64,000 nt of DNA. Source: Methanobacteriales archaeon HGW-Methanobacteriales-1. GTDB taxonomy: Archaea > Methanobacteriota > Methanobacteria > Methanobacteriales > Methanobacteriaceae. The notes under the pieces were generated by a model, which worked only from the letters and a program-made list of their open reading frames with translations, did not search any database and was not told the DNA's origin. The position numbers and the translations under genes were made by a program. Shown in pieces: positions 1 to 64,000 of this stretch; position 1 is the first letter of the stretch; every line of letters begins with the position of its first letter. The stretch covers positions 1-64,000 of the forward strand of contig PGYO01000007.1 in assembly GCA_002839705.1 (NCBI GenBank). The letters are read 5' to 3'.

Positions 1-112
1 GGTTAATTTTGAATTAGAGTCTATTAAAATCCAGAAAATAATATTTTCAAATATTTTTTTCAAAAGTTCCAACACCCCTAAACTTTACAACCCCTATTTA
101 TTGGAATTTTTA

Positions 113-499
113 TTAGTTATTCATGTTAGCTTCGGCCAAAACGCCACCTATAGCTCCTAAAACTCCAGTTATAAGTATCAGGACGATGGTTAAAAGTACT
201 CCAAGTAATGCACTAATAAATCCCGCTAAATTTCCTAAACTGGCTGATAGAAGGCCTATAAAAGCAGTTATTATTCCCAACCCTAATAAGGATAGAATTC
301 CAATTATTAATCCGCCAATAACTCCGGATAATGCTCCATTAATAGCCCCATCTGTTTTACCTTCTGTAATCAGATAAATTGTAGCAAAACCACCTAATAA
401 TGGTCCCAAAAAGAACAATGGAAATATTGCTAGGCCTAATGCCAGGGTTAATGCGGCGGTAATTAATGATCCTAAAATTATGGCTTTCCAATCAGTCAT
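113..499 (-). CDS. DUF5518-type small membrane protein (copy 1 of 3)
   Basis: This is a 128-residue, very hydrophobic protein with about four membrane segments rich in Gly, Ala, Ile and Leu. The ATG at 499 is preferred over a GTG three codons upstream because the sequence AGGTG sits just before it; the stop of the upstream gene is only a few bases away, so the two are probably co-transcribed. It opens with MTDWKAIILG, and the two genes upstream carry the same WKAIILG or WKAVIIG signature near their N-termini, so the three are tandem paralogs. The pattern matches DUF5518 proteins, which are abundant in Methanobacteriales. Their function is unknown. Confidence 0.8.
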   Translation of the reverse strand: MTDWKAIILGSLITAALTLALGLAIFPLFFLGPLLGGFATIYLITEGKTDGAINGALSGVIGGLIIGILSLLGLGIITAFIGLLSASLGNLAGFISALLGVLLTIVLILITGVLGAIGGVLAEANMNN

Positions 500-508
500 T
501 TTAAACAC

Positions 509-907
509 CTACTCTTCAGGCGCAGTTTTTCTACTTGTTGCAACCATTCCTATAACATTTCCAATGGCTCCACCAATTATTCCCAGGCTTATGTCTCCAA
601 TTAATGCAATTAAAAGAATCATAGTAACATTATTATTCCAGCCTGACCCTCCAGACATTACAAATACTAATATTATAGCTATTATTCCTTCAATAGCTCC
701 TACTATTCCACCATGAATGGCTCCATTCATAACATGCCCCTTGGCCAAATACCCTACAACGGCACAAGCAACCACTATGGAAATGATTCCACTAAGTCCT
801 GGAATTAATAGTTTGAGGACTACCCCTAGTAAAATTGTGAGTATAACTCCCAGAATTATTGCTTTCCAGTTAAATATGAATAATTGTTTTTCTGTATTAT
901 TTTCCAT
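509..907 (-). CDS. DUF5518-type small membrane protein (copy 2 of 3)
   Basis: This protein of about 132 residues starts MENNTEKQ. The ATG at 907 is chosen because GGTG lies about seven bases upstream; ATGs further upstream lack such a site. After a short polar N-terminus comes FNWKAIILG, then four or five hydrophobic segments including a GAIHGGIVGAIEG stretch that also occurs in modified form in copy 3 (GAIHGALVGVIAG). It ends with a short charged tail. It is a tandem paralog of the genes on either side and is probably in one operon with them. Membrane location is clear; the role is unknown. Confidence 0.8.
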   Translation of the reverse strand: MENNTEKQLFIFNWKAIILGVILTILLGVVLKLLIPGLSGIISIVVACAVVGYLAKGHVMNGAIHGGIVGAIEGIIAIILVFVMSGGSGWNNNVTMILLIALIGDISLGIIGGAIGNVIGMVATSRKTAPEE

Positions 908-943
908 ATAATTCACCATCAAAAAAATAAAAAAAAGTTGTTA

Positions 944-1303
944 TTATCTTTCGGCTACAAAAACACCAATGGCTCCACCAATGCCCCCTATTACAGCATA
1001 GATTACAATGTAAACAATTGACATTAGTAATCCTGCGCCTAATATTGCGAGACCTGCGGCTCCGCCAATGACGGCTCCAAGTATAAGGGCTAATAATAGT
1101 CCTATAATTCCTGCAATAACTCCAACAAGAGCTCCATGAATTGCCCCATTCATCCATTCTCCGCCAATAGAGTAACCAACGTATATAGTTGCTAATAAAT
1201 ATCCTAAGATTGCTCCCCAAGTTCCGAGGATTGCACCTAATATGAAACTTAAGACAATCGCTAATATAAATCCAATAATTACGGCTTTCCAGTTTATATC
1301 CAT
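944..1303 (-). CDS. DUF5518-type small membrane protein (copy 3 of 3)
   Basis: This 119-residue hydrophobic protein starts MDINWKAVIIG, preceded by an AAGGGG Shine-Dalgarno-like site. It is the first gene of a three-gene minus-strand cluster of DUF5518-like proteins. Four membrane segments are visible, with the shared GAIHGALVGVIAG motif in the middle. The three copies differ enough that they are old duplicates, not a recent repeat. No function is known for the family. Confidence 0.8.
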   Translation of the reverse strand: MDINWKAVIIGFILAIVLSFILGAILGTWGAILGYLLATIYVGYSIGGEWMNGAIHGALVGVIAGIIGLLLALILGAVIGGAAGLAILGAGLLMSIVYIVIYAVIGGIGGAIGVFVAER

Positions 1304-1492
1304 TTTTTCACCCCTTTTTAATTTTAATGTGATAATTAGTTTATTCTATATTCCATATATTTTTTTCTTTTTGAGTCTAAGGCCAAATTTTGGTTTGAAT
1401 TATCCATAAATTTCCTTCAAGGAAAAAATCAATAACCTATGAGAGATATAAGAATTGTTAGTAACTATCATAATTTTAAGGAAGTAATCGGT

Positions 1493-2743
1493 ATGAAATC
1501 ATTACTAATCATCAATGGAACCATAATTTCTGGAAATGTAAATGAGCCACTGCAAAATGGAGCTATTTTAGTAGAAAACAATATAATCAAAGATATTGGC
1601 CCCCAGAATTCTATTAAACCTCCAGAAAACTGTCAGATCATTGATGTGGATGGTGCATTCATCTTGCCAGGATTTATTGATACTCACACTCATTTAATGT
1701 CCAATGGATTCAGAATGGAAGATACTATGTACAATCCGCTGGCTCTGCACTTCTATCAAGCATTGGAAAACATGAAATTGACCCTAGAAGCCGGTGTAAC
1801 CAGTGTTAGGGATGCGGGATTGGCAGATATTGGAGTAAAAATGGCCAGTGAGCAAGGATTATTCCCTTCTCCACGCATGCAAATAAGTGTTATGCCCTTA
1901 TCCATTAGTGGTGGCCACTTTGACTTTAATTTAAATTCAGGTTTTGATATGAAAATTTCATATCCTGGACATCCAGAAGGTATCTGTGACGGCCCGGATG
2001 AGGTAAGAAAAAGATCAAGAGAGGTTTTAAGAGCTGGAGCAGATGTTCTAAAGGTCATGGTAACTGGAGGGGTTATGAGTGCTAATGACCGACCAGAGTT
2101 TACCCAATTCACTGTGGATGAATTAAAAGCAGCAGTGGAAGAGGCGCAGTTCCGGGGAGGAATAAAAGTAATGGCCCATGCTCATGGTGCGGAAGGCATA
2201 AAAAATGCAGTTAAAGCCGGAATTTATTCCATTGAACACGGAACTTATGCAGATAAGGAGGCCTGTCAGATGATGGTCCAGGCAGGTACTTATCTGGTAC
2301 CCACCTTTTTAGTAATCAATTTAAATAGGGAAAAAGCATTGCAAGGCGAACTTCCGGAATATAGCCGCCAGGGAGCTATTGAAATAGCTAAAGTCCATAA
2401 AGAAAATATGCAAATGGCCTATGAGCTAGGAGTTAATATTGTGGCTGGAACAGACTGTGGTGTGGTGGAGCATGGAATTAATCTCTTAGAATTAGATTAT
2501 TTATGTGATATGTGTATGGAACCTATGGAAGCTATTCAGGCCGGTACTAAAAAAGCGGCTGAATGTATGGGATGGCAGGATAAAGTGGGAACTCTGGATA
2601 AAGGAAAATTGGCAGACATTGTGGTGCTTAAAAAGGACCCACTGGAGGATATCGCTTCATTGTCGGATAAAGAAAATATTTTAATGGTAATAAAAGATGG
2701 TAAGATCTATAAAAATATTTTAAACACATCGAAAGGATTCTAA
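1493..2743 (+). CDS. Amidohydrolase of the imidazolonepropionase/prolidase-like group
   Basis: This 416-residue cytoplasmic metal-dependent hydrolase belongs to the amidohydrolase superfamily. Metal ligands are visible in the expected order: DTHTH (His65, His67), a likely carboxylated lysine in VLKVMVTGG (about Lys187), HAHG (His229, His231), EHGT (His249) and GTD (Asp321). The C-terminus carries the usual KGKLADIVVL segment that returns to the N-terminal beta domain. Relatives of this architecture include Xaa-Pro dipeptidase-like and Xaa-Arg peptidase-like enzymes and imidazolonepropionase; the substrate cannot be read from sequence. The start MKSLLIINGTI is chosen because AAGGAAG lies upstream and the family begins just before this strand; an ATG at 1439 would add 18 unlikely residues. 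It stands alone upstream of the copper ATPase. Confidence 0.85.
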   Translation: MKSLLIINGTIISGNVNEPLQNGAILVENNIIKDIGPQNSIKPPENCQIIDVDGAFILPGFIDTHTHLMSNGFRMEDTMYNPLALHFYQALENMKLTLEAGVTSVRDAGLADIGVKMASEQGLFPSPRMQISVMPLSISGGHFDFNLNSGFDMKISYPGHPEGICDGPDEVRKRSREVLRAGADVLKVMVTGGVMSANDRPEFTQFTVDELKAAVEEAQFRGGIKVMAHAHGAEGIKNAVKAGIYSIEHGTYADKEACQMMVQAGTYLVPTFLVINLNREKALQGELPEYSRQGAIEIAKVHKENMQMAYELGVNIVAGTDCGVVEHGINLLELDYLCDMCMEPMEAIQAGTKKAAECMGWQDKVGTLDKGKLADIVVLKKDPLEDIASLSDKENILMVIKDGKIYKNILNTSKGF

Positions 2744-2807
2744 AATTAATTTTAATCTATTAATTAAGAAAGATTTGAATACATTTACAATCTTGTGGAG
2801 ATTTAAA

Positions 2808-5279
2808 ATGCCAGAAAAAACCAAAAAAAAGGCAGACATTAAAATATCAGGGATGGGATGTGCTTCATGTGCTATTAAGATAGAAAAATCTCTGGATAAT
2901 TTAGAAGGGGTGCAGGAAGCTCAAGTTAACCTGGCCACGGAAAAAGCCACCATAGAATACGACCCGGAAAAGCTGGGTGTGGGCCAGTTGGAGCAGGCCG
3001 TGGAAGATGCAGGATACGTAGTGGTAAAGGATAAAGCAGTTCTTAAAATTGGTGGAATGACTTGTGCCATGTGTGTTAAGGCCATTGAAGATGTATTAAG
3101 TAAACTTGAGGGAATAAGTGAGGTAACAGTCAATCTGGGGGCTGAAAAGGCCTATGTAACTTATAACAGCGATATAGTGTCTATTGAGGACATGAAAAAT
3201 GCTATTGAAGATTTAGGATATCAATTTTTAGGTTTAGAAGGGGAAGAAAGTCAGGAGCTGGAGGAAGAAATACGCCAGAAAGACTTGAGATCTAAAAAGT
3301 ACAGGATTATTGTGGGTTTTGGGGTATCTCTACCCTTAATGGCCATGATGCTTTTTAATGTCATGACTCCATTTTATATGCCTTATTTCATGCTGGTAGT
3401 TTCTATTATTCCATTTATCTATGTAAGCTACCCTATTTTCTCTGCGGCATTCCGGGCACTGCAAAACCGCACTCTTGATATGGATGTAATGTATTCGCTG
3501 GGTATTGGGGTGGCCTTTGTTTCCAGTGTACTGGGTACTTTCAATATAGTTCTAACACCAGAATTTATGTTCTATGAAACTGCTTTGATGTTGGCTGCTT
3601 TTTTAACACTGGGAAGGTATCTGGAAGCTCGGGCTAAGGGTAGAACCTCCACAGCCATAAAAAAATTAATTGGCCTGCAGCCCCAGAATGCTATTTTGAT
3701 TGATGATGGTGAGGAAAAGGAAGTCCCTATTCAAGATGTTCAAGTAGGGGATTTGCTTCTGGCAAAACCTGGCGAAAAAATACCTGCTGATGGTAAAGTC
3801 ATGGATGGTGAAAGTTACGTGGATGAATCCATGATAACTGGTGAACCGGTTCCTGCCTTCAAAAATAAAGGAAAAGAAGTGGTAGGAGGAACCCTTAATA
3901 AAAATGGCGTTTTAAGATTCAAAGCCACCCGTGTAGGTAAGGATACAGTTTTATCTCAGATTATACGTCTGGTGGATCAAGCCCAGGGTTCAAAACCCCC
4001 TGTACAGAGGATTGCTGATAAAGCAGTAACTTATTTTATTCCTACTGTACTCGCAGTGGCCATAGTGTCATTCGTGGTGTGGTACTTCTTACTGGGTTCT
4101 ACCTTGCTCTTTGGCCTTACCGTACTAATTTCTATTCTGGTGGTGGCCTGCCCCTGTGCTTTAGGGCTGGCTACTCCCACGGCAGTTACGGTGGGAATTG
4201 GAAGGGGGGCGGAATTGGGAATTTTAATTAAGGAAGGGGAGTCTCTGGAAGTATCAGAACAAATAAACACGGTTCTATTTGATAAAACAGGTACTCTGAC
4301 CCAGGGAAGTCCTGAAGTGACGGATATTGTTGCATTTAATGAAAGTGATGGAAATGGTGTGGCTGAAGAAGAAGTTCTTCTCTGGGCGGCCAGTGTGGAA
4401 CGTAATTCTCAGCACCCTATTGCAGAAGCCATTCTAATTAAATCTCGCCAGGAAGGTATGGAATTAAAAGAAGCTACAAAATTTGATACCATTGGTGGAA
4501 AAGGGGTAACTGCTCAGGCGGATAATCAGGAAATTTTAATTGGGAACCGTGCTCTTTTTGCTGATAAAAATATTTCGCTGGATGTTAAAGTGGAAGAATC
4601 CCTTTCTAATCTGGAAAATGAGGGAAAAACAGCTATAATAGTGGGCCAAACTAATGAAATAAAAGGAATAATTGCGGTGGCCGATGCCATTAAGAAAACC
4701 ACGGCCTTAGCTGTTAGGGAACTCAATAATATGGGATTGGAAACAGTAATGATCACCGGAGATAATTCAAAAACAGCTCATGCAGTAGCCAACCAGATTG
4801 GAATTAGTAAGGTTCTTTCTGAGGTTCTGCCCTATGAAAAAGCCCAAGAAGTTTCTAAAATTCAATCTGAAGGTAAAAAAGTGGCTTTCGTAGGTGACGG
4901 AATAAATGATGCTCCAGCACTGGCCCAGGCCGATGTAGGAATTGCCATTGGCAGTGGTACTGATGTGGCCATAGAAAGCGGGGAAATTGTTCTCATAAAT
5001 AACGAACCCATAGATGCTGCAGCAAGTATACAACTTTCAAGAAAAGTTATGGGTCGTATTAAGCTTAATATTTTCTGGGCTTTTGCTTATAATATTATTT
5101 TGATTCCGGTTGCCGCTGGACTACTTTATCCCAGCTTTGGAATAACTTTCCGACCAGAATATGCAGGTTTGGCCATGGCCCTGAGTTCAGTCACTGTGGT
5201 TTCCTTGTCTTTACTGTTAAAAGGATATGTCCCTGCAGCTAAGAAGCTCGCCATGACTTCTAAAAATACTGATAATTAA
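2808..5279 (+). CDS. copA: Copper-translocating P1B-type ATPase CopA
   Basis: This 823-residue inner-membrane heavy-metal ATPase probably exports Cu(I). Two N-terminal HMA domains are present, with CxxC metal sites GMGCASC (Cys18, Cys21) and GMTCAMC (about residue 85). Downstream are the actuator TGEP motif, the transmembrane metal site CPC in ACPCALG (about residue 448), the phosphorylation site DKTGT (Asp492) and the hinge GDGINDAP. The CPC motif, two HMA domains and overall length fit CopA. The ATG at 2808 follows GTGGAG; an in-frame TTG at 2775 lacks a site. A YHS-domain metal-binding protein follows after about 250 bases. No copper-responsive regulator is visible next to it. Confidence 0.95.
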   Translation: MPEKTKKKADIKISGMGCASCAIKIEKSLDNLEGVQEAQVNLATEKATIEYDPEKLGVGQLEQAVEDAGYVVVKDKAVLKIGGMTCAMCVKAIEDVLSKLEGISEVTVNLGAEKAYVTYNSDIVSIEDMKNAIEDLGYQFLGLEGEESQELEEEIRQKDLRSKKYRIIVGFGVSLPLMAMMLFNVMTPFYMPYFMLVVSIIPFIYVSYPIFSAAFRALQNRTLDMDVMYSLGIGVAFVSSVLGTFNIVLTPEFMFYETALMLAAFLTLGRYLEARAKGRTSTAIKKLIGLQPQNAILIDDGEEKEVPIQDVQVGDLLLAKPGEKIPADGKVMDGESYVDESMITGEPVPAFKNKGKEVVGGTLNKNGVLRFKATRVGKDTVLSQIIRLVDQAQGSKPPVQRIADKAVTYFIPTVLAVAIVSFVVWYFLLGSTLLFGLTVLISILVVACPCALGLATPTAVTVGIGRGAELGILIKEGESLEVSEQINTVLFDKTGTLTQGSPEVTDIVAFNESDGNGVAEEEVLLWAASVERNSQHPIAEAILIKSRQEGMELKEATKFDTIGGKGVTAQADNQEILIGNRALFADKNISLDVKVEESLSNLENEGKTAIIVGQTNEIKGIIAVADAIKKTTALAVRELNNMGLETVMITGDNSKTAHAVANQIGISKVLSEVLPYEKAQEVSKIQSEGKKVAFVGDGINDAPALAQADVGIAIGSGTDVAIESGEIVLINNEPIDAAASIQLSRKVMGRIKLNIFWAFAYNIILIPVAAGLLYPSFGITFRPEYAGLAMALSSVTVVSLSLLLKGYVPAAKKLAMTSKNTDN

Positions 5280-5296
5280 TATATTTGTAGATAGAT

Positions 5297-5320
5297 TCTA
5301 TTAAATCATGATTTAGTAGA
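5297..5320. repeat. Palindrome downstream of copA
   Basis: The perfect 14-bp palindrome TAAATCATGATTTA (5302-5315) lies inside a 24-bp nearly perfect inverted repeat that begins 18 bases after the copA stop. It is not followed by a T tract, so it may be an operator or mRNA-end structure and not a classical terminator. Confidence 0.4.
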
Positions 5321-5526
5321 GTTACTTATTTAATTATCATCTATCTTTTTAATTTAGTTGATGAGAAAATTATTTTTATTTCTTAATTTATTTTATCTAA
5401 TTAATCAAATAATTTTTTTAATCCATTTATACATAAATGATTAGAAATATTTTAAATTTTTTCAAAATGATCTATAATATAAAAACTTTAATACTTTTTT
5501 AAATATACTATTATATTGGTGTAAAA

Positions 5527-5673
5527 ATGGCAGTAGATCCTATATGCAAAATGGAAGTGGACGAGAAATCGGCTAAATTTGTAAGTGAATATAAAGGAAA
5601 AAAATATTATTTCTGCGCTCCGGGTTGCAAAAAAACATTTGAAGATAATCCTGAGAAATATACAGAAAAATAA
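5527..5673 (+). CDS. YHS-domain metal-binding small protein
   Basis: This 48-residue protein runs from MAVDPICKMEVDE to the C-terminal NPEKYTEK and is essentially a single YHS domain. The family hallmarks are present: DPICKMEV with Cys7, the YKGKKYYFCAPGCKKTF block with two more cysteines, and a closing NPEKY. GGTG lies six bases before the ATG. YHS domains often occur beside or fused to copper ATPases and are thought to bind transition metals, so its position after copA suggests a role in copper or other heavy-metal handling. Confidence 0.9.
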   Translation: MAVDPICKMEVDEKSAKFVSEYKGKKYYFCAPGCKKTFEDNPEKYTEK

Positions 5674-5773
5674 GAGTAATTAAACATTTAATGGCAATTA
5701 AATTCTTTATATTGATCTAATTTACATATATAATTTAATTTATTACTTTATTATTGATATCCGGGGCGATAAA

Positions 5774-6115
5774 ATGGCAAATCCTAGTAATGTATATATA
5801 GTGGCGGTAGAAACAGTAGCAATATTAAGTTTGACACTAATTGCTCTCATGGGGATGTATAAAGGCCAAAATGAGATAGCTGCGGCTGCGGTTGGGGGCA
5901 TAGCTGGATTTATATCTCATAAGGGTTTGAGTAAGGCATCATCAGAATCAGAAAAACCAAGTGTTGAAGTAGAAAAAACTGTTAAAACTACCATTGAGCA
6001 ACCAACACCAAAACTAGAGAGTGAACCTGGACTTGAAAGTGAAATCAAGCCTAAAACTGAAAATAAAGAGAAAATACCCGAAGAAGAATCTGAAATTGAA
6101 GAAGACGTGGCTTAA
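5774..6115 (+). CDS. Holin-like membrane protein with long acidic tail
   Basis: This 113-residue protein has a hydrophobic segment at about residues 8-28, a second weaker one at about 34-50 (AAAAVGGIAGFIS), and a long polar, Glu- and Lys-rich tail of about 60 residues. The start follows GGGGCGAT. It ends about 20 bases before a pseudomurein peptidase gene on the same strand. Small membrane protein plus cell-wall hydrolase is the arrangement of viral holin-endolysin cassettes, so a holin-like role is inferred from context. It was not matched to a named family, and it could instead anchor or regulate the peptidase. Confidence 0.6.
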   Translation: MANPSNVYIVAVETVAILSLTLIALMGMYKGQNEIAAAAVGGIAGFISHKGLSKASSESEKPSVEVEKTVKTTIEQPTPKLESEPGLESEIKPKTENKEKIPEEESEIEEDVA

Positions 6116-6135
6116 ACCACCTGTGAGGTAATTCA

Positions 6136-6798
6136 ATGATCATATCTTATAAAGAGTACCAGGACATGAGCGTTCGTATAATGCAATTTCAAATGGAAAG
6201 AGGTAGAAAACCTAAATATGTTACTTTAAATGGTTCTAAAATAGGCCAAAGACAGTACGAAGACATGATGAGAAGAGTGGATCTTTTTATAAAAAGCAAA
6301 GGTCGAAATCCAAAATCAGTTAGATTAGATGAATATATAGAAATAGTAAAACCTTCATTGGGTCGAAAAAAATCTGCTTCCTGGATAAAATTGGAAGAAG
6401 CATTAGATAAAAAATTTAACGATGCTAAAGATCTTTATAAGGCCATAGCTGATCAGGGCGAATATAAATATTATTATAATGATAAATTTGACAATAAAAT
6501 GGCCCTAACTCGTCTTAGGAAAGGTTTAGGAATTAACTGCACGGACTATGCTCAGCTTATACGGCCTGTTCTGGAAGATATGGGATATGATGTCCGTTAT
6601 GCCCATGGAAGAGTTAAATGTGGGGATAAACAATGGTATGGTCATGTTTGGCTCCAGATTAAAGGAAGAGATTATGGAAACTGGGTTAATTATGATGTGG
6701 TAGCAGTTACTCACCATGGAATTAAACGCCCTATAGGGTCTTTAGTTTGTGTCAATGGAGTCAAGGACGTTGAATACAATCCTAAATGGCTTATTTAA
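6136..6798 (+). CDS. Pseudomurein endoisopeptidase-like protein (PeiP/PeiW type)
   Basis: This 220-residue protein is built like the pseudomurein endoisopeptidases of Methanobacteriales viruses and proviruses. Two pseudomurein-binding repeats are visible at about residues 5-30 and 40-65, each with the pattern of Tyr, Arg, Phe and RxPxxV (RGRKPKYV and KGRNPKSV). A transglutaminase-fold cysteine peptidase domain follows, with a plausible triad of Cys135 (GINCTDYAQ), His170 (GHVWLQI) and Asp187 (NYDVV). No signal peptide is present, consistent with a viral lysin released by a holin or with autolysis. GAGGT precedes the ATG. It follows the holin-like gene directly. No capsid, portal or integrase genes are nearby, so this is either a provirus remnant or a domesticated cell-wall enzyme. 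Confidence 0.85.
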   Translation: MIISYKEYQDMSVRIMQFQMERGRKPKYVTLNGSKIGQRQYEDMMRRVDLFIKSKGRNPKSVRLDEYIEIVKPSLGRKKSASWIKLEEALDKKFNDAKDLYKAIADQGEYKYYYNDKFDNKMALTRLRKGLGINCTDYAQLIRPVLEDMGYDVRYAHGRVKCGDKQWYGHVWLQIKGRDYGNWVNYDVVAVTHHGIKRPIGSLVCVNGVKDVEYNPKWLI

Positions 6799-7039
6799 TT
6801 CAAAAATAATTTTTTTAATATTTTTTTTAACTAATTTTTAATTTTACTAATTAATTAGCTAGCCATAACCCTAATAAATCCATTAGCAATTCAAAGGATT
6901 ACTAATTCCTGATTTATAATTCTATTTCCTTGAAAATATTTATTAAAAATAGCCATAATCTAAAATATTTATTCTGAATTAATTTTAGTAAAATAAAAAT
7001 AAAAAAATAGAAGAATTAGAAATAAAAATATTAGAAATT

Positions 7040-7960
7040 TTATTCTAATTTTATTTCGAATCCGCCGATTTTAGATGCTAGGAAATTATAGAACACTGCA
7101 GTTAATGCGTAGGCAATGAATATTATTATAAATCCAAATATTGCAAAAACTAACAGCATTACTAAACCAGCTAGTGCAGAACCAGCTATTGCAAGAATTA
7201 TTAAAAATATTATTCCAATAATAATTCCAAAAACAGCAGCTATAGCTCCACCAATAAGACCTAGTGCTACTGGACTGATACTGTCAATTCCTAAGAATCC
7301 GTGGGCTTTTTCACTTAATTCTATTTTTATTCCACCTAATTTAGGTGCTAGAGCATTGTAAAGTGCAGCCATAATAACTGCTCCAATGAAAACCATTATG
7401 AAGGTCATTATCGGGGTCAAAACAATGTTTAAAATAGCTCCTAATGCACTGAATGCTCCTAAAGATCCCATAGATGCTGCAGGTACAGTGCTATTGGTAA
7501 TTGAAGCCATAGCAGTGACCATACTTCCAGCAAATCCTATTAATAGATATTGCAATGGTACAAATACCAGCTGGAATAAAAACTGGAAAACTGCAGTTAC
7601 AGCAGCAACTATCAATGCAAAGGGAATAACTCCTGTTTTTGTAATCTCTTTCATCTCTACTAATTCTATTTGTATTCCTCCTAATTTAGGAACAAGCAAA
7701 TTATAAATTAGTGCATAGAGGAATGATTGAGTTATACTTAAAAGGAACGAACCAACTGGAAACACAACTAGTCCTGCCACACCCAAACCTAACAAGAATC
7801 CTGAAAATGAAGAAAATTGGGATGGTAGTGCGGCTGAAAATGCTCCAGCAAAAATCAACAATATTATTGCTAATACTAGGCCCCATATGGCACTCACAGA
7901 AGAAGTCATGAGTGTATATGGTACAATTTTTACAGATTTTAATTCTTTCATGTCACTCAT
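7040..7960 (-). CDS. Membrane protein with three internal repeats
   Basis: This 306-residue polytopic membrane protein has three homologous units. Each unit ends with the same signature after its hydrophobic segments: YNLLVPKLGGIQIEL, YNALAPKLGGIKIEL and YNFLASKIGGFEIKL. The first two signatures are followed by acidic linkers, and the third ends the protein. Each unit begins with a short basic or polar segment (VKIVPYTLM, TKTGVIPFALI, DSISPVALG) leading into paired membrane helices. The start is strongly supported by GGAGGTG upstream of the ATG. The repeat pattern resembles DUF3566-like transmembrane proteins, but that link is only a suggestion. The gene stands alone and its function is unknown. 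Confidence 0.8.
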   Translation of the reverse strand: MSDMKELKSVKIVPYTLMTSSVSAIWGLVLAIILLIFAGAFSAALPSQFSSFSGFLLGLGVAGLVVFPVGSFLLSITQSFLYALIYNLLVPKLGGIQIELVEMKEITKTGVIPFALIVAAVTAVFQFLFQLVFVPLQYLLIGFAGSMVTAMASITNSTVPAASMGSLGAFSALGAILNIVLTPIMTFIMVFIGAVIMAALYNALAPKLGGIKIELSEKAHGFLGIDSISPVALGLIGGAIAAVFGIIIGIIFLIILAIAGSALAGLVMLLVFAIFGFIIIFIAYALTAVFYNFLASKIGGFEIKLE

Positions 7961-8182
7961 TTAAAAGCACCTCCCAGGTACTGCTAATTATTCTGTTGGA
8001 AGATGTTAATTAACTTTTATAATTTATTTAATAAATGACAATTTTTCAATTAGAAATATATAAAATAAAAATCAAGGAGAAATAGTAATAATAGAAATTA
8101 ATAGCTTAAAAAATGAAAAAAAGATTATTAAACTCAAAAAACTGTTTTTTTAAAATATATTCGAAATTTAAAGTCTAAATAT

Positions 8183-9532
<1,350 letters not shown>

Positions 9533-9648
9533 AAAAATCACTCCGTAGTTTATAATTCAATATAATCTATTAATATTAATTCAATAATGCATTAAAAATA
9601 GACCTTAAAAATAAATTTAATTATTTAATATGTTTAATTTTTATCTGG

Positions 9649-9810
9649 TTAACTTGTTGAAAAACGAAGAGCCAGACAGAAAACAGCCAGAATAATGGTC
9701 ATAACAACTACTTGTTCTGGACTCATTTTAGGGCCTCTGGTTTCATCTTCAAAGTATCTTACCAGCCCGGCACCGCTTGGTGGGAGGCTTTTTTTATCTT
9801 TCTTTGCCAT
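9649..9810 (-). CDS. secG: Preprotein translocase subunit SecG (Sec61 beta)
   Basis: This 53-residue protein is the archaeal Sec61 beta subunit of the SecYEG translocon. The N-terminal cytoplasmic part, MAKKDKKSLPPSGAGLVRYF, is typical of archaeal Sec61 beta; next come EDETRGPKMSPE and a single C-terminal membrane helix (VVVMTIILAVFCLAL). Length is normal for archaea. It sits upstream of purB on the same strand. Confidence 0.93.
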   Translation of the reverse strand: MAKKDKKSLPPSGAGLVRYFEDETRGPKMSPEQVVVMTIILAVFCLALRFSTS

Positions 9811-10113
9811 AATATCACCGATGATAATTTATAAATGTAATTTTAATTCTCTGTTTAATTAATTATGAAATTTACACTATTAAATAGTTAATGATTATTT
9901 TATTTTTAAATGCTTAATAAAATTTTAATATATTCATAATATATTCATAATATTAATTTTCGTTTAAAAATTTTTGCTCTAAAAAAATCATTAAATATCT
10001 GTTTGTACAATACTATTTTAAAGCAAACTTTCAATTATTATTTATATTTTTTATTTTTTAAAAAGGTTTAATAATAACTAAAATACTCATAATCAAACTC
10101 AAAGGGATGTTAA
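9811..10113. other. Divergent intergenic region between secG and polC
   Basis: These roughly 300 bases are extremely AT-rich. They must hold the divergent promoters of secG and polC, and several TATA-like stretches are present, none clearly better than the rest. The only clear signal is GGGATG before the polC start. No ORF or RNA gene was recognised. Confidence 0.5.
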
Positions 10114-13100
10114 ATGGACTATTTCGAAGAATTAGAATCAGAAACCAAAAAACTCTACAAAATAGCAGGAGAAGCTCGCTCGAAGGGGCTGGATGTGGAA
10201 ACTGAAACAGAAATACCCCTAGCCAAGGATTTAGCTGAAAGAGTAGAGGGGCTGGTAGGTCCGGAAGGCATTGCAGAGAGAATTAAATTTCTGGAAGAAA
10301 AATCCAGCAGGGAAGAAGCAGCATTCAAAATAGCTGCCGAGATTGCATCAGCCCCCTTGGATGAAAATAGTAAAGAGGATGAGCTGGCCCAGAGGGAAGT
10401 CATGGCTGATCAGGCACTGCGTACTGCTCTAGCCATTCTCACTGAAGGTGTAGTGGCTGCACCACTGGAAGGAATAGCTAAGGTAAGAATTAAACAGAAT
10501 TTTGACCGTAGCAATTATTTCGCAGTTTACTTTGCAGGTCCAATTAGGAGTGCAGGAGGTACGGCAGCGGCTCTAGCAGTTTTAATAGGAGATTATATTC
10601 GATGGGCTATTAATTTGGCCCCTTATGTCCCTATTGATGCTGAAATAGAGCGATATGTGGAAGAAGTGGAATTATATGAATCAGAAGTAACTAATCTACA
10701 ATATTCTCCTAAACCTGATGAAGTACGTCTAGCAGCACGTAGTATTCCTGTAGAAGTTACTGGGGAACCTACTGATAAAATTGAAGTGTCTCACAGGGAT
10801 TTAGAGAGAGTAGAAACTAATAATATTAGGGGTGGGGCTTTACTGGCTATGGTAGAAGGTATTATTCAGAAAGCACCTAAAGTACTTAAGTATGCTAAAA
10901 TACTGAATTTAGAAGGTTGGGATTGGTTAGAACAATTTTCAAAAGCACCAGCTAAAAAAGACGATGAAGAAACCGAAATCAAAGCAGATTACAAGTATAT
11001 CCAGGATATTATTGGTGGAAGGCCGGTGCTGGCCAATCCTTCAGAGAAAGGAGCATTCAGACTTAGATATGGAAGATCTCGAAATACTGGACTAGCAGCA
11101 ATGGGCGTTAGTCCGGCCACTATGGAACTTCTGGAGTTTCTGGCAGTAGGAACTCAGATGAAAATAGAAAGACCTGGAAAAGGTACCTGTGTGGTCCCGG
11201 TGGATACCATAGATGGGCCTATTGTTAAATTAAAAAATGGAAATGTGATTAAAATATCCACCACAGCAGAAGCACGTAAATTAAGGCCTCAAGTAGATGA
11301 GGTTTTATTTTTGGGTGATATGCTGGTGGCTTTCGGTGAATTTTTAAGAAATAACCATGTTTTAATACCTTCGGCCTGGTGTGAGGAATGGTGGGCTAAA
11401 ACTATTGAATCTACTGAAAAATACGACCTGGAAAAAGATCCACTTGATTTAAAAACACTAATAATGAAAAAAATAAGTGCTGAGGAAGCATTTAAGATAT
11501 CAGAAGAATATGATGTACCTCTGCACCCAGAATACACTTATTTCTATCATGATGTTTCTATAAAAGATTTAAATCTACTTCGTGAATGGATATTCACTAA
11601 AATTGATGAATATCAAGATGGAGACCAGCTAAAACTAGATATGTCTCCTCAAAAAAGGATTCTAGAAGTCATTGGTGTTCCTCACATCATGATGGACTCT
11701 CAAGTGATTATTGCTCCGGAAGAGGCCCAAGCACTGACTAAAACTCTTCAAAATACACTGGATGAAACCCTGGAAAACACATTAAAAGCAGTTAATGAAG
11801 TTGCTCCGGTTGAAATCATGGCCAAAGCCCCTACTTACATTGGAACAAGGGTGGGAAGGCCAGAAAAAACTAAAGAACGGAAAATGAAACCAGCACCTCA
11901 TTCTCTTTTCCCTATTGGTAATAATGGTGGAAGCCGCCGAAATATCGTGGAAGCCGCTAAAAAAGGTAGTATAACTGTAGAACTGGCCCGTTCTAAATGT
12001 ACCGAGTGTCAGATAAGTTCATTCCAATCTATATGTCCTCATTGTGGATCACCTACTGAACTGGCCCAGCCTGGAAAGAAAAAGATTAATATAGCAGGAC
12101 TTCTCAAAAAAGCCTCGGAAAATGTGGGTGTGCGTAAGATGGATGAAATAAAAGGAGTTATAGGGATGATATCCGAGGATAAATTCCCAGAACCTCTGGA
12201 GAAAGGAATTTTAAGGGCTAAAAACGAAGTTTTCACCTTTAAAGATGCTACTATACGCCATGATTCCACTGATCTGCCTTTAACTCATTTTACTCCTAAA
12301 GAAGTGGGAGTAGATGTTGAAAAATTAAAGGAAATGGGGTATGAAAAAGACTGCTATGGCGCAGCTCTGGAAGAAGAAGACCAAATATTAGAATTAAAGG
12401 TTCAGGATGTAGTAGTATCTGAGCACTGTGGTCAGTATCTGTTAGGTGTGGCCGGTTTTATTGATGACCTTTTAGCTAATTTTTATGGTCTGGAACGTTT
12501 TTACAATGTAAAACAAAGAAAAGATCTGGTTGGTCAGTTAGTAGTGGGACTGGCTCCCCACACATCAGCGGGAGTACTAGGCCGTGTGGTCGGATTTACA
12601 AAGGCTGCGGCCTGTTATGCTCATCCTTTCTTCCATTCTGCTAAGCGGAGAAACTGTGACAGTGATGAAGACTCTATTATGCTTTTAATGGATGCTTTAT
12701 TGAATTTTTCCAAGTCCTATTTGCCCAGCACTCGGGGAGGAAGTATGGATGCTCCGCTGGTTCTATCTTCCCGTATAGATCCTGAAGAAATAGATGATGA
12801 ATCGCACAATATTGATGCTATGGAATCATTTCCCTTAGAGTTTTATCAAAAGGCCCAAAATCATTCCAAGCCATCTGATGTTTTGGATTTAATAGATAAT
12901 GTGAAAAATCGTCTGGGCACCCCGGGACAATACGAGGGAATAATGTTTTCCCACAATACATCCAGTATCCATGCCGGACCAAAAGTATGCCTCTATAAGA
13001 CCCTACCTACTATGAAAGAAAAAGTGGAGTCCCAGATTCAAATTGCTGAGAAGATAAGGGCGGTAGACCAAAGAGGAGTGGTGGAAGGAGTACTAACTTC

Positions 13101-13404
13101 TCACTTTTTACCAGATATGATGGGGAATACCCGGGCATTTTCCCGGCAGAAGGTAAGATGTACTAAATGCAATTCGAAATATAGGCGCATACCACTTACT
13201 GGTGAGTGTAAATGTGGTTCTAATCTCATATTGAGTGTTTCTAAAGGTTCAGTGGTGAAATACCGGGAGATTTCCAGGGAACTGGCTAACCGTTACCCTA
13301 TAGACCCCTACCTCATGCAGAGGTTGGACATTTTGGAATTTGGAATAAATTCTCTATTTGAAAGTGACAAATCTAAACAAAGTTCGCTGGATGTATTCCT
13401 GTAA
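10114..13404 (+). CDS. polC: DNA polymerase D large subunit DP2
   Basis: This 1096-residue protein is the catalytic subunit of the euryarchaeal replicative polymerase PolD and works with the small subunit DP1, which is not in this window. A likely catalytic aspartate cluster lies at about residues 846-852 (NCDSDED); I recall a Gly at the position that is Ser here, so this may be a mild variation. A zinc-finger-like CTECQISSFQSICPHCG lies at about 630-646, and a second Cys4 motif (CTKCN...CKCGS) near residue 1030 corresponds to the region linked to DP1 or PCNA contact. The length indicates no intein. The start follows AAGGGATG. It is a single gene, with nrdD downstream on the same strand. Confidence 0.97.
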   Translation: MDYFEELESETKKLYKIAGEARSKGLDVETETEIPLAKDLAERVEGLVGPEGIAERIKFLEEKSSREEAAFKIAAEIASAPLDENSKEDELAQREVMADQALRTALAILTEGVVAAPLEGIAKVRIKQNFDRSNYFAVYFAGPIRSAGGTAAALAVLIGDYIRWAINLAPYVPIDAEIERYVEEVELYESEVTNLQYSPKPDEVRLAARSIPVEVTGEPTDKIEVSHRDLERVETNNIRGGALLAMVEGIIQKAPKVLKYAKILNLEGWDWLEQFSKAPAKKDDEETEIKADYKYIQDIIGGRPVLANPSEKGAFRLRYGRSRNTGLAAMGVSPATMELLEFLAVGTQMKIERPGKGTCVVPVDTIDGPIVKLKNGNVIKISTTAEARKLRPQVDEVLFLGDMLVAFGEFLRNNHVLIPSAWCEEWWAKTIESTEKYDLEKDPLDLKTLIMKKISAEEAFKISEEYDVPLHPEYTYFYHDVSIKDLNLLREWIFTKIDEYQDGDQLKLDMSPQKRILEVIGVPHIMMDSQVIIAPEEAQALTKTLQNTLDETLENTLKAVNEVAPVEIMAKAPTYIGTRVGRPEKTKERKMKPAPHSLFPIGNNGGSRRNIVEAAKKGSITVELARSKCTECQISSFQSICPHCGSPTELAQPGKKKINIAGLLKKASENVGVRKMDEIKGVIGMISEDKFPEPLEKGILRAKNEVFTFKDATIRHDSTDLPLTHFTPKEVGVDVEKLKEMGYEKDCYGAALEEEDQILELKVQDVVVSEHCGQYLLGVAGFIDDLLANFYGLERFYNVKQRKDLVGQLVVGLAPHTSAGVLGRVVGFTKAAACYAHPFFHSAKRRNCDSDEDSIMLLMDALLNFSKSYLPSTRGGSMDAPLVLSSRIDPEEIDDESHNIDAMESFPLEFYQKAQNHSKPSDVLDLIDNVKNRLGTPGQYEGIMFSHNTSSIHAGPKVCLYKTLPTMKEKVESQIQIAEKIRAVDQRGVVEGVLTSHFLPDMMGNTRAFSRQKVRCTKCNSKYRRIPLTGECKCGSNLILSVSKGSVVKYREISRELANRYPIDPYLMQRLDILEFGINSLFESDKSKQSSLDVFL

Positions 13405-13522
13405 TTTTCAATGAATTTTTAAATTTTCAGTCGGCTTGCCTTAAAATTTTTTATTTTCATTTTTTTATTTTTAATATAATTAAATTTATTAAAAAATGAG
13501 AATAGAGATATTTGGGAGTTTT

Positions 13523-13552
13523 GTTCGTCTCTAAGACCTTAAAAAAACGAAC
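13523..13552. promoter_or_regulatory. Inverted repeat GTTCGT/ACGAAC upstream of nrdD
   Basis: GTTCGT (13523-13528) and ACGAAC (13547-13552) form a 6-bp inverted repeat separated by 18 bases. It lies just upstream of a TATA-like element (TTATATA near 13564). It could be an operator for the nrdD promoter or a polC 3'-end hairpin. Confidence 0.35.
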
Positions 13553-13591
13553 GATAAAATAACTTATATAGTGCTTTAAACAAAAGTTAAT

Positions 13592-13622
13592 TTAGATTTT
13601 GATTGAGTATTACTCAAATCTA
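13592..13622. promoter_or_regulatory. Palindrome near the predicted nrdD transcription start
   Basis: TTAGATTT at the left and AAATCTAA at the right, with inner GAGTA/TTACTC, form an imperfect inverted repeat. It lies 25-55 bases after the TATA-like element, so it overlaps the expected transcription start or the first part of the leader. It could be a repressor operator or an mRNA hairpin. The leader to the nrdD start would be about 140 bases. Confidence 0.45.
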
Positions 13623-13631
13623 AGGTGAATA

Positions 13632-13661
13632 TTGCTTTTCATGAACAACTATGTTCCCTAG
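13632..13661 (+). other. Possible 9-codon leader ORF upstream of nrdD
   Basis: A TTG codon at 13632 with AAGGTGAAT a few bases upstream opens the mini-ORF MLFMNNYVP, which stops at 13659-13661 (an in-frame ATG lies at 13641). The strong ribosome-binding site has no other ORF to serve, which suggests either a leader peptide or chance. Confidence 0.3.
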
Positions 13662-13736
13662 AGTAAGTCAATTAAAAGAATATTAAATAATATCATAATT
13701 TTAATAAAATGGTATGTAACGTGGGTGATTATATTG

Positions 13737-16049
13737 ATGAAGGATGCGCGAATAATAGCTGCTCTACCAACTAAGGCAGAGACTTGCGTACTAAAAAATA
13801 ACGGAGTAAACGAAAAATTCAGCCATGACAAACTGGTAAAGTCCCTCCTTATGGTAGGGGCTCCTTTATGGGCTTCAGAAAAAATTGCATCTCAGGTGGC
13901 CACTGCGGCCTATGATGGGATAACTACAGCAGAAATAAAGATTCTAGTCTATGATTATCTTAAAGAAATCAAAGAATCTGCAGCTGATAGATATTTGGCT
14001 ACTAATAAGCTCCGAGTACGTACTACTAGGGATAAAATTGAAGGTTTTGATCAAAAGAAGATCGAAAATACTTTAATTCAGGAAACTGGCGCATCTGAAA
14101 AACTGGCCCATAAAATTGCATCTGATGTATGGAAAGAGCTTAAAAAGTTAGATGTTGATTATTTAACTGCTCCTATGATACGGGAAATCGTAAATACTAA
14201 GCTGGTAGAAAATGGCCTGGAAGATTTACGTAGAAAATACACTCGGCTGGGGATTCCGGTTTACAACATTACTAATTTAATTGAAAACGGCTCCCGGGAC
14301 AATGCTAACATGATTCACAACCCGGAAACCGTGCACAAATACGTGGCTGATGAGGCCCTAAAACAATATGCTCTGGTGCACATTTTGCCTAACCGGTTGG
14401 CCGATGCCCATATGTCCGGGGATATACACATTCACGATTTAGAATTCTTTGCTGGCAGGCCTCTAAACTGCCTCCAGCACGATTTAAGATTATTTATTAA
14501 GCACGGACTGAAAGTAGATGGTACTGGAGACCACACTTCGGTGGCTGGACCTCCAAAACACATGGAAACCCTCATGAATCACGCTGGTGAAATAATGTTG
14601 GCCGCTCAACAAAACATGAGTGGTGGACAGTCCATGAGTTTATGGAATGTGTTCGTAGCACCATTTGCCAAAGGATTACCCTATGAAAAGGTTAAACAAG
14701 CAGTGCAAATGCTTATATTTAACCTTAACATGGCCTATGCAGCTCGGGGATCTCAGGTACCATTTACCAGTATGAACCTGGAATTCAATGTTCCTAAATT
14801 CCTCCAGGAAGAACCAGCATATGGTCCTAAAGGTCAATTGGTGGGAACCTATGGTGACTTTGAAGAAGAAACCCGAATGTTACAGAGGGCCTTCACGGAA
14901 ACACTTCTAGAAGGAGATTCAGATGGAAAACCTCATCTCTTCCCTAACACTATTTACAATATCCGGAAAGAAACCCTAAAATCAGAAATGGAAGAGGACC
15001 TCATGCGGGTGCATGAGCTTTCTGCCAAATACGGAACTGCTTACTTTGTAAACATGTTAGCCAGCTACCGGGGAGATATGGCTAACTATATGGGATGCAG
15101 AACTGCCTTGCAGGATAACTGGACTGGAGATTGGGATACTGATTGTCTTAGAACAGGAAATCTGGCCTATGTTACCTTAAACCTGCCACGTATTGCTTAC
15201 CAGTCCCGGGATGATTCAGAAGTGTTTGATTATCTGGACTCTCACATGGACATGGCTGTAGAGGCTTTAATGCTTAGAAGAGACCAGGCCATGGCGTGTT
15301 TAAATGATTATAATCTTTTGCCATTCCTTCATCAAAAATTCGGTGATGAAATGTACTACCGGATTGAAAACTCCACCCTGTCCTTTGGTTTTGTGGGACT
15401 TAATGAAATGCTACAATCCTACATGGGAAGCGGAATTGATAATGGGGAATCCAATAAATTTGGAATAAAGATTTTAGAACACATCAATGAACGGGCCGAT
15501 AAACTCCGAAAAGAAACAGGCCTCAGATGGTCCGTACTCCAGACCCCAGCAGAATCCACGGCCTATCGGTTTGCATCACTGGATAAGGAAAAATTCAAGG
15601 ACAAAGCAGTTACTCAGGGAGATAGGGGAGCCTATTATTACACCAACTCTTCCCACGTACCAGTGAACTCTGATGTGTTATTACCTGAGAAGATAAAGAT
15701 TGAGGAGAAATATCACCCCCTCACTGCAGGAGGCCATATCTTCCATGCCTTCATGGGAGAATCCTACTCCAGTGCAGAATCCCTTATGAGTCTCACTGAT
15801 AAGATCTCCAAGAAATCTGATATTGGTTTCTGGGCCTATTCATCTGCATTAAGCTTCTGCATTGGATGTAAGACTCTGATGAAAGGCCTTAATGACCAGT
15901 GCCCTACTTGTGGAGAACGAGACGATGTAGAATGGTACGACCGGATTACTGGCTATGTCCAGCAAGTTGGCCGGGCCAAGTCTGCCTCTGGTGGTTGGAA
16001 TAAAGGTAAACGGCAGGAATTATCTGACCGAAAACGATTCGAGAGATAA
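13737..16049 (+). CDS. nrdD: Anaerobic ribonucleoside-triphosphate reductase
   Basis: This glycyl-radical enzyme of about 770 residues reduces ribonucleoside triphosphates to deoxy forms under anoxic conditions. An N-terminal ATP-cone (VLKNNGVNEKFSHDKLVKSL, about residues 18-37) provides allosteric control. The C-terminal zinc site has CIGC (about 708-711) and CPTCG (about 723-727). The radical glycine lies in SASGGWNKGKRQE near residue 752. The start at 13737 has GGGTGAT upstream; GTG at 13725 would overlap that site. The activase NrdG is not adjacent, so it must be encoded elsewhere. A palindrome and a mini-ORF lie in the upstream leader. A hairpin with a T tract follows the stop. Confidence 0.96.
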   Translation: MKDARIIAALPTKAETCVLKNNGVNEKFSHDKLVKSLLMVGAPLWASEKIASQVATAAYDGITTAEIKILVYDYLKEIKESAADRYLATNKLRVRTTRDKIEGFDQKKIENTLIQETGASEKLAHKIASDVWKELKKLDVDYLTAPMIREIVNTKLVENGLEDLRRKYTRLGIPVYNITNLIENGSRDNANMIHNPETVHKYVADEALKQYALVHILPNRLADAHMSGDIHIHDLEFFAGRPLNCLQHDLRLFIKHGLKVDGTGDHTSVAGPPKHMETLMNHAGEIMLAAQQNMSGGQSMSLWNVFVAPFAKGLPYEKVKQAVQMLIFNLNMAYAARGSQVPFTSMNLEFNVPKFLQEEPAYGPKGQLVGTYGDFEEETRMLQRAFTETLLEGDSDGKPHLFPNTIYNIRKETLKSEMEEDLMRVHELSAKYGTAYFVNMLASYRGDMANYMGCRTALQDNWTGDWDTDCLRTGNLAYVTLNLPRIAYQSRDDSEVFDYLDSHMDMAVEALMLRRDQAMACLNDYNLLPFLHQKFGDEMYYRIENSTLSFGFVGLNEMLQSYMGSGIDNGESNKFGIKILEHINERADKLRKETGLRWSVLQTPAESTAYRFASLDKEKFKDKAVTQGDRGAYYYTNSSHVPVNSDVLLPEKIKIEEKYHPLTAGGHIFHAFMGESYSSAESLMSLTDKISKKSDIGFWAYSSALSFCIGCKTLMKGLNDQCPTCGERDDVEWYDRITGYVQQVGRAKSASGGWNKGKRQELSDRKRFER

Positions 16050-16080
16050 TCTCGGATTTATTTTTTTTATTTTTTAATTT
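16040..16080 (+). terminator. Hairpin plus T tract after nrdD
   Basis: CGAGA and TCTCG pair around a five-base loop that contains the nrdD stop codon, and a long T-rich run follows directly. This has the form of an intrinsic-like terminator. Confidence 0.6.
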
Positions 16081-16104
16081 AATATTTCAATTTTAAAGGC
16101 CTTC

Positions 16105-16650
16105 ATGGAACGCAGATGTGTGGTGATAACTATTCATGATAAAATATTATTGGATGATTTGATTATTCAAAAATTAAATTCAGAACATGATATTTCTAAT
16201 TTTGATTGTGGTGATAGTGAACTAAATGGGTTTCTTCTAGAGAACTCTATGGTTGAAATGAAGGCTAAAATGAATGTAACTTATTTAGCCACGTATAATT
16301 CAAAAATAATAGCTTATTTTACACTTTCTTCAGATTCAATAAAAATAAATTCCGATGATAAGCAATATTTTGAAGAAAAAGGAATCCCTTATGTAAATTT
16401 TCCTGCTTTGAAGATTGGTAGGCTTGCGGTGGATAAAAATCACCATAAAAAAGGTGTAGGGACTGAGATAATACTTCGTATAATAGGTTTTATAATAAAA
16501 TTGAATGAAAGGATAGGATCTCGCTTCATAACTGTGGATGCATATGTAAATTCCTACAGTTTTTATAAGAAAAACAATTTCAATGAATTTACTAAAAATA
16601 GAAATAGTAAATATATAGCATTATATTTTGATCCATTTAAAATAATTTAG
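16105..16650 (+). CDS. GNAT-family N-acetyltransferase, possibly toxin-like
   Basis: This 181-residue protein has the GNAT fold. The acetyl-CoA loop region is visible as LAVDKNHHKKGVGTEIILR (about residues 112-130), and VNSYSFYKKNNF near the C-terminus is the usual GNAT beta-5 to alpha-4 segment. The N-terminal FDCGDSELNGFL resembles the start of GNAT toxins of the TacT/AtaT kind, where a similar segment precedes the core. The start is uncertain: the ATG at 16105 has no good ribosome site, and GTG codons at 16120 and 16123 are possible. Its stop is one base from the stop of a convergent 47-residue ORF that may be its partner. Toxin function is inferred, not shown. Confidence 0.75.
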   Translation: MERRCVVITIHDKILLDDLIIQKLNSEHDISNFDCGDSELNGFLLENSMVEMKAKMNVTYLATYNSKIIAYFTLSSDSIKINSDDKQYFEEKGIPYVNFPALKIGRLAVDKNHHKKGVGTEIILRIIGFIIKLNERIGSRFITVDAYVNSYSFYKKNNFNEFTKNRNSKYIALYFDPFKII

Positions 16651-16651
16651 A

Positions 16652-16795
16652 TTAAAAAGGGTTATTTTTATAAGCTTTTTTAGCTTTTTCTATGAAATCC
16701 TTTTCTTTATCAGTTAATGGAGTTTTTATATTCTTTAAAAACTTCTTAGCATCTTCACCATGCAGTATTGGTGTTGGATTAATTGTTTTGGCCAT
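16652..16795 (-). CDS. Small 47-residue protein, candidate antitoxin
   Basis: This protein of 47 residues begins MAKTINPTPILHGEDAKKFL and ends with a Lys-rich helix. The opening pattern of NPTPxLxGxDAxxFL resembles short proteins I know from methanogen toxin-antitoxin or stress loci, which are usually unannotated. It is transcribed towards the GNAT gene and their stop codons are one base apart. A reading frame this short could arise by chance, but the charged, helical composition and the adjacent position argue that it is real. Confidence 0.6.
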   Translation of the reverse strand: MAKTINPTPILHGEDAKKFLKNIKTPLTDKEKDFIEKAKKAYKNNPF

Positions 16796-16891
16796 TATTT
16801 CATCTCAATTTTCGTTAACACTAATAATTTGATACTATGTATATAAACATTTTATGGATGAAAATTATTATAATATATTGGTTGTGTTAAA

Positions 16892-17362
16892 TTGAATCAC
16901 AAAAAATTCATGAAAGAAGCCCTTAAAGAGGCCAAAAAATCACAAAAAGAGGGCGGCGTCCCTATTGGAGCTGTCCTAGTGGAAGATGATAAAATAGTGG
17001 GCCGGGGCCATAATCGACTCTTACAAGAGACTTCAGTTATTTTGCACGGGGAAATGGACTCTATAGAAAATGCGGGCCGTTTGAAGGGTATTGATTATAA
17101 AAAATGCACTCTTTACACCACATTATCTCCCTGTCCCATGTGTTCGGGAGCAGTACTTCTTTATAAAATTTCAAAAGTGGTTATTGGGGAAAATACTACG
17201 CTCATGGGGGCTGAAGATCTTTTGGAGGCCAATGGAGTGGAAGTGATTAATCTGGGCCTGGATGAATGCCGGGAAGTTCTTGAGGATTATATAACGGAGA
17301 ATCCATATACTTGGGCCCAAGAGTTGGAGAGAGTGGGTGGGGCCACGGATTTGAATGATTGA
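16892..17362 (+). CDS. Cytosine deaminase-like nucleobase deaminase
   Basis: This 156-residue zinc-dependent deaminase of the CDA superfamily has the zinc and proton-shuttle site HGEMDSIENAGRL (His and Glu near residues 52-54) and PCPMC (about 83-87). The wording HGE...ENxGRL plus LYTTLSPCxMCxGA and a C-terminal YITENPxxWxxE segment resembles yeast-type cytosine deaminase (FCY1) more than TadA-type tRNA deaminases. It may therefore convert cytosine to uracil in pyrimidine salvage; guanine deaminase or a tRNA role remain possible. The start is probably the TTG at 16892 with GGTTGTG upstream; ATG at 16910 is an alternative. It stands alone. Confidence 0.85.
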   Translation: MNHKKFMKEALKEAKKSQKEGGVPIGAVLVEDDKIVGRGHNRLLQETSVILHGEMDSIENAGRLKGIDYKKCTLYTTLSPCPMCSGAVLLYKISKVVIGENTTLMGAEDLLEANGVEVINLGLDECREVLEDYITENPYTWAQELERVGGATDLND

Positions 17363-17502
17363 TTTATTATTTTTAATTATTTTTGAAATTACTAATTTTC
17401 AAACCCCTTAAAAATTGATTAATATTTTTTCTTTTCTAATTTGGATTAATTATTTTTTAGAAAGTATTAAATATATTCTTAATACAAATTAGAGTTGAAA
17501 TA

Positions 17503-17565
17503 ATGGGGGATAATAAATTAATTGCTAGCTGTTTAATTGTTATTATTCTTCTAAAATTGATATAG
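17503..17565 (+). other. Short ORF, possible N-terminal remnant or leader
   Basis: A 20-codon ORF (MGDNKLIASCLIVIILLKLI) ends directly in front of the next gene and overlaps its ribosome-binding site. Its sequence resembles the signal anchor of the following protein (MDRKNLLIGASLILVIAIIV), so it may be a truncated duplicate of that N-terminus or a coupled leader. Confidence 0.3.
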
Positions 17566-17573
17566 GAGTTTTC

Positions 17574-18215
17574 ATGGATCGGAAAAATTTACTAATTGGG
17601 GCTAGTTTGATTCTTGTCATTGCCATTATTGTTATTTTATTTTGTATTCCTTTAATTGGTAGTTCAAATCCTGAATTAAAATGTGTATCTGAATCAATAA
17701 CAAACTTTAAAACTTCTATGGGAGGTATTACACCAACGGCTATCTACTATTGGAGCAGGCATATATTAAAATTAGATAAAAACAGTGATGCAGAAGGCAC
17801 CTATTCACCTTCTAACGAGAATATACAACGCTGGGCCAAGGATATCCAAAAAAATTATCCTATGAATGGTAATCATCAAAAAGGAGAGGCCATCTTTAAT
17901 TATACCTATCAAAAAATTGTAACAAAATGGCATTTTCATGCTAACACACTTTGTCCTATTAATACTGTGGCACAATACCATGAAGCAAACTGCGCAGAAA
18001 CTTCTAGAATAGTTTACAATCTTGCACTGGCTCTAGATATACCAAAAAAAGACGTTAGATATGTCCACCGCCCAGGCCATTACTGGGTGCAGATAAATTG
18101 TAATGGTACTTGGGTGAATGTTGACGCTTCGCATTTTTATGATGGGGACAATGTCACGGAATTTGGGAAGATTGGGCCTACGAATGGAGTGCATCCTGAG
18201 ATAGAAATAAGTTAA
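17574..18215 (+). CDS. Membrane-anchored transglutaminase-fold cysteine peptidase-like protein
   Basis: This 213-residue protein starts with an uncleaved signal anchor (about residues 5-28), placing the rest outside the cell. The C-terminal half carries a transglutaminase-like triad: Cys140 in EANCAETSR, His169 in PGHYWVQI and Asp184 in WVNVDAS. The same spacing occurs in the pseudomurein peptidase at 6.1 kb, although no pseudomurein-binding repeat is present here. A cell-wall or surface-protein remodelling role is plausible. The ATG follows TAGGAG. A DUF4064-like membrane protein follows 23 bases downstream, probably co-transcribed. Confidence 0.7.
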   Translation: MDRKNLLIGASLILVIAIIVILFCIPLIGSSNPELKCVSESITNFKTSMGGITPTAIYYWSRHILKLDKNSDAEGTYSPSNENIQRWAKDIQKNYPMNGNHQKGEAIFNYTYQKIVTKWHFHANTLCPINTVAQYHEANCAETSRIVYNLALALDIPKKDVRYVHRPGHYWVQINCNGTWVNVDASHFYDGDNVTEFGKIGPTNGVHPEIEIS

Positions 18216-18238
18216 AAAAATTAGGGGAGTGTTTAGTT

Positions 18239-18655
18239 ATGAGATATAGTTCAATTTTTGGCTACATTGGTGCTATTATAGGAATTTTAATAGGCCTATA
18301 TTATATGTCGATTGTTGTGATGTTTATGAATCCATGGGTTTTACTCGCTTTTTTGGGTTCAATAATATTCTCCATATCAGGTTTATTTGCTATTAAATTA
18401 TCTTCAAAGGATACAGACCTGGCTGCTTTGTTATTTTTAATTTCTGGTCTAGGTATACTTATCACCATGGCTGAAGCTGGAATAATTAGTTTTATTTTGT
18501 TCGTAATTGCTTCTGTTTTAGAATTTAGAAATAAAAATAAAATAAAAATCAATGATACAAATCAAAGACGGAAATTAATTATTTTTCAATTTATAATTGT
18601 TTTATTAATACCCTTGCTTTATTTTATAAAATCTTGGTATATAATCCATCCATGA
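18239..18655 (+). CDS. DUF4064-like four-helix membrane protein
   Basis: This 138-residue hydrophobic protein has four membrane segments with a short polar loop (SSKDTDLAA) in the middle and a Lys/Asn-rich linker before the last helix. The arrangement recalls DUF4064-type archaeal proteins. The start follows GGGGAGTG. It lies 23 bases after the transglutaminase-like gene and is probably in the same transcript. Function unknown. Confidence 0.65.
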   Translation: MRYSSIFGYIGAIIGILIGLYYMSIVVMFMNPWVLLAFLGSIIFSISGLFAIKLSSKDTDLAALLFLISGLGILITMAEAGIISFILFVIASVLEFRNKNKIKINDTNQRRKLIIFQFIIVLLIPLLYFIKSWYIIHP

Positions 18656-18713
18656 GCTCAATTTTTGTCACACTGGTGTTATTCATGGGATTGTTCAATA
18701 GATATTTCATTAT

Positions 18714-18827
18714 ATGAAAGGATCTATAAGTGGTACTAATGGGGCTCGTAAAATAACTTTAAATCAATTAAGAAAATTAAATAAAAATCTAGATTGGGGT
18801 TATGGTAAATGCCCAATCCCTAAATAA
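18714..18827 (+). other. Possible 37-residue ORF or gene fragment
   Basis: An ORF begins MKGSISGTNGARKITLNQLR and ends in CPIPK. No ribosome-binding site is visible. The charged, non-hydrophobic composition is unlike random AT-rich translation, so it may be a decayed gene end. Low support. Confidence 0.2.
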
Positions 18828-18863
18828 TATTTACGGGCCTATATTATATTGTGGAGAATTAAT

Positions 18864-19142
18864 ATGTTTGAAAATCCAAAATTTATCCAATGTATTGATG
18901 TAAAGCTCAAATTAATTTACATACTAACGAGCTTATTAACTATTTTAGAAGTTTTGATATTATTCAATCCAAATCCTCAAATTATTGATATTTTAGCGGC
19001 ATTGAATCTTTTTATTTTAAGCTTATTATTTATAAAAAGAAAATCTTGGTTTGAATGCCACCAAAAATTTTTTGAAATACTCATGTTGGTGGCTTATGTG
19101 GTATTATTAGTTAGGATATTTGCTATGAATCGAACATTTTGA
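18864..19142 (+). CDS. Small three-helix membrane protein
   Basis: This 92-residue protein has a polar start (MFENPKFIQCIDVK) followed by three membrane segments with basic loops (KRKS). The ATG at 18864 has GTGGAG eight bases upstream. It resembles no family I can name and appears to be a single gene. Confidence 0.55.
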   Translation: MFENPKFIQCIDVKLKLIYILTSLLTILEVLILFNPNPQIIDILAALNLFILSLLFIKRKSWFECHQKFFEILMLVAYVVLLVRIFAMNRTF

Positions 19143-19401
19143 TTTTTGGAAATTAATGATTAAATTAAAATAAATAAAAATATTTTTTATTTTTTAAGAT
19201 AATCCCTAACCGACCCATAAAAACTACCTTTCTTCAAAACTAAGGCCTCTTGTAAGACTATATGCTATTTCTATATTAAACAAATTAAACTATTACGAGA
19301 AGATAAACAATATAGATTAATATGTTAAATAGAGATTATTTAAAATTAGGAATGAATATTTAACCTAATTTCATTTTTATAAATTGAAGTAGTTGATTAT
19401 A

Positions 19402-20202
19402 ATGAATGTTAAAGAAATTGTAGTAGACTCGATTAAATATCCATTTTTGGATTGGAAGAAAATTCTTATTTTGGGATTGATAGTTGTAATTTATAAAATT
19501 CCGCTTCATATGTTTCCAGTTAATTTATATAATGGATTTACTGATCAATTTTTATTTATTGCTTTATTAATTAATTTTTTTATTAGTGGGTATTTTTTCA
19601 AAATTATTCAATATTCCTTAAAAAATAAAAAGGAACTTCCTAAATTTAGTAAGTGGGTTAATCTATTTAAAAATGGGTTTAAAGTAACTTGTGTAAGCTT
19701 AATATATTCAATACCTGCAACTTTACCTTTAATAATATTAACTTCGGATTTACTCAATTTTTTTTCATACGAACCTAAATTTTTTATCAGTATAATGGGT
19801 GTCATTTTAGCGTATGTAACAGGAATAACAGGACAAGGATATTTATATACAATATTGTTTTTTTATATTTTATATTTCTTAATATTCTTCCCTATATCTC
19901 TAATAGCAATAGCTAATATGGCTAATAATGAGGGTAACTTGCGTTATGCGTTTGAATTTAAAGTAATATTTGATAAAATAAAAAACATAGGATGGACTAA
20001 ATTTTACTCTTGGTACTTATTAACAAGTGCAATTACTTTATTAGTAGTAAATTTAATAGGATTTCTTATTGTGATTCTCTTAATCTTAATTCACACTTTT
20101 CAATTCGAAAATTTAATTGATTCATTAATTCTAACCCCATATATCTACATATTTTTCTCTAGATCCATAGCTCTAATTTACAAATCAGACAATAATATCT
20201 AA
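19402..20202 (+). CDS. DUF4013-type membrane protein
   Basis: This 266-residue protein has about six membrane segments. The opening MNVKEIVVDSIKYPFLDWKK is the typical start of DUF4013 proteins, which are common in Methanobacteriales and have no known role. The ATG at 19402 is preferred because AGTTGAT is positioned as a ribosome site; an in-frame TTG lies just upstream. It is flanked by AT-rich non-coding DNA and appears monocistronic. Confidence 0.8.
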   Translation: MNVKEIVVDSIKYPFLDWKKILILGLIVVIYKIPLHMFPVNLYNGFTDQFLFIALLINFFISGYFFKIIQYSLKNKKELPKFSKWVNLFKNGFKVTCVSLIYSIPATLPLIILTSDLLNFFSYEPKFFISIMGVILAYVTGITGQGYLYTILFFYILYFLIFFPISLIAIANMANNEGNLRYAFEFKVIFDKIKNIGWTKFYSWYLLTSAITLLVVNLIGFLIVILLILIHTFQFENLIDSLILTPYIYIFFSRSIALIYKSDNNI

Positions 20203-20327
20203 TTCATCGTCCTTTAGCTAATTAGAATCTTATCATGGACTAATAGTTAAATCAATACTAAATTATTGGTAATTAATCATTTATAACTAAAAACTTTAAT
20301 TCTTTTAAAAATTAAAAAAATAAAAAA

Positions 20328-21518
20328 TTATTCAAAATAATCCTTAATAGACTTCGCATAAGAACCATCTTTAAGTTTTAAACCCTCAGTAACAGATTCA
20401 CAGGAAGTCCCAAAGCCATGGGCCACCATAGTATGCCTTCCCGGACCACCGGCCACGACCAATACAACATCCTCTGGTGACCGAGTCAGGGAAACCATAT
20501 CTCCTTTTACCCATTTTTTATCTAATCGACGGCCACCTCGATCTCCTAAATCCACCGGAACAGTGGCATTTTCATGAATGTAGTTTTTAACATCTTCCTT
20601 GGCCCAGCCCTCACCGGCCACGGTTTCTGCATGTTCGGGACTCATAATAACCATTAATTCTCCAGGAACATGGCTGTTATTACAGCCCGCCGTGGATATG
20701 GTGTGCACAATGGTGTCCAGCACATCTTCAGCAGTTTTACTGCGGTGATCATTCACATTATGGGGTGCTTCCATTCCCAGTACCGTAACTGCACTACTGT
20801 TTTCAGAAAAACCCCGCTCCACATGCAACGGCTCCCAGGGACTTTCATCCTCATTTTCCCCAAAACAATAACTGTACTTGGCAGGGGAACCCATAGTGGC
20901 ATGGTCTCCAATACCAGCAATGGCCCCAGCAATATTAATTAAACAAAGCCTTATGGCCCGGCCTATGGTAGCATTAGCCAGATTTCCCGGACCCAGACAA
21001 CCGGCTCCAGAATTTATTTCCAGCTCCTGAGTTATAGGTCCATTTACCAGAGCACAGATGGCCACTGGATGGGTGGTAGCATTGACTCCGGCCAGATTAA
21101 ACTGAGGCTGACTCATTCCAATGATGGCCTTTTCTAAAACCGGCATAAATAATGGCAGACAACCGGCCATGACTCCATTTATGGCTATTTTTTCCATAGT
21201 AATCTTTCCCTGTCTAGGAGGAAGCAAGGCCAGCACATCCTGAGGTTCATAGGATGAGTACTTATAGAATTTCCACACTCTTTCCCGAGTTGGTGGCACT
21301 ATAGGTAGGCCATCTGTATATTTTTTCTGATAAAAATCAAGGCTTATCTTTTCCACGTCGGGGTCTACAAATATTTCCATATCTTGCCTTGAAGTAGGGC
21401 ATAATCTGTCAGACTTCTTCACGGATTCAATACTTGTTTTGGTTTTAGATTTTTCCGGACTTTCACTTAAAATGTCTTCAATGAGACAGCCACATGATTT
21501 GTCAATTTTTTGCTTCAT
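20328..21518 (-). CDS. Uncharacterised conserved protein (DGLPIVPPT family), UGSC-associated
   Basis: This 396-residue cytoplasmic protein has a short Cys- and Lys-rich N-terminal extension (KSCGCLIED) and then a conserved body beginning [15 protein letters not shown] (about residues 67-81). Further blocks include [35 protein letters not shown] and a late [10 protein letters not shown] recall these blocks from an uncharacterised bacterial family found near UGSC-motif (seleno)proteins, and such a protein is indeed encoded two genes upstream here. Several conserved Cys and Gly suggest a catalytic protein, but the reaction is unknown. GGGGAT precedes the ATG at 21518. Confidence 0.65.
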
Positions 21519-21724
21519 TAAATCCCCATAATATATGATAATTAGTAATAGAACATTTTGAAAATTAGAAAATATAATAGAAATTAATTTGATTATCATT
21601 TAAATTTTATTGAAAATATCATTATTAAATATAGTTATAAAATGTCAATAATTTGAATTAGAGATTTTAAAGGTGTTTAAAAATGATTATTATTGTATTT
21701 ATTAAAAAGGAGCAATAATATAAA

Positions 21725-21827
21725 TTTTTAGAGTTAAAATTTTTTAAATAGCCTTTAAATAATCGCAGGGATTTTTTTAGAGTTAAAATTTTACTAAATA
21801 ACTCTCAAATAAGCACAGGCATTTTTT
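21725..21827. repeat. Imperfect 49-bp direct repeat at the peptidase 3' end
   Basis: Two adjacent units each starting AGAGTTAAAATTTT (at 21730 and 21779) and ending with a GCACAGG/CGCAGGG block are roughly 80% alike by eye. The second unit contains the last codons of the peptidase gene. On the minus strand the first unit would read PCDYLKAI plus stop, compared with ACAYLRVI plus stop in the real gene, so it looks like the 3' remnant of a duplicated copy. Confidence 0.6.
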
Positions 21828-22576
21828 AAAATATTTAATTCAGTTTGCACCGGGATATCAACCCCGTGATTTATCTTTTCTACTTCCAGGGTTATGGCCT
21901 TAATATTTCTTTTACTGGCCTCGGATCGCAGAGTTCCATTGGTAGGGTTAGTTTTAATGACGCATCCTGTGTTGTTTTGAATATTTTTAGCCCAGGACTC
22001 TTCAAATGAATTTCCATAATATACCATTCCTTCTTCTTTGATACCTATTCCAGAATGAACATCTATTAAATAGTTTATTTTATGGGAAACAGCGAAATTT
22101 AGAATTTTGTTGACTGGCGTTCCAGGAATGTAGGCCTTGCGATTAGGATCATAAACATCACCGGACTGGTTATAGTAACGTGTATTTTTTTCGGTGTCAA
22201 TAGGTATGGCAAAGGGTATGATGTAAATTGTTCCTGTGTTTCTGTGACTTTTGAGGTAATACAGCATGCTAACAACTGTTAAAGACCCTTGAACTTCATC
22301 GCCATGTATACCTCCACAAATCAGGATTTTCTTCCCCTTTCCATTTCCCAAACGATAAACCTGTGATCCTTTTTCTAAATTGAAGTCAAATCGACTATTC
22401 AACAAATTTTTTAGATAATCTTCAATTAGTGGATTGGCTTGGATATTACCCCCAACTTCCATATCCAGAGTTTGTTTATAAATGTGGGTGGCATAAGCTG
22501 GGGAGTTAATGCTAATTAAACCAGAGGACATTAATGAAAATGTTAAAATTAGAAATATTAATGTTTTAAAATTCAT
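21794..22576 (-). CDS. Secreted M14/succinylglutamate desuccinylase-like zinc peptidase
   Basis: This 260-residue exported protein has a clear signal peptide (about residues 1-29, ending in SPAYA). The zinc site is the M14/aspartoacylase type: HGDE (His91, Glu94) and DVHSG (His174), with a catalytic glutamate in TLEVE near residues 231-233. No C-terminal anchor is seen. A role in trimming pseudomurein or surface peptides is reasonable but unproven. An ATG four codons upstream is an alternative start; 22576 gives a cleaner signal peptide. A GC-rich hairpin lies about 60 bases upstream, and a duplicate of the gene's 3' end lies downstream. Confidence 0.75.
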   Translation of the reverse strand: MNFKTLIFLILTFSLMSSGLISINSPAYATHIYKQTLDMEVGGNIQANPLIEDYLKNLLNSRFDFNLEKGSQVYRLGNGKGKKILICGGIHGDEVQGSLTVVSMLYYLKSHRNTGTIYIIPFAIPIDTEKNTRYYNQSGDVYDPNRKAYIPGTPVNKILNFAVSHKINYLIDVHSGIGIKEEGMVYYGNSFEESWAKNIQNNTGCVIKTNPTNGTLRSEASKRNIKAITLEVEKINHGVDIPVQTELNILKNACAYLRVI

Positions 22577-22638
22577 AAAAAAACACATAATTTAGTTAAT
22601 TACTTTTTTTAATTGATTATTGAAATTTTCATGGAGTG

Positions 22639-22669
22639 TTGCCCTATTGAATATTATTCAACAGGGCAA
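22639..22669. ncRNA. Strong GC-rich hairpin, candidate structured RNA or 5' UTR element
   Basis: TTGCCCT and AGGGCAA pair around an inner ATTGAAT/ATTCAAC stem and a three-base loop, giving about 13 pairs of 14. The segment to about 22696 continues unusually GC-rich (GGCCTAG, CTCGGCGG) in very AT-rich non-coding DNA. In AT-rich archaea such islands often mark non-coding RNAs. It lies 63 bases upstream of the secreted peptidase start, so it could also be a leader element. Confidence 0.45.
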
Positions 22670-22829
22670 AGGCCTAGTTCTAGACTCGGCGGTGTACAAT
22701 TATAATGTAAAAGTTTAAGTATTTAAATTTTCCTATTTTTTAATAATATTAACATATATTTCAATTGATAAAAACCAAAAAAATAAAAATTGTTATAAAA
22801 TAAGAATTTAAAATGCTTAAAATTTTGAT

Positions 22830-23348
22830 TTAAGAAATATTTAGAATTTTCTTAATATTTAGAACTATTTTAAGTGTTTTTTCAACCACTTCGTCCCTTT
22901 TCCGTCCGGCAATAGGATGTTCCACTTCCAATATTCTTAGACTATCTGCTCCATGGGATTGAGCCAGATTTCTAGCAAAAGAAGCAAATTTGTGTGAACA
23001 GATAGATATAGTGGCCACACCCTCTTTCTCCAGACGAATGGCATCTAAAATAACCCAGGTGGTACAGGAACCACAGTCTCCCAGAGCTAGTATAGAAACA
23101 TCTCCCTGGGCAGCTTTTTTTAGTTGTTCATTGGTTGCTCCGGCTCCGGCTGGTTTTTCAGAGTGAATAATTTCCACGTCTCGTAAATTAGAACCAATAG
23201 TTTCCAGAATAACATTGGCATTGGGTTTGGTATTGTCAAAAAGAGAAATTTTAGATATTTCCGAGGGAATTTCATTTAAATCAATTTTTTCTCCTCCAAA
23301 ATCTGCCAAAGGATCCATTACTTCCCTTTCAGTTACATTAACTTTCAC
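22830..23348 (-). CDS. UGSC-motif family protein, cysteine form
   Basis: This 172-residue protein carries the hallmark of the UGSC family as CGSC (Cys92 to Cys95 within LALGDCGSCTTW); in many bacterial members the first residue is selenocysteine, replaced here by Cys. Further conserved blocks are SHKFASFARNLAQ and EVEHPIAGRKRDEV near the C-terminus. The CxxC-like pair suggests a redox or thiol-dependent activity; no reaction is established to my knowledge. GTG at 23348 is chosen as start because GTGGTA lies upstream; GTG at 23357 is possible. It is co-directional with the secreted peptidase and the DGLPIVPPT-family gene downstream. Confidence 0.75.
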   Translation of the reverse strand: MKVNVTEREVMDPLADFGGEKIDLNEIPSEISKISLFDNTKPNANVILETIGSNLRDVEIIHSEKPAGAGATNEQLKKAAQGDVSILALGDCGSCTTWVILDAIRLEKEGVATISICSHKFASFARNLAQSHGADSLRILEVEHPIAGRKRDEVVEKTLKIVLNIKKILNIS

Positions 23349-23455
23349 AAATACCACTTTTTTATAACTATATTCTAAAAATTAAATGATTTGAATATTA
23401 ATCTAAATTAAATCCAATTAATTAAAATCAAAAATAAAAAGATTGGATTAATAGA

Positions 23456-25033
<1,578 letters not shown>

Positions 25034-25401
25034 TCAAATCACCTAAGTTTATAGAGTCAATTAATGTAATTTCTAAGCTATTATTCGCTCAAATTTATAT
25101 TGAACATTAAATAACCAGTTTAATAATTAATTATATGATTTATTTTATTTTAATAATTTAGTAGTATATGAAATTAAATTTCTTTTTTTAAAATATTAGA
25201 TTTATCATAAGAAAACCAGAAATATTTCGATTTTTTATGAGATTAAATTAATTTATTTATTTCAAGTTATTTAAGAATAATATTAATATTAACTATTATA
25301 TTTTAAAATAAGAAATATAAAAAGATATTTATTAAAAATAGTTCTTTTTAAAAAATTTAAATATAAATAAAGAATGAAAAGAGTTTAATTAATTATTTTA
25401 A
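25034..25401. other. AT-rich intergenic region between thiC and lysS
   Basis: These roughly 370 bases are almost pure A and T. They must hold the lysS promoter and the thiC 3' end. No ORF, RNA gene or convincing repeat was seen. Confidence 0.5.
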
Positions 25402-26703
25402 TTAATCAAACACGTCAACTTCGGCGTTGTCCAACCATTCATTCACGATTTTGACCGCACAGTAGTTACCGCACATGGTACAAGTATCTGGGTCTTCTGG
25501 TGGTCTTTCGTCCCGTTTTTTACGGGCTTCAGCAGGACACATAGATGCGTCGTATTGTGCTTCCCAGTTGAGTTTTTTACGGGCATTAGCCATTACCAGG
25601 TCCTTTTCACCGTTGTGAATACCTTTGGCCATGTCTCCCACATATGCTCCTATACGGGTGGCAATAACTCCTTCTTTCACGTCGTCAGGGAAAGGGAGAG
25701 CTAAATGCTCAGCAGGGGTTACGTAACAGATGAAGTCGGCTCCAGCACCGGCAGATGCGGCTGCTCCAATGGAAGAAACAATGTGATCGTATCCAGCACC
25801 GATATCAGTTACAATAGGTCCTAACATATAGAACGGAGCTCCTCTGCAGAGTTTTTTCTGGAGGGTTACATTGGCAGGGATTTCATTTAATGGGATGTGT
25901 CCCGGCCCTTCTACAATAGTCTGTACACCAGCTTCTCGTGCTTTGTCCACTAATTCTCCTAAGATAATTAGCTCTTGAACTCCCGCCCGGTCAGTGGAAT
26001 CAGCTATTGCTCCAGCCCTCATGGCATTGGCCATGGACATAGTGAAATCGTGTTCTTTGGCGATTTCCAATATGTAATCGAAATTTTTGTATAGGGGGTT
26101 TTCCACTTCATTTTCTACCATCCAGGCAGATACAAAAGCTCCTCCACGGCTGACAAGTCCGCCTTCACGGCCCTGTCTTTTTAATCGCTTGAGGGTTTCT
26201 CGGTTCACACTGCAGTGAATAGCCATAAAGTCCACACCGTCTTTGGCCTGTTTTTCAATGGCTTTGAACATGGATTCTTCTTCCATGTAAATAGCAGAAC
26301 CTTTTTCTCGAATGGTTTCCACAGCGGCCTGGTAAATAGGTACGCTTCCTACTGGTAAGTCTGAGACTTTTAAAATCCTTTGTCTGATTTCATCCAGGTC
26401 TCCACCTACGGAAAGTTCCATTAAAGTATCAGCGTGATGGGCCATGGCTACTTTGGCCTTTTCTTCTTCCAAGTCAAAGTCACAGATATCGGTTGAAGTC
26501 CCGATAGTTGCATTTACTTTGGTCCTTAGTCCAGCTCCAATACCCACAGCTTTTGCATTGTCCCGGTTTATGTTACTAGGGATGGCTATGGTTCCTTGAG
26601 CTACGGATTTTCTGATGAATTCTTCAGAAACGTTTTCGGCTTGAGCCACCGCTTTCATTTCCTCTGTTATTATGCCTTTCTTTGCGTCATCCATTTGTGT
26701 CAT
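25402..26703 (-). CDS. thiC: Phosphomethylpyrimidine synthase ThiC
   Basis: This 433-residue radical SAM enzyme converts aminoimidazole ribotide to the HMP-phosphate moiety of thiamine. The C-terminal cluster motif is CTMCGNYC (about residues 413-420); its spacing (CxxCxxxC) is one residue shorter than the CxxCxxxxC I recall for bacterial ThiC, which may reflect an archaeal variant. Other typical blocks are [11 protein letters not shown] and [14 protein letters not shown] directly precedes the ATG. It is a single gene; a small inverted repeat lies 40-57 bases upstream. Confidence 0.95.
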
Positions 26704-27095
26704 AGAATCACCATGTTTTAAATTTTTAAACTCACGACCTTACTTGAAACATGAATCAAGCCTTTTTTTTGGCCGGAGCAATATTGGAATCAAAATTTAT
26801 CAATAATATCATGGTTGATATGATAGTTAATAGTAAAATAATCTATCATAGTGCAGTTAATATCTCTGTTCCATAATAAAAGATATACTGTTTTAATTTT
26901 CCCTTATATATAAATAAGACGATTCCAGTATGCTCTTATTGGAGTTTCTAGTATATATTAACAATAGTTATAATATTTTTATATGGTAAAATAATAAAAT
27001 AGTTACTCATTTCAATTATCTCATTATTTTAATTTGGATTATATAATAATTTAAAAATAAGAATGTAAAAGAATTAATGTTCATCTATTTATTAA
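26704..27095. other. Intergenic region upstream of thiC
   Basis: These roughly 390 bases carry the thiC promoter and the 3' end of the nucleoside kinase gene. CTTGAAACATGAATCAAG (26743-26760) is a small inverted repeat in the thiC leader. No typical TPP riboswitch core (CTGAGA with its partner segment) could be recognised. The rest is AT-rich. Confidence 0.45.
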
Positions 27096-28004
27096 TCACT
27101 CATTCATTCTCTTTAAGGCCATTTCATAATCGGGAACGTTGGTCTGGCAGCCTTGTGCTTCTACAATAAATGAAGAAACAGCTGATGCAAATTTAGCACA
27201 ATATTTCAGCGGCTTATCTGCTAAATAGGCCCTTAAAAAACCGGCACGATAAGAATCTCCGGCGCCGGTAGGATCCACGGCCTCTCGGAAAACGGCCTCT
27301 ACCTTGATATTATTTCCATCAGCATAAACCGTGCTTCCTTCTTTACCATAAGTCTTTACCACAATATTTGGCCCGCATTCTCGAAGCTCCTGCATGTTCA
27401 TGCCTAAAGTTTCTTTTATACGGTCTATTTCAAAGTGATTACCAAATAAAATGTCACACAAACAAACAACTTCCTTTAATTCCTCAGGAGAATACATGTG
27501 CAAGTCCTGACCTGGATCAAAGGATATTAGTTTTCTATTTTCTCGAGCAAATTCTCCACACTTGCGATTAAAACTAGGATCTCCAGTGGCTAGATGCACG
27601 CCCCGGGTATTTTTAATAGCTTCTTCTGGTACAGGGGCATTTTTAAAGTTTTTAGCTGCTCCCCAGTAGAAATAACTAATCTGATCCTTATTAGCATCAG
27701 TCAATACAAATGCAGTGGGAGTATTGTCTTCCGGAACCACTATCATGTGCTCGGTGTCAATCCCAGTATCATTTAAGAATTTTCTGTAGGCTGATTCTTT
27801 AAAATCACCACCCACAGCAGATACAAGTCCTGTATCAAGACCTAAACTTGCCCCTACCACAGCTACATTGGCTGCGGCACCCCCATGAAGATTTTTCATC
27901 TTTTCAATGGAGGTAGATGAATTAGGGGATGGAAACTCCCCTACTTGTATAATATAGTCAAAAGCAGTATGGCCTATGGCCAGTAAATCCCTTTTATCAC
28001 TCAA
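27096..28004 (-). CDS. PfkB-family nucleoside kinase (MJ0406 type)
   Basis: This 302-residue sugar/nucleoside kinase has the PfkB N-terminal glycine pair ([11 protein letters not shown]) and the C-terminal anion-hole signature [13 protein letters not shown] with the catalytic aspartate. Length and order fit the broad-specificity nucleoside kinase of Methanocaldococcus jannaschii, so phosphorylation of inosine, guanosine or cytidine with ATP is likely. The TTG at 28004 is selected because GGTGAT stands just before it; an upstream TTG at 28052 would add 16 residues with no ribosome site. Monocistronic. Confidence 0.85.
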
Positions 28005-28150
28005 TAAATCACCTGGCTTATGTTGGTTTTCGCAGTACTTAAAATTTTTCAAGATGTGGTATTTTGTTTCAATTAAGAATAATAATTTAATAATATTAGT
28101 AACACTAATTTATTTAGAACTGTTTAAATTCATGATTTTGGAGAAAAAAT

Positions 28151-28285
28151 ATGGTTAGTACAGTAACCACCACAACTACATATGTATCACTGGGACAACT
28201 TTTATTTTTGCTTTTTTTCTTTTAATAATCGCAGGAATAATTATCCTGGTGGTAATTAAATTAAAAAACGAAATAAATCGGAATA
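28151..28285 (+). pseudogene. Frameshifted small membrane protein gene
   Basis: An ATG at 28151 opens MVSTVTTTTTYVSLGQLLF and stops at 28223-28225. One extra T in the seven-T run at 28212-28218 would join it to a second frame reading LLIIAGIIILVVIKLKNEINR, giving a short Thr-rich N-terminus and one membrane helix. Similar MVSTVTTTT starts are familiar from small methanogen membrane proteins. Either a pseudogene, a phase-variable homopolymer, or a sequencing error. Confidence 0.4.
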
Positions 28286-28311
28286 ATATTTCCATTTTCT
28301 TTTTACATTCA

Positions 28312-29175
28312 TTAAATCGACTTAAAACCCTGGTTTTCAACAATTCTCTGCCCGGGCCCCAGTATAAAATCAACAAACGCTTCAATTTCCGGGTTAAAGT
28401 TCCCGTAACGCACTAGACTAATCACGTGAGTGGTTTCTTCTTTTAAAATATCACTACCGGAAAAAAAACTGGCATTTAGGAAAGTGTGGATATTATCTCC
28501 ATTTTCAACCAGCTTATAGGCCTCAAAAGGTGATTTGACTTCTTTTACAATTTCAAAAGGAATTTTTCTGTTCTGCAATGTTTTCCAGGCCAGCCTTTGG
28601 GAGGAACTGGAAACCGCAATAAACTGAGAATTTATAAGTTCTTCCAAGCTGTTTATTTCGTCTCCAGGACTTGATATTAGTACCAAGTGGTCAAAGGCAA
28701 TGGGTGTAAAATCCAAATCTCGCTGAAAGGCAATTAAAGGATCGTCCAATGCTAGGATATCCAGGAGTTCTTTTTGGGCCAGATAAAATGAGCTCTCATC
28801 ATCGCTGCCATATATTACTGCATCCAGGCCAAATTCCGCGGCGAGTGTGGCTAAAAGTCCGGAAGAAATATGCCCTCCACATATAACTGGTTTTTTATTG
28901 GATTCCATTTTAGTTAAATAACTGCGATGGATTTCCAGAATTTCTAGCCCCTGAGGGGTCAGCTCGGATCCAGCACCCGTACTTTCCACCACTTTAAAAC
29001 CTAATTTGATCTCTGCTTCCAATATGCGACGGTTTAAAACAGGAGCGGAAATTCCCAATTCTTTCGCGGCCTTACGTTGGGACCAGGTCTGTGATATCAA
29101 TTGCAGGGCTTGGAAAAATTTGTAAGTGAAGGCATGGTCATTGATTTCCATCCCTAAGAGTGGATTAAATTTCAT
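28312..29175 (-). CDS. ModE/LysR-type regulator with periplasmic-binding-protein-like sensor
   Basis: This 287-residue protein has an N-terminal winged helix of the ModE/LysR kind (about residues 20-75; WSQRKAAKELGISAPVLNRRI is the recognition region). The C-terminal part (about 95-287) resembles the molybdate/tungstate-binding PBP-like domain of COG1910-type regulators. Such proteins sense oxyanions or cofactor and control molybdenum and tungsten genes, which fits the fdhD, NuoEF, formate dehydrogenase and cofactor genes in this window. The start is uncertain, as no clear ribosome site is seen; an ATG at 29151 is an alternative. The ligand is inferred. Confidence 0.75.
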   Translation of the reverse strand: MKFNPLLGMEINDHAFTYKFFQALQLISQTWSQRKAAKELGISAPVLNRRILEAEIKLGFKVVESTGAGSELTPQGLEILEIHRSYLTKMESNKKPVICGGHISSGLLATLAAEFGLDAVIYGSDDESSFYLAQKELLDILALDDPLIAFQRDLDFTPIAFDHLVLISSPGDEINSLEELINSQFIAVSSSSQRLAWKTLQNRKIPFEIVKEVKSPFEAYKLVENGDNIHTFLNASFFSGSDILKEETTHVISLVRYGNFNPEIEAFVDFILGPGQRIVENQGFKSI

Positions 29176-29434
29176 GGGTTTCTAAAACTATCCTATTATT
29201 TTATTAGCTATATTTTATTTTTTAAATCAAATATTTCCTTAATAACATGTAAGAATATAATCTAAAAAATATCATAACCTTATATTATAGAATCAATTGA
29301 TTATAATTTAGTATTGTGTTCATGGAATTAATATATTCCAATTAAAAAGGCATTATAATTCTTTATTATCTAAATTTGATTTATTGTTAATCATATCGAT
29401 TATAAAATTATTTAAATTACAATGGGGCCGTAAA

Positions 29435-30019
29435 ATGATTATAAATGATGCTATTAATGAAATAATGGAAAATGTGCAGGAAGTCTCTGAGGAACTGGAT
29501 GAAAAAACCATAAATGAAATGATGGAAATCATAATTGCCTCTAAAAACATATTCGTGCTGGGATTGGGCCGTTCTGGGCTAGTGGCCAAGGCCTTTGCCA
29601 TGAGATTGATGCACCTTGGATTCAGCGTTTATGTGGTGGGAGAGACCATAACTCCAGCTATTCATGATGATGACTGTTTGGTGGCCATATCTGGATCTGG
29701 AGAGACCAGTTACATTATCAGCACGGCCAATATAACCGACAAAAGAGGGGCTAAAATCATTGCCGTTACTTCTTATGAGGAATCTACTCTGGCCAGCCTA
29801 TCTGACTTGGTGGTACCTGTTAAGGGCCGTACTAAAATAGATATGGAAAAAGATTATATTACTCGGCAAATGGGTGGTAAACATCAGTCTTTGGCTCCTT
29901 TGGGAACTTTATTTGAGATTTCAACACTTATAGTCCTGGATGGGTTCATTGCAGAGCTCATGAATAAAATGGAGAAAACAGAAGAGGATATGAAGCTCAA
30001 GCACAATGTACTGGAGTGA
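29435..30019 (+). CDS. hxlB: 6-phospho-3-hexuloisomerase
   Basis: This 194-residue SIS-domain isomerase interconverts 3-hexulose-6-phosphate and fructose-6-phosphate. In methanogens it works with hexulose-phosphate synthase to make ribulose-5-phosphate (reverse RuMP pathway). The sugar-binding blocks [17 protein letters not shown] (near residue 40) and [10 protein letters not shown] (near residue 87) are typical. Length matches archaeal PHI. The ATG at 29435 lies after GGGGCCG; the synthase gene is not adjacent. Confidence 0.93.
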
Positions 30020-30169
30020 AATAATTCTATCTTTATTATTTTTACGGAATATTATACAATAAGCTGATTTTCTAATTTATTTAAAAAAAGAATTATTTTA
30101 AATTTTATTTTAATTTTACTTTATAGATTATTATTTTAAGAATTTATTTATCTTTAAATAATTTTATTT

Positions 30170-30922
30170 CTAGAGCAAAATTCTCTCAGCATGGCTGTAG
30201 ATATTGAACCGATCCCCTCTTACAAAACCTAACATGCAAACTCCTGCTTCCTGGGCCACAGCATAACCTGATGTAGTAGGGGCAGCATTGGATGCTAGAA
30301 CCGGTATTCCTACCCGGGCAATTTTTATTAGCATATCGGCGGGCATACGCCCACTATAAATAATGAAACTATTTTTAAAATCCACTTCTTCCAATAAACC
30401 TGCCCCAATAACTTTATCCACGGCCACGTGCCGACTTACATCTTCTCGAGATAAAAATTTGTCCTTATAAATCAAAGCAGCGACGTGTGTGCCGCCAGTT
30501 TCCTGCCAGATACGGGCACTTTCTTTTAATCGATTGAAAGAATTAATAATAGTTTCTTTGTCCACAGTAAACTCAGATTCAACTTTGTTTACAAATTCAA
30601 TCTTCTGTCTCCACCCTCCAAAACAATCAGAACCTACTACTAGCTCTTGAATTATGTCAAAGTCCTCCATGTCCACCTGGACATTGATGGTATGGTCCTC
30701 AATGTTGATTTCATTTATATTCTCCAAAGAACGAATAAGACCTTCTCCAAGGAGATAACCTACTGCAAACTCTTTTAAAGAATCAGGACTGATAGAAAAT
30801 TTTCTTTTCAGGGTCTCATTGGCAATTAGTTCTATTTCCTCGTCTTTGACCACTTTTTCCATAATGGGCTGTGAACCACCCTGGACTTTAATAGCTGAAA
30901 CTGTATCGTACATCTGTGACAT
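30170..30922 (-). CDS. fdhD: Formate dehydrogenase accessory protein FdhD
   Basis: This protein of about 250 residues is FdhD, which delivers sulfur to the molybdenum cofactor before insertion into formate dehydrogenase. The C-terminal SRHVAVDKVIGAG and SNAAPTTSGYAVAQEAG blocks are conserved FdhD motifs. Where Escherichia coli FdhD has a CxxC pair, this protein has only one cysteine (SDCFGGW, about residue 99). AGGTG precedes the ATG. It sits between hxlB and the CMD/NuoEF genes, pairing it functionally with the formate dehydrogenase parts in the window. Confidence 0.93.
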   Translation of the reverse strand: MSQMYDTVSAIKVQGGSQPIMEKVVKDEEIELIANETLKRKFSISPDSLKEFAVGYLLGEGLIRSLENINEINIEDHTINVQVDMEDFDIIQELVVGSDCFGGWRQKIEFVNKVESEFTVDKETIINSFNRLKESARIWQETGGTHVAALIYKDKFLSREDVSRHVAVDKVIGAGLLEEVDFKNSFIIYSGRMPADMLIKIARVGIPVLASNAAPTTSGYAVAQEAGVCMLGFVRGDRFNIYSHAERILL

Positions 30923-31075
30923 GGGAACACCTTAAAATTGAGTTTAATGAATTATTATAATATTTTATGATATAACTTTAGATTATAAGACTTTAAAGTT
31001 AATATTTTAGAACATTAACTAGCTAAATAATATCAATTGCATTAAAACAGAAAATTAATAATAAAAAAAATTAAT

Positions 31076-31390
31076 TTATTCATTTATTATATCATCAGCC
31101 CAGGAAATAGCTGCTGCAACATTAGGAAATCCAATAATACTGGTTACTAATAAAAGGGCCTGATAGACTTCTTCGGGACTTGCTCCTGCTTCAATAGCTC
31201 TTTTGGTATGGCTGTGCACTGCTCCTTCAGATCTTATGGCTGCTGATGCTGCCAGTTGAATCAAATGGGCATTTTTATGTTCAATGGGCCCGCTTTCCCT
31301 TACAGCTTTCCCTAAATCACCTAAAATTGAACTGTATTCCTGATACCTATCTCTTATACTCACATAATGTTTTGGAAACTCTTCAGCCAT
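31076..31390 (-). CDS. Carboxymuconolactone decarboxylase-family protein lacking the CxxC
   Basis: This 104-residue all-helical protein of the CMD/AhpD family contains the family block EAGASPEEVYQALLL. The redox site is normally CxxC followed by a His three residues later; here the matching segment is SEGAVHSHTKRA, so both cysteines are missing while the histidine remains. AhpD-type peroxidase activity is therefore unlikely. It is divergent from the NuoE gene and close to fdhD. AGAGGT lies before the ATG. Confidence 0.8.
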   Translation of the reverse strand: MAEEFPKHYVSIRDRYQEYSSILGDLGKAVRESGPIEHKNAHLIQLAASAAIRSEGAVHSHTKRAIEAGASPEEVYQALLLVTSIIGFPNVAAAISWADDIINE

Positions 31391-31500
31391 TTTTTAACCT
31401 CTTAAATTTTTAATATAACTTTTATTTAGATTTTTAAATTCGCAGTACCGATTTCATAAAAATATTTTCCTTCTTGGATTAAATATTTTACACACATATT

Positions 31501-31530
31501 AATTTATATAGGCGAAGGCTATAATAAATT
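31501..31530. promoter_or_regulatory. Long palindrome upstream of the NuoE gene, possible ModE-type box
   Basis: Arms AATTTATATAG and CTATAATAAATT surround the 7-base centre GCGAAGG; they match except for one inserted base. The site lies between the CMD gene and NuoE, about 60-90 bases upstream of a TATA-like TTTATAAATA (31589-31598). TATAG/CTATA arms with a 6-7 base centre recall bacterial ModE sites, and a ModE-like regulator is encoded 2.3 kb away. Assignment is inferred. Confidence 0.5.
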
Positions 31531-31686
31531 TTATTAAAAATTAATCCTGTGGGACTAAAACAGGGTTTTCTATACTAGTTTTCGATGGTTTATAAATAAA
31601 TAAGATTTAATTCACTTTATTGGCCATGAAATATAACTAAATTTTAAATTACCAGTTTATAATCTATGGATTTTATGGAGGATAAT

Positions 31687-32142
31687 ATGCACGAGTTAGA
31701 TAAAATTTTATCCAACTACAAAGGAGAAAAATCAGATTTAATCCCCTTACTTCAGGATATTCAATCAAAATATGGCTATTTGAGTGAGGAACTCATGGGT
31801 GAGGTTTCAAAATTTACGGGGGTACCAGAAAGTGAAATATATGGTGTTGCTACATTTTACACCCAATTTCGATTCAACCCCAAAGGAAAAAAACACATCG
31901 CAGTCTGTACTGGAACAGCATGTCATGTAACTGGGGCCCAACAAATAATTGAGGGTATGGAACGCCACCTGGACATAAAAGAAGGAGAAACTACTCCTGA
32001 TGGTGAATACTCTCTGGAATCAGTGGCATGTTTGGGATGCTGCGCACTGGCTCCTGCGGCTATGGTAGATGATGAAATAAAGTCTAAGTTATCTTTAAGA
32101 GGTATAAAGAAACTTTTCAGGGGATACAATCCTAAAAATTAG
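31687..32142 (+). CDS. NuoE-like thioredoxin-fold [2Fe-2S] subunit of an NAD(P)-linked complex
   Basis: This 151-residue protein is homologous to the 24-kDa subunit of respiratory complex I and to HydC/HylC/HndA subunits of bifurcating hydrogenases and formate dehydrogenases. Its four cluster ligands are Cys74, Cys79, Cys115 and Cys119 (CTGTAC and CLGCC). The ATG at 31687 is chosen because GGAGGAT sits directly before it. A NuoF-like flavoprotein follows about 50 bases downstream. No H-cluster hydrogenase subunit is nearby, which points to the formate dehydrogenase at 59.4 kb as catalytic partner. Confidence 0.9.
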   Translation: MHELDKILSNYKGEKSDLIPLLQDIQSKYGYLSEELMGEVSKFTGVPESEIYGVATFYTQFRFNPKGKKHIAVCTGTACHVTGAQQIIEGMERHLDIKEGETTPDGEYSLESVACLGCCALAPAAMVDDEIKSKLSLRGIKKLFRGYNPKN

Positions 32143-32192
32143 TTTCAAATAAGTTTAACTATTTTTTAGATTAAATTGGCAGGGGAAAAATC

Positions 32193-34055
32193 ATGAACTT
32201 TAAAGAAATGGTCCAGCAAGAAAAAAAGGACTATGATTCACTATTTTCTAAAGAAAATGCTGTTTTGATTGGTTCAGCTACTTGTGGAAACTCGGCCGGG
32301 GCCCAAATAGCAAAAGAGACAATTGAATCTGAAATCGAAAAAGCCGAATATCATGCAGAAATAATTGAAGTGGGATGTATAGGCTTATGTTATGCTGAAC
32401 CAATTATAATGGTCTTAAAACCACAAAAACCAGCAGTAATATATGGAAATGTTACTAAAAAAGTGGCCAGAGAGATAACTAAATCTCACCTTATCAATGA
32501 TGTTCCTTTACCAGAATATGCTCTGGGAAGCTGGGGAGAAGGAGAGATAGGCGGAATAAGTCCTCTTTTTGAACAAAAATCTATGAAGATGCAGGAACGT
32601 AGAATTCTCCGAAACTGTGGCTTTATTGATCCTACTAATATGGGACACTATTTGGCCCAGGGAGGATACTCCGGTTTCATGAGAGCTTTAAAAATGGATT
32701 CCTCAGAGATAATTGAGGAAATGAAAAAGGCAGGTGTCCGGGGAAGAGGTGGAGCAGGATTCCCCACCTGGATGAAATGGCAGTTCTGCCTGGATTCTAA
32801 TCAGGAGACCAATTATCTGGTGTGTAATGCAGATGAAGGAGACCCTGGAGCATTCATGAATCGCTCTCTTTTAGAAAGTGATCCCCACTCTGTTTTGGAA
32901 GGAATACTAATTGCGGCCAAGACAATTGGGGCTGAAAAGGCCTACATATACTGCCGGGCAGAATATCCTCTGGCCCTAGAACGATTAAAAATAGCCATCT
33001 CCCAGATGAAGGAGCGAGGATTCCTGGGTGAAAATATTCAGGGTTCTGGATTCAATCTGGAGATTATTATAAAAGAAGGGGCCGGAGCTTTTGTCTGTGG
33101 TGAAGAAACAGCGCTTTTGGCTTCTATTGAAGGTGAAAGGGGAACTCCTCGAACCAGACCACCATTTCCCACCACTAAAGGTTTGTTTGGCAAGCCCACA
33201 GTTATAAATAATGTAGAAACCATGGCCAGTGCCACGTTCATCATGCATAGGGGTGCAGATAGCTACTCAAAAATGGGGACTGATGAAAGTAAGGGAACTA
33301 AAACCTTCGCTCTGGTGGGACAGGTAAAACACACGGGATTAATTGAAGTACCTCTAGGAACCACATTAAAAGAAGTAATATTTGATATTGGTGGTGGAAT
33401 TATTGATGGTGGGGAATTCAAGGCTGTACAGATTGGTGGACCATCTGGTGGATGTATACCTGCCCAGCATATTGATACTCCCATTGATTACAGCTCACTC
33501 ATAGGTGTAGGGGCCATGATGGGTTCAGGAGGCTTGGTGATCATGGATCAAGGCACCTGTATGGTGGAAGTGGCCCGTTATTTTCTGGAATTTATTCAAA
33601 GAGAATCCTGTGGTAAATGTGTTCCCTGTAGGCTGGGAACCAAACAGATGCTGGATATTTTGACGGATATAACTACTGGTAATGGTACGGAGCAGGATTT
33701 GGAATTACTACCTGAACTGGCGGCGGCCATTAAAAAAGGATCGCTCTGTGCATTGGGTCAGTCTTCACCGAATCCTATCTTAACCACCACCCGTTTTTTC
33801 ATGGATGAATACGAGGCCCACATCAAAGATGGTGTTTGCCCGGCATTAGATTGTAAGGACTTTATAAAATATACTATTGATGCTGAAATGTGCGATGGTT
33901 GCATGGTATGTCTTAAATCCTGTCCTGTAGGAGCTATCACGGGATCTAAAGATGCAATTCATGTTATTGATGTTGAAACCTGTGTTAAGTGTGGTACCTG
34001 TCTGGATTTATGCAAAAGAAAGAAAAATGCCGTTAAACTGGTAGATGCTCAATGA
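32193..34055 (+). CDS. NuoF-like NAD(P)H-binding flavoprotein (HylB/HndC type)
   Basis: This 620-residue protein is the diaphorase module of a soluble complex. In order: an N-terminal thioredoxin-like ferredoxin domain (Cys31, Cys62, Cys66); the NAD(H) and FMN sites GRGGAGFPTW (about residues 184-193) and NADEGDPGAFM (about 212-222); the [4Fe-4S] site ESCGKCVPC (about 471-479); and a C-terminal 2x[4Fe-4S] ferredoxin domain (CDGCMVCLKSCP near 567 and CVKCGTCLDLCK near 596). This exact layout, longer than complex I NuoF at both ends, is that of electron-bifurcating hydrogenase and formate dehydrogenase subunits. It follows NuoE and is most unusual for a methanogen. Confidence 0.93.
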   Translation: MNFKEMVQQEKKDYDSLFSKENAVLIGSATCGNSAGAQIAKETIESEIEKAEYHAEIIEVGCIGLCYAEPIIMVLKPQKPAVIYGNVTKKVAREITKSHLINDVPLPEYALGSWGEGEIGGISPLFEQKSMKMQERRILRNCGFIDPTNMGHYLAQGGYSGFMRALKMDSSEIIEEMKKAGVRGRGGAGFPTWMKWQFCLDSNQETNYLVCNADEGDPGAFMNRSLLESDPHSVLEGILIAAKTIGAEKAYIYCRAEYPLALERLKIAISQMKERGFLGENIQGSGFNLEIIIKEGAGAFVCGEETALLASIEGERGTPRTRPPFPTTKGLFGKPTVINNVETMASATFIMHRGADSYSKMGTDESKGTKTFALVGQVKHTGLIEVPLGTTLKEVIFDIGGGIIDGGEFKAVQIGGPSGGCIPAQHIDTPIDYSSLIGVGAMMGSGGLVIMDQGTCMVEVARYFLEFIQRESCGKCVPCRLGTKQMLDILTDITTGNGTEQDLELLPELAAAIKKGSLCALGQSSPNPILTTTRFFMDEYEAHIKDGVCPALDCKDFIKYTIDAEMCDGCMVCLKSCPVGAITGSKDAIHVIDVETCVKCGTCLDLCKRKKNAVKLVDAQ

Positions 34056-34105
34056 ACAAATTTTTTAAATTTAAATTTCTTTTTTAACTAATCCGGAAAA
34101 TAAAC

Positions 34106-34798
34106 ATGACCGAACTAGTCACATTACTCTTAGAAATCGTGCCTATAGCTCTGGCAGCAGCTATTAGCCCTACTAGCTTTGCTCTGGTCATTGTTTTACT
34201 GTCACTTTCAAAAAGACCCAAGACCGGTGGAACTGGCTTTTTAGCAGGATCATTTATAGTAATTCTGGGAGCTGCTTTATTAGGTATGCTAGCTGCCGAA
34301 GGTTTTTTATTAACTCGGACCGAGCCTGGGCCACTTAAAGCAAGTATAGACTTCATTTTAGGAATTATCGTACTTTATTATGGGATTAAAATTCTTTTAA
34401 AAAAGAATGACTGGTTTGATGAGAAAGAACTGGAACTCCCTCTAAATAATAAATCTGCCACTTCAGAATTTTTTAGCAGTATGGTTCTGGCCATAGGTCT
34501 TTTTGCCCTTAATTTTATTACCACGGCTCTGGTTTTTCTTGGTGGAAGTAAAATAGCGGCGGCCGAGGTGGGATGGGTGGGTACCCTAATATCTTTATTA
34601 GTCTTAATGGCTATAACTCTGTCAATGGTAGCCTTACCAGTTTTAATATACTTTTTAACTCCCAAAAAGGCGGATAATATTCTTTCTAAATTGAATCAAT
34701 GGATTAAAAAGAATGGTCATTACTTAACTGCTATTTTAGTTCTTGTGATTGGATTATATTTCCTTTTTAATGGATTGGAAGGTTTAAACTGGATATAA
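34106..34798 (+). CDS. GAP/LysE-like membrane transporter
   Basis: This 230-residue protein has six membrane segments with two related halves and a central charged loop. AISPTSFALVIVLLS and the late FLTPKKADNI segment fit the GAP (Sap/LysE-like) exporter superfamily. Such proteins move small solutes or lipids; the substrate cannot be predicted. It starts about 50 bases after the NuoF stop on the same strand, so it might be co-transcribed, perhaps by read-through. The palindrome ATAATGATCATTAT overlaps its stop. Confidence 0.75.
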   Translation: MTELVTLLLEIVPIALAAAISPTSFALVIVLLSLSKRPKTGGTGFLAGSFIVILGAALLGMLAAEGFLLTRTEPGPLKASIDFILGIIVLYYGIKILLKKNDWFDEKELELPLNNKSATSEFFSSMVLAIGLFALNFITTALVFLGGSKIAAAEVGWVGTLISLLVLMAITLSMVALPVLIYFLTPKKADNILSKLNQWIKKNGHYLTAILVLVIGLYFLFNGLEGLNWI

Positions 34799-34888
34799 TG
34801 ATCATTATTTTAAAAAAATACCTAAAATAATTTTTTAAAAAAATAAAACATTTTGGAAATAAAATTAATTAAAAAAAAAATAATGGCA

Positions 34889-35740
34889 TTATAATGTATC
34901 TTTTCCAGAACTGGCATTATAAGAATGTGTCTGGATAAATTCTCCCTTATCTACCCAGGTTCCATTAACTAAAAAGAAAGGACCACTCCATTCAGAATTA
35001 AATTGGCCCCCATTACTGGTTATTCTGGTTAATTTAACATTTACCTGGACCTGATTTAAAGAGATTTTGGTAATATTCTCTATTTTTATGCTGCTGAGAA
35101 TGTATCCATTACTGACTCCGTTCTGCTTAAATAATAGATTAAAATTGCTGAAAAACAACTCTACAGATTTGGTAATGTTTTTTTTCAGGGCCAAGTCCTC
35201 TGGTTTGATTGAGCTTTGATTTTGGGAGGTACTATTCTTGTGAACTGTTTCTTTAACATGTTCGGGTTCCATGCCCAGAGTAGGCACGCTAAAAACTCCC
35301 CACACTAAAACTAGTCCTATTAAAACAGTAACAATTACAATAATGGGTTTGGTAAGATTTAAATTTCTAATCCAGTTTTGAATAGGTTTCACTCGACCTT
35401 CACTAACACTATTTTTTGTTTTTAATACGGGGTTTAATTCAGGCTTATCACCTAAATAACGGTTTAATATAACTCCTAAAAAACCCCCTAAAGGTCCTAA
35501 AATCAAGAAATAAGGACCAATCCATATTATGGAAATTAATCCTGCTAAAAGCCCGGTGCTTATTCCGGTAATGTAGTCTGATTCCATTGATAAATATACG
35601 GAAATCACGCCGGCCATAAGAGGCAGCAAAAACAGGGCATCATTACCTATAAAAAATTTTAAAATAATACTAATCAAAAGTCCTGTAAAAAGCCCGGCAA
35701 TAACGGCCACATAATTAAAATTGTTCCAAAATTTATTCAA
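34889..35740 (-). CDS. Membrane protein with extracytoplasmic C-terminal domain
   Basis: This 283-residue protein has four N-terminal membrane segments (about residues 10-110, Gly-rich, loosely DUF5518-like), a basic linker, a further membrane segment (about 130-150) and an outside domain of about 125 residues with several potential N-glycosylation sites (NSTS, NQSS, NITK). The start is a TTG with GGAGG upstream. Function unknown; the tail domain looks like small archaeal surface domains. Confidence 0.65.
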   Translation of the reverse strand: MNKFWNNFNYVAVIAGLFTGLLISIILKFFIGNDALFLLPLMAGVISVYLSMESDYITGISTGLLAGLISIIWIGPYFLILGPLGGFLGVILNRYLGDKPELNPVLKTKNSVSEGRVKPIQNWIRNLNLTKPIIVIVTVLIGLVLVWGVFSVPTLGMEPEHVKETVHKNSTSQNQSSIKPEDLALKKNITKSVELFFSNFNLLFKQNGVSNGYILSSIKIENITKISLNQVQVNVKLTRITSNGGQFNSEWSGPFFLVNGTWVDKGEFIQTHSYNASSGKDTL

Positions 35741-35855
35741 AACTAAGCCTCCATTGGCAATGTAAATATAATTTTAATCTAATTTGTTCATGATATTTAT
35801 TTGATGCTTAAAATGTATAGTTGTTAAACCCTAAATGGGTTATTAATTAATGAAA

Positions 35856-36173
35856 TTATAATTTCCAGTTTTGAGGGAATTTGTAAATGATAAACAGTCC
35901 AGCTAATACCATCAGAACAAAGAAAGTTCCATTGTAAAACAGACTACCCGTATAATTGGGGTTAGTAATCTGTAGATAGGTTATAATTGACATTGCCACC
36001 AGAACGGCGGAGGTCACTGCGACGAAAATAGTTTTATTTTCATATTTTTTATACATGAACAGGCCGCAAATCAGAAATATTGCTCCTACGGTGAGGCTTG
36101 TAGTATTAATGTCCCCAATACCAAGTAATAAGAATAAAAGCCCTAAAATTATATATAAAATTGATTTTTGCAT
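35856..36173 (-). CDS. Small four-helix membrane protein
   Basis: This 105-residue protein has four membrane segments. Its arrangement of helices and central KKYENKTIFVAV loop resembles the protein at 44.2 kb (GYYNKTYYLAV) and, more weakly, that at 51.9 kb, so the three may be distant paralogs. GAGGTA precedes the ATG. Function unknown. Confidence 0.6.
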   Translation of the reverse strand: MQKSILYIILGLLFLLLGIGDINTTSLTVGAIFLICGLFMYKKYENKTIFVAVTSAVLVAMSIITYLQITNPNYTGSLFYNGTFFVLMVLAGLFIIYKFPQNWKL

Positions 36174-36366
36174 TTTTGTACCTCAAATATTCTTACTTAA
36201 AGATTGGACATTAGTGAATATAAACACCACAGACTTAGGTGTTTAAGGAGATAACTGTTTAACAATAATTAATAAAAACAAATATTAATTTAAATATTTA
36301 ATTAAATGACATAATGTTTATCTCAATTAGAATATTCGATTTTAAACATATTTAAAAGGTGATAAT

Positions 36367-36591
36367 ATGGATATCTCATCTCAATTAGTATTATTAGAAG
36401 GCAAAGACGTTATATTTAAATGGGGAGAAGATGGACGACAATTAGAAGGAAAAATAACTAAAATACATGGAAAACATAATGCCTTCACAGCGGAATATTA
36501 TGATCCTGAGCTGGATGCCGGGGCCGGCACACTGGTTTCATTTACCAATGTGGCCCGGATTGATGGGAATTTAGTCGTTTTTAAAAAGTAA
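36367..36591 (+). CDS. Small conserved soluble protein of unknown function
   Basis: This 74-residue protein is mostly beta by pattern: short alternating stretches (DVIFKWGED, LEGKITKIHG, FTAEYYDPE, LVSFTNVARI, NLVVFKK) suggest a compact SH3-like or KOW-like barrel. AGGTGAT precedes the ATG, and base composition fits a real gene. No name can be given. Confidence 0.65.
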   Translation: MDISSQLVLLEGKDVIFKWGEDGRQLEGKITKIHGKHNAFTAEYYDPELDAGAGTLVSFTNVARIDGNLVVFKK

Positions 36592-36800
36592 TTTATATTC
36601 CCTTTACCAATCATTCCACTTTCTTATTCTATGCTCTGATAACTGGCCTGGAATTTTTTTTCTAGTAGTAGTATTATGAAGAAAATTAGGCCTAAAGAAT
36701 TCGTTTTGGGAATTTATTTCCAGGAAATAAAAATACAGATTAAAATTTGAATTCGATAAAAACATAAATCATCTAATAGAAATATTAAACTGGTGATAAA

Positions 36801-37229
36801 ATGGATTTTAAAGATTGTATAAAATTTGCCAATGAAACGCCAGTCTGTTATCTGGCCACGGCAGAAGGAGATCAACCAAGAGTAAGGGCCCTAGGATTCT
36901 GGTTTGCTGATGAAACTGGGTTTTACTTTCAAATTGGTGCTGTAAAAGATATGTATGGTCAAATGCAGGCCAATCACAAAGTTGAAACTTGCTTCTGGCA
37001 ACCTGACGAACAGACCGGGACCATGATGCGGGTGGCTGGTGAAGTAGAGTTTGTAGATGATGTGGAACTTAAAAAGAAAGTTTTAGAGGATAGACCATTT
37101 CTTAAAGAGTTTGGTATGACCTTTGACCATCCTGGACTGATAATTTTCCGCATTGCTAAAGGTGAGGCCTATTTCTGGACCATGCCCACTAATTTCCAGC
37201 CGAAAGAGATGATTAAGTTTGGAGATTAA
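36801..37229 (+). CDS. Pyridoxamine-5'-phosphate-oxidase-like flavin-binding protein
   Basis: This 142-residue split-barrel protein of the FMN-binding PNPOx-like superfamily has the family pattern: an opening helix, VCYLATAEGDQPRVRALGF, then YFQIGAVKDMYGQMQAN for cofactor phosphate binding, and late ARG- and Trp-rich strands. Methanogen members may bind FMN or F420; substrate unknown. GGTGAT lies before the ATG. Confidence 0.85.
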   Translation: MDFKDCIKFANETPVCYLATAEGDQPRVRALGFWFADETGFYFQIGAVKDMYGQMQANHKVETCFWQPDEQTGTMMRVAGEVEFVDDVELKKKVLEDRPFLKEFGMTFDHPGLIIFRIAKGEAYFWTMPTNFQPKEMIKFGD

Positions 37230-37343
37230 ATTATTTCATTAAATCATTTCTTATTATAATTTTTTAATGGAATAAAACTAAAAAAGTAAATTCGATAATT
37301 TGGTTATTTTAATTTAAATTTTCTAGGAAAAAGATAAAAAAGT

Positions 37344-37559
37344 TCAATTATCTATTTCCAGTTCTTTCTCCTCAAAAATGAAAATATCCTCAATATCGGC
37401 CTCTAAAACTCTGGCTATCATATAAGCTAATTTTAAAGAGGGGTTGTATTTCCCTTTCTCCAAGAAGACAATGGTTTCTCGCCTAACTCCAACTTTTGCT
37501 GCTAATTGGGCCTGTGTTAGATCGTACTTGGCACGTAATTCTTTTATTCTGGTCTTCAT
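37344..37559 (-). CDS. Xre-family helix-turn-helix regulator
   Basis: This 71-residue Cro/CI-type regulator (short YozG-like form) has its helix-turn-helix in the block [23 protein letters not shown] (about residues 14-36). Such short regulators are usually paired with a DUF2178-like membrane protein, here encoded directly upstream in the same direction. AAGGAGAT precedes the ATG. The probable operator array lies upstream of the membrane protein, at 38249-38322. Confidence 0.9.
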
Positions 37560-37672
37560 CCCATATCTCCTTAATTTCCTAATTTAATCAATAAAGAACA
37601 ATTTTTTACTATAAAATCGTTTTGACCACTGCATAACTAGCATAATTTATTGAAGGTTATTAGATTATTATT

Positions 37673-38224
37673 TTAGTCTATGTCGCCTTTACGGCCTAAA
37701 ATGGTGTTTGCTACAAGCATGGTGGATGTCATAACGAAAATGATCACTCCCATTAATTCAATAGGGTTGTGTATATTTTGGCCCCAATACATGCTCAATA
37801 CCAGAAAAGAAACGAATGTTAAGGTTATGTACCATGAATAAGTCGTGGCATATGTACCTATTTTTCTCAATCGCTCATCCTGGGCTTTTTTATCCATTCC
37901 CACATAGGTGAAAAAATTAGATGTGAGTGCCATTATTCCTAATAAGAGCATAACTGATACTAAGTCGTTCATGGTTTTGGCAACCATCATTATAAGTCCT
38001 GAAAGCATTAATGCAGCAGATCCAAGCCATATGCTTATGTTATACCAATTATAATTATCTAAACTTTTTTTACCTTCTTCAACACTTTCTTTTTTGTTAA
38101 AAAGAGGCACTAGAAATAATAGGAAAAATCCAAAAAACACGTAATATATTGGATTTTCTAAAACATATCCCATTAAACCTAAAAAACCGAGAAGGCCCCA
38201 AAAATAATTAAATTCCATTTTCAC
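37673..38224 (-). CDS. Four- to six-helix membrane protein, DUF2178-like, partner of Xre regulator
   Basis: This 183-residue protein has about five membrane segments with a short acidic-basic loop (KKESVEEGKKSL) and the sequence GMDKKAQDERLRKIGTYAT between helices, which is typical of DUF2178-type proteins linked to Xre regulators. The GTG at 38224 follows GAGGTGA; an ATG two codons later is possible. First gene of the operon, with a repeat array overlapping its promoter. Confidence 0.75.
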   Translation of the reverse strand: MKMEFNYFWGLLGFLGLMGYVLENPIYYVFFGFFLLFLVPLFNKKESVEEGKKSLDNYNWYNISIWLGSAALMLSGLIMMVAKTMNDLVSVMLLLGIMALTSNFFTYVGMDKKAQDERLRKIGTYATTYSWYITLTFVSFLVLSMYWGQNIHNPIELMGVIIFVMTSTMLVANTILGRKGDID

Positions 38225-38248
38225 TTACTTCACCTCATTTTTAATTTT

Positions 38249-38322
38249 CAGAATATGTTGTTTATTTACAACATTATGTTATATTTTTTTAACATTATGT
38301 TTGATAGATATAACATATTGCT
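38249..38322. promoter_or_regulatory. Operator array with 21-bp phasing upstream of the Xre operon
   Basis: The perfect interrupted palindrome AACATTATGTT occurs at 38270-38280 and again at 38291-38301, exactly 21 bases apart. Weaker versions sit at 38249 (8 of 11 bases by eye) and 38312 (AACATATTGCT), also at 21-base steps. Two helical turns per step puts all on one DNA face. The array starts next to a TATA-like TTTAAATA (about 38322-38329, minus strand) and extends to just before the start codon. Confidence 0.7.
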
Positions 38323-38423
38323 ATTTAAATCTTTGGTTAAATGAAAAAATATAATATAAATCTATAGATTAATCAAAAAGAATTTAAGTTATTTGATAGA
38401 TTAATATCTGGAATATCATTATA

Positions 38424-40106
38424 CTAATCCTTTTTTTCGGTTTTCCATCGTTTAATACAATCTCCAATACTCAAAGAAACCTCGCTTTCCACTATTTGTT
38501 CTTCCAGCTTGCTTTTTTTAATATATTCCCTTAAAGGATCATAAACATTGGCTGCTTTAATTTTAATGCCTCGATGGTTCATTTCTTCATAAAGCTCCTC
38601 TAGCATCTTGATTCCCGAATAATCAATGAAAGCTGTAGACTCAAAATCAAGGATAAATAGTTTGGTATCATTATATTCGTGATCTACCAGTTCGATAAGG
38701 GTATTCTTTATATTTTCGGTGTTCAGGAATATTTGGGAACCATCAATCCTCACAATGAGGGTGTGGGAAATTATTTCACCTTCTGGCCGGCTTTGAATAT
38801 CTAAAAATCGATTAGTGCCAGGTATACGTCCTAATATGGCGACATGTGGATTGTACATGTTTTTGAGTAGTCCTAAAATGGACAGTACAACTCCTATGAC
38901 AATTCCCTCCAGGGCCCCTAAAAACAGCACAGACAACATGGTTATCATAGCAATGGCAAATTCTATCCGGCTGAAATAGTAAATATTGCGAAAATGAGGG
39001 ATGTCCACCAGGCCTTTAATAACATAAAGTACAATGGCGGCCAGTATGGCTTCGGGTAAGTTGTAAAAAACTCCGGTGAAAAATAAAAGTACTACTATGA
39101 TTAGTAAAGCAGCTATACCGCCAGATAATTGACTCTTAGCCCCATTATCATCATTGACGGCCGTACGGGATAAAGTTCCTCCAATGGGCAGCCCCTGAAA
39201 AAGACCTACCAGTACATTGGAAGCCCCTAAAGCCAGGAGTTCTTGGTTCCCATCAATTTTATAACGATGCTTAGCAGCATATTCTTCAGCAAATATATAT
39301 CCTTCAATATAACTTACCAGAAAAACGGTGGCTGCTAAAGTCACCAGAATATTGACATCTATTAATGATGGATCTGGAATAATGGGGGCCGGTAAACCCG
39401 ATGGAATGGATCCAACTAATTTAACACCTTTTGATACCAGATTGGTAACACTAATCATTATAATGGAGCCAATAACCAAAAATAAGGTATTTGGTAGTTT
39501 AGGGAACTTTTTATGGGCCACATACAAGAAAAGAATGCCTCCTACTCCAATGGTCAGTGTGTACAGGTTAGTCTGACCAACATGCATAATGAGGTAATAT
39601 ATCCGCTCAAAAAAATTTCCGGATGTGCCTTGTATTCCCATTAATGTAGGTAACTGTCCCGATGAGATAAAAAGGGCGAGACCTGCTAAGAAACCAGTGA
39701 GCACGGTTTTGGAAATAAATTTTACAATGAAACCCATCTTTAAAGTCCAGGAAACCAGGGCCAAAACCCCGGCAGCCACAGCAACCAGAGAGACCATCAT
39801 GAGGTACTGACTGGCATCGGGGATCATCAAAGAACCCAAAGTAGCCCCTACCAGTATGGATAGGGTGGAAGTGGGTCCAATAGATAGTTGTTTGGATGAT
39901 CCAAAAACCATGTAAACCAGTAGAGCCACCATGGCGGAGTATAAACCAATTTCTGGAGCTACATTGGCCAGGGAAACATAGGCCATGACTTCTGGTATGG
40001 TGAAGGCTCCTACGGTGATTCCAGCTATGATATCTGGTCTAAGCCAGTCTTTATTATAATTTCGGCCCCATTTGCTTATGGGTAGATATGATGAAATTGA
40101 TTTCAT
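38424..40106 (-). CDS. SulP-family anion transporter (copy 1)
   Basis: This 560-residue secondary transporter has about 11-12 membrane segments and a C-terminal STAS domain (about residues 440-555; FILDFESTAFIDYSGIKMLEEL). The N-terminal DIIAGITVGAFTIPEVMAYV is the typical SulP helix 1. SulP proteins carry sulfate, bicarbonate or related oxyanions; with the many molybdenum genes nearby, molybdate is a thought but not supported by sequence. It is a tandem paralog of the next gene with roughly three quarters of residues alike by eye. Confidence 0.9.
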   Translation of the reverse strand: MKSISSYLPISKWGRNYNKDWLRPDIIAGITVGAFTIPEVMAYVSLANVAPEIGLYSAMVALLVYMVFGSSKQLSIGPTSTLSILVGATLGSLMIPDASQYLMMVSLVAVAAGVLALVSWTLKMGFIVKFISKTVLTGFLAGLALFISSGQLPTLMGIQGTSGNFFERIYYLIMHVGQTNLYTLTIGVGGILFLYVAHKKFPKLPNTLFLVIGSIIMISVTNLVSKGVKLVGSIPSGLPAPIIPDPSLIDVNILVTLAATVFLVSYIEGYIFAEEYAAKHRYKIDGNQELLALGASNVLVGLFQGLPIGGTLSRTAVNDDNGAKSQLSGGIAALLIIVVLLFFTGVFYNLPEAILAAIVLYVIKGLVDIPHFRNIYYFSRIEFAIAMITMLSVLFLGALEGIVIGVVLSILGLLKNMYNPHVAILGRIPGTNRFLDIQSRPEGEIISHTLIVRIDGSQIFLNTENIKNTLIELVDHEYNDTKLFILDFESTAFIDYSGIKMLEELYEEMNHRGIKIKAANVYDPLREYIKKSKLEEQIVESEVSLSIGDCIKRWKTEKKD

Positions 40107-40195
40107 TTTTTAGTCCAGGAAATTTCATTTTATTTTCTAAAAAGCTTTAAGATGAATTAAATAAATATGTAAAATCTTTAGATATTATTCAAAAA

Positions 40196-41890
40196 TTAAA
40201 GTAATTTTTTATCCTTATGTTGAGCTTCCCATTTCTCCACGCAGTCTTCAATACTTAAACAAATAGTACTGTCCACTATTTCATTTTCTAGACTACTATT
40301 TCTAATGGAATCTCTTAAAGGCCCATGCATATTGGCTGCTATGACTTTTATACCCCGGCGTTTTAGTTCGTCGTTGAGTTCTTCCAGCATTTGAATCCCT
40401 GAATAATCAATGAATGCTGAAGATTCAAAATCCAGAACAAACAATTTAGTGCCTTCACATTTGTTATCTACCAGGTTTAAAATAGTATTTTTTACACTAT
40501 CTGTGTTCAAGAATATCTGAGAACCATCTACTCGTACAATGAGAGTATGGGATATTATCTGACTTTCAGGGTGGCGTTTAATATCTAAAAACTGTTCAGT
40601 TCCTGGAATCCTCCCTAATACAACCACGTCTGGGTTGTACATATTTTTTAAAAGCCCTACAATGGATAATATCACTCCAATAACGATTCCTTCCAGAGCC
40701 CCTAAAAACAGCACGGATAGCAAGGTTACTATGGCAATTGCAAACTCAGTTTTACTGAAACGATATATCTTTTTAAAATGGGGGATGTCCACCAGGCTTT
40801 TTATAACAAATAACACTATGGCGGCCAGTATGGTTTGGGGCAAGTTGTAAAATGCTCCAGTAAAGAATAATATCACCAATAAAATTAATAATGCGGCAAA
40901 TCCACCTGCTAGCTGTGTTTTGGCTCCGCTTTCATCATTTACGGCAGTACGTGTTAAGCTTCCCCCAATAGGTAGTCCTTGGAAAAGCCCCACAACTATG
41001 TTTGAGGTTCCTAAAGCCAGCAGTTCCTGGTTACGATCAATACTGTACCTGTATTTAGATGCGTATTCTTCGGCAAATATATAACCCTCGATGTAACTTA
41101 TTAAAAAGACGGTAGCGGCCAGGGTCACCAGTACATTCATGTCTAATAACGTTGGATCTGGAATAAATGTTCCTGGCAGCCCCTGAGGAATATAACCAAC
41201 TGATTTAACCCCTAAAGCTGCTAAATTAGTAAAAGTAAACAGTATTATTGACCCAATAACTAAAAACAAGGTATTTGGCATTTTACGGAATTTTTTAGTG
41301 GCCAAATATAGGAAAATAATCCCTCCCACACCCAGAACCAGAGAATAAAGGTTAGTTTGACCAATATTTACTATAAAATAATAGATATTATTAAAAAAAT
41401 TTCCAGTGGTTCCGGGTATTCCAAATAATTTAGGTAATTGGGTGGAAGTAATAAATAAGGCAATACCTGCTAAAAAACCGGTTAAAACCGTCTTAGAAAT
41501 AAATTTAACTATGAAACCAAACCTCAAAGCCCAAGAAACAAGGGCCAAAACTCCCGCAGCCACAGCTACCAGCGAAACTATTATTAAATAGTGGCTGGCG
41601 CTGGGAATCATTAAAGAACCCAATGTGGACCCTACTAATATGGATAATGTGGATGTGGGCCCAATAGATAACTGCTTGGACGTTCCAAAAAGCATGTAAA
41701 CTAATAAAGCTATAAGAGCAGAATATAATCCCACTTGTGGTGGTAAATTGGCCAATGATACATAAGCAATGACCTCTGGTATGGTGAATGCTCCTACGGT
41801 GATTCCGGCTATGATATCTGGTCTAAGCCAGTCTTTATTATAGTTTCGGGCCCATTTAGTTATGGGTAAGTAGGAGGATATGGATGGCAT
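40196..41890 (-). CDS. SulP-family anion transporter (copy 2)
   Basis: This 564-residue transporter is the upstream paralog of the pair. The membrane part runs to about residue 400 and a STAS domain follows (LDFESSAFIDYSGIQMLEEL). The N-termini are nearly identical between copies (SSYLPITKWARNYNKDWLRP), while the C-terminal tails differ, including an extra KDKKLL here. The gap between the two is about 90 bases, so an operon is likely. Substrate unknown within sulfate-like anions. Confidence 0.9.
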   Translation of the reverse strand: MPSISSYLPITKWARNYNKDWLRPDIIAGITVGAFTIPEVIAYVSLANLPPQVGLYSALIALLVYMLFGTSKQLSIGPTSTLSILVGSTLGSLMIPSASHYLIIVSLVAVAAGVLALVSWALRFGFIVKFISKTVLTGFLAGIALFITSTQLPKLFGIPGTTGNFFNNIYYFIVNIGQTNLYSLVLGVGGIIFLYLATKKFRKMPNTLFLVIGSIILFTFTNLAALGVKSVGYIPQGLPGTFIPDPTLLDMNVLVTLAATVFLISYIEGYIFAEEYASKYRYSIDRNQELLALGTSNIVVGLFQGLPIGGSLTRTAVNDESGAKTQLAGGFAALLILLVILFFTGAFYNLPQTILAAIVLFVIKSLVDIPHFKKIYRFSKTEFAIAIVTLLSVLFLGALEGIVIGVILSIVGLLKNMYNPDVVVLGRIPGTEQFLDIKRHPESQIISHTLIVRVDGSQIFLNTDSVKNTILNLVDNKCEGTKLFVLDFESSAFIDYSGIQMLEELNDELKRRGIKVIAANMHGPLRDSIRNSSLENEIVDSTICLSIEDCVEKWEAQHKDKKLL

Positions 41891-42098
41891 GGTTTTTTGT
41901 CTGTTAGGATTGAATTTTGAGTTTAATATTATTAAATTAGTATTTTTTTAATATTAAATTTATCTAAAAGATTAATGATACCCTAAATTCTAATGCTTTT
42001 TAGTGATATTAATGTCTAAAATTACAATCCCCTCTTAATAAACTTAATAAATAAGGACATACATAAATTTATAAACTTAACATTATTTCGGGTGGAAA

Positions 42099-44090
42099 AT
42101 GTATGTCTCTAGTTCATTAAAAAGGTTAAAATCACAGATAATATTATTCGTCGTGGTTTTAACTGTTTTAACAATCATACCTTTTTTATTTTGGAATAAT
42201 AGTATCGTGTCTATTTATATACATAGCTTAATTCCAATAATAAGCTTTTTATGTGCAAGTACATTGCTTTACACTGCATGGTGGTCCTATAAAAATTATA
42301 ATGACGTTTTTAAATCATGGTTGCTGATTGGCCTGGCATTGCTATTGTATTCATTTGCTAATTTATTTTATTTTATTTTTGAAGATGTTCTGAGGGTAAT
42401 ATCTTCTCCTTCCATTGCAGATGTATTTTATCTGGCCATGTATCCTTTACTAATCATGGGACTGCTATTATTTTTTAAAAGACCAGTTAATATTCGATTT
42501 AAATCATTACTGGACACGGCCATTGTCATGATTTCTGCATTTTTTATTGTATGGTTCCCACTGATCTGGCCTATTGTTGAACCCAGCCAACCAGACGCAT
42601 TATCCATGATTTTTTCTTTATTTTATATATTTTTAGATCTCACAATACTTTTCATAGTACTGGCACTGCTATTTAATCGGAATAAGAAGATTTTCGATTT
42701 ACCTATTGCATTAGTTTCCCTGGGATTGTTTTTCCAAATATTTGGGGACATAATATATGCTTATTACACGGTGGTACCCACTCTGCTTAGTGGCTGGCTA
42801 TTTAATGTATTATATGTTTATAATACCCTATTTATCACCTTAGCAGCCATATCCTTTCTAAAAAATGTTCAATTGGATTTAGGATATTTAAAATCATCTT
42901 ATGGAATATCAAAAACACAAAAGGACTTAATTTCTTACTTGCCATTAATACTGGTTCTTTTCACATATGGTCTTTTAATTATCACCACGCCCGATGAGGC
43001 ACTGATCTGGGGGGTGGGAATCGTGGTGGTAATGGTAATTCTTAGACAGATAGTATCTTTAAATGAGATTAAAAGGAATAAAGAACTAATTTTTGAAAAG
43101 AAAGAACAGTTAAGTTTCATTACTACTAATATGATGGATCTCATCACGGAATCAGATGAAAAAGGGATTCTTAAATATATAAGTCCCTCTTGTGAGCAAG
43201 TTTTAGGCTACACCCCAGATAATCTAATGGGGAAATCATTTCGTACTTTAATTCATCCCCATGATTTACCAGAGATTAGCCATAATCTAAAAAAAGCAGT
43301 GGCCTCCAAGGGAAGCGTGAGATTACAATATCGCATTAAAAATGCAGGGGGAAAATATATATTCCTGGAAACTATTGGAAAACCTGTTTTTGATGATAAA
43401 TCTGTTAAAGGATTTATTTACAGCAGCAGAGATATCACGGAGCAGATAAAATCTGCAGAATTTGTTAAAAGTTCTCTAGAAGAAAAGGAAACTCTCCTTC
43501 GGGAGATTCATCACCGGGTGAACAACAATTTTCAGATTATATCCAGTCTTTTGAATATCCAGGCTATAAATGTGGTTGATCCCTGGGACCAGGCACTCTT
43601 TAAGGAGAGCCAGAGTCGAGTGCGGGCCATGGCTATGGTACATGAAAAACTCTACCAGTCTGATAATCTGACTTCCATAGACTTTTCAGACTATATTAAA
43701 CTTTTAATAACTGATTTGGTCTATGAACATCATCATACTTTATCTAAAATTGAATTGGATCTGGATATTGAGAAAATTGACCTTAATATTGAAACTGCAA
43801 TTCCCTGTGGCCTTATAATAAATGAATTGGTTTCAAATTCCTTAAAAAATACTCATACCTCTGATGGTAAAATAACTGTTAAAATGCACCGGGAACAAGA
43901 AAAATATGTTTTACTGGTAGGCGATAATGGAATCCTGTGTGGTGAAAATGATGATTCAACTAATGATTTAGGAGTAAAATTGGTTAATATGCTTTTAAAC
44001 CAATTAGATGGCCAAATGGAAATTATGGGCGGGGAAGGAAATTTTTATAGGATTATTTTCCGGGAATTGAGCTATGAACCGAGGATATAA
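42099..44090 (+). CDS. Orphan membrane histidine kinase with degenerate ATP site
   Basis: This 663-residue protein has eight or nine N-terminal membrane helices (to about residue 325), one PAS domain (about 345-460), a HisKA_2-type dimerisation helix with the phospho-acceptor EIHHRVNNNFQI (about 470-481) and an HATPase domain. Compared with its paralog at 44.8 kb, the ATP-binding motifs are altered: the N box reads NELVSNSLKNT in place of NSLKHA, and the G1 box reads GDNGILCG in place of GDDGIGF. Catalysis may be impaired. No response regulator is nearby. GGGTGGA precedes the ATG. Confidence 0.88.
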   Translation: MYVSSSLKRLKSQIILFVVVLTVLTIIPFLFWNNSIVSIYIHSLIPIISFLCASTLLYTAWWSYKNYNDVFKSWLLIGLALLLYSFANLFYFIFEDVLRVISSPSIADVFYLAMYPLLIMGLLLFFKRPVNIRFKSLLDTAIVMISAFFIVWFPLIWPIVEPSQPDALSMIFSLFYIFLDLTILFIVLALLFNRNKKIFDLPIALVSLGLFFQIFGDIIYAYYTVVPTLLSGWLFNVLYVYNTLFITLAAISFLKNVQLDLGYLKSSYGISKTQKDLISYLPLILVLFTYGLLIITTPDEALIWGVGIVVVMVILRQIVSLNEIKRNKELIFEKKEQLSFITTNMMDLITESDEKGILKYISPSCEQVLGYTPDNLMGKSFRTLIHPHDLPEISHNLKKAVASKGSVRLQYRIKNAGGKYIFLETIGKPVFDDKSVKGFIYSSRDITEQIKSAEFVKSSLEEKETLLREIHHRVNNNFQIISSLLNIQAINVVDPWDQALFKESQSRVRAMAMVHEKLYQSDNLTSIDFSDYIKLLITDLVYEHHHTLSKIELDLDIEKIDLNIETAIPCGLIINELVSNSLKNTHTSDGKITVKMHREQEKYVLLVGDNGILCGENDDSTNDLGVKLVNMLLNQLDGQMEIMGGEGNFYRIIFRELSYEPRI

Positions 44091-44211
44091 TGGGCCCTTT
44101 GGTGAATATTTTTGGAAGTATTAGATATTTGATTATTCATTTTATCTTAATAATAAATAGAAAAGTTATTAGTTATATGAATTTAATAAATCCGATAAGG
44201 AGATGATTGAC

Positions 44212-44577
44212 TTGAGAAGAGGAACTATAGATATCATTGCAGGAACAGTATTCGCCTTACTTGGAATAGGAAGCATTTTTGTAGATCAAACAAGCTCCGT
44301 ATTTTTTATTCTATTCGGATTGCTTATAATAATCAGCGGCCTATTCATAAACAAGGGATACTATAATAAGACCTATTATCTGGCTGTTTTCTCAACCATA
44401 GGGATTTTTGCTGGGATAATAATATATATGTATTTATTCATGTCTGAATTCATTTTAAATGATTTGGCCTGGTTCTATACTTGGATACTAGCCATGGTTG
44501 TGGCCACGGGTGTGTTTATTTACCAATTTATGGGCCGAGAAAAGAATGAGAATATGCCTTGGAAGAGTGAATGGTGA
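44212..44577 (+). CDS. Small four-helix membrane protein with WKSEW tail
   Basis: This protein of about 121 residues has four membrane helices and a conserved polar C-terminus, GREKNENMPWKSEW, that matches GRENNPKPWKNEW in the protein at 51.9 kb. The start is taken as TTG at 44212 because AGGAGATGATT precedes it at the usual distance; the ATG at 44203 lies inside that site. It lies between the two histidine kinase paralogs on the same strand. Function unknown. Confidence 0.65.
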   Translation: MRRGTIDIIAGTVFALLGIGSIFVDQTSSVFFILFGLLIIISGLFINKGYYNKTYYLAVFSTIGIFAGIIIYMYLFMSEFILNDLAWFYTWILAMVVATGVFIYQFMGREKNENMPWKSEW

Positions 44578-44782
44578 AACTATCATTCAATATCGCTTTT
44601 ATTAACAATATTACTATTATTACTTATTTTTATTTTAACTTATTTAGAATATCTGGAATAAATCTCATATTTAAAATTAAAATTTTTTACTTCTTGGTCG
44701 AATTCAGATATTCATAAAAATTTCAATAAATTATAATAAATAAAGAAGACATATTTTATCATGATAATGTTTAGGCCAAAAA

Positions 44783-46786
44783 ATGTATTTATCTTCTGCA
44801 TCAAATGGATTTAAATCATTGTTAATGGTAGCTATAGGAGCTTTAATTGCATTAATTATCTTTCCTTTTTTATTATGGGAAACTGTTTTATTTTCATTCT
44901 ATATGGCTATTTTAACGCCAATAATTAGCATTTTTACCTCAGGACTACTAATTTATACTGCATTTTGGGCCTATAAAAACCATAGAGATGCTTTTAATCC
45001 CTGGCTGATACTGGCTATAGCCATGGTGGTTTATTCTATTGCCAGCTTTTTTTATTTTGTTTTCACGGATGTCACAGGTGTAATTTCTTTACTTTCAATG
45101 GCAGATACTTTTTACATGGCTGCTTATTCTTTATTGGTACTGGGAATACTTTTTTTTATTAAAAAACCTTTTAAAATTAAATATAAAAATTTATTAGATG
45201 CCGTTATAGTTATGGTATCTGCATTTTTCATTGTATGGTTTCTACTTATCTGGCCCACAGTGGGGCCCAGTCAACCAGATACCCTATCAGTGATAATTTC
45301 CATATCTTATCTATTTTTAGATCTTATGGTGCTATTAATCATACTTATATTATTATTTAGTAAAAATCGAAAGATTTCAGAACTTCCATTAGTTTTATTC
45401 TCATTAGGAATGTTTTTTCAGGTATTTGGGGACATGATATATGCTTATAATGTAGTGAACTCTCTTTTAATATACCAATGGATGTTCACGGCACTATACG
45501 TTTCTAATTTGATATTCATAACCTTGGCCATCATAGCTTATCTAAATAATATCCATATAGATTTTAAACACTTAATATCTCATTATAGGAGTTCAAGAGC
45601 CCCAAATAATTGGGTTTCTTATTTACCATTAGTACTGGTTTTTTTCGCTTACAGTCTTCTAATCATTATCGAACCAGATGATGCCTTAATTTGGGGGGTG
45701 GGGATTATTGTGGTACTGGTAATTATCCGGCAGATTTTATCATTAAATGAGATAAAAAAAGCTAAAAAAATAATTTCTGCCCGGGAAGAACAACTTACCT
45801 TCATTACCTCTAATATGCTGGATCTTATTTCTGAATCAGATGAAAATGGTGTTTTCAAATATGTAAGTCCCTCTTCCCAGCACTTATTAGGCTACCCTCC
45901 AGAATACCTCCTGGGAAAGTCATTCTATGATTTTATTCACCCTGATGATGTGCAAGAAGTTACAGAGCGCCTTAAAACATCATTGGCCTCCCTCAAAAGT
46001 GCCCGGATACAATATCGTTATAAAAATGCGGAAGGTAAATACATATGGTTGGAGTCAATTGGCCAAGCTATTTTTGAAAATGATAAGCTTAAAGGATTTA
46101 TTTACAGCAGCCGGGATATCACCGAACAGAAAGAAGCTGCTAAATTTGTTAAAAATTCACTCCGGGAAAAGGAAACCCTCCTTAAAGAAATTCACCACCG
46201 GGTGAATAACAATTTGCAGATCATCATAAGTCTTTTAAATTTAGAGTCTAGGAATGTGGTGGCTGAGGAGGATCATGAACTCTTTGTGGAGAGCCAGAAC
46301 CGGGTGAGATCCATGTCTATGATCCACGAAAAACTTTATCAATCTGATAATTTAAGCTCTATAAACTTCTCAGATTACTTAAAAACTCTTTTGAGTACTT
46401 TAATATATGAAAATTCTAAAAATATGACTAAATTTGATTTAGAAGTAGATATTGATGAAAAAATAGATCTTAATATTGAAACTTCAGTTCCCTGTGGCCT
46501 AATAATAAATGAGATTGTGAGCAATAGTTTGAAGCATGCCTTTCCTTCTGGTGAAAGTGGAAAAATAACTGTTAAAATGCACCAAGAGGGTGATGAATAC
46601 GTTTTAATTGTGGGGGACGATGGAATAGGTTTTATTGATGGCTCTGAATTAGAAAGTGCCACCTTGGGCCTGACTTTGATTAATTCCCTGGTTGATCAGT
46701 TGGATGGGGATATAGAGTTTTTAAAATGGGAAGGGACATTTTATAAGATTAAATTCCATGAATTGAAGTATAAAGAAAGGTTATAA
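44783..46786 (+). CDS. Orphan membrane histidine kinase, intact catalytic motifs
   Basis: This 667-residue protein is the paralog of the kinase at 42.1 kb with the same layout: membrane region to about residue 325, PAS domain, HisKA_2 helix (EIHHRVNNNLQIIISLL) and HATPase. Its N box (NEIVSNSLKHAF) and G1 box (VGDDGIGF) are intact, so it is probably active. The membrane part may sense a ligand or membrane state. No response regulator is seen nearby, so its target is encoded elsewhere. Confidence 0.92.
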   Translation: MYLSSASNGFKSLLMVAIGALIALIIFPFLLWETVLFSFYMAILTPIISIFTSGLLIYTAFWAYKNHRDAFNPWLILAIAMVVYSIASFFYFVFTDVTGVISLLSMADTFYMAAYSLLVLGILFFIKKPFKIKYKNLLDAVIVMVSAFFIVWFLLIWPTVGPSQPDTLSVIISISYLFLDLMVLLIILILLFSKNRKISELPLVLFSLGMFFQVFGDMIYAYNVVNSLLIYQWMFTALYVSNLIFITLAIIAYLNNIHIDFKHLISHYRSSRAPNNWVSYLPLVLVFFAYSLLIIIEPDDALIWGVGIIVVLVIIRQILSLNEIKKAKKIISAREEQLTFITSNMLDLISESDENGVFKYVSPSSQHLLGYPPEYLLGKSFYDFIHPDDVQEVTERLKTSLASLKSARIQYRYKNAEGKYIWLESIGQAIFENDKLKGFIYSSRDITEQKEAAKFVKNSLREKETLLKEIHHRVNNNLQIIISLLNLESRNVVAEEDHELFVESQNRVRSMSMIHEKLYQSDNLSSINFSDYLKTLLSTLIYENSKNMTKFDLEVDIDEKIDLNIETSVPCGLIINEIVSNSLKHAFPSGESGKITVKMHQEGDEYVLIVGDDGIGFIDGSELESATLGLTLINSLVDQLDGDIEFLKWEGTFYKIKFHELKYKERL

Positions 46787-46945
46787 TTTAATTTCTCTAT
46801 TGATTTAGGCCAATTGTGGGGGTATTATGGTTGAAAGTAAGTTCTGTCCCTAAAGGGCCTTAAATCGTTTTTATTAATTTTTCAGCACCTATATTATTTT
46901 TATTAGTCGTTAAATCATTTTATTTTTTTATTTTGAATCAGAATG

Positions 46946-47004
46946 TTTATATATAACGTGCCACGATATATCGTAGTATGGTATAACATTGCACGATGTA
47001 TCAA
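46946..47004 (+). promoter_or_regulatory. PadR promoter with two operator-like sites
   Basis: A TATA box, TTTATATATAA (46946-46956), is followed by the perfect palindrome ACGATATATCGT (46963-46974) at the expected start-site-proximal position and a second, partial copy ACGATGTATCAA (46993-47004) in the leader. The sites are 30 bases apart and lie before the PadR start, which fits autorepression. Confidence 0.65.
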
Positions 47005-47017
47005 TCAGGAGATTAAT

Positions 47018-47344
47018 ATGGATACTAAAATATTACAAAAAAAGTATTTGCCATTAACAGAAGCGGCTTATTATGTTCTCATTTCTTTAAATAAGCCACG
47101 ACACGGTTATGGGATAATGCAACACGTCAACGAGATCACCAATGGGCGTATTAATATCGGGGCGGGAACCATGTATGGAAATCTGTCCCGAATGGAAAAG
47201 GAAGGATTAATAACTCCAGTTGCTGAAGAAAGTCGTAAAAAAGTCTATGAACTTAGTGAAAAAGGTAAAGCTGTGCAAAAACTTGAACTTGAACGTTTAG
47301 AAGAGCTTCTGAGTCTTGGCAAAACTGAAATAGGGGATTCATAA
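47018..47344 (+). CDS. PadR-family transcriptional regulator
   Basis: This 108-residue regulator has a winged helix typical of PadR-s1 (KPRHGYGIMQHVNEIT, then GAGTMYGNLSRMEKEGLI) and a short C-terminal helix. PadR proteins usually repress their own operon and an adjacent membrane or efflux gene in response to a small molecule. The ATG at 47018 is chosen because AGGAGAT lies before it. The stop overlaps the next start (TAATG), so translation is coupled to the DUF2812 gene. Operator-like palindromes lie upstream. Confidence 0.9.
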   Translation: MDTKILQKKYLPLTEAAYYVLISLNKPRHGYGIMQHVNEITNGRINIGAGTMYGNLSRMEKEGLITPVAEESRKKVYELSEKGKAVQKLELERLEELLSLGKTEIGDS

Positions 47345-47880
47345 TGAAAGAAGTTAAAACTGTGTGGCGCTGGTGGTGGGGCGAGAACCTAGATAATCTA
47401 GAAAATTGGATGGAAGAAATGGAAATGAATGAATGGAATCTAATTAAAGCTGATTTTACATCTTTTTCACCTATGAGGTTAAAATTTAAAAAAGGAGAAA
47501 GTAGGAAAATTAGGTACTGTCTTGATTATCAAAGCAGGATTGATGTTAATTATTTTGAGCTTTTCAAAGAAGATGGTTGGAAACTAGTAGATAATAAAAG
47601 CGGACCAATGTTTATATGGAGTAAATCCTACCAAAATGAAAAACCCCATATTTATACCGATACTAAATCATTAATTGAAAGAAACAATCGTACAATTAGA
47701 AATATTATTTTTGGAGTTTTTTTAAGTATATTCCTGTTAGGTCTAGTTTTAGTTAGCAATTTTGACCGTACTAAATTAATATCATCAATTTTGATTATGT
47801 CATTTATCGTTTATGGATATTTAATATTGCAATTATACCGCCATAACAAAAAACTGAAACAAAACGCAATCAAATGGTAA
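47344..47880 (+). CDS. DUF2812 membrane protein (copy 1)
   Basis: This 178-residue protein has an N-terminal soluble DUF2812 domain (VWRWWWGENLDNLENWMEEM, YFELFKEDGWKLV, FIWSKSY) and two C-terminal membrane helices with a basic tail. DUF2812 genes almost always follow PadR regulators, as here. The start overlaps the PadR stop. A second copy lies 1.4 kb downstream at 49.2 kb with very similar sequence. Function unknown, probably a sensor or effector of the PadR circuit. Confidence 0.85.
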   Translation: MKEVKTVWRWWWGENLDNLENWMEEMEMNEWNLIKADFTSFSPMRLKFKKGESRKIRYCLDYQSRIDVNYFELFKEDGWKLVDNKSGPMFIWSKSYQNEKPHIYTDTKSLIERNNRTIRNIIFGVFLSIFLLGLVLVSNFDRTKLISSILIMSFIVYGYLILQLYRHNKKLKQNAIKW

Positions 47881-47922
47881 ATAACAAGTTTAAATTGGAA
47901 ATAGCCAATAAGGGGAAAAATA

Positions 47923-48657
47923 ATGGTTAATTTAGAATTAAATCAAGAATATATGGAAACTAGAAAAAAACTTATTAAAAGAGTTAACAGGCTTGGATTC
48001 TGGGCAGCGATCCTTACAGCAATATTAGCTGCGGCATTTATCACCATGGGCATGTTTGGTTCCACTTCATGGGATACTTTTCCAGGTATGGTAAACTACA
48101 TTTGGAGTTACATTAAAGTTATAGATTATGCTCTGTTTATTCCAGGGTTTCTTCTTTCAGCTGTATTTGTGGTTTTGATGGCTTGCATTCACTATTATGC
48201 TACTTTAGACAAAAAAATATACAGTCTAATTGGTTTAGCATTTGCACTAATCTATGCAGCAGTGATTACTACTGACTACTTTATTCTATGGACTGTAATT
48301 TTGCCCAGTACAATACTCGGAGAAACAGCAGGTTTATCTATTTTTTCTATGTATAATCCCCATGGAGTATTCGTTGCCCTTGAATCTGTAGCCTACTTAA
48401 TGATGAGTGTAGCTTTACTTTCCATTGCTCCTGTTTTTGAAGGGGGGAAAATTGAGAAGGTATTACGATGGATTTTCATCATAGGGTTTATTTTAACTAT
48501 TGGATCTTTATTTAGTGTATTTTTAATGAATTATGACATTGTAATGTTTGAAATAGTCATAATTGCTATTTACTGTCCATTACTTGTAATTTCGGGAGTT
48601 TTATTGGCAATTATTTTCAGAAGAAATGGAAAAACAAAATATGGTGAAATATCATGA
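47923..48657 (+). CDS. Six-helix membrane protein in the PadR cassette
   Basis: This 244-residue protein has a charged start, then about six membrane segments with a short extracytoplasmic loop (FGSTSWDTFPGMVNYIW). The overall pattern resembles DUF4386-type proteins. AGGGG precedes the ATG. Its stop overlaps the start of the flavodoxin gene (ATGA), so both are in one operon. Function unknown. Confidence 0.7.
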   Translation: MVNLELNQEYMETRKKLIKRVNRLGFWAAILTAILAAAFITMGMFGSTSWDTFPGMVNYIWSYIKVIDYALFIPGFLLSAVFVVLMACIHYYATLDKKIYSLIGLAFALIYAAVITTDYFILWTVILPSTILGETAGLSIFSMYNPHGVFVALESVAYLMMSVALLSIAPVFEGGKIEKVLRWIFIIGFILTIGSLFSVFLMNYDIVMFEIVIIAIYCPLLVISGVLLAIIFRRNGKTKYGEIS

Positions 48658-49208
48658 AGAATGGGATGATTATTGGAATCGGCATAATATTAGTTGTAGT
48701 AATAGCTTTAGGGATAATTCCATTAATTTCTCATGATATGAGTAATAGAGCAACTGTTTTTGAAACATTGGACCCCAATGGAGCAATTGTTGGAAATGCT
48801 TTAGTTGTTTATGATCCCAGCATAACTGGAAACACAAAAAATGTAGCAAGCTTAATTGCAGGGGATTTACAGGCAAAAGGATACAAGGTCGACCTGGTAG
48901 GTATAAAAAATCCAAAAGCCGAAAATACTTCAAGTTATGATGTGATCGTCCTTGGAGGGCCTATTTATGGGGGAAATACTAGTGATGCAGTTAAAAAATA
49001 TTTAAAAATATTGAAACCTGTAGAAGGAACTAAAATAGGGATTTTTGCCACAGGAGATCCACATACTACTGACGAAGCTCAAATTAAGAAACAAATTGCG
49101 CCAATTCCAGAAAACAACACTCTGCAAATAAATGCTGTGATAACAGTTTCTATGAATGATGATAAAACAAAGAAGTGTGTTGTATTTGTTGATGATTTGC
49201 TAAAATAG
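48654..49208 (+). CDS. Membrane-anchored flavodoxin-like protein
   Basis: This 184-residue protein has one N-terminal membrane segment (about residues 5-25) and a flavodoxin domain. The FMN phosphate loop is visible as DPSITGNTKNVA (about 54-65), and VIVLGGPIYGGN is the second FMN-binding loop. Anchored flavodoxins of this form occur in PadR-controlled cassettes in methanogens. It may pass electrons at the membrane face; partner unknown. Coupled to the upstream gene by a four-base overlap. Confidence 0.85.
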   Translation: MKNGMIIGIGIILVVVIALGIIPLISHDMSNRATVFETLDPNGAIVGNALVVYDPSITGNTKNVASLIAGDLQAKGYKVDLVGIKNPKAENTSSYDVIVLGGPIYGGNTSDAVKKYLKILKPVEGTKIGIFATGDPHTTDEAQIKKQIAPIPENNTLQINAVITVSMNDDKTKKCVVFVDDLLK

Positions 49209-49245
49209 GGAAAATTAGAGTATTAAAATGGAAATAGTGATTAAA

Positions 49246-49773
49246 ATGGAAAAGATCAAAAATGTCTGGCACTGGTGGTGGGGCTGGAACACTGAAAAGG
49301 TAGAAAATTGGCTGGAAGAAATGGAAAGAAACGGATGGAATCTCACTAAAGTCGATTTTTTTCAGGTCAGGTTCACTTTTAAGAAAGGAAAAGCGAGGAA
49401 AATGAGATATTGCTGGGATTATCCCAGCATGCCGGGAGAAAACTATTTCGAGCTTTTCAAAGAAGATGGCTGGGAATCAATGGATAATAAACTGGGGCCC
49501 TGGTTTATCTGGGGTAAACCCTATGGTGAGGAAAGGCCCAATCTCTACACCGATACAAAATCATTAATTGAAAAAAACAATCGTCAAATCAGGACGGTAA
49601 TCTTTGGAGTGGTATTAACTCTATTTTTAATAGCCATAGTTTCATTTGTCAATTTCAGTTTTTCTAAATGGATTTCCGCACTTTTATTCCTGTCCATGGT
49701 CTTTTATGGCTACATAATAGTAAAATTATGCCAATATAATAAAAAACTAAAAACAAATGCCATTAAATGTTAA
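49246..49773 (+). CDS. DUF2812 membrane protein (copy 2)
   Basis: This 175-residue paralog of the protein at 47.3 kb shares VWHWWWGWNTEKVENWLEEM, YFELFKEDGWES, the TDTKSLIE linker and the two C-terminal helices. The ATG at 49246 is preferred as it follows AGTGAT; another ATG lies six codons upstream. It has no PadR gene of its own, so the cassette has one regulator and two DUF2812 genes. The more GC-rich text compared with copy 1 suggests a separate history. Confidence 0.85.
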   Translation: MEKIKNVWHWWWGWNTEKVENWLEEMERNGWNLTKVDFFQVRFTFKKGKARKMRYCWDYPSMPGENYFELFKEDGWESMDNKLGPWFIWGKPYGEERPNLYTDTKSLIEKNNRQIRTVIFGVVLTLFLIAIVSFVNFSFSKWISALLFLSMVFYGYIIVKLCQYNKKLKTNAIKC

Positions 49774-49878
49774 TAATGGCCTAATTAACCTGCTAATAAT
49801 TAATTGAATCATTATAATTGCTAAAATGGGCAGCAGATGATAAATTGGGCAAATCAAATAAATTTGGAGGAAAAAAAT

Positions 49879-50844
49879 ATGAAAGCGATTGTATACACAG
49901 AATACGGATCACCAGATGTTTTGGAACTCAAAGATGTAGCTCAACCTGTTCCCAAGGACAATGAAGTACTGATAAGAGTACATGCAACCACCGTAACTAC
50001 GGCAGACAGCATGATGCGAAAAGGCGATTCCATGGTCAGTAGGATCATTCTGGGCCTTAGAAAACCCAGAAAGAAATTCAAAATACCCGGCCTGGAGCTA
50101 GCCGGGGAAATTGAATCCATAGGCAAGGATGTGAAACGATTTAAGAAAGGCGACCAGGTCTATGGATTCACTGGTTTTGGGCCTGGTGCTTATGCCGAGT
50201 ACAAATGCATGTCTGAGAAAGGATCACTGGTACTAAAACCCACTAACATGACCTATGAAGAAGCGGCCGCGGTAGTTGATGGAGCATCAACCGCCATGTT
50301 TTTCCTCAAAGAAAAGGCAAACATCCAAAGCAGAGACAAAGTCCTTATCAATGGTGCCTCAGGAAGTATAGGTACTTTTGCCGTACAAATTGCCAAATAC
50401 TTTGGGGTAGAGGTCACCGGGGTATGCAGCACTGCAAATGTAGAACTGGTAAAATCTCTGGGGGCAGATAAAGTAATTGATTACACTCAAGAAGATTTTA
50501 CCAAAAATGGTGAGAAATATGATATTATTTTTGACACGGTAGGCAAGAGCTCATTTTCACATTGTAAGGATTCACTAAATAAAAACGGACGCTATCTGGT
50601 GACGGTTATGGGGCTTACACCAATTTTACAAACGCTATGGACCAGAGTGATAGGCAGTAAAAAAGTAATATTTGCCATGTCCGTTGAAAAAACTGAATCT
50701 CTGACTTTTATTAAAGAGCTTATTGAGTCAGGAAAGCTTAAACCAGTAATAGATAGGCAATATCCATTGGAACAAATTGTTGAAGCTCACCGGCATGTTG
50801 AGAAAGGCCACAAAAAGGGTAATGTGGTCATTAGTGTGGCGTAA
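49879..50844 (+). CDS. Zinc-independent medium-chain NAD(P)H dehydrogenase/quinone reductase
   Basis: This 321-residue MDR-superfamily oxidoreductase has an N-terminal GroES-like domain ([17 protein letters not shown]) and a Rossmann domain with [16 protein letters not shown] (about residues 156-171). No catalytic zinc Cys/His ligands are present, which fits quinone oxidoreductase or enoyl reductase relatives. Substrate unknown. GGAGG lies before the ATG at 49879. It follows the PadR cassette; such genes are frequent in bacteria and rare in methanogens, suggesting transfer. Confidence 0.88.
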
Positions 50845-50938
50845 TCCCGCCTAAATGGTCGGAAAATACGCATTTCTGCATGTTTTTTAGCTCAAAGCGA
50901 CAGCTGAAATAATGAAAGGCAAAAAAGGGTGAGAATAA

Positions 50939-51685
50939 ATGAACAACCAACAATATGATTTCTATTATAAGACCAATGGCCTCATTTATGGCCTTAGAAT
51001 TATGGGAATAATCTTCCTGCTGGCCAGTTTAGTGCTATTTTTTAATACCTGGTGGCCTTATCTGCAGATTCTATCACTGCCCCTTATTTTACTGGCTGTA
51101 AACTTTTTTATAGGGAGTATAGTGGCCCGCAAGGTAATTTCCCCCGATTATATGGCCCTTCCCTTTGTTGATTTATTTTCCTCACCAGATGGCCTGGTCC
51201 TGGATGCCGGGTGTGGTGCTGGCCGGGTAACCATTGAAGTGGGCAAGTTATTGAAAAATGGACAGATAGTGGCCCTGGATCTCTTTGATCCTAAGGTGGA
51301 CTCCATGTCTGGTGGAAGGGATTTGCTGGAGAAAAACCTGGAAATTGCTGGAATAAGCAATCGGGTTCGCATAGTCCAGGGGGATGTTACCAACATGGAA
51401 TTTGAGGATAATAACTTTGATTCGGCCTTAAGTGCCCTTTTGTTGAATAATTTAGGTAAATCCAAACTTTCCGGATTGAATGAGTTGTTTAGGGTTCTTA
51501 AAGAAGGTGGAAAACTTCTGGGTATTGTTCCTGTAACAGGCCTGCACACTTTTGCCGTGATGAGTGTGTTTTCTTTGTTAATGACCTCTAAACCGGAATG
51601 GAGATCCCTTTTTGGCCAGGCCGGTTTCAAGCTGTTGGAAGAAGGAGATATTAATTTTGGCCGGTATTTTTTATTGGAGAAATAG
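50939..51685 (+). CDS. Membrane-anchored class I SAM-dependent methyltransferase
   Basis: This 248-residue protein has two N-terminal membrane helices (about residues 18-62) and a Rossmann methyltransferase domain. Motif I is VLDAGCGAGRVTIEV (about 87-101), with an acidic residue at the end of strand 2 (ALDLFD) and QGDVTNMEF as motif II/III. Substrate unknown; membrane lipids or quinone-like compounds are possible. It lies about 95 bases after the MDR gene in the same direction. Confidence 0.85.
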   Translation: MNNQQYDFYYKTNGLIYGLRIMGIIFLLASLVLFFNTWWPYLQILSLPLILLAVNFFIGSIVARKVISPDYMALPFVDLFSSPDGLVLDAGCGAGRVTIEVGKLLKNGQIVALDLFDPKVDSMSGGRDLLEKNLEIAGISNRVRIVQGDVTNMEFEDNNFDSALSALLLNNLGKSKLSGLNELFRVLKEGGKLLGIVPVTGLHTFAVMSVFSLLMTSKPEWRSLFGQAGFKLLEEGDINFGRYFLLEK

Positions 51686-51921
51686 AATTTCAGGATAATT
51701 AAGGGTTTATAATAGATTTTTAGCAATAAATAGGCTGAATTCTTGGTTATTTTTATTTTATCATCTTTATCTTATGATATTTTGAATATAATCTTGAAAG
51801 CTGTTAATTCATCACTTTTAAAATATCCCTACTAAATTCATGTTTATTTTTTTATATTAAATAGAAAAATTATTATCATATGGTATTGAAGTTAATATGT
51901 TAATAATAAGAGGATTTGAGG

Positions 51922-52254
51922 ATGAATAAATTAAAAACTGTTTTGTTCGTGGCCACAGCAGCTGTTACATTTGGTGTTACCTATTATTTGTGGGAATTTA
52001 ATTGGTGGATATTTTTTATTTTGATTCTATCTCCCTTGAATAGCTTTTTAAATGGTTCAAATTATCGTAATAAATCTTATTATCTGATTAGTTTTATTTT
52101 ATATGTTGTAATTTTTCCCATAGGAACTTATTATTTAGCTCCGGGTGATTTAAAATATTTATCCATTATAGCACTATTATTCATGGGAATTATATTGTTT
52201 TATGACTATAATGGGAGAGAAAACAATCCTAAGCCATGGAAAAATGAATGGTGA
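51922..52254 (+). CDS. Small membrane protein with WKNEW tail
   Basis: This 110-residue, four-helix protein ends with GRENNPKPWKNEW, closely matching the tail of the protein at 44.2 kb. The ATG at 51922 is preferred over the TTG at 51916. The conserved polar tail on otherwise dissimilar helices suggests a cytoplasmic contact or a shared family. Function unknown. Confidence 0.6.
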   Translation: MNKLKTVLFVATAAVTFGVTYYLWEFNWWIFFILILSPLNSFLNGSNYRNKSYYLISFILYVVIFPIGTYYLAPGDLKYLSIIALLFMGIILFYDYNGRENNPKPWKNEW

Positions 52255-52326
52255 ATTTCAAACGATTCACAGAAGTTTAAATCATATAATAAAACCTGGG
52301 CCTCTAGTCTATAAAGAGGAAAAAAC

Positions 52327-53133
52327 ATGAAAAAAAGAAATAAAATTAGCGTAAATCCTAATGAAACTCCAGAACCTATTAATCATCATTTTGTGTCGGC
52401 TGATGGCAAAAATTGGACAAAAAAACCTGGCAGAATTCTCATGAAAGTTGTGGGTCGTGATGAAGAAGATGTGGATGATAATATTTCAAAAGTTTTTGAA
52501 AATATTTTTACTCATATATCTGAACCTGGAAATTCAGATTTATCCACTAAAATTCACGATTGTAAGCATAAAATGTATGCAGTAAGATACCACAAATTAG
52601 CAATAGAAAATGAAGTAGAAAAACAAGTTAAACAATTTAAGAAGGGTTTCAAGCCAGTTGCTGGAGCTCAATTTGAAAAAGAAAATTTTTCCCTCATATA
52701 TAATACTGAAGCTTTATTGTTTCAAGTTAAAAGTAACTTAGATATATTAATCCAGGCCTTAGGGATGATAATACCTCCGATTAAAAGTTTTAGAACTTAT
52801 AGGCATTCTGGCCAAGGAAAAGATTACATTTCTGGAGGAAAAGTGATAAAAAAACTTGAACAAGAGAATTATATTGATTTAGCTGTCCTTTTTAAAAAAA
52901 ATAACACGGAATGGATTCAAGAACTTGTTAAAATGCGCGATAATATAACTCACTACTCCCGATTAAAAGGATTTAATTGTTTTGTTGAAGATCCATATCT
53001 AGGCAAAGAAAAAGTCGATATTGAGTTTCCTAAAATGCCAAATGGGATTTATTTAACTGATTATTGTGATATGATTTATAAAAATCTTTTAAAATTATAT
53101 GCTGATGTTTTTAGTTTGATATACAGTAATTAA
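52327..53133 (+). CDS. HEPN-like protein of unknown function
   Basis: This 268-residue, mostly helical, soluble protein contains RDNITH (Arg204 to His209), which fits the Rx4-6H signature of HEPN RNases, in the context MRDNITHYSRLKGF. The charged, Lys-rich helices around it also fit HEPN-type proteins such as Cthe_2314-like members. AGAGG lies before the ATG. It lies about 190 bases upstream of an ImmA/IrrE peptidase and PIN pair, so a role in an RNA-targeting stress or defence module is possible. No definite family is claimed. Confidence 0.6.
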   Translation: MKKRNKISVNPNETPEPINHHFVSADGKNWTKKPGRILMKVVGRDEEDVDDNISKVFENIFTHISEPGNSDLSTKIHDCKHKMYAVRYHKLAIENEVEKQVKQFKKGFKPVAGAQFEKENFSLIYNTEALLFQVKSNLDILIQALGMIIPPIKSFRTYRHSGQGKDYISGGKVIKKLEQENYIDLAVLFKKNNTEWIQELVKMRDNITHYSRLKGFNCFVEDPYLGKEKVDIEFPKMPNGIYLTDYCDMIYKNLLKLYADVFSLIYSN

Positions 53134-53322
53134 TCGGAGTTTAACAAGTTAAATTCAAACATAGGTTTATTCTCTAACTAAATACTCGTTATTTAAATCT
53201 TTCTAAATTACCCTTATAGAAACTCTTTAATTTTATTTTAGTCAAGATACTGATGGTAATGGACGACTGATAATCGAATAACTATTTAGTATAAGAATAA
53301 AATATTATGTATTGGTGAAAAA

Positions 53323-54471
53323 ATGGTAACGAGAGTTGAAGTGGATCCTAAAGTACTAATTTGGTATCGGGAAGATGCGGGTTACCATGATGTTAATTCA
53401 TTACCCAAAAGTCTAAGAGAAAATGTTATTAAATGGGAATCCGGAGAAACTCAACCGACTTGGACTCAATTACGGAAATTAGGGGATAAGTATAAACGGC
53501 CTGCAACGTTTTTTTTAATAAAAAATCCTCCAAAAGGAATTAAAGAAGATTTTAAAGATTATAGGACTTTTAATGAAATCACCGCAGAAAAGAGTCCAGA
53601 GCTTATTTTCCAGATTAGACGTGCAATCAAAAGACGAGACTTATTTTTAGACTTTATCACAGAACCGGATAATTATTATTCTCCAATCAAATCTTTTAAA
53701 ATAAATCGGAATAATCCGGAAGGATTAGCCCATAAAATTAGAGAAGCTTTAGGGATTTCTATTCATGAGCAAGTTAATTGGAGTAAAGGAGATCCGAATC
53801 ATTATAATGCTTTAAAAAATTGGAAATTTTTAGTAGAGTCCTTAAACATCTTAGTTTTTGAAACGACAAAAGTGGATCCTAAAGAAATCAGGGGAATGGC
53901 GATTAGCAAACCATCCTTTCCTATTATCCTATTAAATGGTTCAGATAAGGTAAATGGCCGTATATTTACTTTAATGCATGAACTAGTTCATATTATTCAA
54001 AATAAAAGTAGCATATGTGATTTAACAGAACAAAAGGATATTGAGGTTTTCTGTAATAAAGTTGCTGGAAACATACTCGTCCCAAGGGAAGACTTATTGG
54101 AACATCCATTGGTTTCTAATCATCAAGGCATTGAATGGTCCGAAAAAGAATTGAAATCATTGTCTAATTACTTCGGTGTTAGTAAAGGAGTAATTGTTTT
54201 AAGATTAATTAATCTAAAAAGAGCTAATAATGAATTTTATGATGAGAAAAAGGAGGAATGGGATAAAATAAATGCTAATACTTCTAAGAAAGGTGGTGGT
54301 TCTTTTGATTATCGTACCATAATTAAATTAAATGGAAGATTATTTTCCCGCCAAATGCTCAATGCATATGAGAAAAATCTTATAAACCAAGTAGAATTTG
54401 CTAGATATATGGGTATAAAACTTAAACATCTTCCTGATTTGAGAGAAAATGTGGGGAGGGGCTCTCTTTGA
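53323..54471 (+). CDS. Xre/ImmA-IrrE metallopeptidase (COG2856 type)
   Basis: This 382-residue protein has an N-terminal helix-turn-helix-like region (VIKWESGETQPTWTQLRKL near residues 36-54) and an ImmA/IrrE zinc-peptidase domain with HELVH (219-223) and a downstream glutamate in DIEVFCNKVAGNILVP. Such proteins are antitoxin or repressor-cleaving partners in mobile and toxin-antitoxin loci. GGTG precedes the ATG. Its stop overlaps the start of the PIN gene, so they form a two-gene operon. Confidence 0.93.
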   Translation: MVTRVEVDPKVLIWYREDAGYHDVNSLPKSLRENVIKWESGETQPTWTQLRKLGDKYKRPATFFLIKNPPKGIKEDFKDYRTFNEITAEKSPELIFQIRRAIKRRDLFLDFITEPDNYYSPIKSFKINRNNPEGLAHKIREALGISIHEQVNWSKGDPNHYNALKNWKFLVESLNILVFETTKVDPKEIRGMAISKPSFPIILLNGSDKVNGRIFTLMHELVHIIQNKSSICDLTEQKDIEVFCNKVAGNILVPREDLLEHPLVSNHQGIEWSEKELKSLSNYFGVSKGVIVLRLINLKRANNEFYDEKKEEWDKINANTSKKGGGSFDYRTIIKLNGRLFSRQMLNAYEKNLINQVEFARYMGIKLKHLPDLRENVGRGSL

Positions 54472-54941
54472 GTTACTGTATTGATACTAATTGTTTAATT
54501 GATCTTGAAAACTTATATCCTTCAGACATATTTTCTGCACTATGGGACTCAATTAATGAAATTGTCGGGAAAAAAGATATATTTTCCGTTAAAGATGTAT
54601 TTAAAGAGCTTAAAGAAACCCATGATGATGAAGATCCCGTTTTACAAAGATGGAAAGTTCAGGATGGATTCTTTGTCGAATCTGGCAATGCTGAGTTAGA
54701 ATTGTTAACTAAAATTATGAATGATTCTCAATTTGAAGTTTTCAGGAATCATGCACCGGATAAGGGTACTTGGGCTGATCCTCATTTGATCGCATGCGCC
54801 GAATCAAGAAATGCAATCGTAGTGACAAATGAAACTCTAAATAATAAGCCTCAAAGAAAAATTCCTTACGTTTGTGAAGCAGTAAATGTTGATTATTTGA
54901 GTTTATTAAATATGATGAGACATTTAAATTGGACATTTTAA
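54468..54941 (+). CDS. DUF4411 PIN-domain RNase-like toxin
   Basis: This 157-residue PIN-like protein is of the DUF4411 family. The first acidic residue is in CIDTNCLID (Asp6), with further acidic positions in WADPHLIACAESR (near residue 104) and VVTNE. DUF4411 genes are typically coupled to COG2856 genes as toxin and antitoxin. The start is a TTG overlapping the previous stop by four bases. RNase activity is inferred from the fold. Confidence 0.9.
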   Translation: MSYCIDTNCLIDLENLYPSDIFSALWDSINEIVGKKDIFSVKDVFKELKETHDDEDPVLQRWKVQDGFFVESGNAELELLTKIMNDSQFEVFRNHAPDKGTWADPHLIACAESRNAIVVTNETLNNKPQRKIPYVCEAVNVDYLSLLNMMRHLNWTF

Positions 54942-55045
54942 GTATCACTAATTTTAATTATTTGCAATGAAAAGTTCTGTCCAAACTCTATTTCAACTCT
55001 TAGATTATCTAAATTAACTATAAAAATTTTTTTAATTATTTTGAT

Positions 55046-55077
55046 TTACAACCATAAAATAGGATTCCTAGTTGTAA
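55046..55077. promoter_or_regulatory. Inverted repeat upstream of the MFS exporter
   Basis: TTACAAC (55046-55052) and GTTGTAA (55071-55077) form a 7-bp inverted repeat with 18 bases between, about 107 bases before the MFS start. It could be an operator for a TetR- or MarR-like regulator, though no such gene is adjacent. Confidence 0.35.
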
Positions 55078-55183
55078 TAAGACCACCTAATATTTCAATC
55101 AATCCAAAAAACACAAAACCCCAAATACCACTAAGGCCCAACCTATTAACAATTTATTTTTCTACCACTAAGGTGAACTTATC

Positions 55184-56593
55184 ATGCCAGAAAACACTCC
55201 TAATCAAAACGATGGCCTCAAGATCATAGCATTATTGGTGGCCAGTATAGCTTCCTTTTTCACGCCCTTTATGGGTACTTCAGTAAACATTGCCCTGCCT
55301 ACTATTGCGGCCACCTTTGGTGCGGATGCTATTACTCTTAACTGGGTTATGAATGGATTTCTATTAGCAGCGGCCATACTCAGTGTGCCCTTTGGTAGGG
55401 TGTGTGATATCTACGGCCGAAAAAAGATATTCACCTATGGAATAATCATTTTCACCATAGGCTCGGCCCTATGCGCTATCTCACCATCTATTGAGTCCCT
55501 GATTGTATTCCGGGTTATTCAGGGTATTGGAACGGCCATGATCTTTGTAACGGCCCTAGCCATCATCACTTCTGTTTTCCCTCCCAAAGAGCGGGGACGG
55601 GCCATTGGAATTAATGTGGCCGCGGTGTATACTGGAATGTCCCTGGGCCCTGTTTTAGGCGGGATAATCACTCAGTATTTAGGTTGGAGGAGCTTATTCG
55701 TCCTCATGATCCCTTTCGGTATCTTAGTACTTTTCCTGGTCTACTGGAAACTGAAAGCAGAATGGATAGAATCTGCCGGTGAAAAATTCGACTATATCGG
55801 ATCTGTATTTTACAGTATAGGTCTGCTCTTTATTATGTACGGTTTCTCAGACATTAACAACATTATGGGATTGGCCATGTTGGTTCTGGGAGTAATTGCC
55901 ATGATTGTTTTCTTCCGCTGGGAGCTCAAGGTGGAAAGCCCGGTCTTCGATGTAAGGCTATTCACCCAGAACATCACCTTCACCCTATCCAGCTTCGCTG
56001 CCCTTATAAACTACAGTGCCACTTTTGCGGTGGGCCTGCTCTTAAGCTACTATCTCCAGTATATCAAGGGTCTGGATCCCCAGTCTGCTGGTTTGATCCT
56101 GGTGGCCCAACCCATTATCATGGTGATTGTGGCCCCCTTGGCTGGCCGAATGTCTGATAAGTACGATGCCCGACTCCTGGCCACATCAGGCATGGCCATT
56201 GTCACCCTGGGACTCTTCAGTTTCATATTCCTGAATCCAAGTACCTCTATTTTAACCATAATCGTCAGTTTGGCTATTTTAGGATTGGGATTCGGTCTAT
56301 TCTCATCTCCCAACACCAACGTAATTATGGGTTCTGTGCAGAAGAGATTCTATGGAGTGGCCTCGGCTACAGTGAGTACCATGCGGCTCATAGGCCAGAC
56401 CATGAGTATGGGAATTGCCACCCTGGTATTCGCGGTCATGATTGGCAGGGTGCAAATAAGTCCGGAACAGTATCCTAGCCTTTTATCCAGTATCCAGGCC
56501 TGTTTCATAGTTTTCACTGCTATTTGTCTGGTGGGAATCTATGCTTCCTGGAAGCGGGGAGATGGCCGGAGTTATCAGGAAGAAAAAGGTTGA
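55184..56593 (+). CDS. MFS drug:H+ antiporter (DHA2, EmrB/QacA-like)
   Basis: This 469-residue transporter has 14 membrane helices. Motif A is FGRVCDIYGRKKIF (about residues 67-80) and motif C-like text is TGMSLGPVLGGIITQ (about 148-162), both typical of the DHA2 family that exports drugs and lipophilic compounds. AAGGTGA precedes the ATG. Its codon use is clearly richer in G and C than flanking genes, hinting at later acquisition. It is monocistronic. Confidence 0.92.
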   Translation: MPENTPNQNDGLKIIALLVASIASFFTPFMGTSVNIALPTIAATFGADAITLNWVMNGFLLAAAILSVPFGRVCDIYGRKKIFTYGIIIFTIGSALCAISPSIESLIVFRVIQGIGTAMIFVTALAIITSVFPPKERGRAIGINVAAVYTGMSLGPVLGGIITQYLGWRSLFVLMIPFGILVLFLVYWKLKAEWIESAGEKFDYIGSVFYSIGLLFIMYGFSDINNIMGLAMLVLGVIAMIVFFRWELKVESPVFDVRLFTQNITFTLSSFAALINYSATFAVGLLLSYYLQYIKGLDPQSAGLILVAQPIIMVIVAPLAGRMSDKYDARLLATSGMAIVTLGLFSFIFLNPSTSILTIIVSLAILGLGFGLFSSPNTNVIMGSVQKRFYGVASATVSTMRLIGQTMSMGIATLVFAVMIGRVQISPEQYPSLLSSIQACFIVFTAICLVGIYASWKRGDGRSYQEEKG

Positions 56594-56703
56594 ATTTTCT
56601 GGTTAATAATCTATAACATTTTATTTCTATATTTTTACAACTTTTTAGCATTTAAATCGTAAAATAGGGAATTTTATAATTATCTCAATATGGATGAGTT
56701 TAT

Positions 56704-57138
56704 ATGAAGAATAATCATTTTATCCTACTTCAAATTATCATACTGATAGTCATTTCAATTTTTATAATTGAGGGATCAGGTATTGTAAATGATTTGAATG
56801 GTGTTTTCACGGTTTCTAATTTCAATCTAACTTTAAATGAGGATGGTAATTACACCATGACTTATGATCTGACATCTAATAAGGACCTAGATCTTGTTTG
56901 GGTTGAAGTTAAATTTTATAATAGCAAAGGAAAATTTGCAGCCAGTTATAGGCAACCGGTTAGTAATATTAAAAAAGGGCAGGTCTTCAAAATTAATGAT
57001 ACATTCTCTACGAAATCTTTAGATTCTTCCGTTGACACCATACCTAAAACAGCTAAAGTGTTTGTAAGAGGTAAAGACGTGGGTGAAGGCAGAGCAGATA
57101 AACATAAAATAATCCTTTTAGCGGAATACAACCTATAA
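56704..57138 (+). CDS. Exported single-domain protein, unknown
   Basis: This 144-residue protein has an N-terminal signal or anchor (about residues 5-25) and a beta-rich domain with strands such as YTMTYDLTSN and WVEVKFYNSKG, similar in style to small archaeal FxLYD-like or Ig-like surface domains. Possible glycosylation sites are visible (NLTL, NYT, NDT). GATGAG precedes the ATG. Function unknown. Confidence 0.65.
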   Translation: MKNNHFILLQIIILIVISIFIIEGSGIVNDLNGVFTVSNFNLTLNEDGNYTMTYDLTSNKDLDLVWVEVKFYNSKGKFAASYRQPVSNIKKGQVFKINDTFSTKSLDSSVDTIPKTAKVFVRGKDVGEGRADKHKIILLAEYNL

Positions 57139-57180
57139 GTAAAGTAAAAGTAAATTAAAATAAAAAACAATATCTAAAAA

Positions 57181-58119
57181 TCAACATCCACCATAATAGG
57201 GCTCTCTATTGTCAATGGCATCGATGAAGATCTTCTTTAACTCTTCCATATCTTCACCACTGCGAATGGCCCCAATAATATCAATTAAATTATCATTCCG
57301 CAACAAACAGGGTTTAATTCTCCCATCAGGAGTTATACGTAACCTTGTACAGTTTTTACAGAACTGGGTGTTGTCCATGGGTTTGACAATCTCTATTTCC
57401 CCATCATCCACGAAGTACTTCTTTCTATCCTGCATGAAGTCCCGGGTCTTGACCTTGTCAGCGGTCTGGGCCAGTTCTTCTTCTAATTCTTCCATTTCAT
57501 AGTGGTACTGGTCTATGAAATCGGTATCTGGACAACTTTCTGTTTTTAGAAGTTCTATTAATTGTAAAACAGCCCCATTTTCTTTGCAAAACTGGAACAT
57601 ATCCCATATTTCCTCGTGGTTGAGGTCCTTCATAACCACCATATTCACCTTTACTGGATTCATCCCGGCCTGGGCTGCGGCCCTTATTCCCTTCTTAGCA
57701 CTCTCCAAATAATCCCTGCTGGTTATGAATTTGTAAGTTTCGGGATTGAGGGTGTCCAGACTCACATTAACTCGATTTAGTCCGGCTTTTACTAATTCTT
57801 TGGCATATCCAGCCAGCATGGTCCCATTGGTGGTGATGGAGATGTCTCTAAAACCCAGGGTGGATATTTTCTCCACAATCTCCACAATATCTGGCCTGAT
57901 AAGTGGTTCTCCTCCGGAGAGTCGCATCTTTTCAATACCAATTTCCCGGGCCACCTGAGCTATTTGGAATATCTCATCTGGTGTCATTTCCTCATTTTGA
58001 GGTAGTATGCCGTCGTGGTGACAGTAAAGACATTCTACATTGCATCGGCCGGTTATGGATATTCTAAGTGAAACCACAGGCCTTTTAAAGGGGTCTTTGA
58101 TTTTATTTTCCAGTTCCAT
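57181..58119 (-). CDS. moaA: GTP 3',8-cyclase MoaA
   Basis: This 312-residue radical SAM enzyme catalyses the first step of molybdopterin synthesis, converting GTP to 3',8-cyclo-GTP. The N-terminal SAM cluster ligands are Cys26, Cys30 and Cys33 (CNVECLYC). The C-terminal second cluster is formed by [19 protein letters not shown] (about residues 256-274). The usual Gly-Gly end is extended by a Cys (YYGGC). It heads the molybdenum gene group near the formate dehydrogenase. Confidence 0.95.
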
Positions 58120-58353
58120 TTAGTATCAACCAAGAATTTTTTTAAAGGGTAGAAATTATATGTTGATTTATAAATTAAAATCAGTTTTAATTCTTAATTA
58201 AGGGATGTGTTTTATAAGTAAATATTTCTAGTATTTTATTCCTTGTGTTTTACTATAAAAATAGATAGGATATGATGTAATCAAATTTAGTTAAAATAAA
58301 AAAATAATATTAATTCTTTGAGAAAATAAAAAATTGATTAATATTTTCATGTA

Positions 58354-59055
58354 TTATTTCTTATTTCTAATCAATAATTGAATATTTTTAAGGTTTTTAA
58401 CCCCGAATTCCTCAGTCTTCAGGGATTTAATCATACCCCGCACTCCACTCTCTAAGAAGGCCTGCACAAAGTCATTTAAGGGGATGATCTTTTCATCCAC
58501 TCTCAAGACCATCTCATCAGATTCATGGGGACTTTCTGCAGCTTTTCCCTGAGATATGGCACTGGCCATTTCGCTGCGGGTTTTAAATCCATACTTCTTG
58601 TAATCCAAATTCTGAATTAGACCAAAGCTCTGTTTTTCCACTACATCCACTAAATCAACTACATCATCTTCACTTAGATTAAAGGAATCCACTTGTTTGA
58701 TAGTATAGTCGTCTTTAAAGTCTGAGGTGGAGATATTGGCATATGGGTACTGTTTGTATCCTTCCACTACCACATAATCAGGGTCTTTAAGGGATTTCAT
58801 CATAAACAGGAGCTGATCCAGTTCCAGTTCCTCGTCCACAATGACGAAAGAGTTGGCCCCAGAGCCAATAACCATGTCTGATCCTGCCTGAAGGTGCTTC
58901 CAGGTGTCCTTTCCCTCGGTGTCCACTTCCATGGTGTGGTGGCTGTGTTTAATGGAACCTACTTTGTAACCACGATCCACCAGTTCCTCAATAATTCTAA
59001 CACTGAGGGAGGTTTTTCCCGTATTTTTACTACCTACAATGGCTATTATCTTCAT
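58354..59055 (-). CDS. mobB: Molybdopterin-guanine dinucleotide biosynthesis protein MobB
   Basis: This 233-residue P-loop GTPase aids MGD cofactor synthesis. The Walker A site is VGSKNTGKTSL (about residues 6-16), and the block HSHHTMEVDTEGKDT is the usual MobB region. A C-terminal extension of about 70 residues is present, as in other methanogen MobB proteins. The start at 59055 follows GATGAT. It is divergent from the formate dehydrogenase gene. Confidence 0.92.
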   Translation of the reverse strand: MKIIAIVGSKNTGKTSLSVRIIEELVDRGYKVGSIKHSHHTMEVDTEGKDTWKHLQAGSDMVIGSGANSFVIVDEELELDQLLFMMKSLKDPDYVVVEGYKQYPYANISTSDFKDDYTIKQVDSFNLSEDDVVDLVDVVEKQSFGLIQNLDYKKYGFKTRSEMASAISQGKAAESPHESDEMVLRVDEKIIPLNDFVQAFLESGVRGMIKSLKTEEFGVKNLKNIQLLIRNKK

Positions 59056-59392
59056 TTTATCATCTTTTAAATGGATTTGAACAATATTCACAATATTTGA
59101 ATTCTAAATTTTATAATAATTAAAAAAATATTTTCTATACTTAATATATGGTCCCTGATATAAATGCAATTTTATATAGTGGAATTATATATTCATATAA
59201 TTGCATCAAATTTTAAATGAATTTGATATTAAAGTACAATTAATCTAATTTATAAAATTTCTGAAATACTATATTTTGAAAATTTAAATATAATAAGAAT
59301 GTTTTATCTAAAAATAAGCTGTAAAAGCAGTAAAATACATTCTATTCAAATTATAATTGTCATATTTTAAAAAATAACAAGCGTGTATAAAT
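59056..59392. promoter_or_regulatory. Divergent promoter region between mobB and the formate dehydrogenase gene
   Basis: These roughly 340 bases are AT-rich and contain nested inverted repeats: TGCAATT/AATTGCA (59165-59171 and 59199-59205), AATTATA/TATAATT around a 6-base centre (59183-59189 and 59196-59202), and ATCAAAT/ATTTGAT (59205-59211 and 59221-59227). The middle pair recalls ModE-type spacing. TTTAAATATAA near 59284 is a candidate TATA box for the dehydrogenase gene. No ORF or RNA was seen. Confidence 0.5.
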
Positions 59393-62104
59393 ATGAATGG
59401 CAAAGTATCTTTTTCTATTGATGGGCTGGAAATGGAGGCCGATGAAGGCAGTTCCATACTAAAAGCGGCCTTTGAAAACAATATTTACATTCCCAACCTG
59501 TGCAGCCACCCGTTCTTAAAACCAAGAGGGGCCTGCAGGGCCTGTATGGTGGAATTGGAAGATGGGAGAATGGTTACCTCTTGTGAAACCCCCATCACCG
59601 AGGGAATGAAGGTATTCACTGAAACCGAATCAGTAAAAAGTGTCCGAGAATGGGCTGTTAAATTATTGATTAACTACCACGAAGTGGATTGTTTAACCTG
59701 TGCTCAGGACGGTCACTGCAAGTTGCAGGACGTTTCTGCATTTTTAGGAATAGAAAAGGAAGAATTATTCCAGATGAGGCCATCACCTATGGAAATACCT
59801 CATGATGAGTCTAATCCTTTCTTCAAAAGGAATCTAAACAAGTGTATACTCTGTGGAATCTGTTCTCGAATATGTCACGAAGTAGTAGGGGCCAATGCCA
59901 TTGATTTCGGTTACCGGGGCTTTGAAACCAAAATAATCACCTTTGGTGATGGGGATATAAAGGATTCCTCCTGTGTATCTTGCGGTGAATGTGTGGAGGC
60001 CTGTCCGGTGGGAGCATTAACACCAAAACAAACAGCCAAACCCGCTAGAGAAATAAAAACTACCTGTCCTTACTGTGGTGTGGGATGCACCACCTATCTG
60101 GGTGTTCGGGGAGATAAAATCATATCCATAAGAGCAGATACAAAAAACCACGTAAATAAGGGAAATTTATGTGTTAAAGGTCGATATGGATTTGACTTTA
60201 TAAACAGCCCTCAAAGATTAACCAAACCACTGGTACGAAAGGCAAGCGGTTTGCAAGGAGAAGAAAGTCCATATGATGGATTTATAGAAGTGGGATGGCC
60301 AGAAGCTCTAGACTACATATCCAAAAACTTATCGAAATACAAAGGAGATGAATTTGGGGCCATAGCATCGGGTAGATGTACCAATGAAGATAATTACGTT
60401 CTCCAAAAATTCACCCGAGCGGTAATGGGTACTAACAATGTGGATAACTGTGCCCGGTCATGTCACGCCCCCTCAGTGGCCGCACTGGCTGAAACCCTGG
60501 GCAGTGGCTCCATGACCAACTCCACTGAGCAAATCATTGACTGTGACTGCATGTTTATTATTGGGACCAACCCTACTGAGACTTATCCTGTGGTGGGCAT
60601 GCGCATGATGCAGGCCTTGAAAAATGGTTCTAAACTCATTGTGGTTGATCCCCGGGAAACAGAAATCTCCAAACGGGCCGATGTATTTCTGAACTTGAAA
60701 CCGGGCACTGATGTGGCCCTTATTATGGGAATAATCCGCTATATCCTTGATGAGAATCTCCATGATATGGAATACATAGAAAAGAGATGTGAAAACTTTG
60801 ATGAGTTCCAAAAATCATTAGAGAACTTTGATTTGGATACGGTGGAAGAGATAACGGGAGTTAAACAGGAATTAATAAAAGAAGCGGCCCAATTATATGC
60901 AAAAACCAAACCATCGGCTATATTCTACTCTTTGGGAATCACGGAACACTCCCATGGAACAGATAATGTATTTGCACTCAGTAACCTGGCCCTTATCACG
61001 GGTAACATTGGGAAATCCTCGGCTGGAATAAACCCACTGCGTGGCCAGAACAATGTGCAGGGCGTATGCGATATGGGATGCCTTCCGGATATCTATCCTG
61101 GATATCAGAAAGTGGATGATCCTGAAACGTATCAGAAATTTGAAAAAGCTTGGAATACTACTTTACCCAAAGAACCAGGTTTAAAGATGCCATTTATGAT
61201 AGGAGCCTCCGATAAGGAAGAGGTTAAGGCCCTATATGTGTTGGGTGAAAATCCGGCCTTAAGTGAACCAGATATAACTAGTATCAAAAAATCCTTAGAT
61301 AGAATGGAATTTTTAATTGTGCAGGATATGTTCCTCACTGAAACCGCTAAAATGGCTGATGTAGTCTTACCGGGAGCGGCTTATGCTGAAAAAGACGGTA
61401 CCTATACTAATCAGGAACGTAGATTCCAGAGAATTCGCAAGGCCATTCCTGCCAAGGGAGAATCCTTACCTGACTGGCAAATAACCTCCATGATTGCCCA
61501 GAAAATGGGAGCTGATGGCTTTGAATTTACCAGTGCCCAGGATGTGGCCGAGGAAATGGCCGATCTTTCCCCAGTATTTGGAGGTATAAGATATTCACGT
61601 CTGGAAGAGGAAGGATTACAATGGCCGTGTAGGGACTGTAATGATCCTGGAACCAGTATAATGCACGCCGATGCATTTTCTACTCCTAGTGGCAAAGGTA
61701 AGCTCATGGCCTTAGAATACCGGCCATCAGCAGAAGTTGCCGATGAAGATTATCCTTTCATATTAACTACAGGCCGTACTATCTACCATTACCACACTAC
61801 CACCATGACTGGGGCCACTGATGGCCTTAAAGAACTTTATGGTCAGGATTGCATGGATATAAATCCCCTAGATGCCGAAAAACTTGGAATATCTGACGGT
61901 GAAATGCTTAAGGTAAGCTCCCGCCGGGGAGAAATTGAGGCTCGGGCCCGTATATCGGATATGGTGCAGGAAGGTGTTATTTTTACTACTTTCCACTTTG
62001 ATGAGGCCCCAACCAATCTGATAACCAGTCCGGCCATGGACCCACGTTCCCACACTCCAGAATTTAAGGTTTGTGCAGTAAAGGTGGAAAAGGCTGATAT
62101 TTGA
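59393..62104 (+). CDS. NuoG-fused, molybdenum-dependent formate dehydrogenase alpha subunit (FdhF2 type)
   Basis: This 903-residue protein joins a NuoG-like electron-transfer front to a formate dehydrogenase. In order: a [2Fe-2S] domain (Cys37, 48, 51, 64); a His-Cys3 [4Fe-4S] site (His96, Cys100, 103, 109); two ferredoxin clusters (Cys151-161 and Cys194-204); the catalytic-domain cluster (Cys225, 228, 232, 260); and the active-site pair Cys357-His358 in NCARSCHAPS, with Cys in place of selenocysteine as Mo/W ligand. This layout is that of NAD-linked FDH and FdhF2, unlike the shorter F420-linked FdhA of methanogens. The matching NuoE and NuoF subunits are at 31.7-34.1 kb. It is divergent from mobB; a hairpin terminator follows. 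Confidence 0.93.
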   Translation: MNGKVSFSIDGLEMEADEGSSILKAAFENNIYIPNLCSHPFLKPRGACRACMVELEDGRMVTSCETPITEGMKVFTETESVKSVREWAVKLLINYHEVDCLTCAQDGHCKLQDVSAFLGIEKEELFQMRPSPMEIPHDESNPFFKRNLNKCILCGICSRICHEVVGANAIDFGYRGFETKIITFGDGDIKDSSCVSCGECVEACPVGALTPKQTAKPAREIKTTCPYCGVGCTTYLGVRGDKIISIRADTKNHVNKGNLCVKGRYGFDFINSPQRLTKPLVRKASGLQGEESPYDGFIEVGWPEALDYISKNLSKYKGDEFGAIASGRCTNEDNYVLQKFTRAVMGTNNVDNCARSCHAPSVAALAETLGSGSMTNSTEQIIDCDCMFIIGTNPTETYPVVGMRMMQALKNGSKLIVVDPRETEISKRADVFLNLKPGTDVALIMGIIRYILDENLHDMEYIEKRCENFDEFQKSLENFDLDTVEEITGVKQELIKEAAQLYAKTKPSAIFYSLGITEHSHGTDNVFALSNLALITGNIGKSSAGINPLRGQNNVQGVCDMGCLPDIYPGYQKVDDPETYQKFEKAWNTTLPKEPGLKMPFMIGASDKEEVKALYVLGENPALSEPDITSIKKSLDRMEFLIVQDMFLTETAKMADVVLPGAAYAEKDGTYTNQERRFQRIRKAIPAKGESLPDWQITSMIAQKMGADGFEFTSAQDVAEEMADLSPVFGGIRYSRLEEEGLQWPCRDCNDPGTSIMHADAFSTPSGKGKLMALEYRPSAEVADEDYPFILTTGRTIYHYHTTTMTGATDGLKELYGQDCMDINPLDAEKLGISDGEMLKVSSRRGEIEARARISDMVQEGVIFTTFHFDEAPTNLITSPAMDPRSHTPEFKVCAVKVEKADI

Positions 62105-62167
62105 TGGTGATAACCATTTTATTAATTTTTATTTTAAAATAGTAAAAATTCCTTAAATTCTTTTTTT

Positions 62168-62197
62168 TAATATTATGGGCCAATATTATTTCTTTTT
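62168..62197. terminator. Hairpin with T tract between convergent genes
   Basis: TAATATT (62168-62174) and AATATTA (62182-62188) pair around ATGGGCC, followed by TTTCTTTTT. It lies between the formate dehydrogenase stop and the convergent sulfite-oxidase-like gene and could end either transcript. Confidence 0.45.
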
Positions 62198-62299
62198 AAC
62201 ATAATAAAAATAGAAATATTTTTTTTTAAATAAATAAAAATAAAATTAATTTTATTAGTTTCATCACTTTAGCATGGATTTAAATTATTATAATCTAGG

Positions 62300-62971
62300 T
62301 TAATCCTTTTCCTGCCAGGAATATCGCTCTTCAGTCCATGGATCGCCGTGATTGTGATAACCATTGGATTCCCAGAATCCCCGCTTATCTTCGGCCAAAA
62401 ATTCCACACCAGTTACCCATTTAGCACTCTTCCAGAAATAAAGCAAGGGAACCACCAAGCGTACCGGCCCTCCGTGCTTAGCAGTGAGGGGCTGGCCATT
62501 ATGGGAAGTGGCAAATATCACATCGGGAGAGAAAAAGTCTTCCAGAGTCAAATTGACGGTGAAATCCTTCTCAGCATGTATAAGAACGTATTTAGCTTCT
62601 GGTAAAATATTTACCTCCTCTTTAAGGGTAGTGGCGGCCACTCCTTTCCATAAATTGTTTAACTGGGACCAACTGGTTACACAGTGAATATCTGAGAAAA
62701 CCTGGGATTGAGGAAGATTTATGAACTCTGCAAAGCTCAATTCTTTTTCTTCTTTTACCAAACCACTGATTTTAAAGCTCCAGTCAAGAGTATCAATTTT
62801 TTGAACGGAACCATAATGTAAAACCGGCCATTTATGGGTCTCGTGCTGGCCCGGTGGTATTCTATTCTTTCTTTCAGTATCCGGACTGATTATAACACTT
62901 TCATCTTCTAAAATAGACTTTATGGCATTTTCATCCAGAATATTATTTTTTGACTTCTTCCAGAATTTCAA
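62300..62971 (-). CDS. Sulfite-oxidase-like molybdopterin oxidoreductase
   Basis: This 223-residue protein belongs to the sulfite oxidase/YedY (MsrP) molybdopterin-binding family. The cofactor-ligating cysteine is in DIHCVTSW (about residue 97), with NRIPPGQ near residue 38 and the late KHGGPVRLVVP block typical of the family. No signal peptide is present, so it is cytoplasmic, unlike MsrP. Substrate unknown. The TTG start follows GGGGTGG. It lies downstream of moeA on the same strand, which fits its need for cofactor. Confidence 0.9.
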   Translation of the reverse strand: MKFWKKSKNNILDENAIKSILEDESVIISPDTERKNRIPPGQHETHKWPVLHYGSVQKIDTLDWSFKISGLVKEEKELSFAEFINLPQSQVFSDIHCVTSWSQLNNLWKGVAATTLKEEVNILPEAKYVLIHAEKDFTVNLTLEDFFSPDVIFATSHNGQPLTAKHGGPVRLVVPLLYFWKSAKWVTGVEFLAEDKRGFWESNGYHNHGDPWTEERYSWQEKD

Positions 62972-63065
62972 AAGACCACCCCTTATTTTTGCTTATTTTA
63001 TGATTAAAGAAATTATTCCACTTATTTAGGTATTTAATATTGCCCCAGACAATAACCTGATCTGT

Positions 63066-64000
63066 CTAGCAAATATTCAAGGAACTGTACTTCACCACCT
63101 GACATTCATTTCCTTTTTTTATTTTTCCCTTTCCTTCAGGAGATATAACATAACAATTTGATTCAGTAATTGATTTATTAATTCCGGCACGGGTTCTCAA
63201 TCCTTGAACTTCATTATCCTTTAAAAAGGCCCGGGTGACATTAAACTTGTCTTTAGAAGAGCGAATATCTGAACTAGCAATTATGGATTGAGTTTTAAGT
63301 TTCCAATCAATATTTTGTATATTAAAAATACTTTCTCTGACGAAAATATCAAACTGGACCGCCACCGCCACCGGATAGCCGGATAACATGAAAACTGGTG
63401 TTTCATTAATCTTTCCAAAGGCAAATGGTTTACCTGGCTTTATAGAAACTCCATGAAACAAAACCTCTCCCTTTTCTTCCACCAGATCCACAATAAGGTC
63501 TCCTTCACTTACGGCCGTGCCTCCCGTGGTAATTACCGCATCACAACTATCCACCATCATCTCCAGCTTTTTTGTAAGTTCATCCAGATCATCAGGAACC
63601 ATTTCTATAATGGGAATGGCCTTACAGTCTTCAATCAATGATTTTAGAGCGTATTTATTGGAATTGATTATCATGCCTGGCTTTAGGTGGGGAGAAGGTT
63701 CCACCAGTTCGCTTCCAGTAATTAATACTCCTATAACTGGTTTTTTATAAACTTCAACTTGCCGATATCCACACGAAGCAATAAGGGCCACTAAATGGGG
63801 ACTTAAAAGTTGGCCTTTTTTCAAAATAATTTCTCCCTCTTTAAGATCTTCTCCCATTTCTGAGACATCTTGCAGGGATTTCACTGATTTTTCCAGATAA
63901 ACGTACTCTTCCACTCTTTGAGGGGCTTCGTGATGGGTGAACTCCTGCATGATAATGGCATCTGCACCTTCGGGCATGGGGGCTCCAGTGGCTATTTGAA
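63066..64000 (-). CDS. moeA: Molybdopterin molybdenumtransferase MoeA (5' end outside window)
   Basis: The C-terminal 310 or so residues of MoeA, the enzyme that inserts molybdate into adenylylated molybdopterin, are present. The frame stays open to the window edge and reads QIATGAPMPEGADAIIMQE, a typical internal MoeA block, so the start lies beyond position 64000. The MoeA signature TTGGTAVSEGD (with PDDLDELT before it) and GKPFAFGKI (substrate loop) are seen. It ends about 95 bases upstream of the sulfite-oxidase-like gene and forms part of the molybdenum cluster. Confidence 0.93.
   Translation of the reverse strand, partial: QIATGAPMPEGADAIIMQEFTHHEAPQRVEEYVYLEKSVKSLQDVSEMGEDLKEGEIILKKGQLLSPHLVALIASCGYRQVEVYKKPVIGVLITGSELVEPSPHLKPGMIINSNKYALKSLIEDCKAIPIIEMVPDDLDELTKKLEMMVDSCDAVITTGGTAVSEGDLIVDLVEEKGEVLFHGVSIKPGKPFAFGKINETPVFMLSGYPVAVAVQFDIFVRESIFNIQNIDWKLKTQSIIASSDIRSSKDKFNVTRAFLKDNEVQGLRTRAGINKSITESNCYVISPEGKGKIKKGNECQVVKYSSLNIC

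Follow-up and report, generated by a model that had tools for sequence, protein, structure and literature searches.

This study finds that the UGSC-family proteins and the DGLPIVPPT-family proteins (DGLP) are evolutionarily coupled and in many cases fused, and that UGSC is probably, though this is not proven, a distant relative of the selenocysteine domain of GrdB, to judge by profile comparison. We propose, and give it an even chance, that the two are subunits of one thiol-based reductase, selenol-based in most bacteria, which would work like protein B of glycine/D-proline reductase. The window, namely the whole stretch of 64,000 nucleotides analysed here from a Methanobacteriales archaeon, carries the pair on its minus strand in the order lysS, UGSC, AstE/AspA-like hydrolase and DGLP:

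25033-23456, minus strand: class I lysyl-tRNA synthetase (lysS), the ancestral upstream neighbour of UGSC in the order, outside the system
23348-22830, minus strand: UGSC-family protein in its Cys form (GDCGSCTTW), assigned by family profile matches and the motif, proposed catalytic thiol subunit
22588-21794, minus strand: zinc hydrolase of secreted type, AstE/AspA-like, lying between the two genes of the pair, an apparent lineage-specific insertion, probably outside the system
21518-20328, minus strand: DGLPIVPPT-family partner of 396 aa, unclassified, proposed substrate-binding subunit with an invariant Cys120

The UGSC reading frame spans 22830-23357 on the minus strand in the ORF list of the window, and the GTG at 23348 is favoured as its start because the homolog at locus L006 begins MKVRIVERDVMDPLA; the CGSC cysteines are accordingly Cys92 and Cys95, or Cys95 and Cys98 when counted from 23357. 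A sequence-only reading of this DNA had recognised a CGSC-bearing UGSC-family protein at 22830-23348, and the profiles agree with it, scoring 165 bits for NF041046 (NCBIfam cut-off 125) and 142 bits for PF24696 (Pfam cut-off 25). That reading had also taken the archaeal protein for a Cys form, and the motif does contain a Cys codon in frame with no internal stop, so that selenocysteine is absent from the encoded protein. The motif is not a product of chance, because CGSC is unchanged in 19/19 Methanobacteriota homologs, all of which keep GDCGSCTTW, and C95, G96 and C98 do not vary among 28 diverse aligned homologs; the archaeal orthologs thus conserve the cysteines that the sequence-only reading had allowed might prove variable. 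The window protein shares with the NF041046/PF24696 family its sequence, the GD(U/C)GSCT motif and its length, but differs in being a Cys form, single-copy and vertically inherited beside lysS, whereas most bacterial members found carry selenocysteine and many are fused to DGLP. The whole genome of the window holds one UGSC and one DGLP copy, and neither SelB (TIGR00475, a bacterial model that is weak for an archaeon) nor tRNA-Sec scores above cut-off in it.

In the order of the window, DGLP is carried by 18/150 genomes, and the identical 18 carry UGSC; across the phylum Methanobacteriota, the identical 19/152 genomes hold both, although these 19 carriers are kin and do not represent 19 independent events. 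The carriers within the window's family are spread across four genera, and UGSC is a neighbour of lysS across most of the order, genomes G174 and G100 included. In G174 the two genes lie about 170 kb apart and in G100 on opposite strands, and their survival of separation in both genomes points to function, not merely to position. The gene between the pair in the window encodes 264 aa, with an N-terminus resembling a signal sequence and a domain of AstE/AspA type; its PF24827 match (43.3 bits against a cut-off of 25) implies an aspartoacylase-like or M14-related protein, so that "peptidase" in the "secreted peptidase" of the sequence-only reading was a guess. Because this gene, present in the window, G075 and G049, is missing from L003 of the same genus and from the loci read from other families, it appears to be a later, lineage-specific insertion. 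As a pathway member it was rejected, being absent from most Methanobacteriota pairs, including those with UGSC and DGLP directly adjacent. Four loci of one Methanobacteriales family (L012, L014, L015, L019) have UGSC and DGLP in the same frame, parted only by one TGA just ahead of the ATG of DGLP; this TGA was rejected as a selenocysteine codon, since it lies outside any motif and just before an ATG, as expected of an ordinary stop and restart. For the M. thermautotrophicus genes, whose locus tags we take to be MTH1540/1541, no literature was found under these tags.

The coupling extends far beyond the methanogens. A scan with the DGLP alignment over one genome per species gave at least 587 matches, from which 80 loci were kept, 79 of them outside the window's order; UGSC is present in 73/80, nearly always directly upstream, and at least two of the seven loci without it start at a contig end. 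All plasmid records with UGSC (7/7, from haloarchaea, Actinomycetota and Betaproteobacteria) have DGLP adjoining, and DGLP alone is commoner in plasmid records (24 records). UGSC and DGLP occupy one open frame as single-chain fusions in 34 pairs (e.g., L052, L064, L065), and their numbers are similar in 24 carrier genomes. The association in bacteria that the sequence-only reading had described is confirmed by gene neighbourhood, and a co-occurrence no greater than chance, which it had named as fatal to the link, is not what the same 19/152 genomes, 73/80 loci and 7/7 plasmids present. Its statement that bacterial UGSC can hold selenocysteine also proved correct, as the first motif Cys is an in-frame TGA within UGxC in most bacterial loci. 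tRNA-Sec passes the Rfam score in 21/27 genomes searched, all 21 being bacterial carriers, and SelB is above cut-off in G152, G157, G160, G164 and G169. In the DGLP tree the methanogens group together as a single clade (support 100/100), which falls with moderate support (86/91) among selenocysteine-using bacterial forms, and at least five Cys-label changes are required; Cys and Sec forms have replaced one another repeatedly. Separately, two DGLP paralogs flank one UGSC gene in the haloarchaeal loci L043, L044 and L085, suggesting a heteromeric partner; the UGSC of an Arthrobacter plasmid (L045:11081-11893) has a long C-terminal extension, probably a NifU-like domain, matched by one member of the set; and MAG records titled "Bordetella parapertussis" (L080, L092, L098, L115, L119) carry Sec-form pairs typical of environmental Betaproteobacteria, so these names look wrong.

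The relationship of UGSC to GrdB was found by profile alignment. A PF07355 search of the 24 carrier genomes returned two kinds of protein, complete GrdB and short GrdB-like selenoproteins carrying UxxC, which score 99.8% against each other by hhalign. UGSC scores 92% against the GrdB C-terminus and 92% against the short proteins, the UGxC motifs being superposed, and with the motif masked the values are 53% and 83%, respectively; the controls reach at most 1.1% in 20 column shuffles per target (40 in total) and at most 0.4% with reversed targets. The similarity to GrdB spans only about 60-86 columns, and hmmscan of 10 UGSC members gave no PF07355 match at E up to 10. Like GrdB/PrdB (glycine, sarcosine, betaine and D-proline reductase; PF07355), UGSC has UGxC at the same place of the domain, with the next helix and an LEKxGIPTV stretch aligning; unlike them, it has no counterpart of GrdB residues 1 to ~330 and scores too low for PF07355, and its partner DGLP shows no kinship to GrdB. 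DGLP was rejected as a relative of either GrdB or UGSC on its hhalign values (2% and 0.2%, respectively). Many short GrdB-like selenoproteins (UPxC/UGxC; L134-L149) were observed in the carrier genomes, matching only the C-terminal third of PF07355.

For the natural fusion L052, the predicted model (pLDDT 91, pTM 0.91) places Sec95 between strand 87-93 and helix 96-111, so that UGSC is predicted to be an alpha/beta domain whose reactive residue sits where a helix begins after a strand. Foldseek with the whole fusion as query gives Rossmann-like hits of flavodoxin/lumazine-synthase type, none significant, and no thioredoxin in the top 50. These results bear on a reading that we consider unlikely, in which UGSC would be a thioredoxin-like redox protein keeping a DGLP cysteine reduced and DGLP alone would be the enzyme. 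It would account for the invariant Cys120 of DGLP, for the trxA/trxB neighbours of a few loci and for DGLP genes without a nearby UGSC (L126, L127), and the 2008 Global Ocean Sampling paper called UGSC likely Trx-like (PMC2398784); however, the predicted secondary structure alternates in the Rossmann-like manner, the structural matches, all insignificant, include no thioredoxin in the top 50, and the profile link of UGSC is to GrdB instead.

The DGLP reading frame covers 20328-21599, and the ATG at 21518 gives the 396 residues counted in the sequence-only reading, which overstated the "many conserved Cys" blocks: the sole invariant cysteine is Cys120 (74/74 in the DGLP alignment; Cys218 in 61/74). 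D69, N114, R187, N195 and E221 of DGLP are also conserved. The protein has no family match in Pfam, NCBIfam, PADLOC or PHROG and nothing significant by sequence in the PDB, and the literature search found no paper on the family. The predicted model of the window protein has a mean pLDDT of 87, with most of the core above 90 and a disordered N-terminus before it; Foldseek against the PDB gave no match at E <= 0.001, and DGLP is predicted to be a separate domain without a convincing relative among solved structures. In methanogens, the N-terminal extension, which is predicted to be disordered and is absent from bacterial DGLP, carries a Cys-x-Cys motif (SCGC in the window protein encoded at 20331-21518). 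The nearest, insignificant Foldseek matches are ring-opening/cyclic amide hydrolases (E 2e-3, TM 0.2), and amidohydrolase and DUF6282 genes are neighbours of the haloarchaeal loci; both would suit a hydrolase or lyase whose Cys or Sec acts as a covalent nucleophile with no redox turnover, DGLP being perhaps a very distant relative of the ring-opening amidohydrolases (Toblerone fold). We regard this as quite improbable, as a TM of ~0.2 is at noise level, a selenocysteine with a resolving cysteine (UxxC) is a redox hallmark, and trxB occurs in some loci.

The bacterial pairs multiply beside genes for solute-binding proteins and beside CoA-transferase, enoyl-CoA hydratase-like and MmgE/PrpD genes, with TctC in 26 loci. 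trxB adjoins the pair in L045, L049, L050 and, by a weaker match, L128, and trxA in L045; with trxB at 4 of ~107 loci only, thioredoxin reductase was rejected as a general partner. A TPP enzyme at L125:3767-5839, close to the pair, includes a domain of FlK type (fluoroacetyl-CoA thioesterase family), and similar proteins occur in four loci. The methanogen pair has no electron donor or transporter gene adjoining. A role in handling metals, metalloids or organometals, by binding or detoxification, has a precedent in that several uncharacterised selenoproteins have been discussed as metal-binding (PMC13188914), but the recurrent neighbours are carboxylate uptake and acyl-CoA genes and include no metal transporter, mer or ars genes, save one annotated zinc ABC substrate-binding protein, and we hold such a role to be most improbable.

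The UxxC/CxxC motif, the link to GrdB, the one constant fusion partner and the duplication beside solute-binding and acyl-CoA genes together are consistent with a reductase whose substrates are small acids taken up by the cell. In such a two-subunit reductase, DGLP would bind a small, probably carboxylated substrate, and the first Cys of UGSC, Sec in bacteria, would attack either a thiol of the substrate or the carbon that bears the leaving group. The adduct would then be resolved by the second Cys, and thioredoxin or another dithiol donor would restore the Cys pair. Cleavage of C-N and C-F bonds by Sec attack has been proposed for GrdB-type proteins (PMC10838667). Methanogens have just one copy, a Cys version passed on by vertical descent, and its single-copy gene in a stable location suggests that it probably serves one fixed substrate.

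The opposite extreme is found in G157, a groundwater Chloroflexi MAG of 5.0 Mb (contigs JACPQD01...; loci L078, L082, L105, L107, L116, L130, L184-L200). From 193 UGSC candidates there are 150 scored matches, 146 of them with an in-frame TGA, and the number of TGA-bearing UGSC genes is thus at least 146. Within 333 kb read directly, 66 UGSC genes, 64 of them with U in UGxC, alternate with 68 DGLP genes and are surrounded by 64 SBP_bac_5-type genes, such that these lipoproteins are about as many as the pairs. The UGSC copies are not strain duplicates, because the nearest protein pairs are at most 78% identical, although the count may possibly come from a mixed assembly. SelB is above cut-off in G157, and its examined tRNA-Sec candidates were ordinary tRNAs (105 of 735 candidates scored). 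The count is more than twice the published maximum, the largest published bacterial selenoproteome having 63 genes (PMC13188914).

A broader proposal, to which we give somewhat less than an even chance, is that UGSC-DGLP constitutes a large selenol/thiol reductase superfamily separate from Grd/Prd, which would combine a GrdB-like catalytic domain with a substrate subunit of new fold, would have diversified with solute-binding proteins into the largest known selenoprotein expansion (146 genes or more in a single genome), and would persist in thermophilic methanogens as a near-core enzyme of the Cys form. A parallel is offered by the fluoroacetate-cleaving FarB/FarE, a pair of the GrdB type that has taken on a new substrate; attack by a selenol has been proposed for it, and its operon includes a transporter (PMC10838667); FarB and FarE, however, are true GrdB/GrdE homologs, unlike UGSC and DGLP. 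The UGSC family was already in the literature in 2008, as was a fusion of it to an unknown domain: the Global Ocean Sampling report describes UGSC joined to one conserved extra domain, "Unknown_1", which is very probably DGLP (PMC2398784). That report suggested a Trx-like fold and a limited distribution, whereas the present analysis points to a relationship of the GrdB kind and shows a wide distribution that takes in archaea. A 2026 review lists UGSC as functionally uncharacterised (PMC13188914), and our search turned up no earlier description of the GrdB relationship, of the Cys pair in archaea or of an expansion of this size.

In conclusion, the link to the GrdB catalytic domain and an unclassified partner subunit provide a concrete reaction type, which makes the function of the pair testable, and the one-copy Cys form of the methanogens, being free of selenium, needs no recoding for production in E. 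coli. Should the bacterial paralogs prove to be reductases specific to particular substrates, each with a binding protein of its own, they would represent a large unexplored set of bond-cleaving enzymes for dissolved organic matter.
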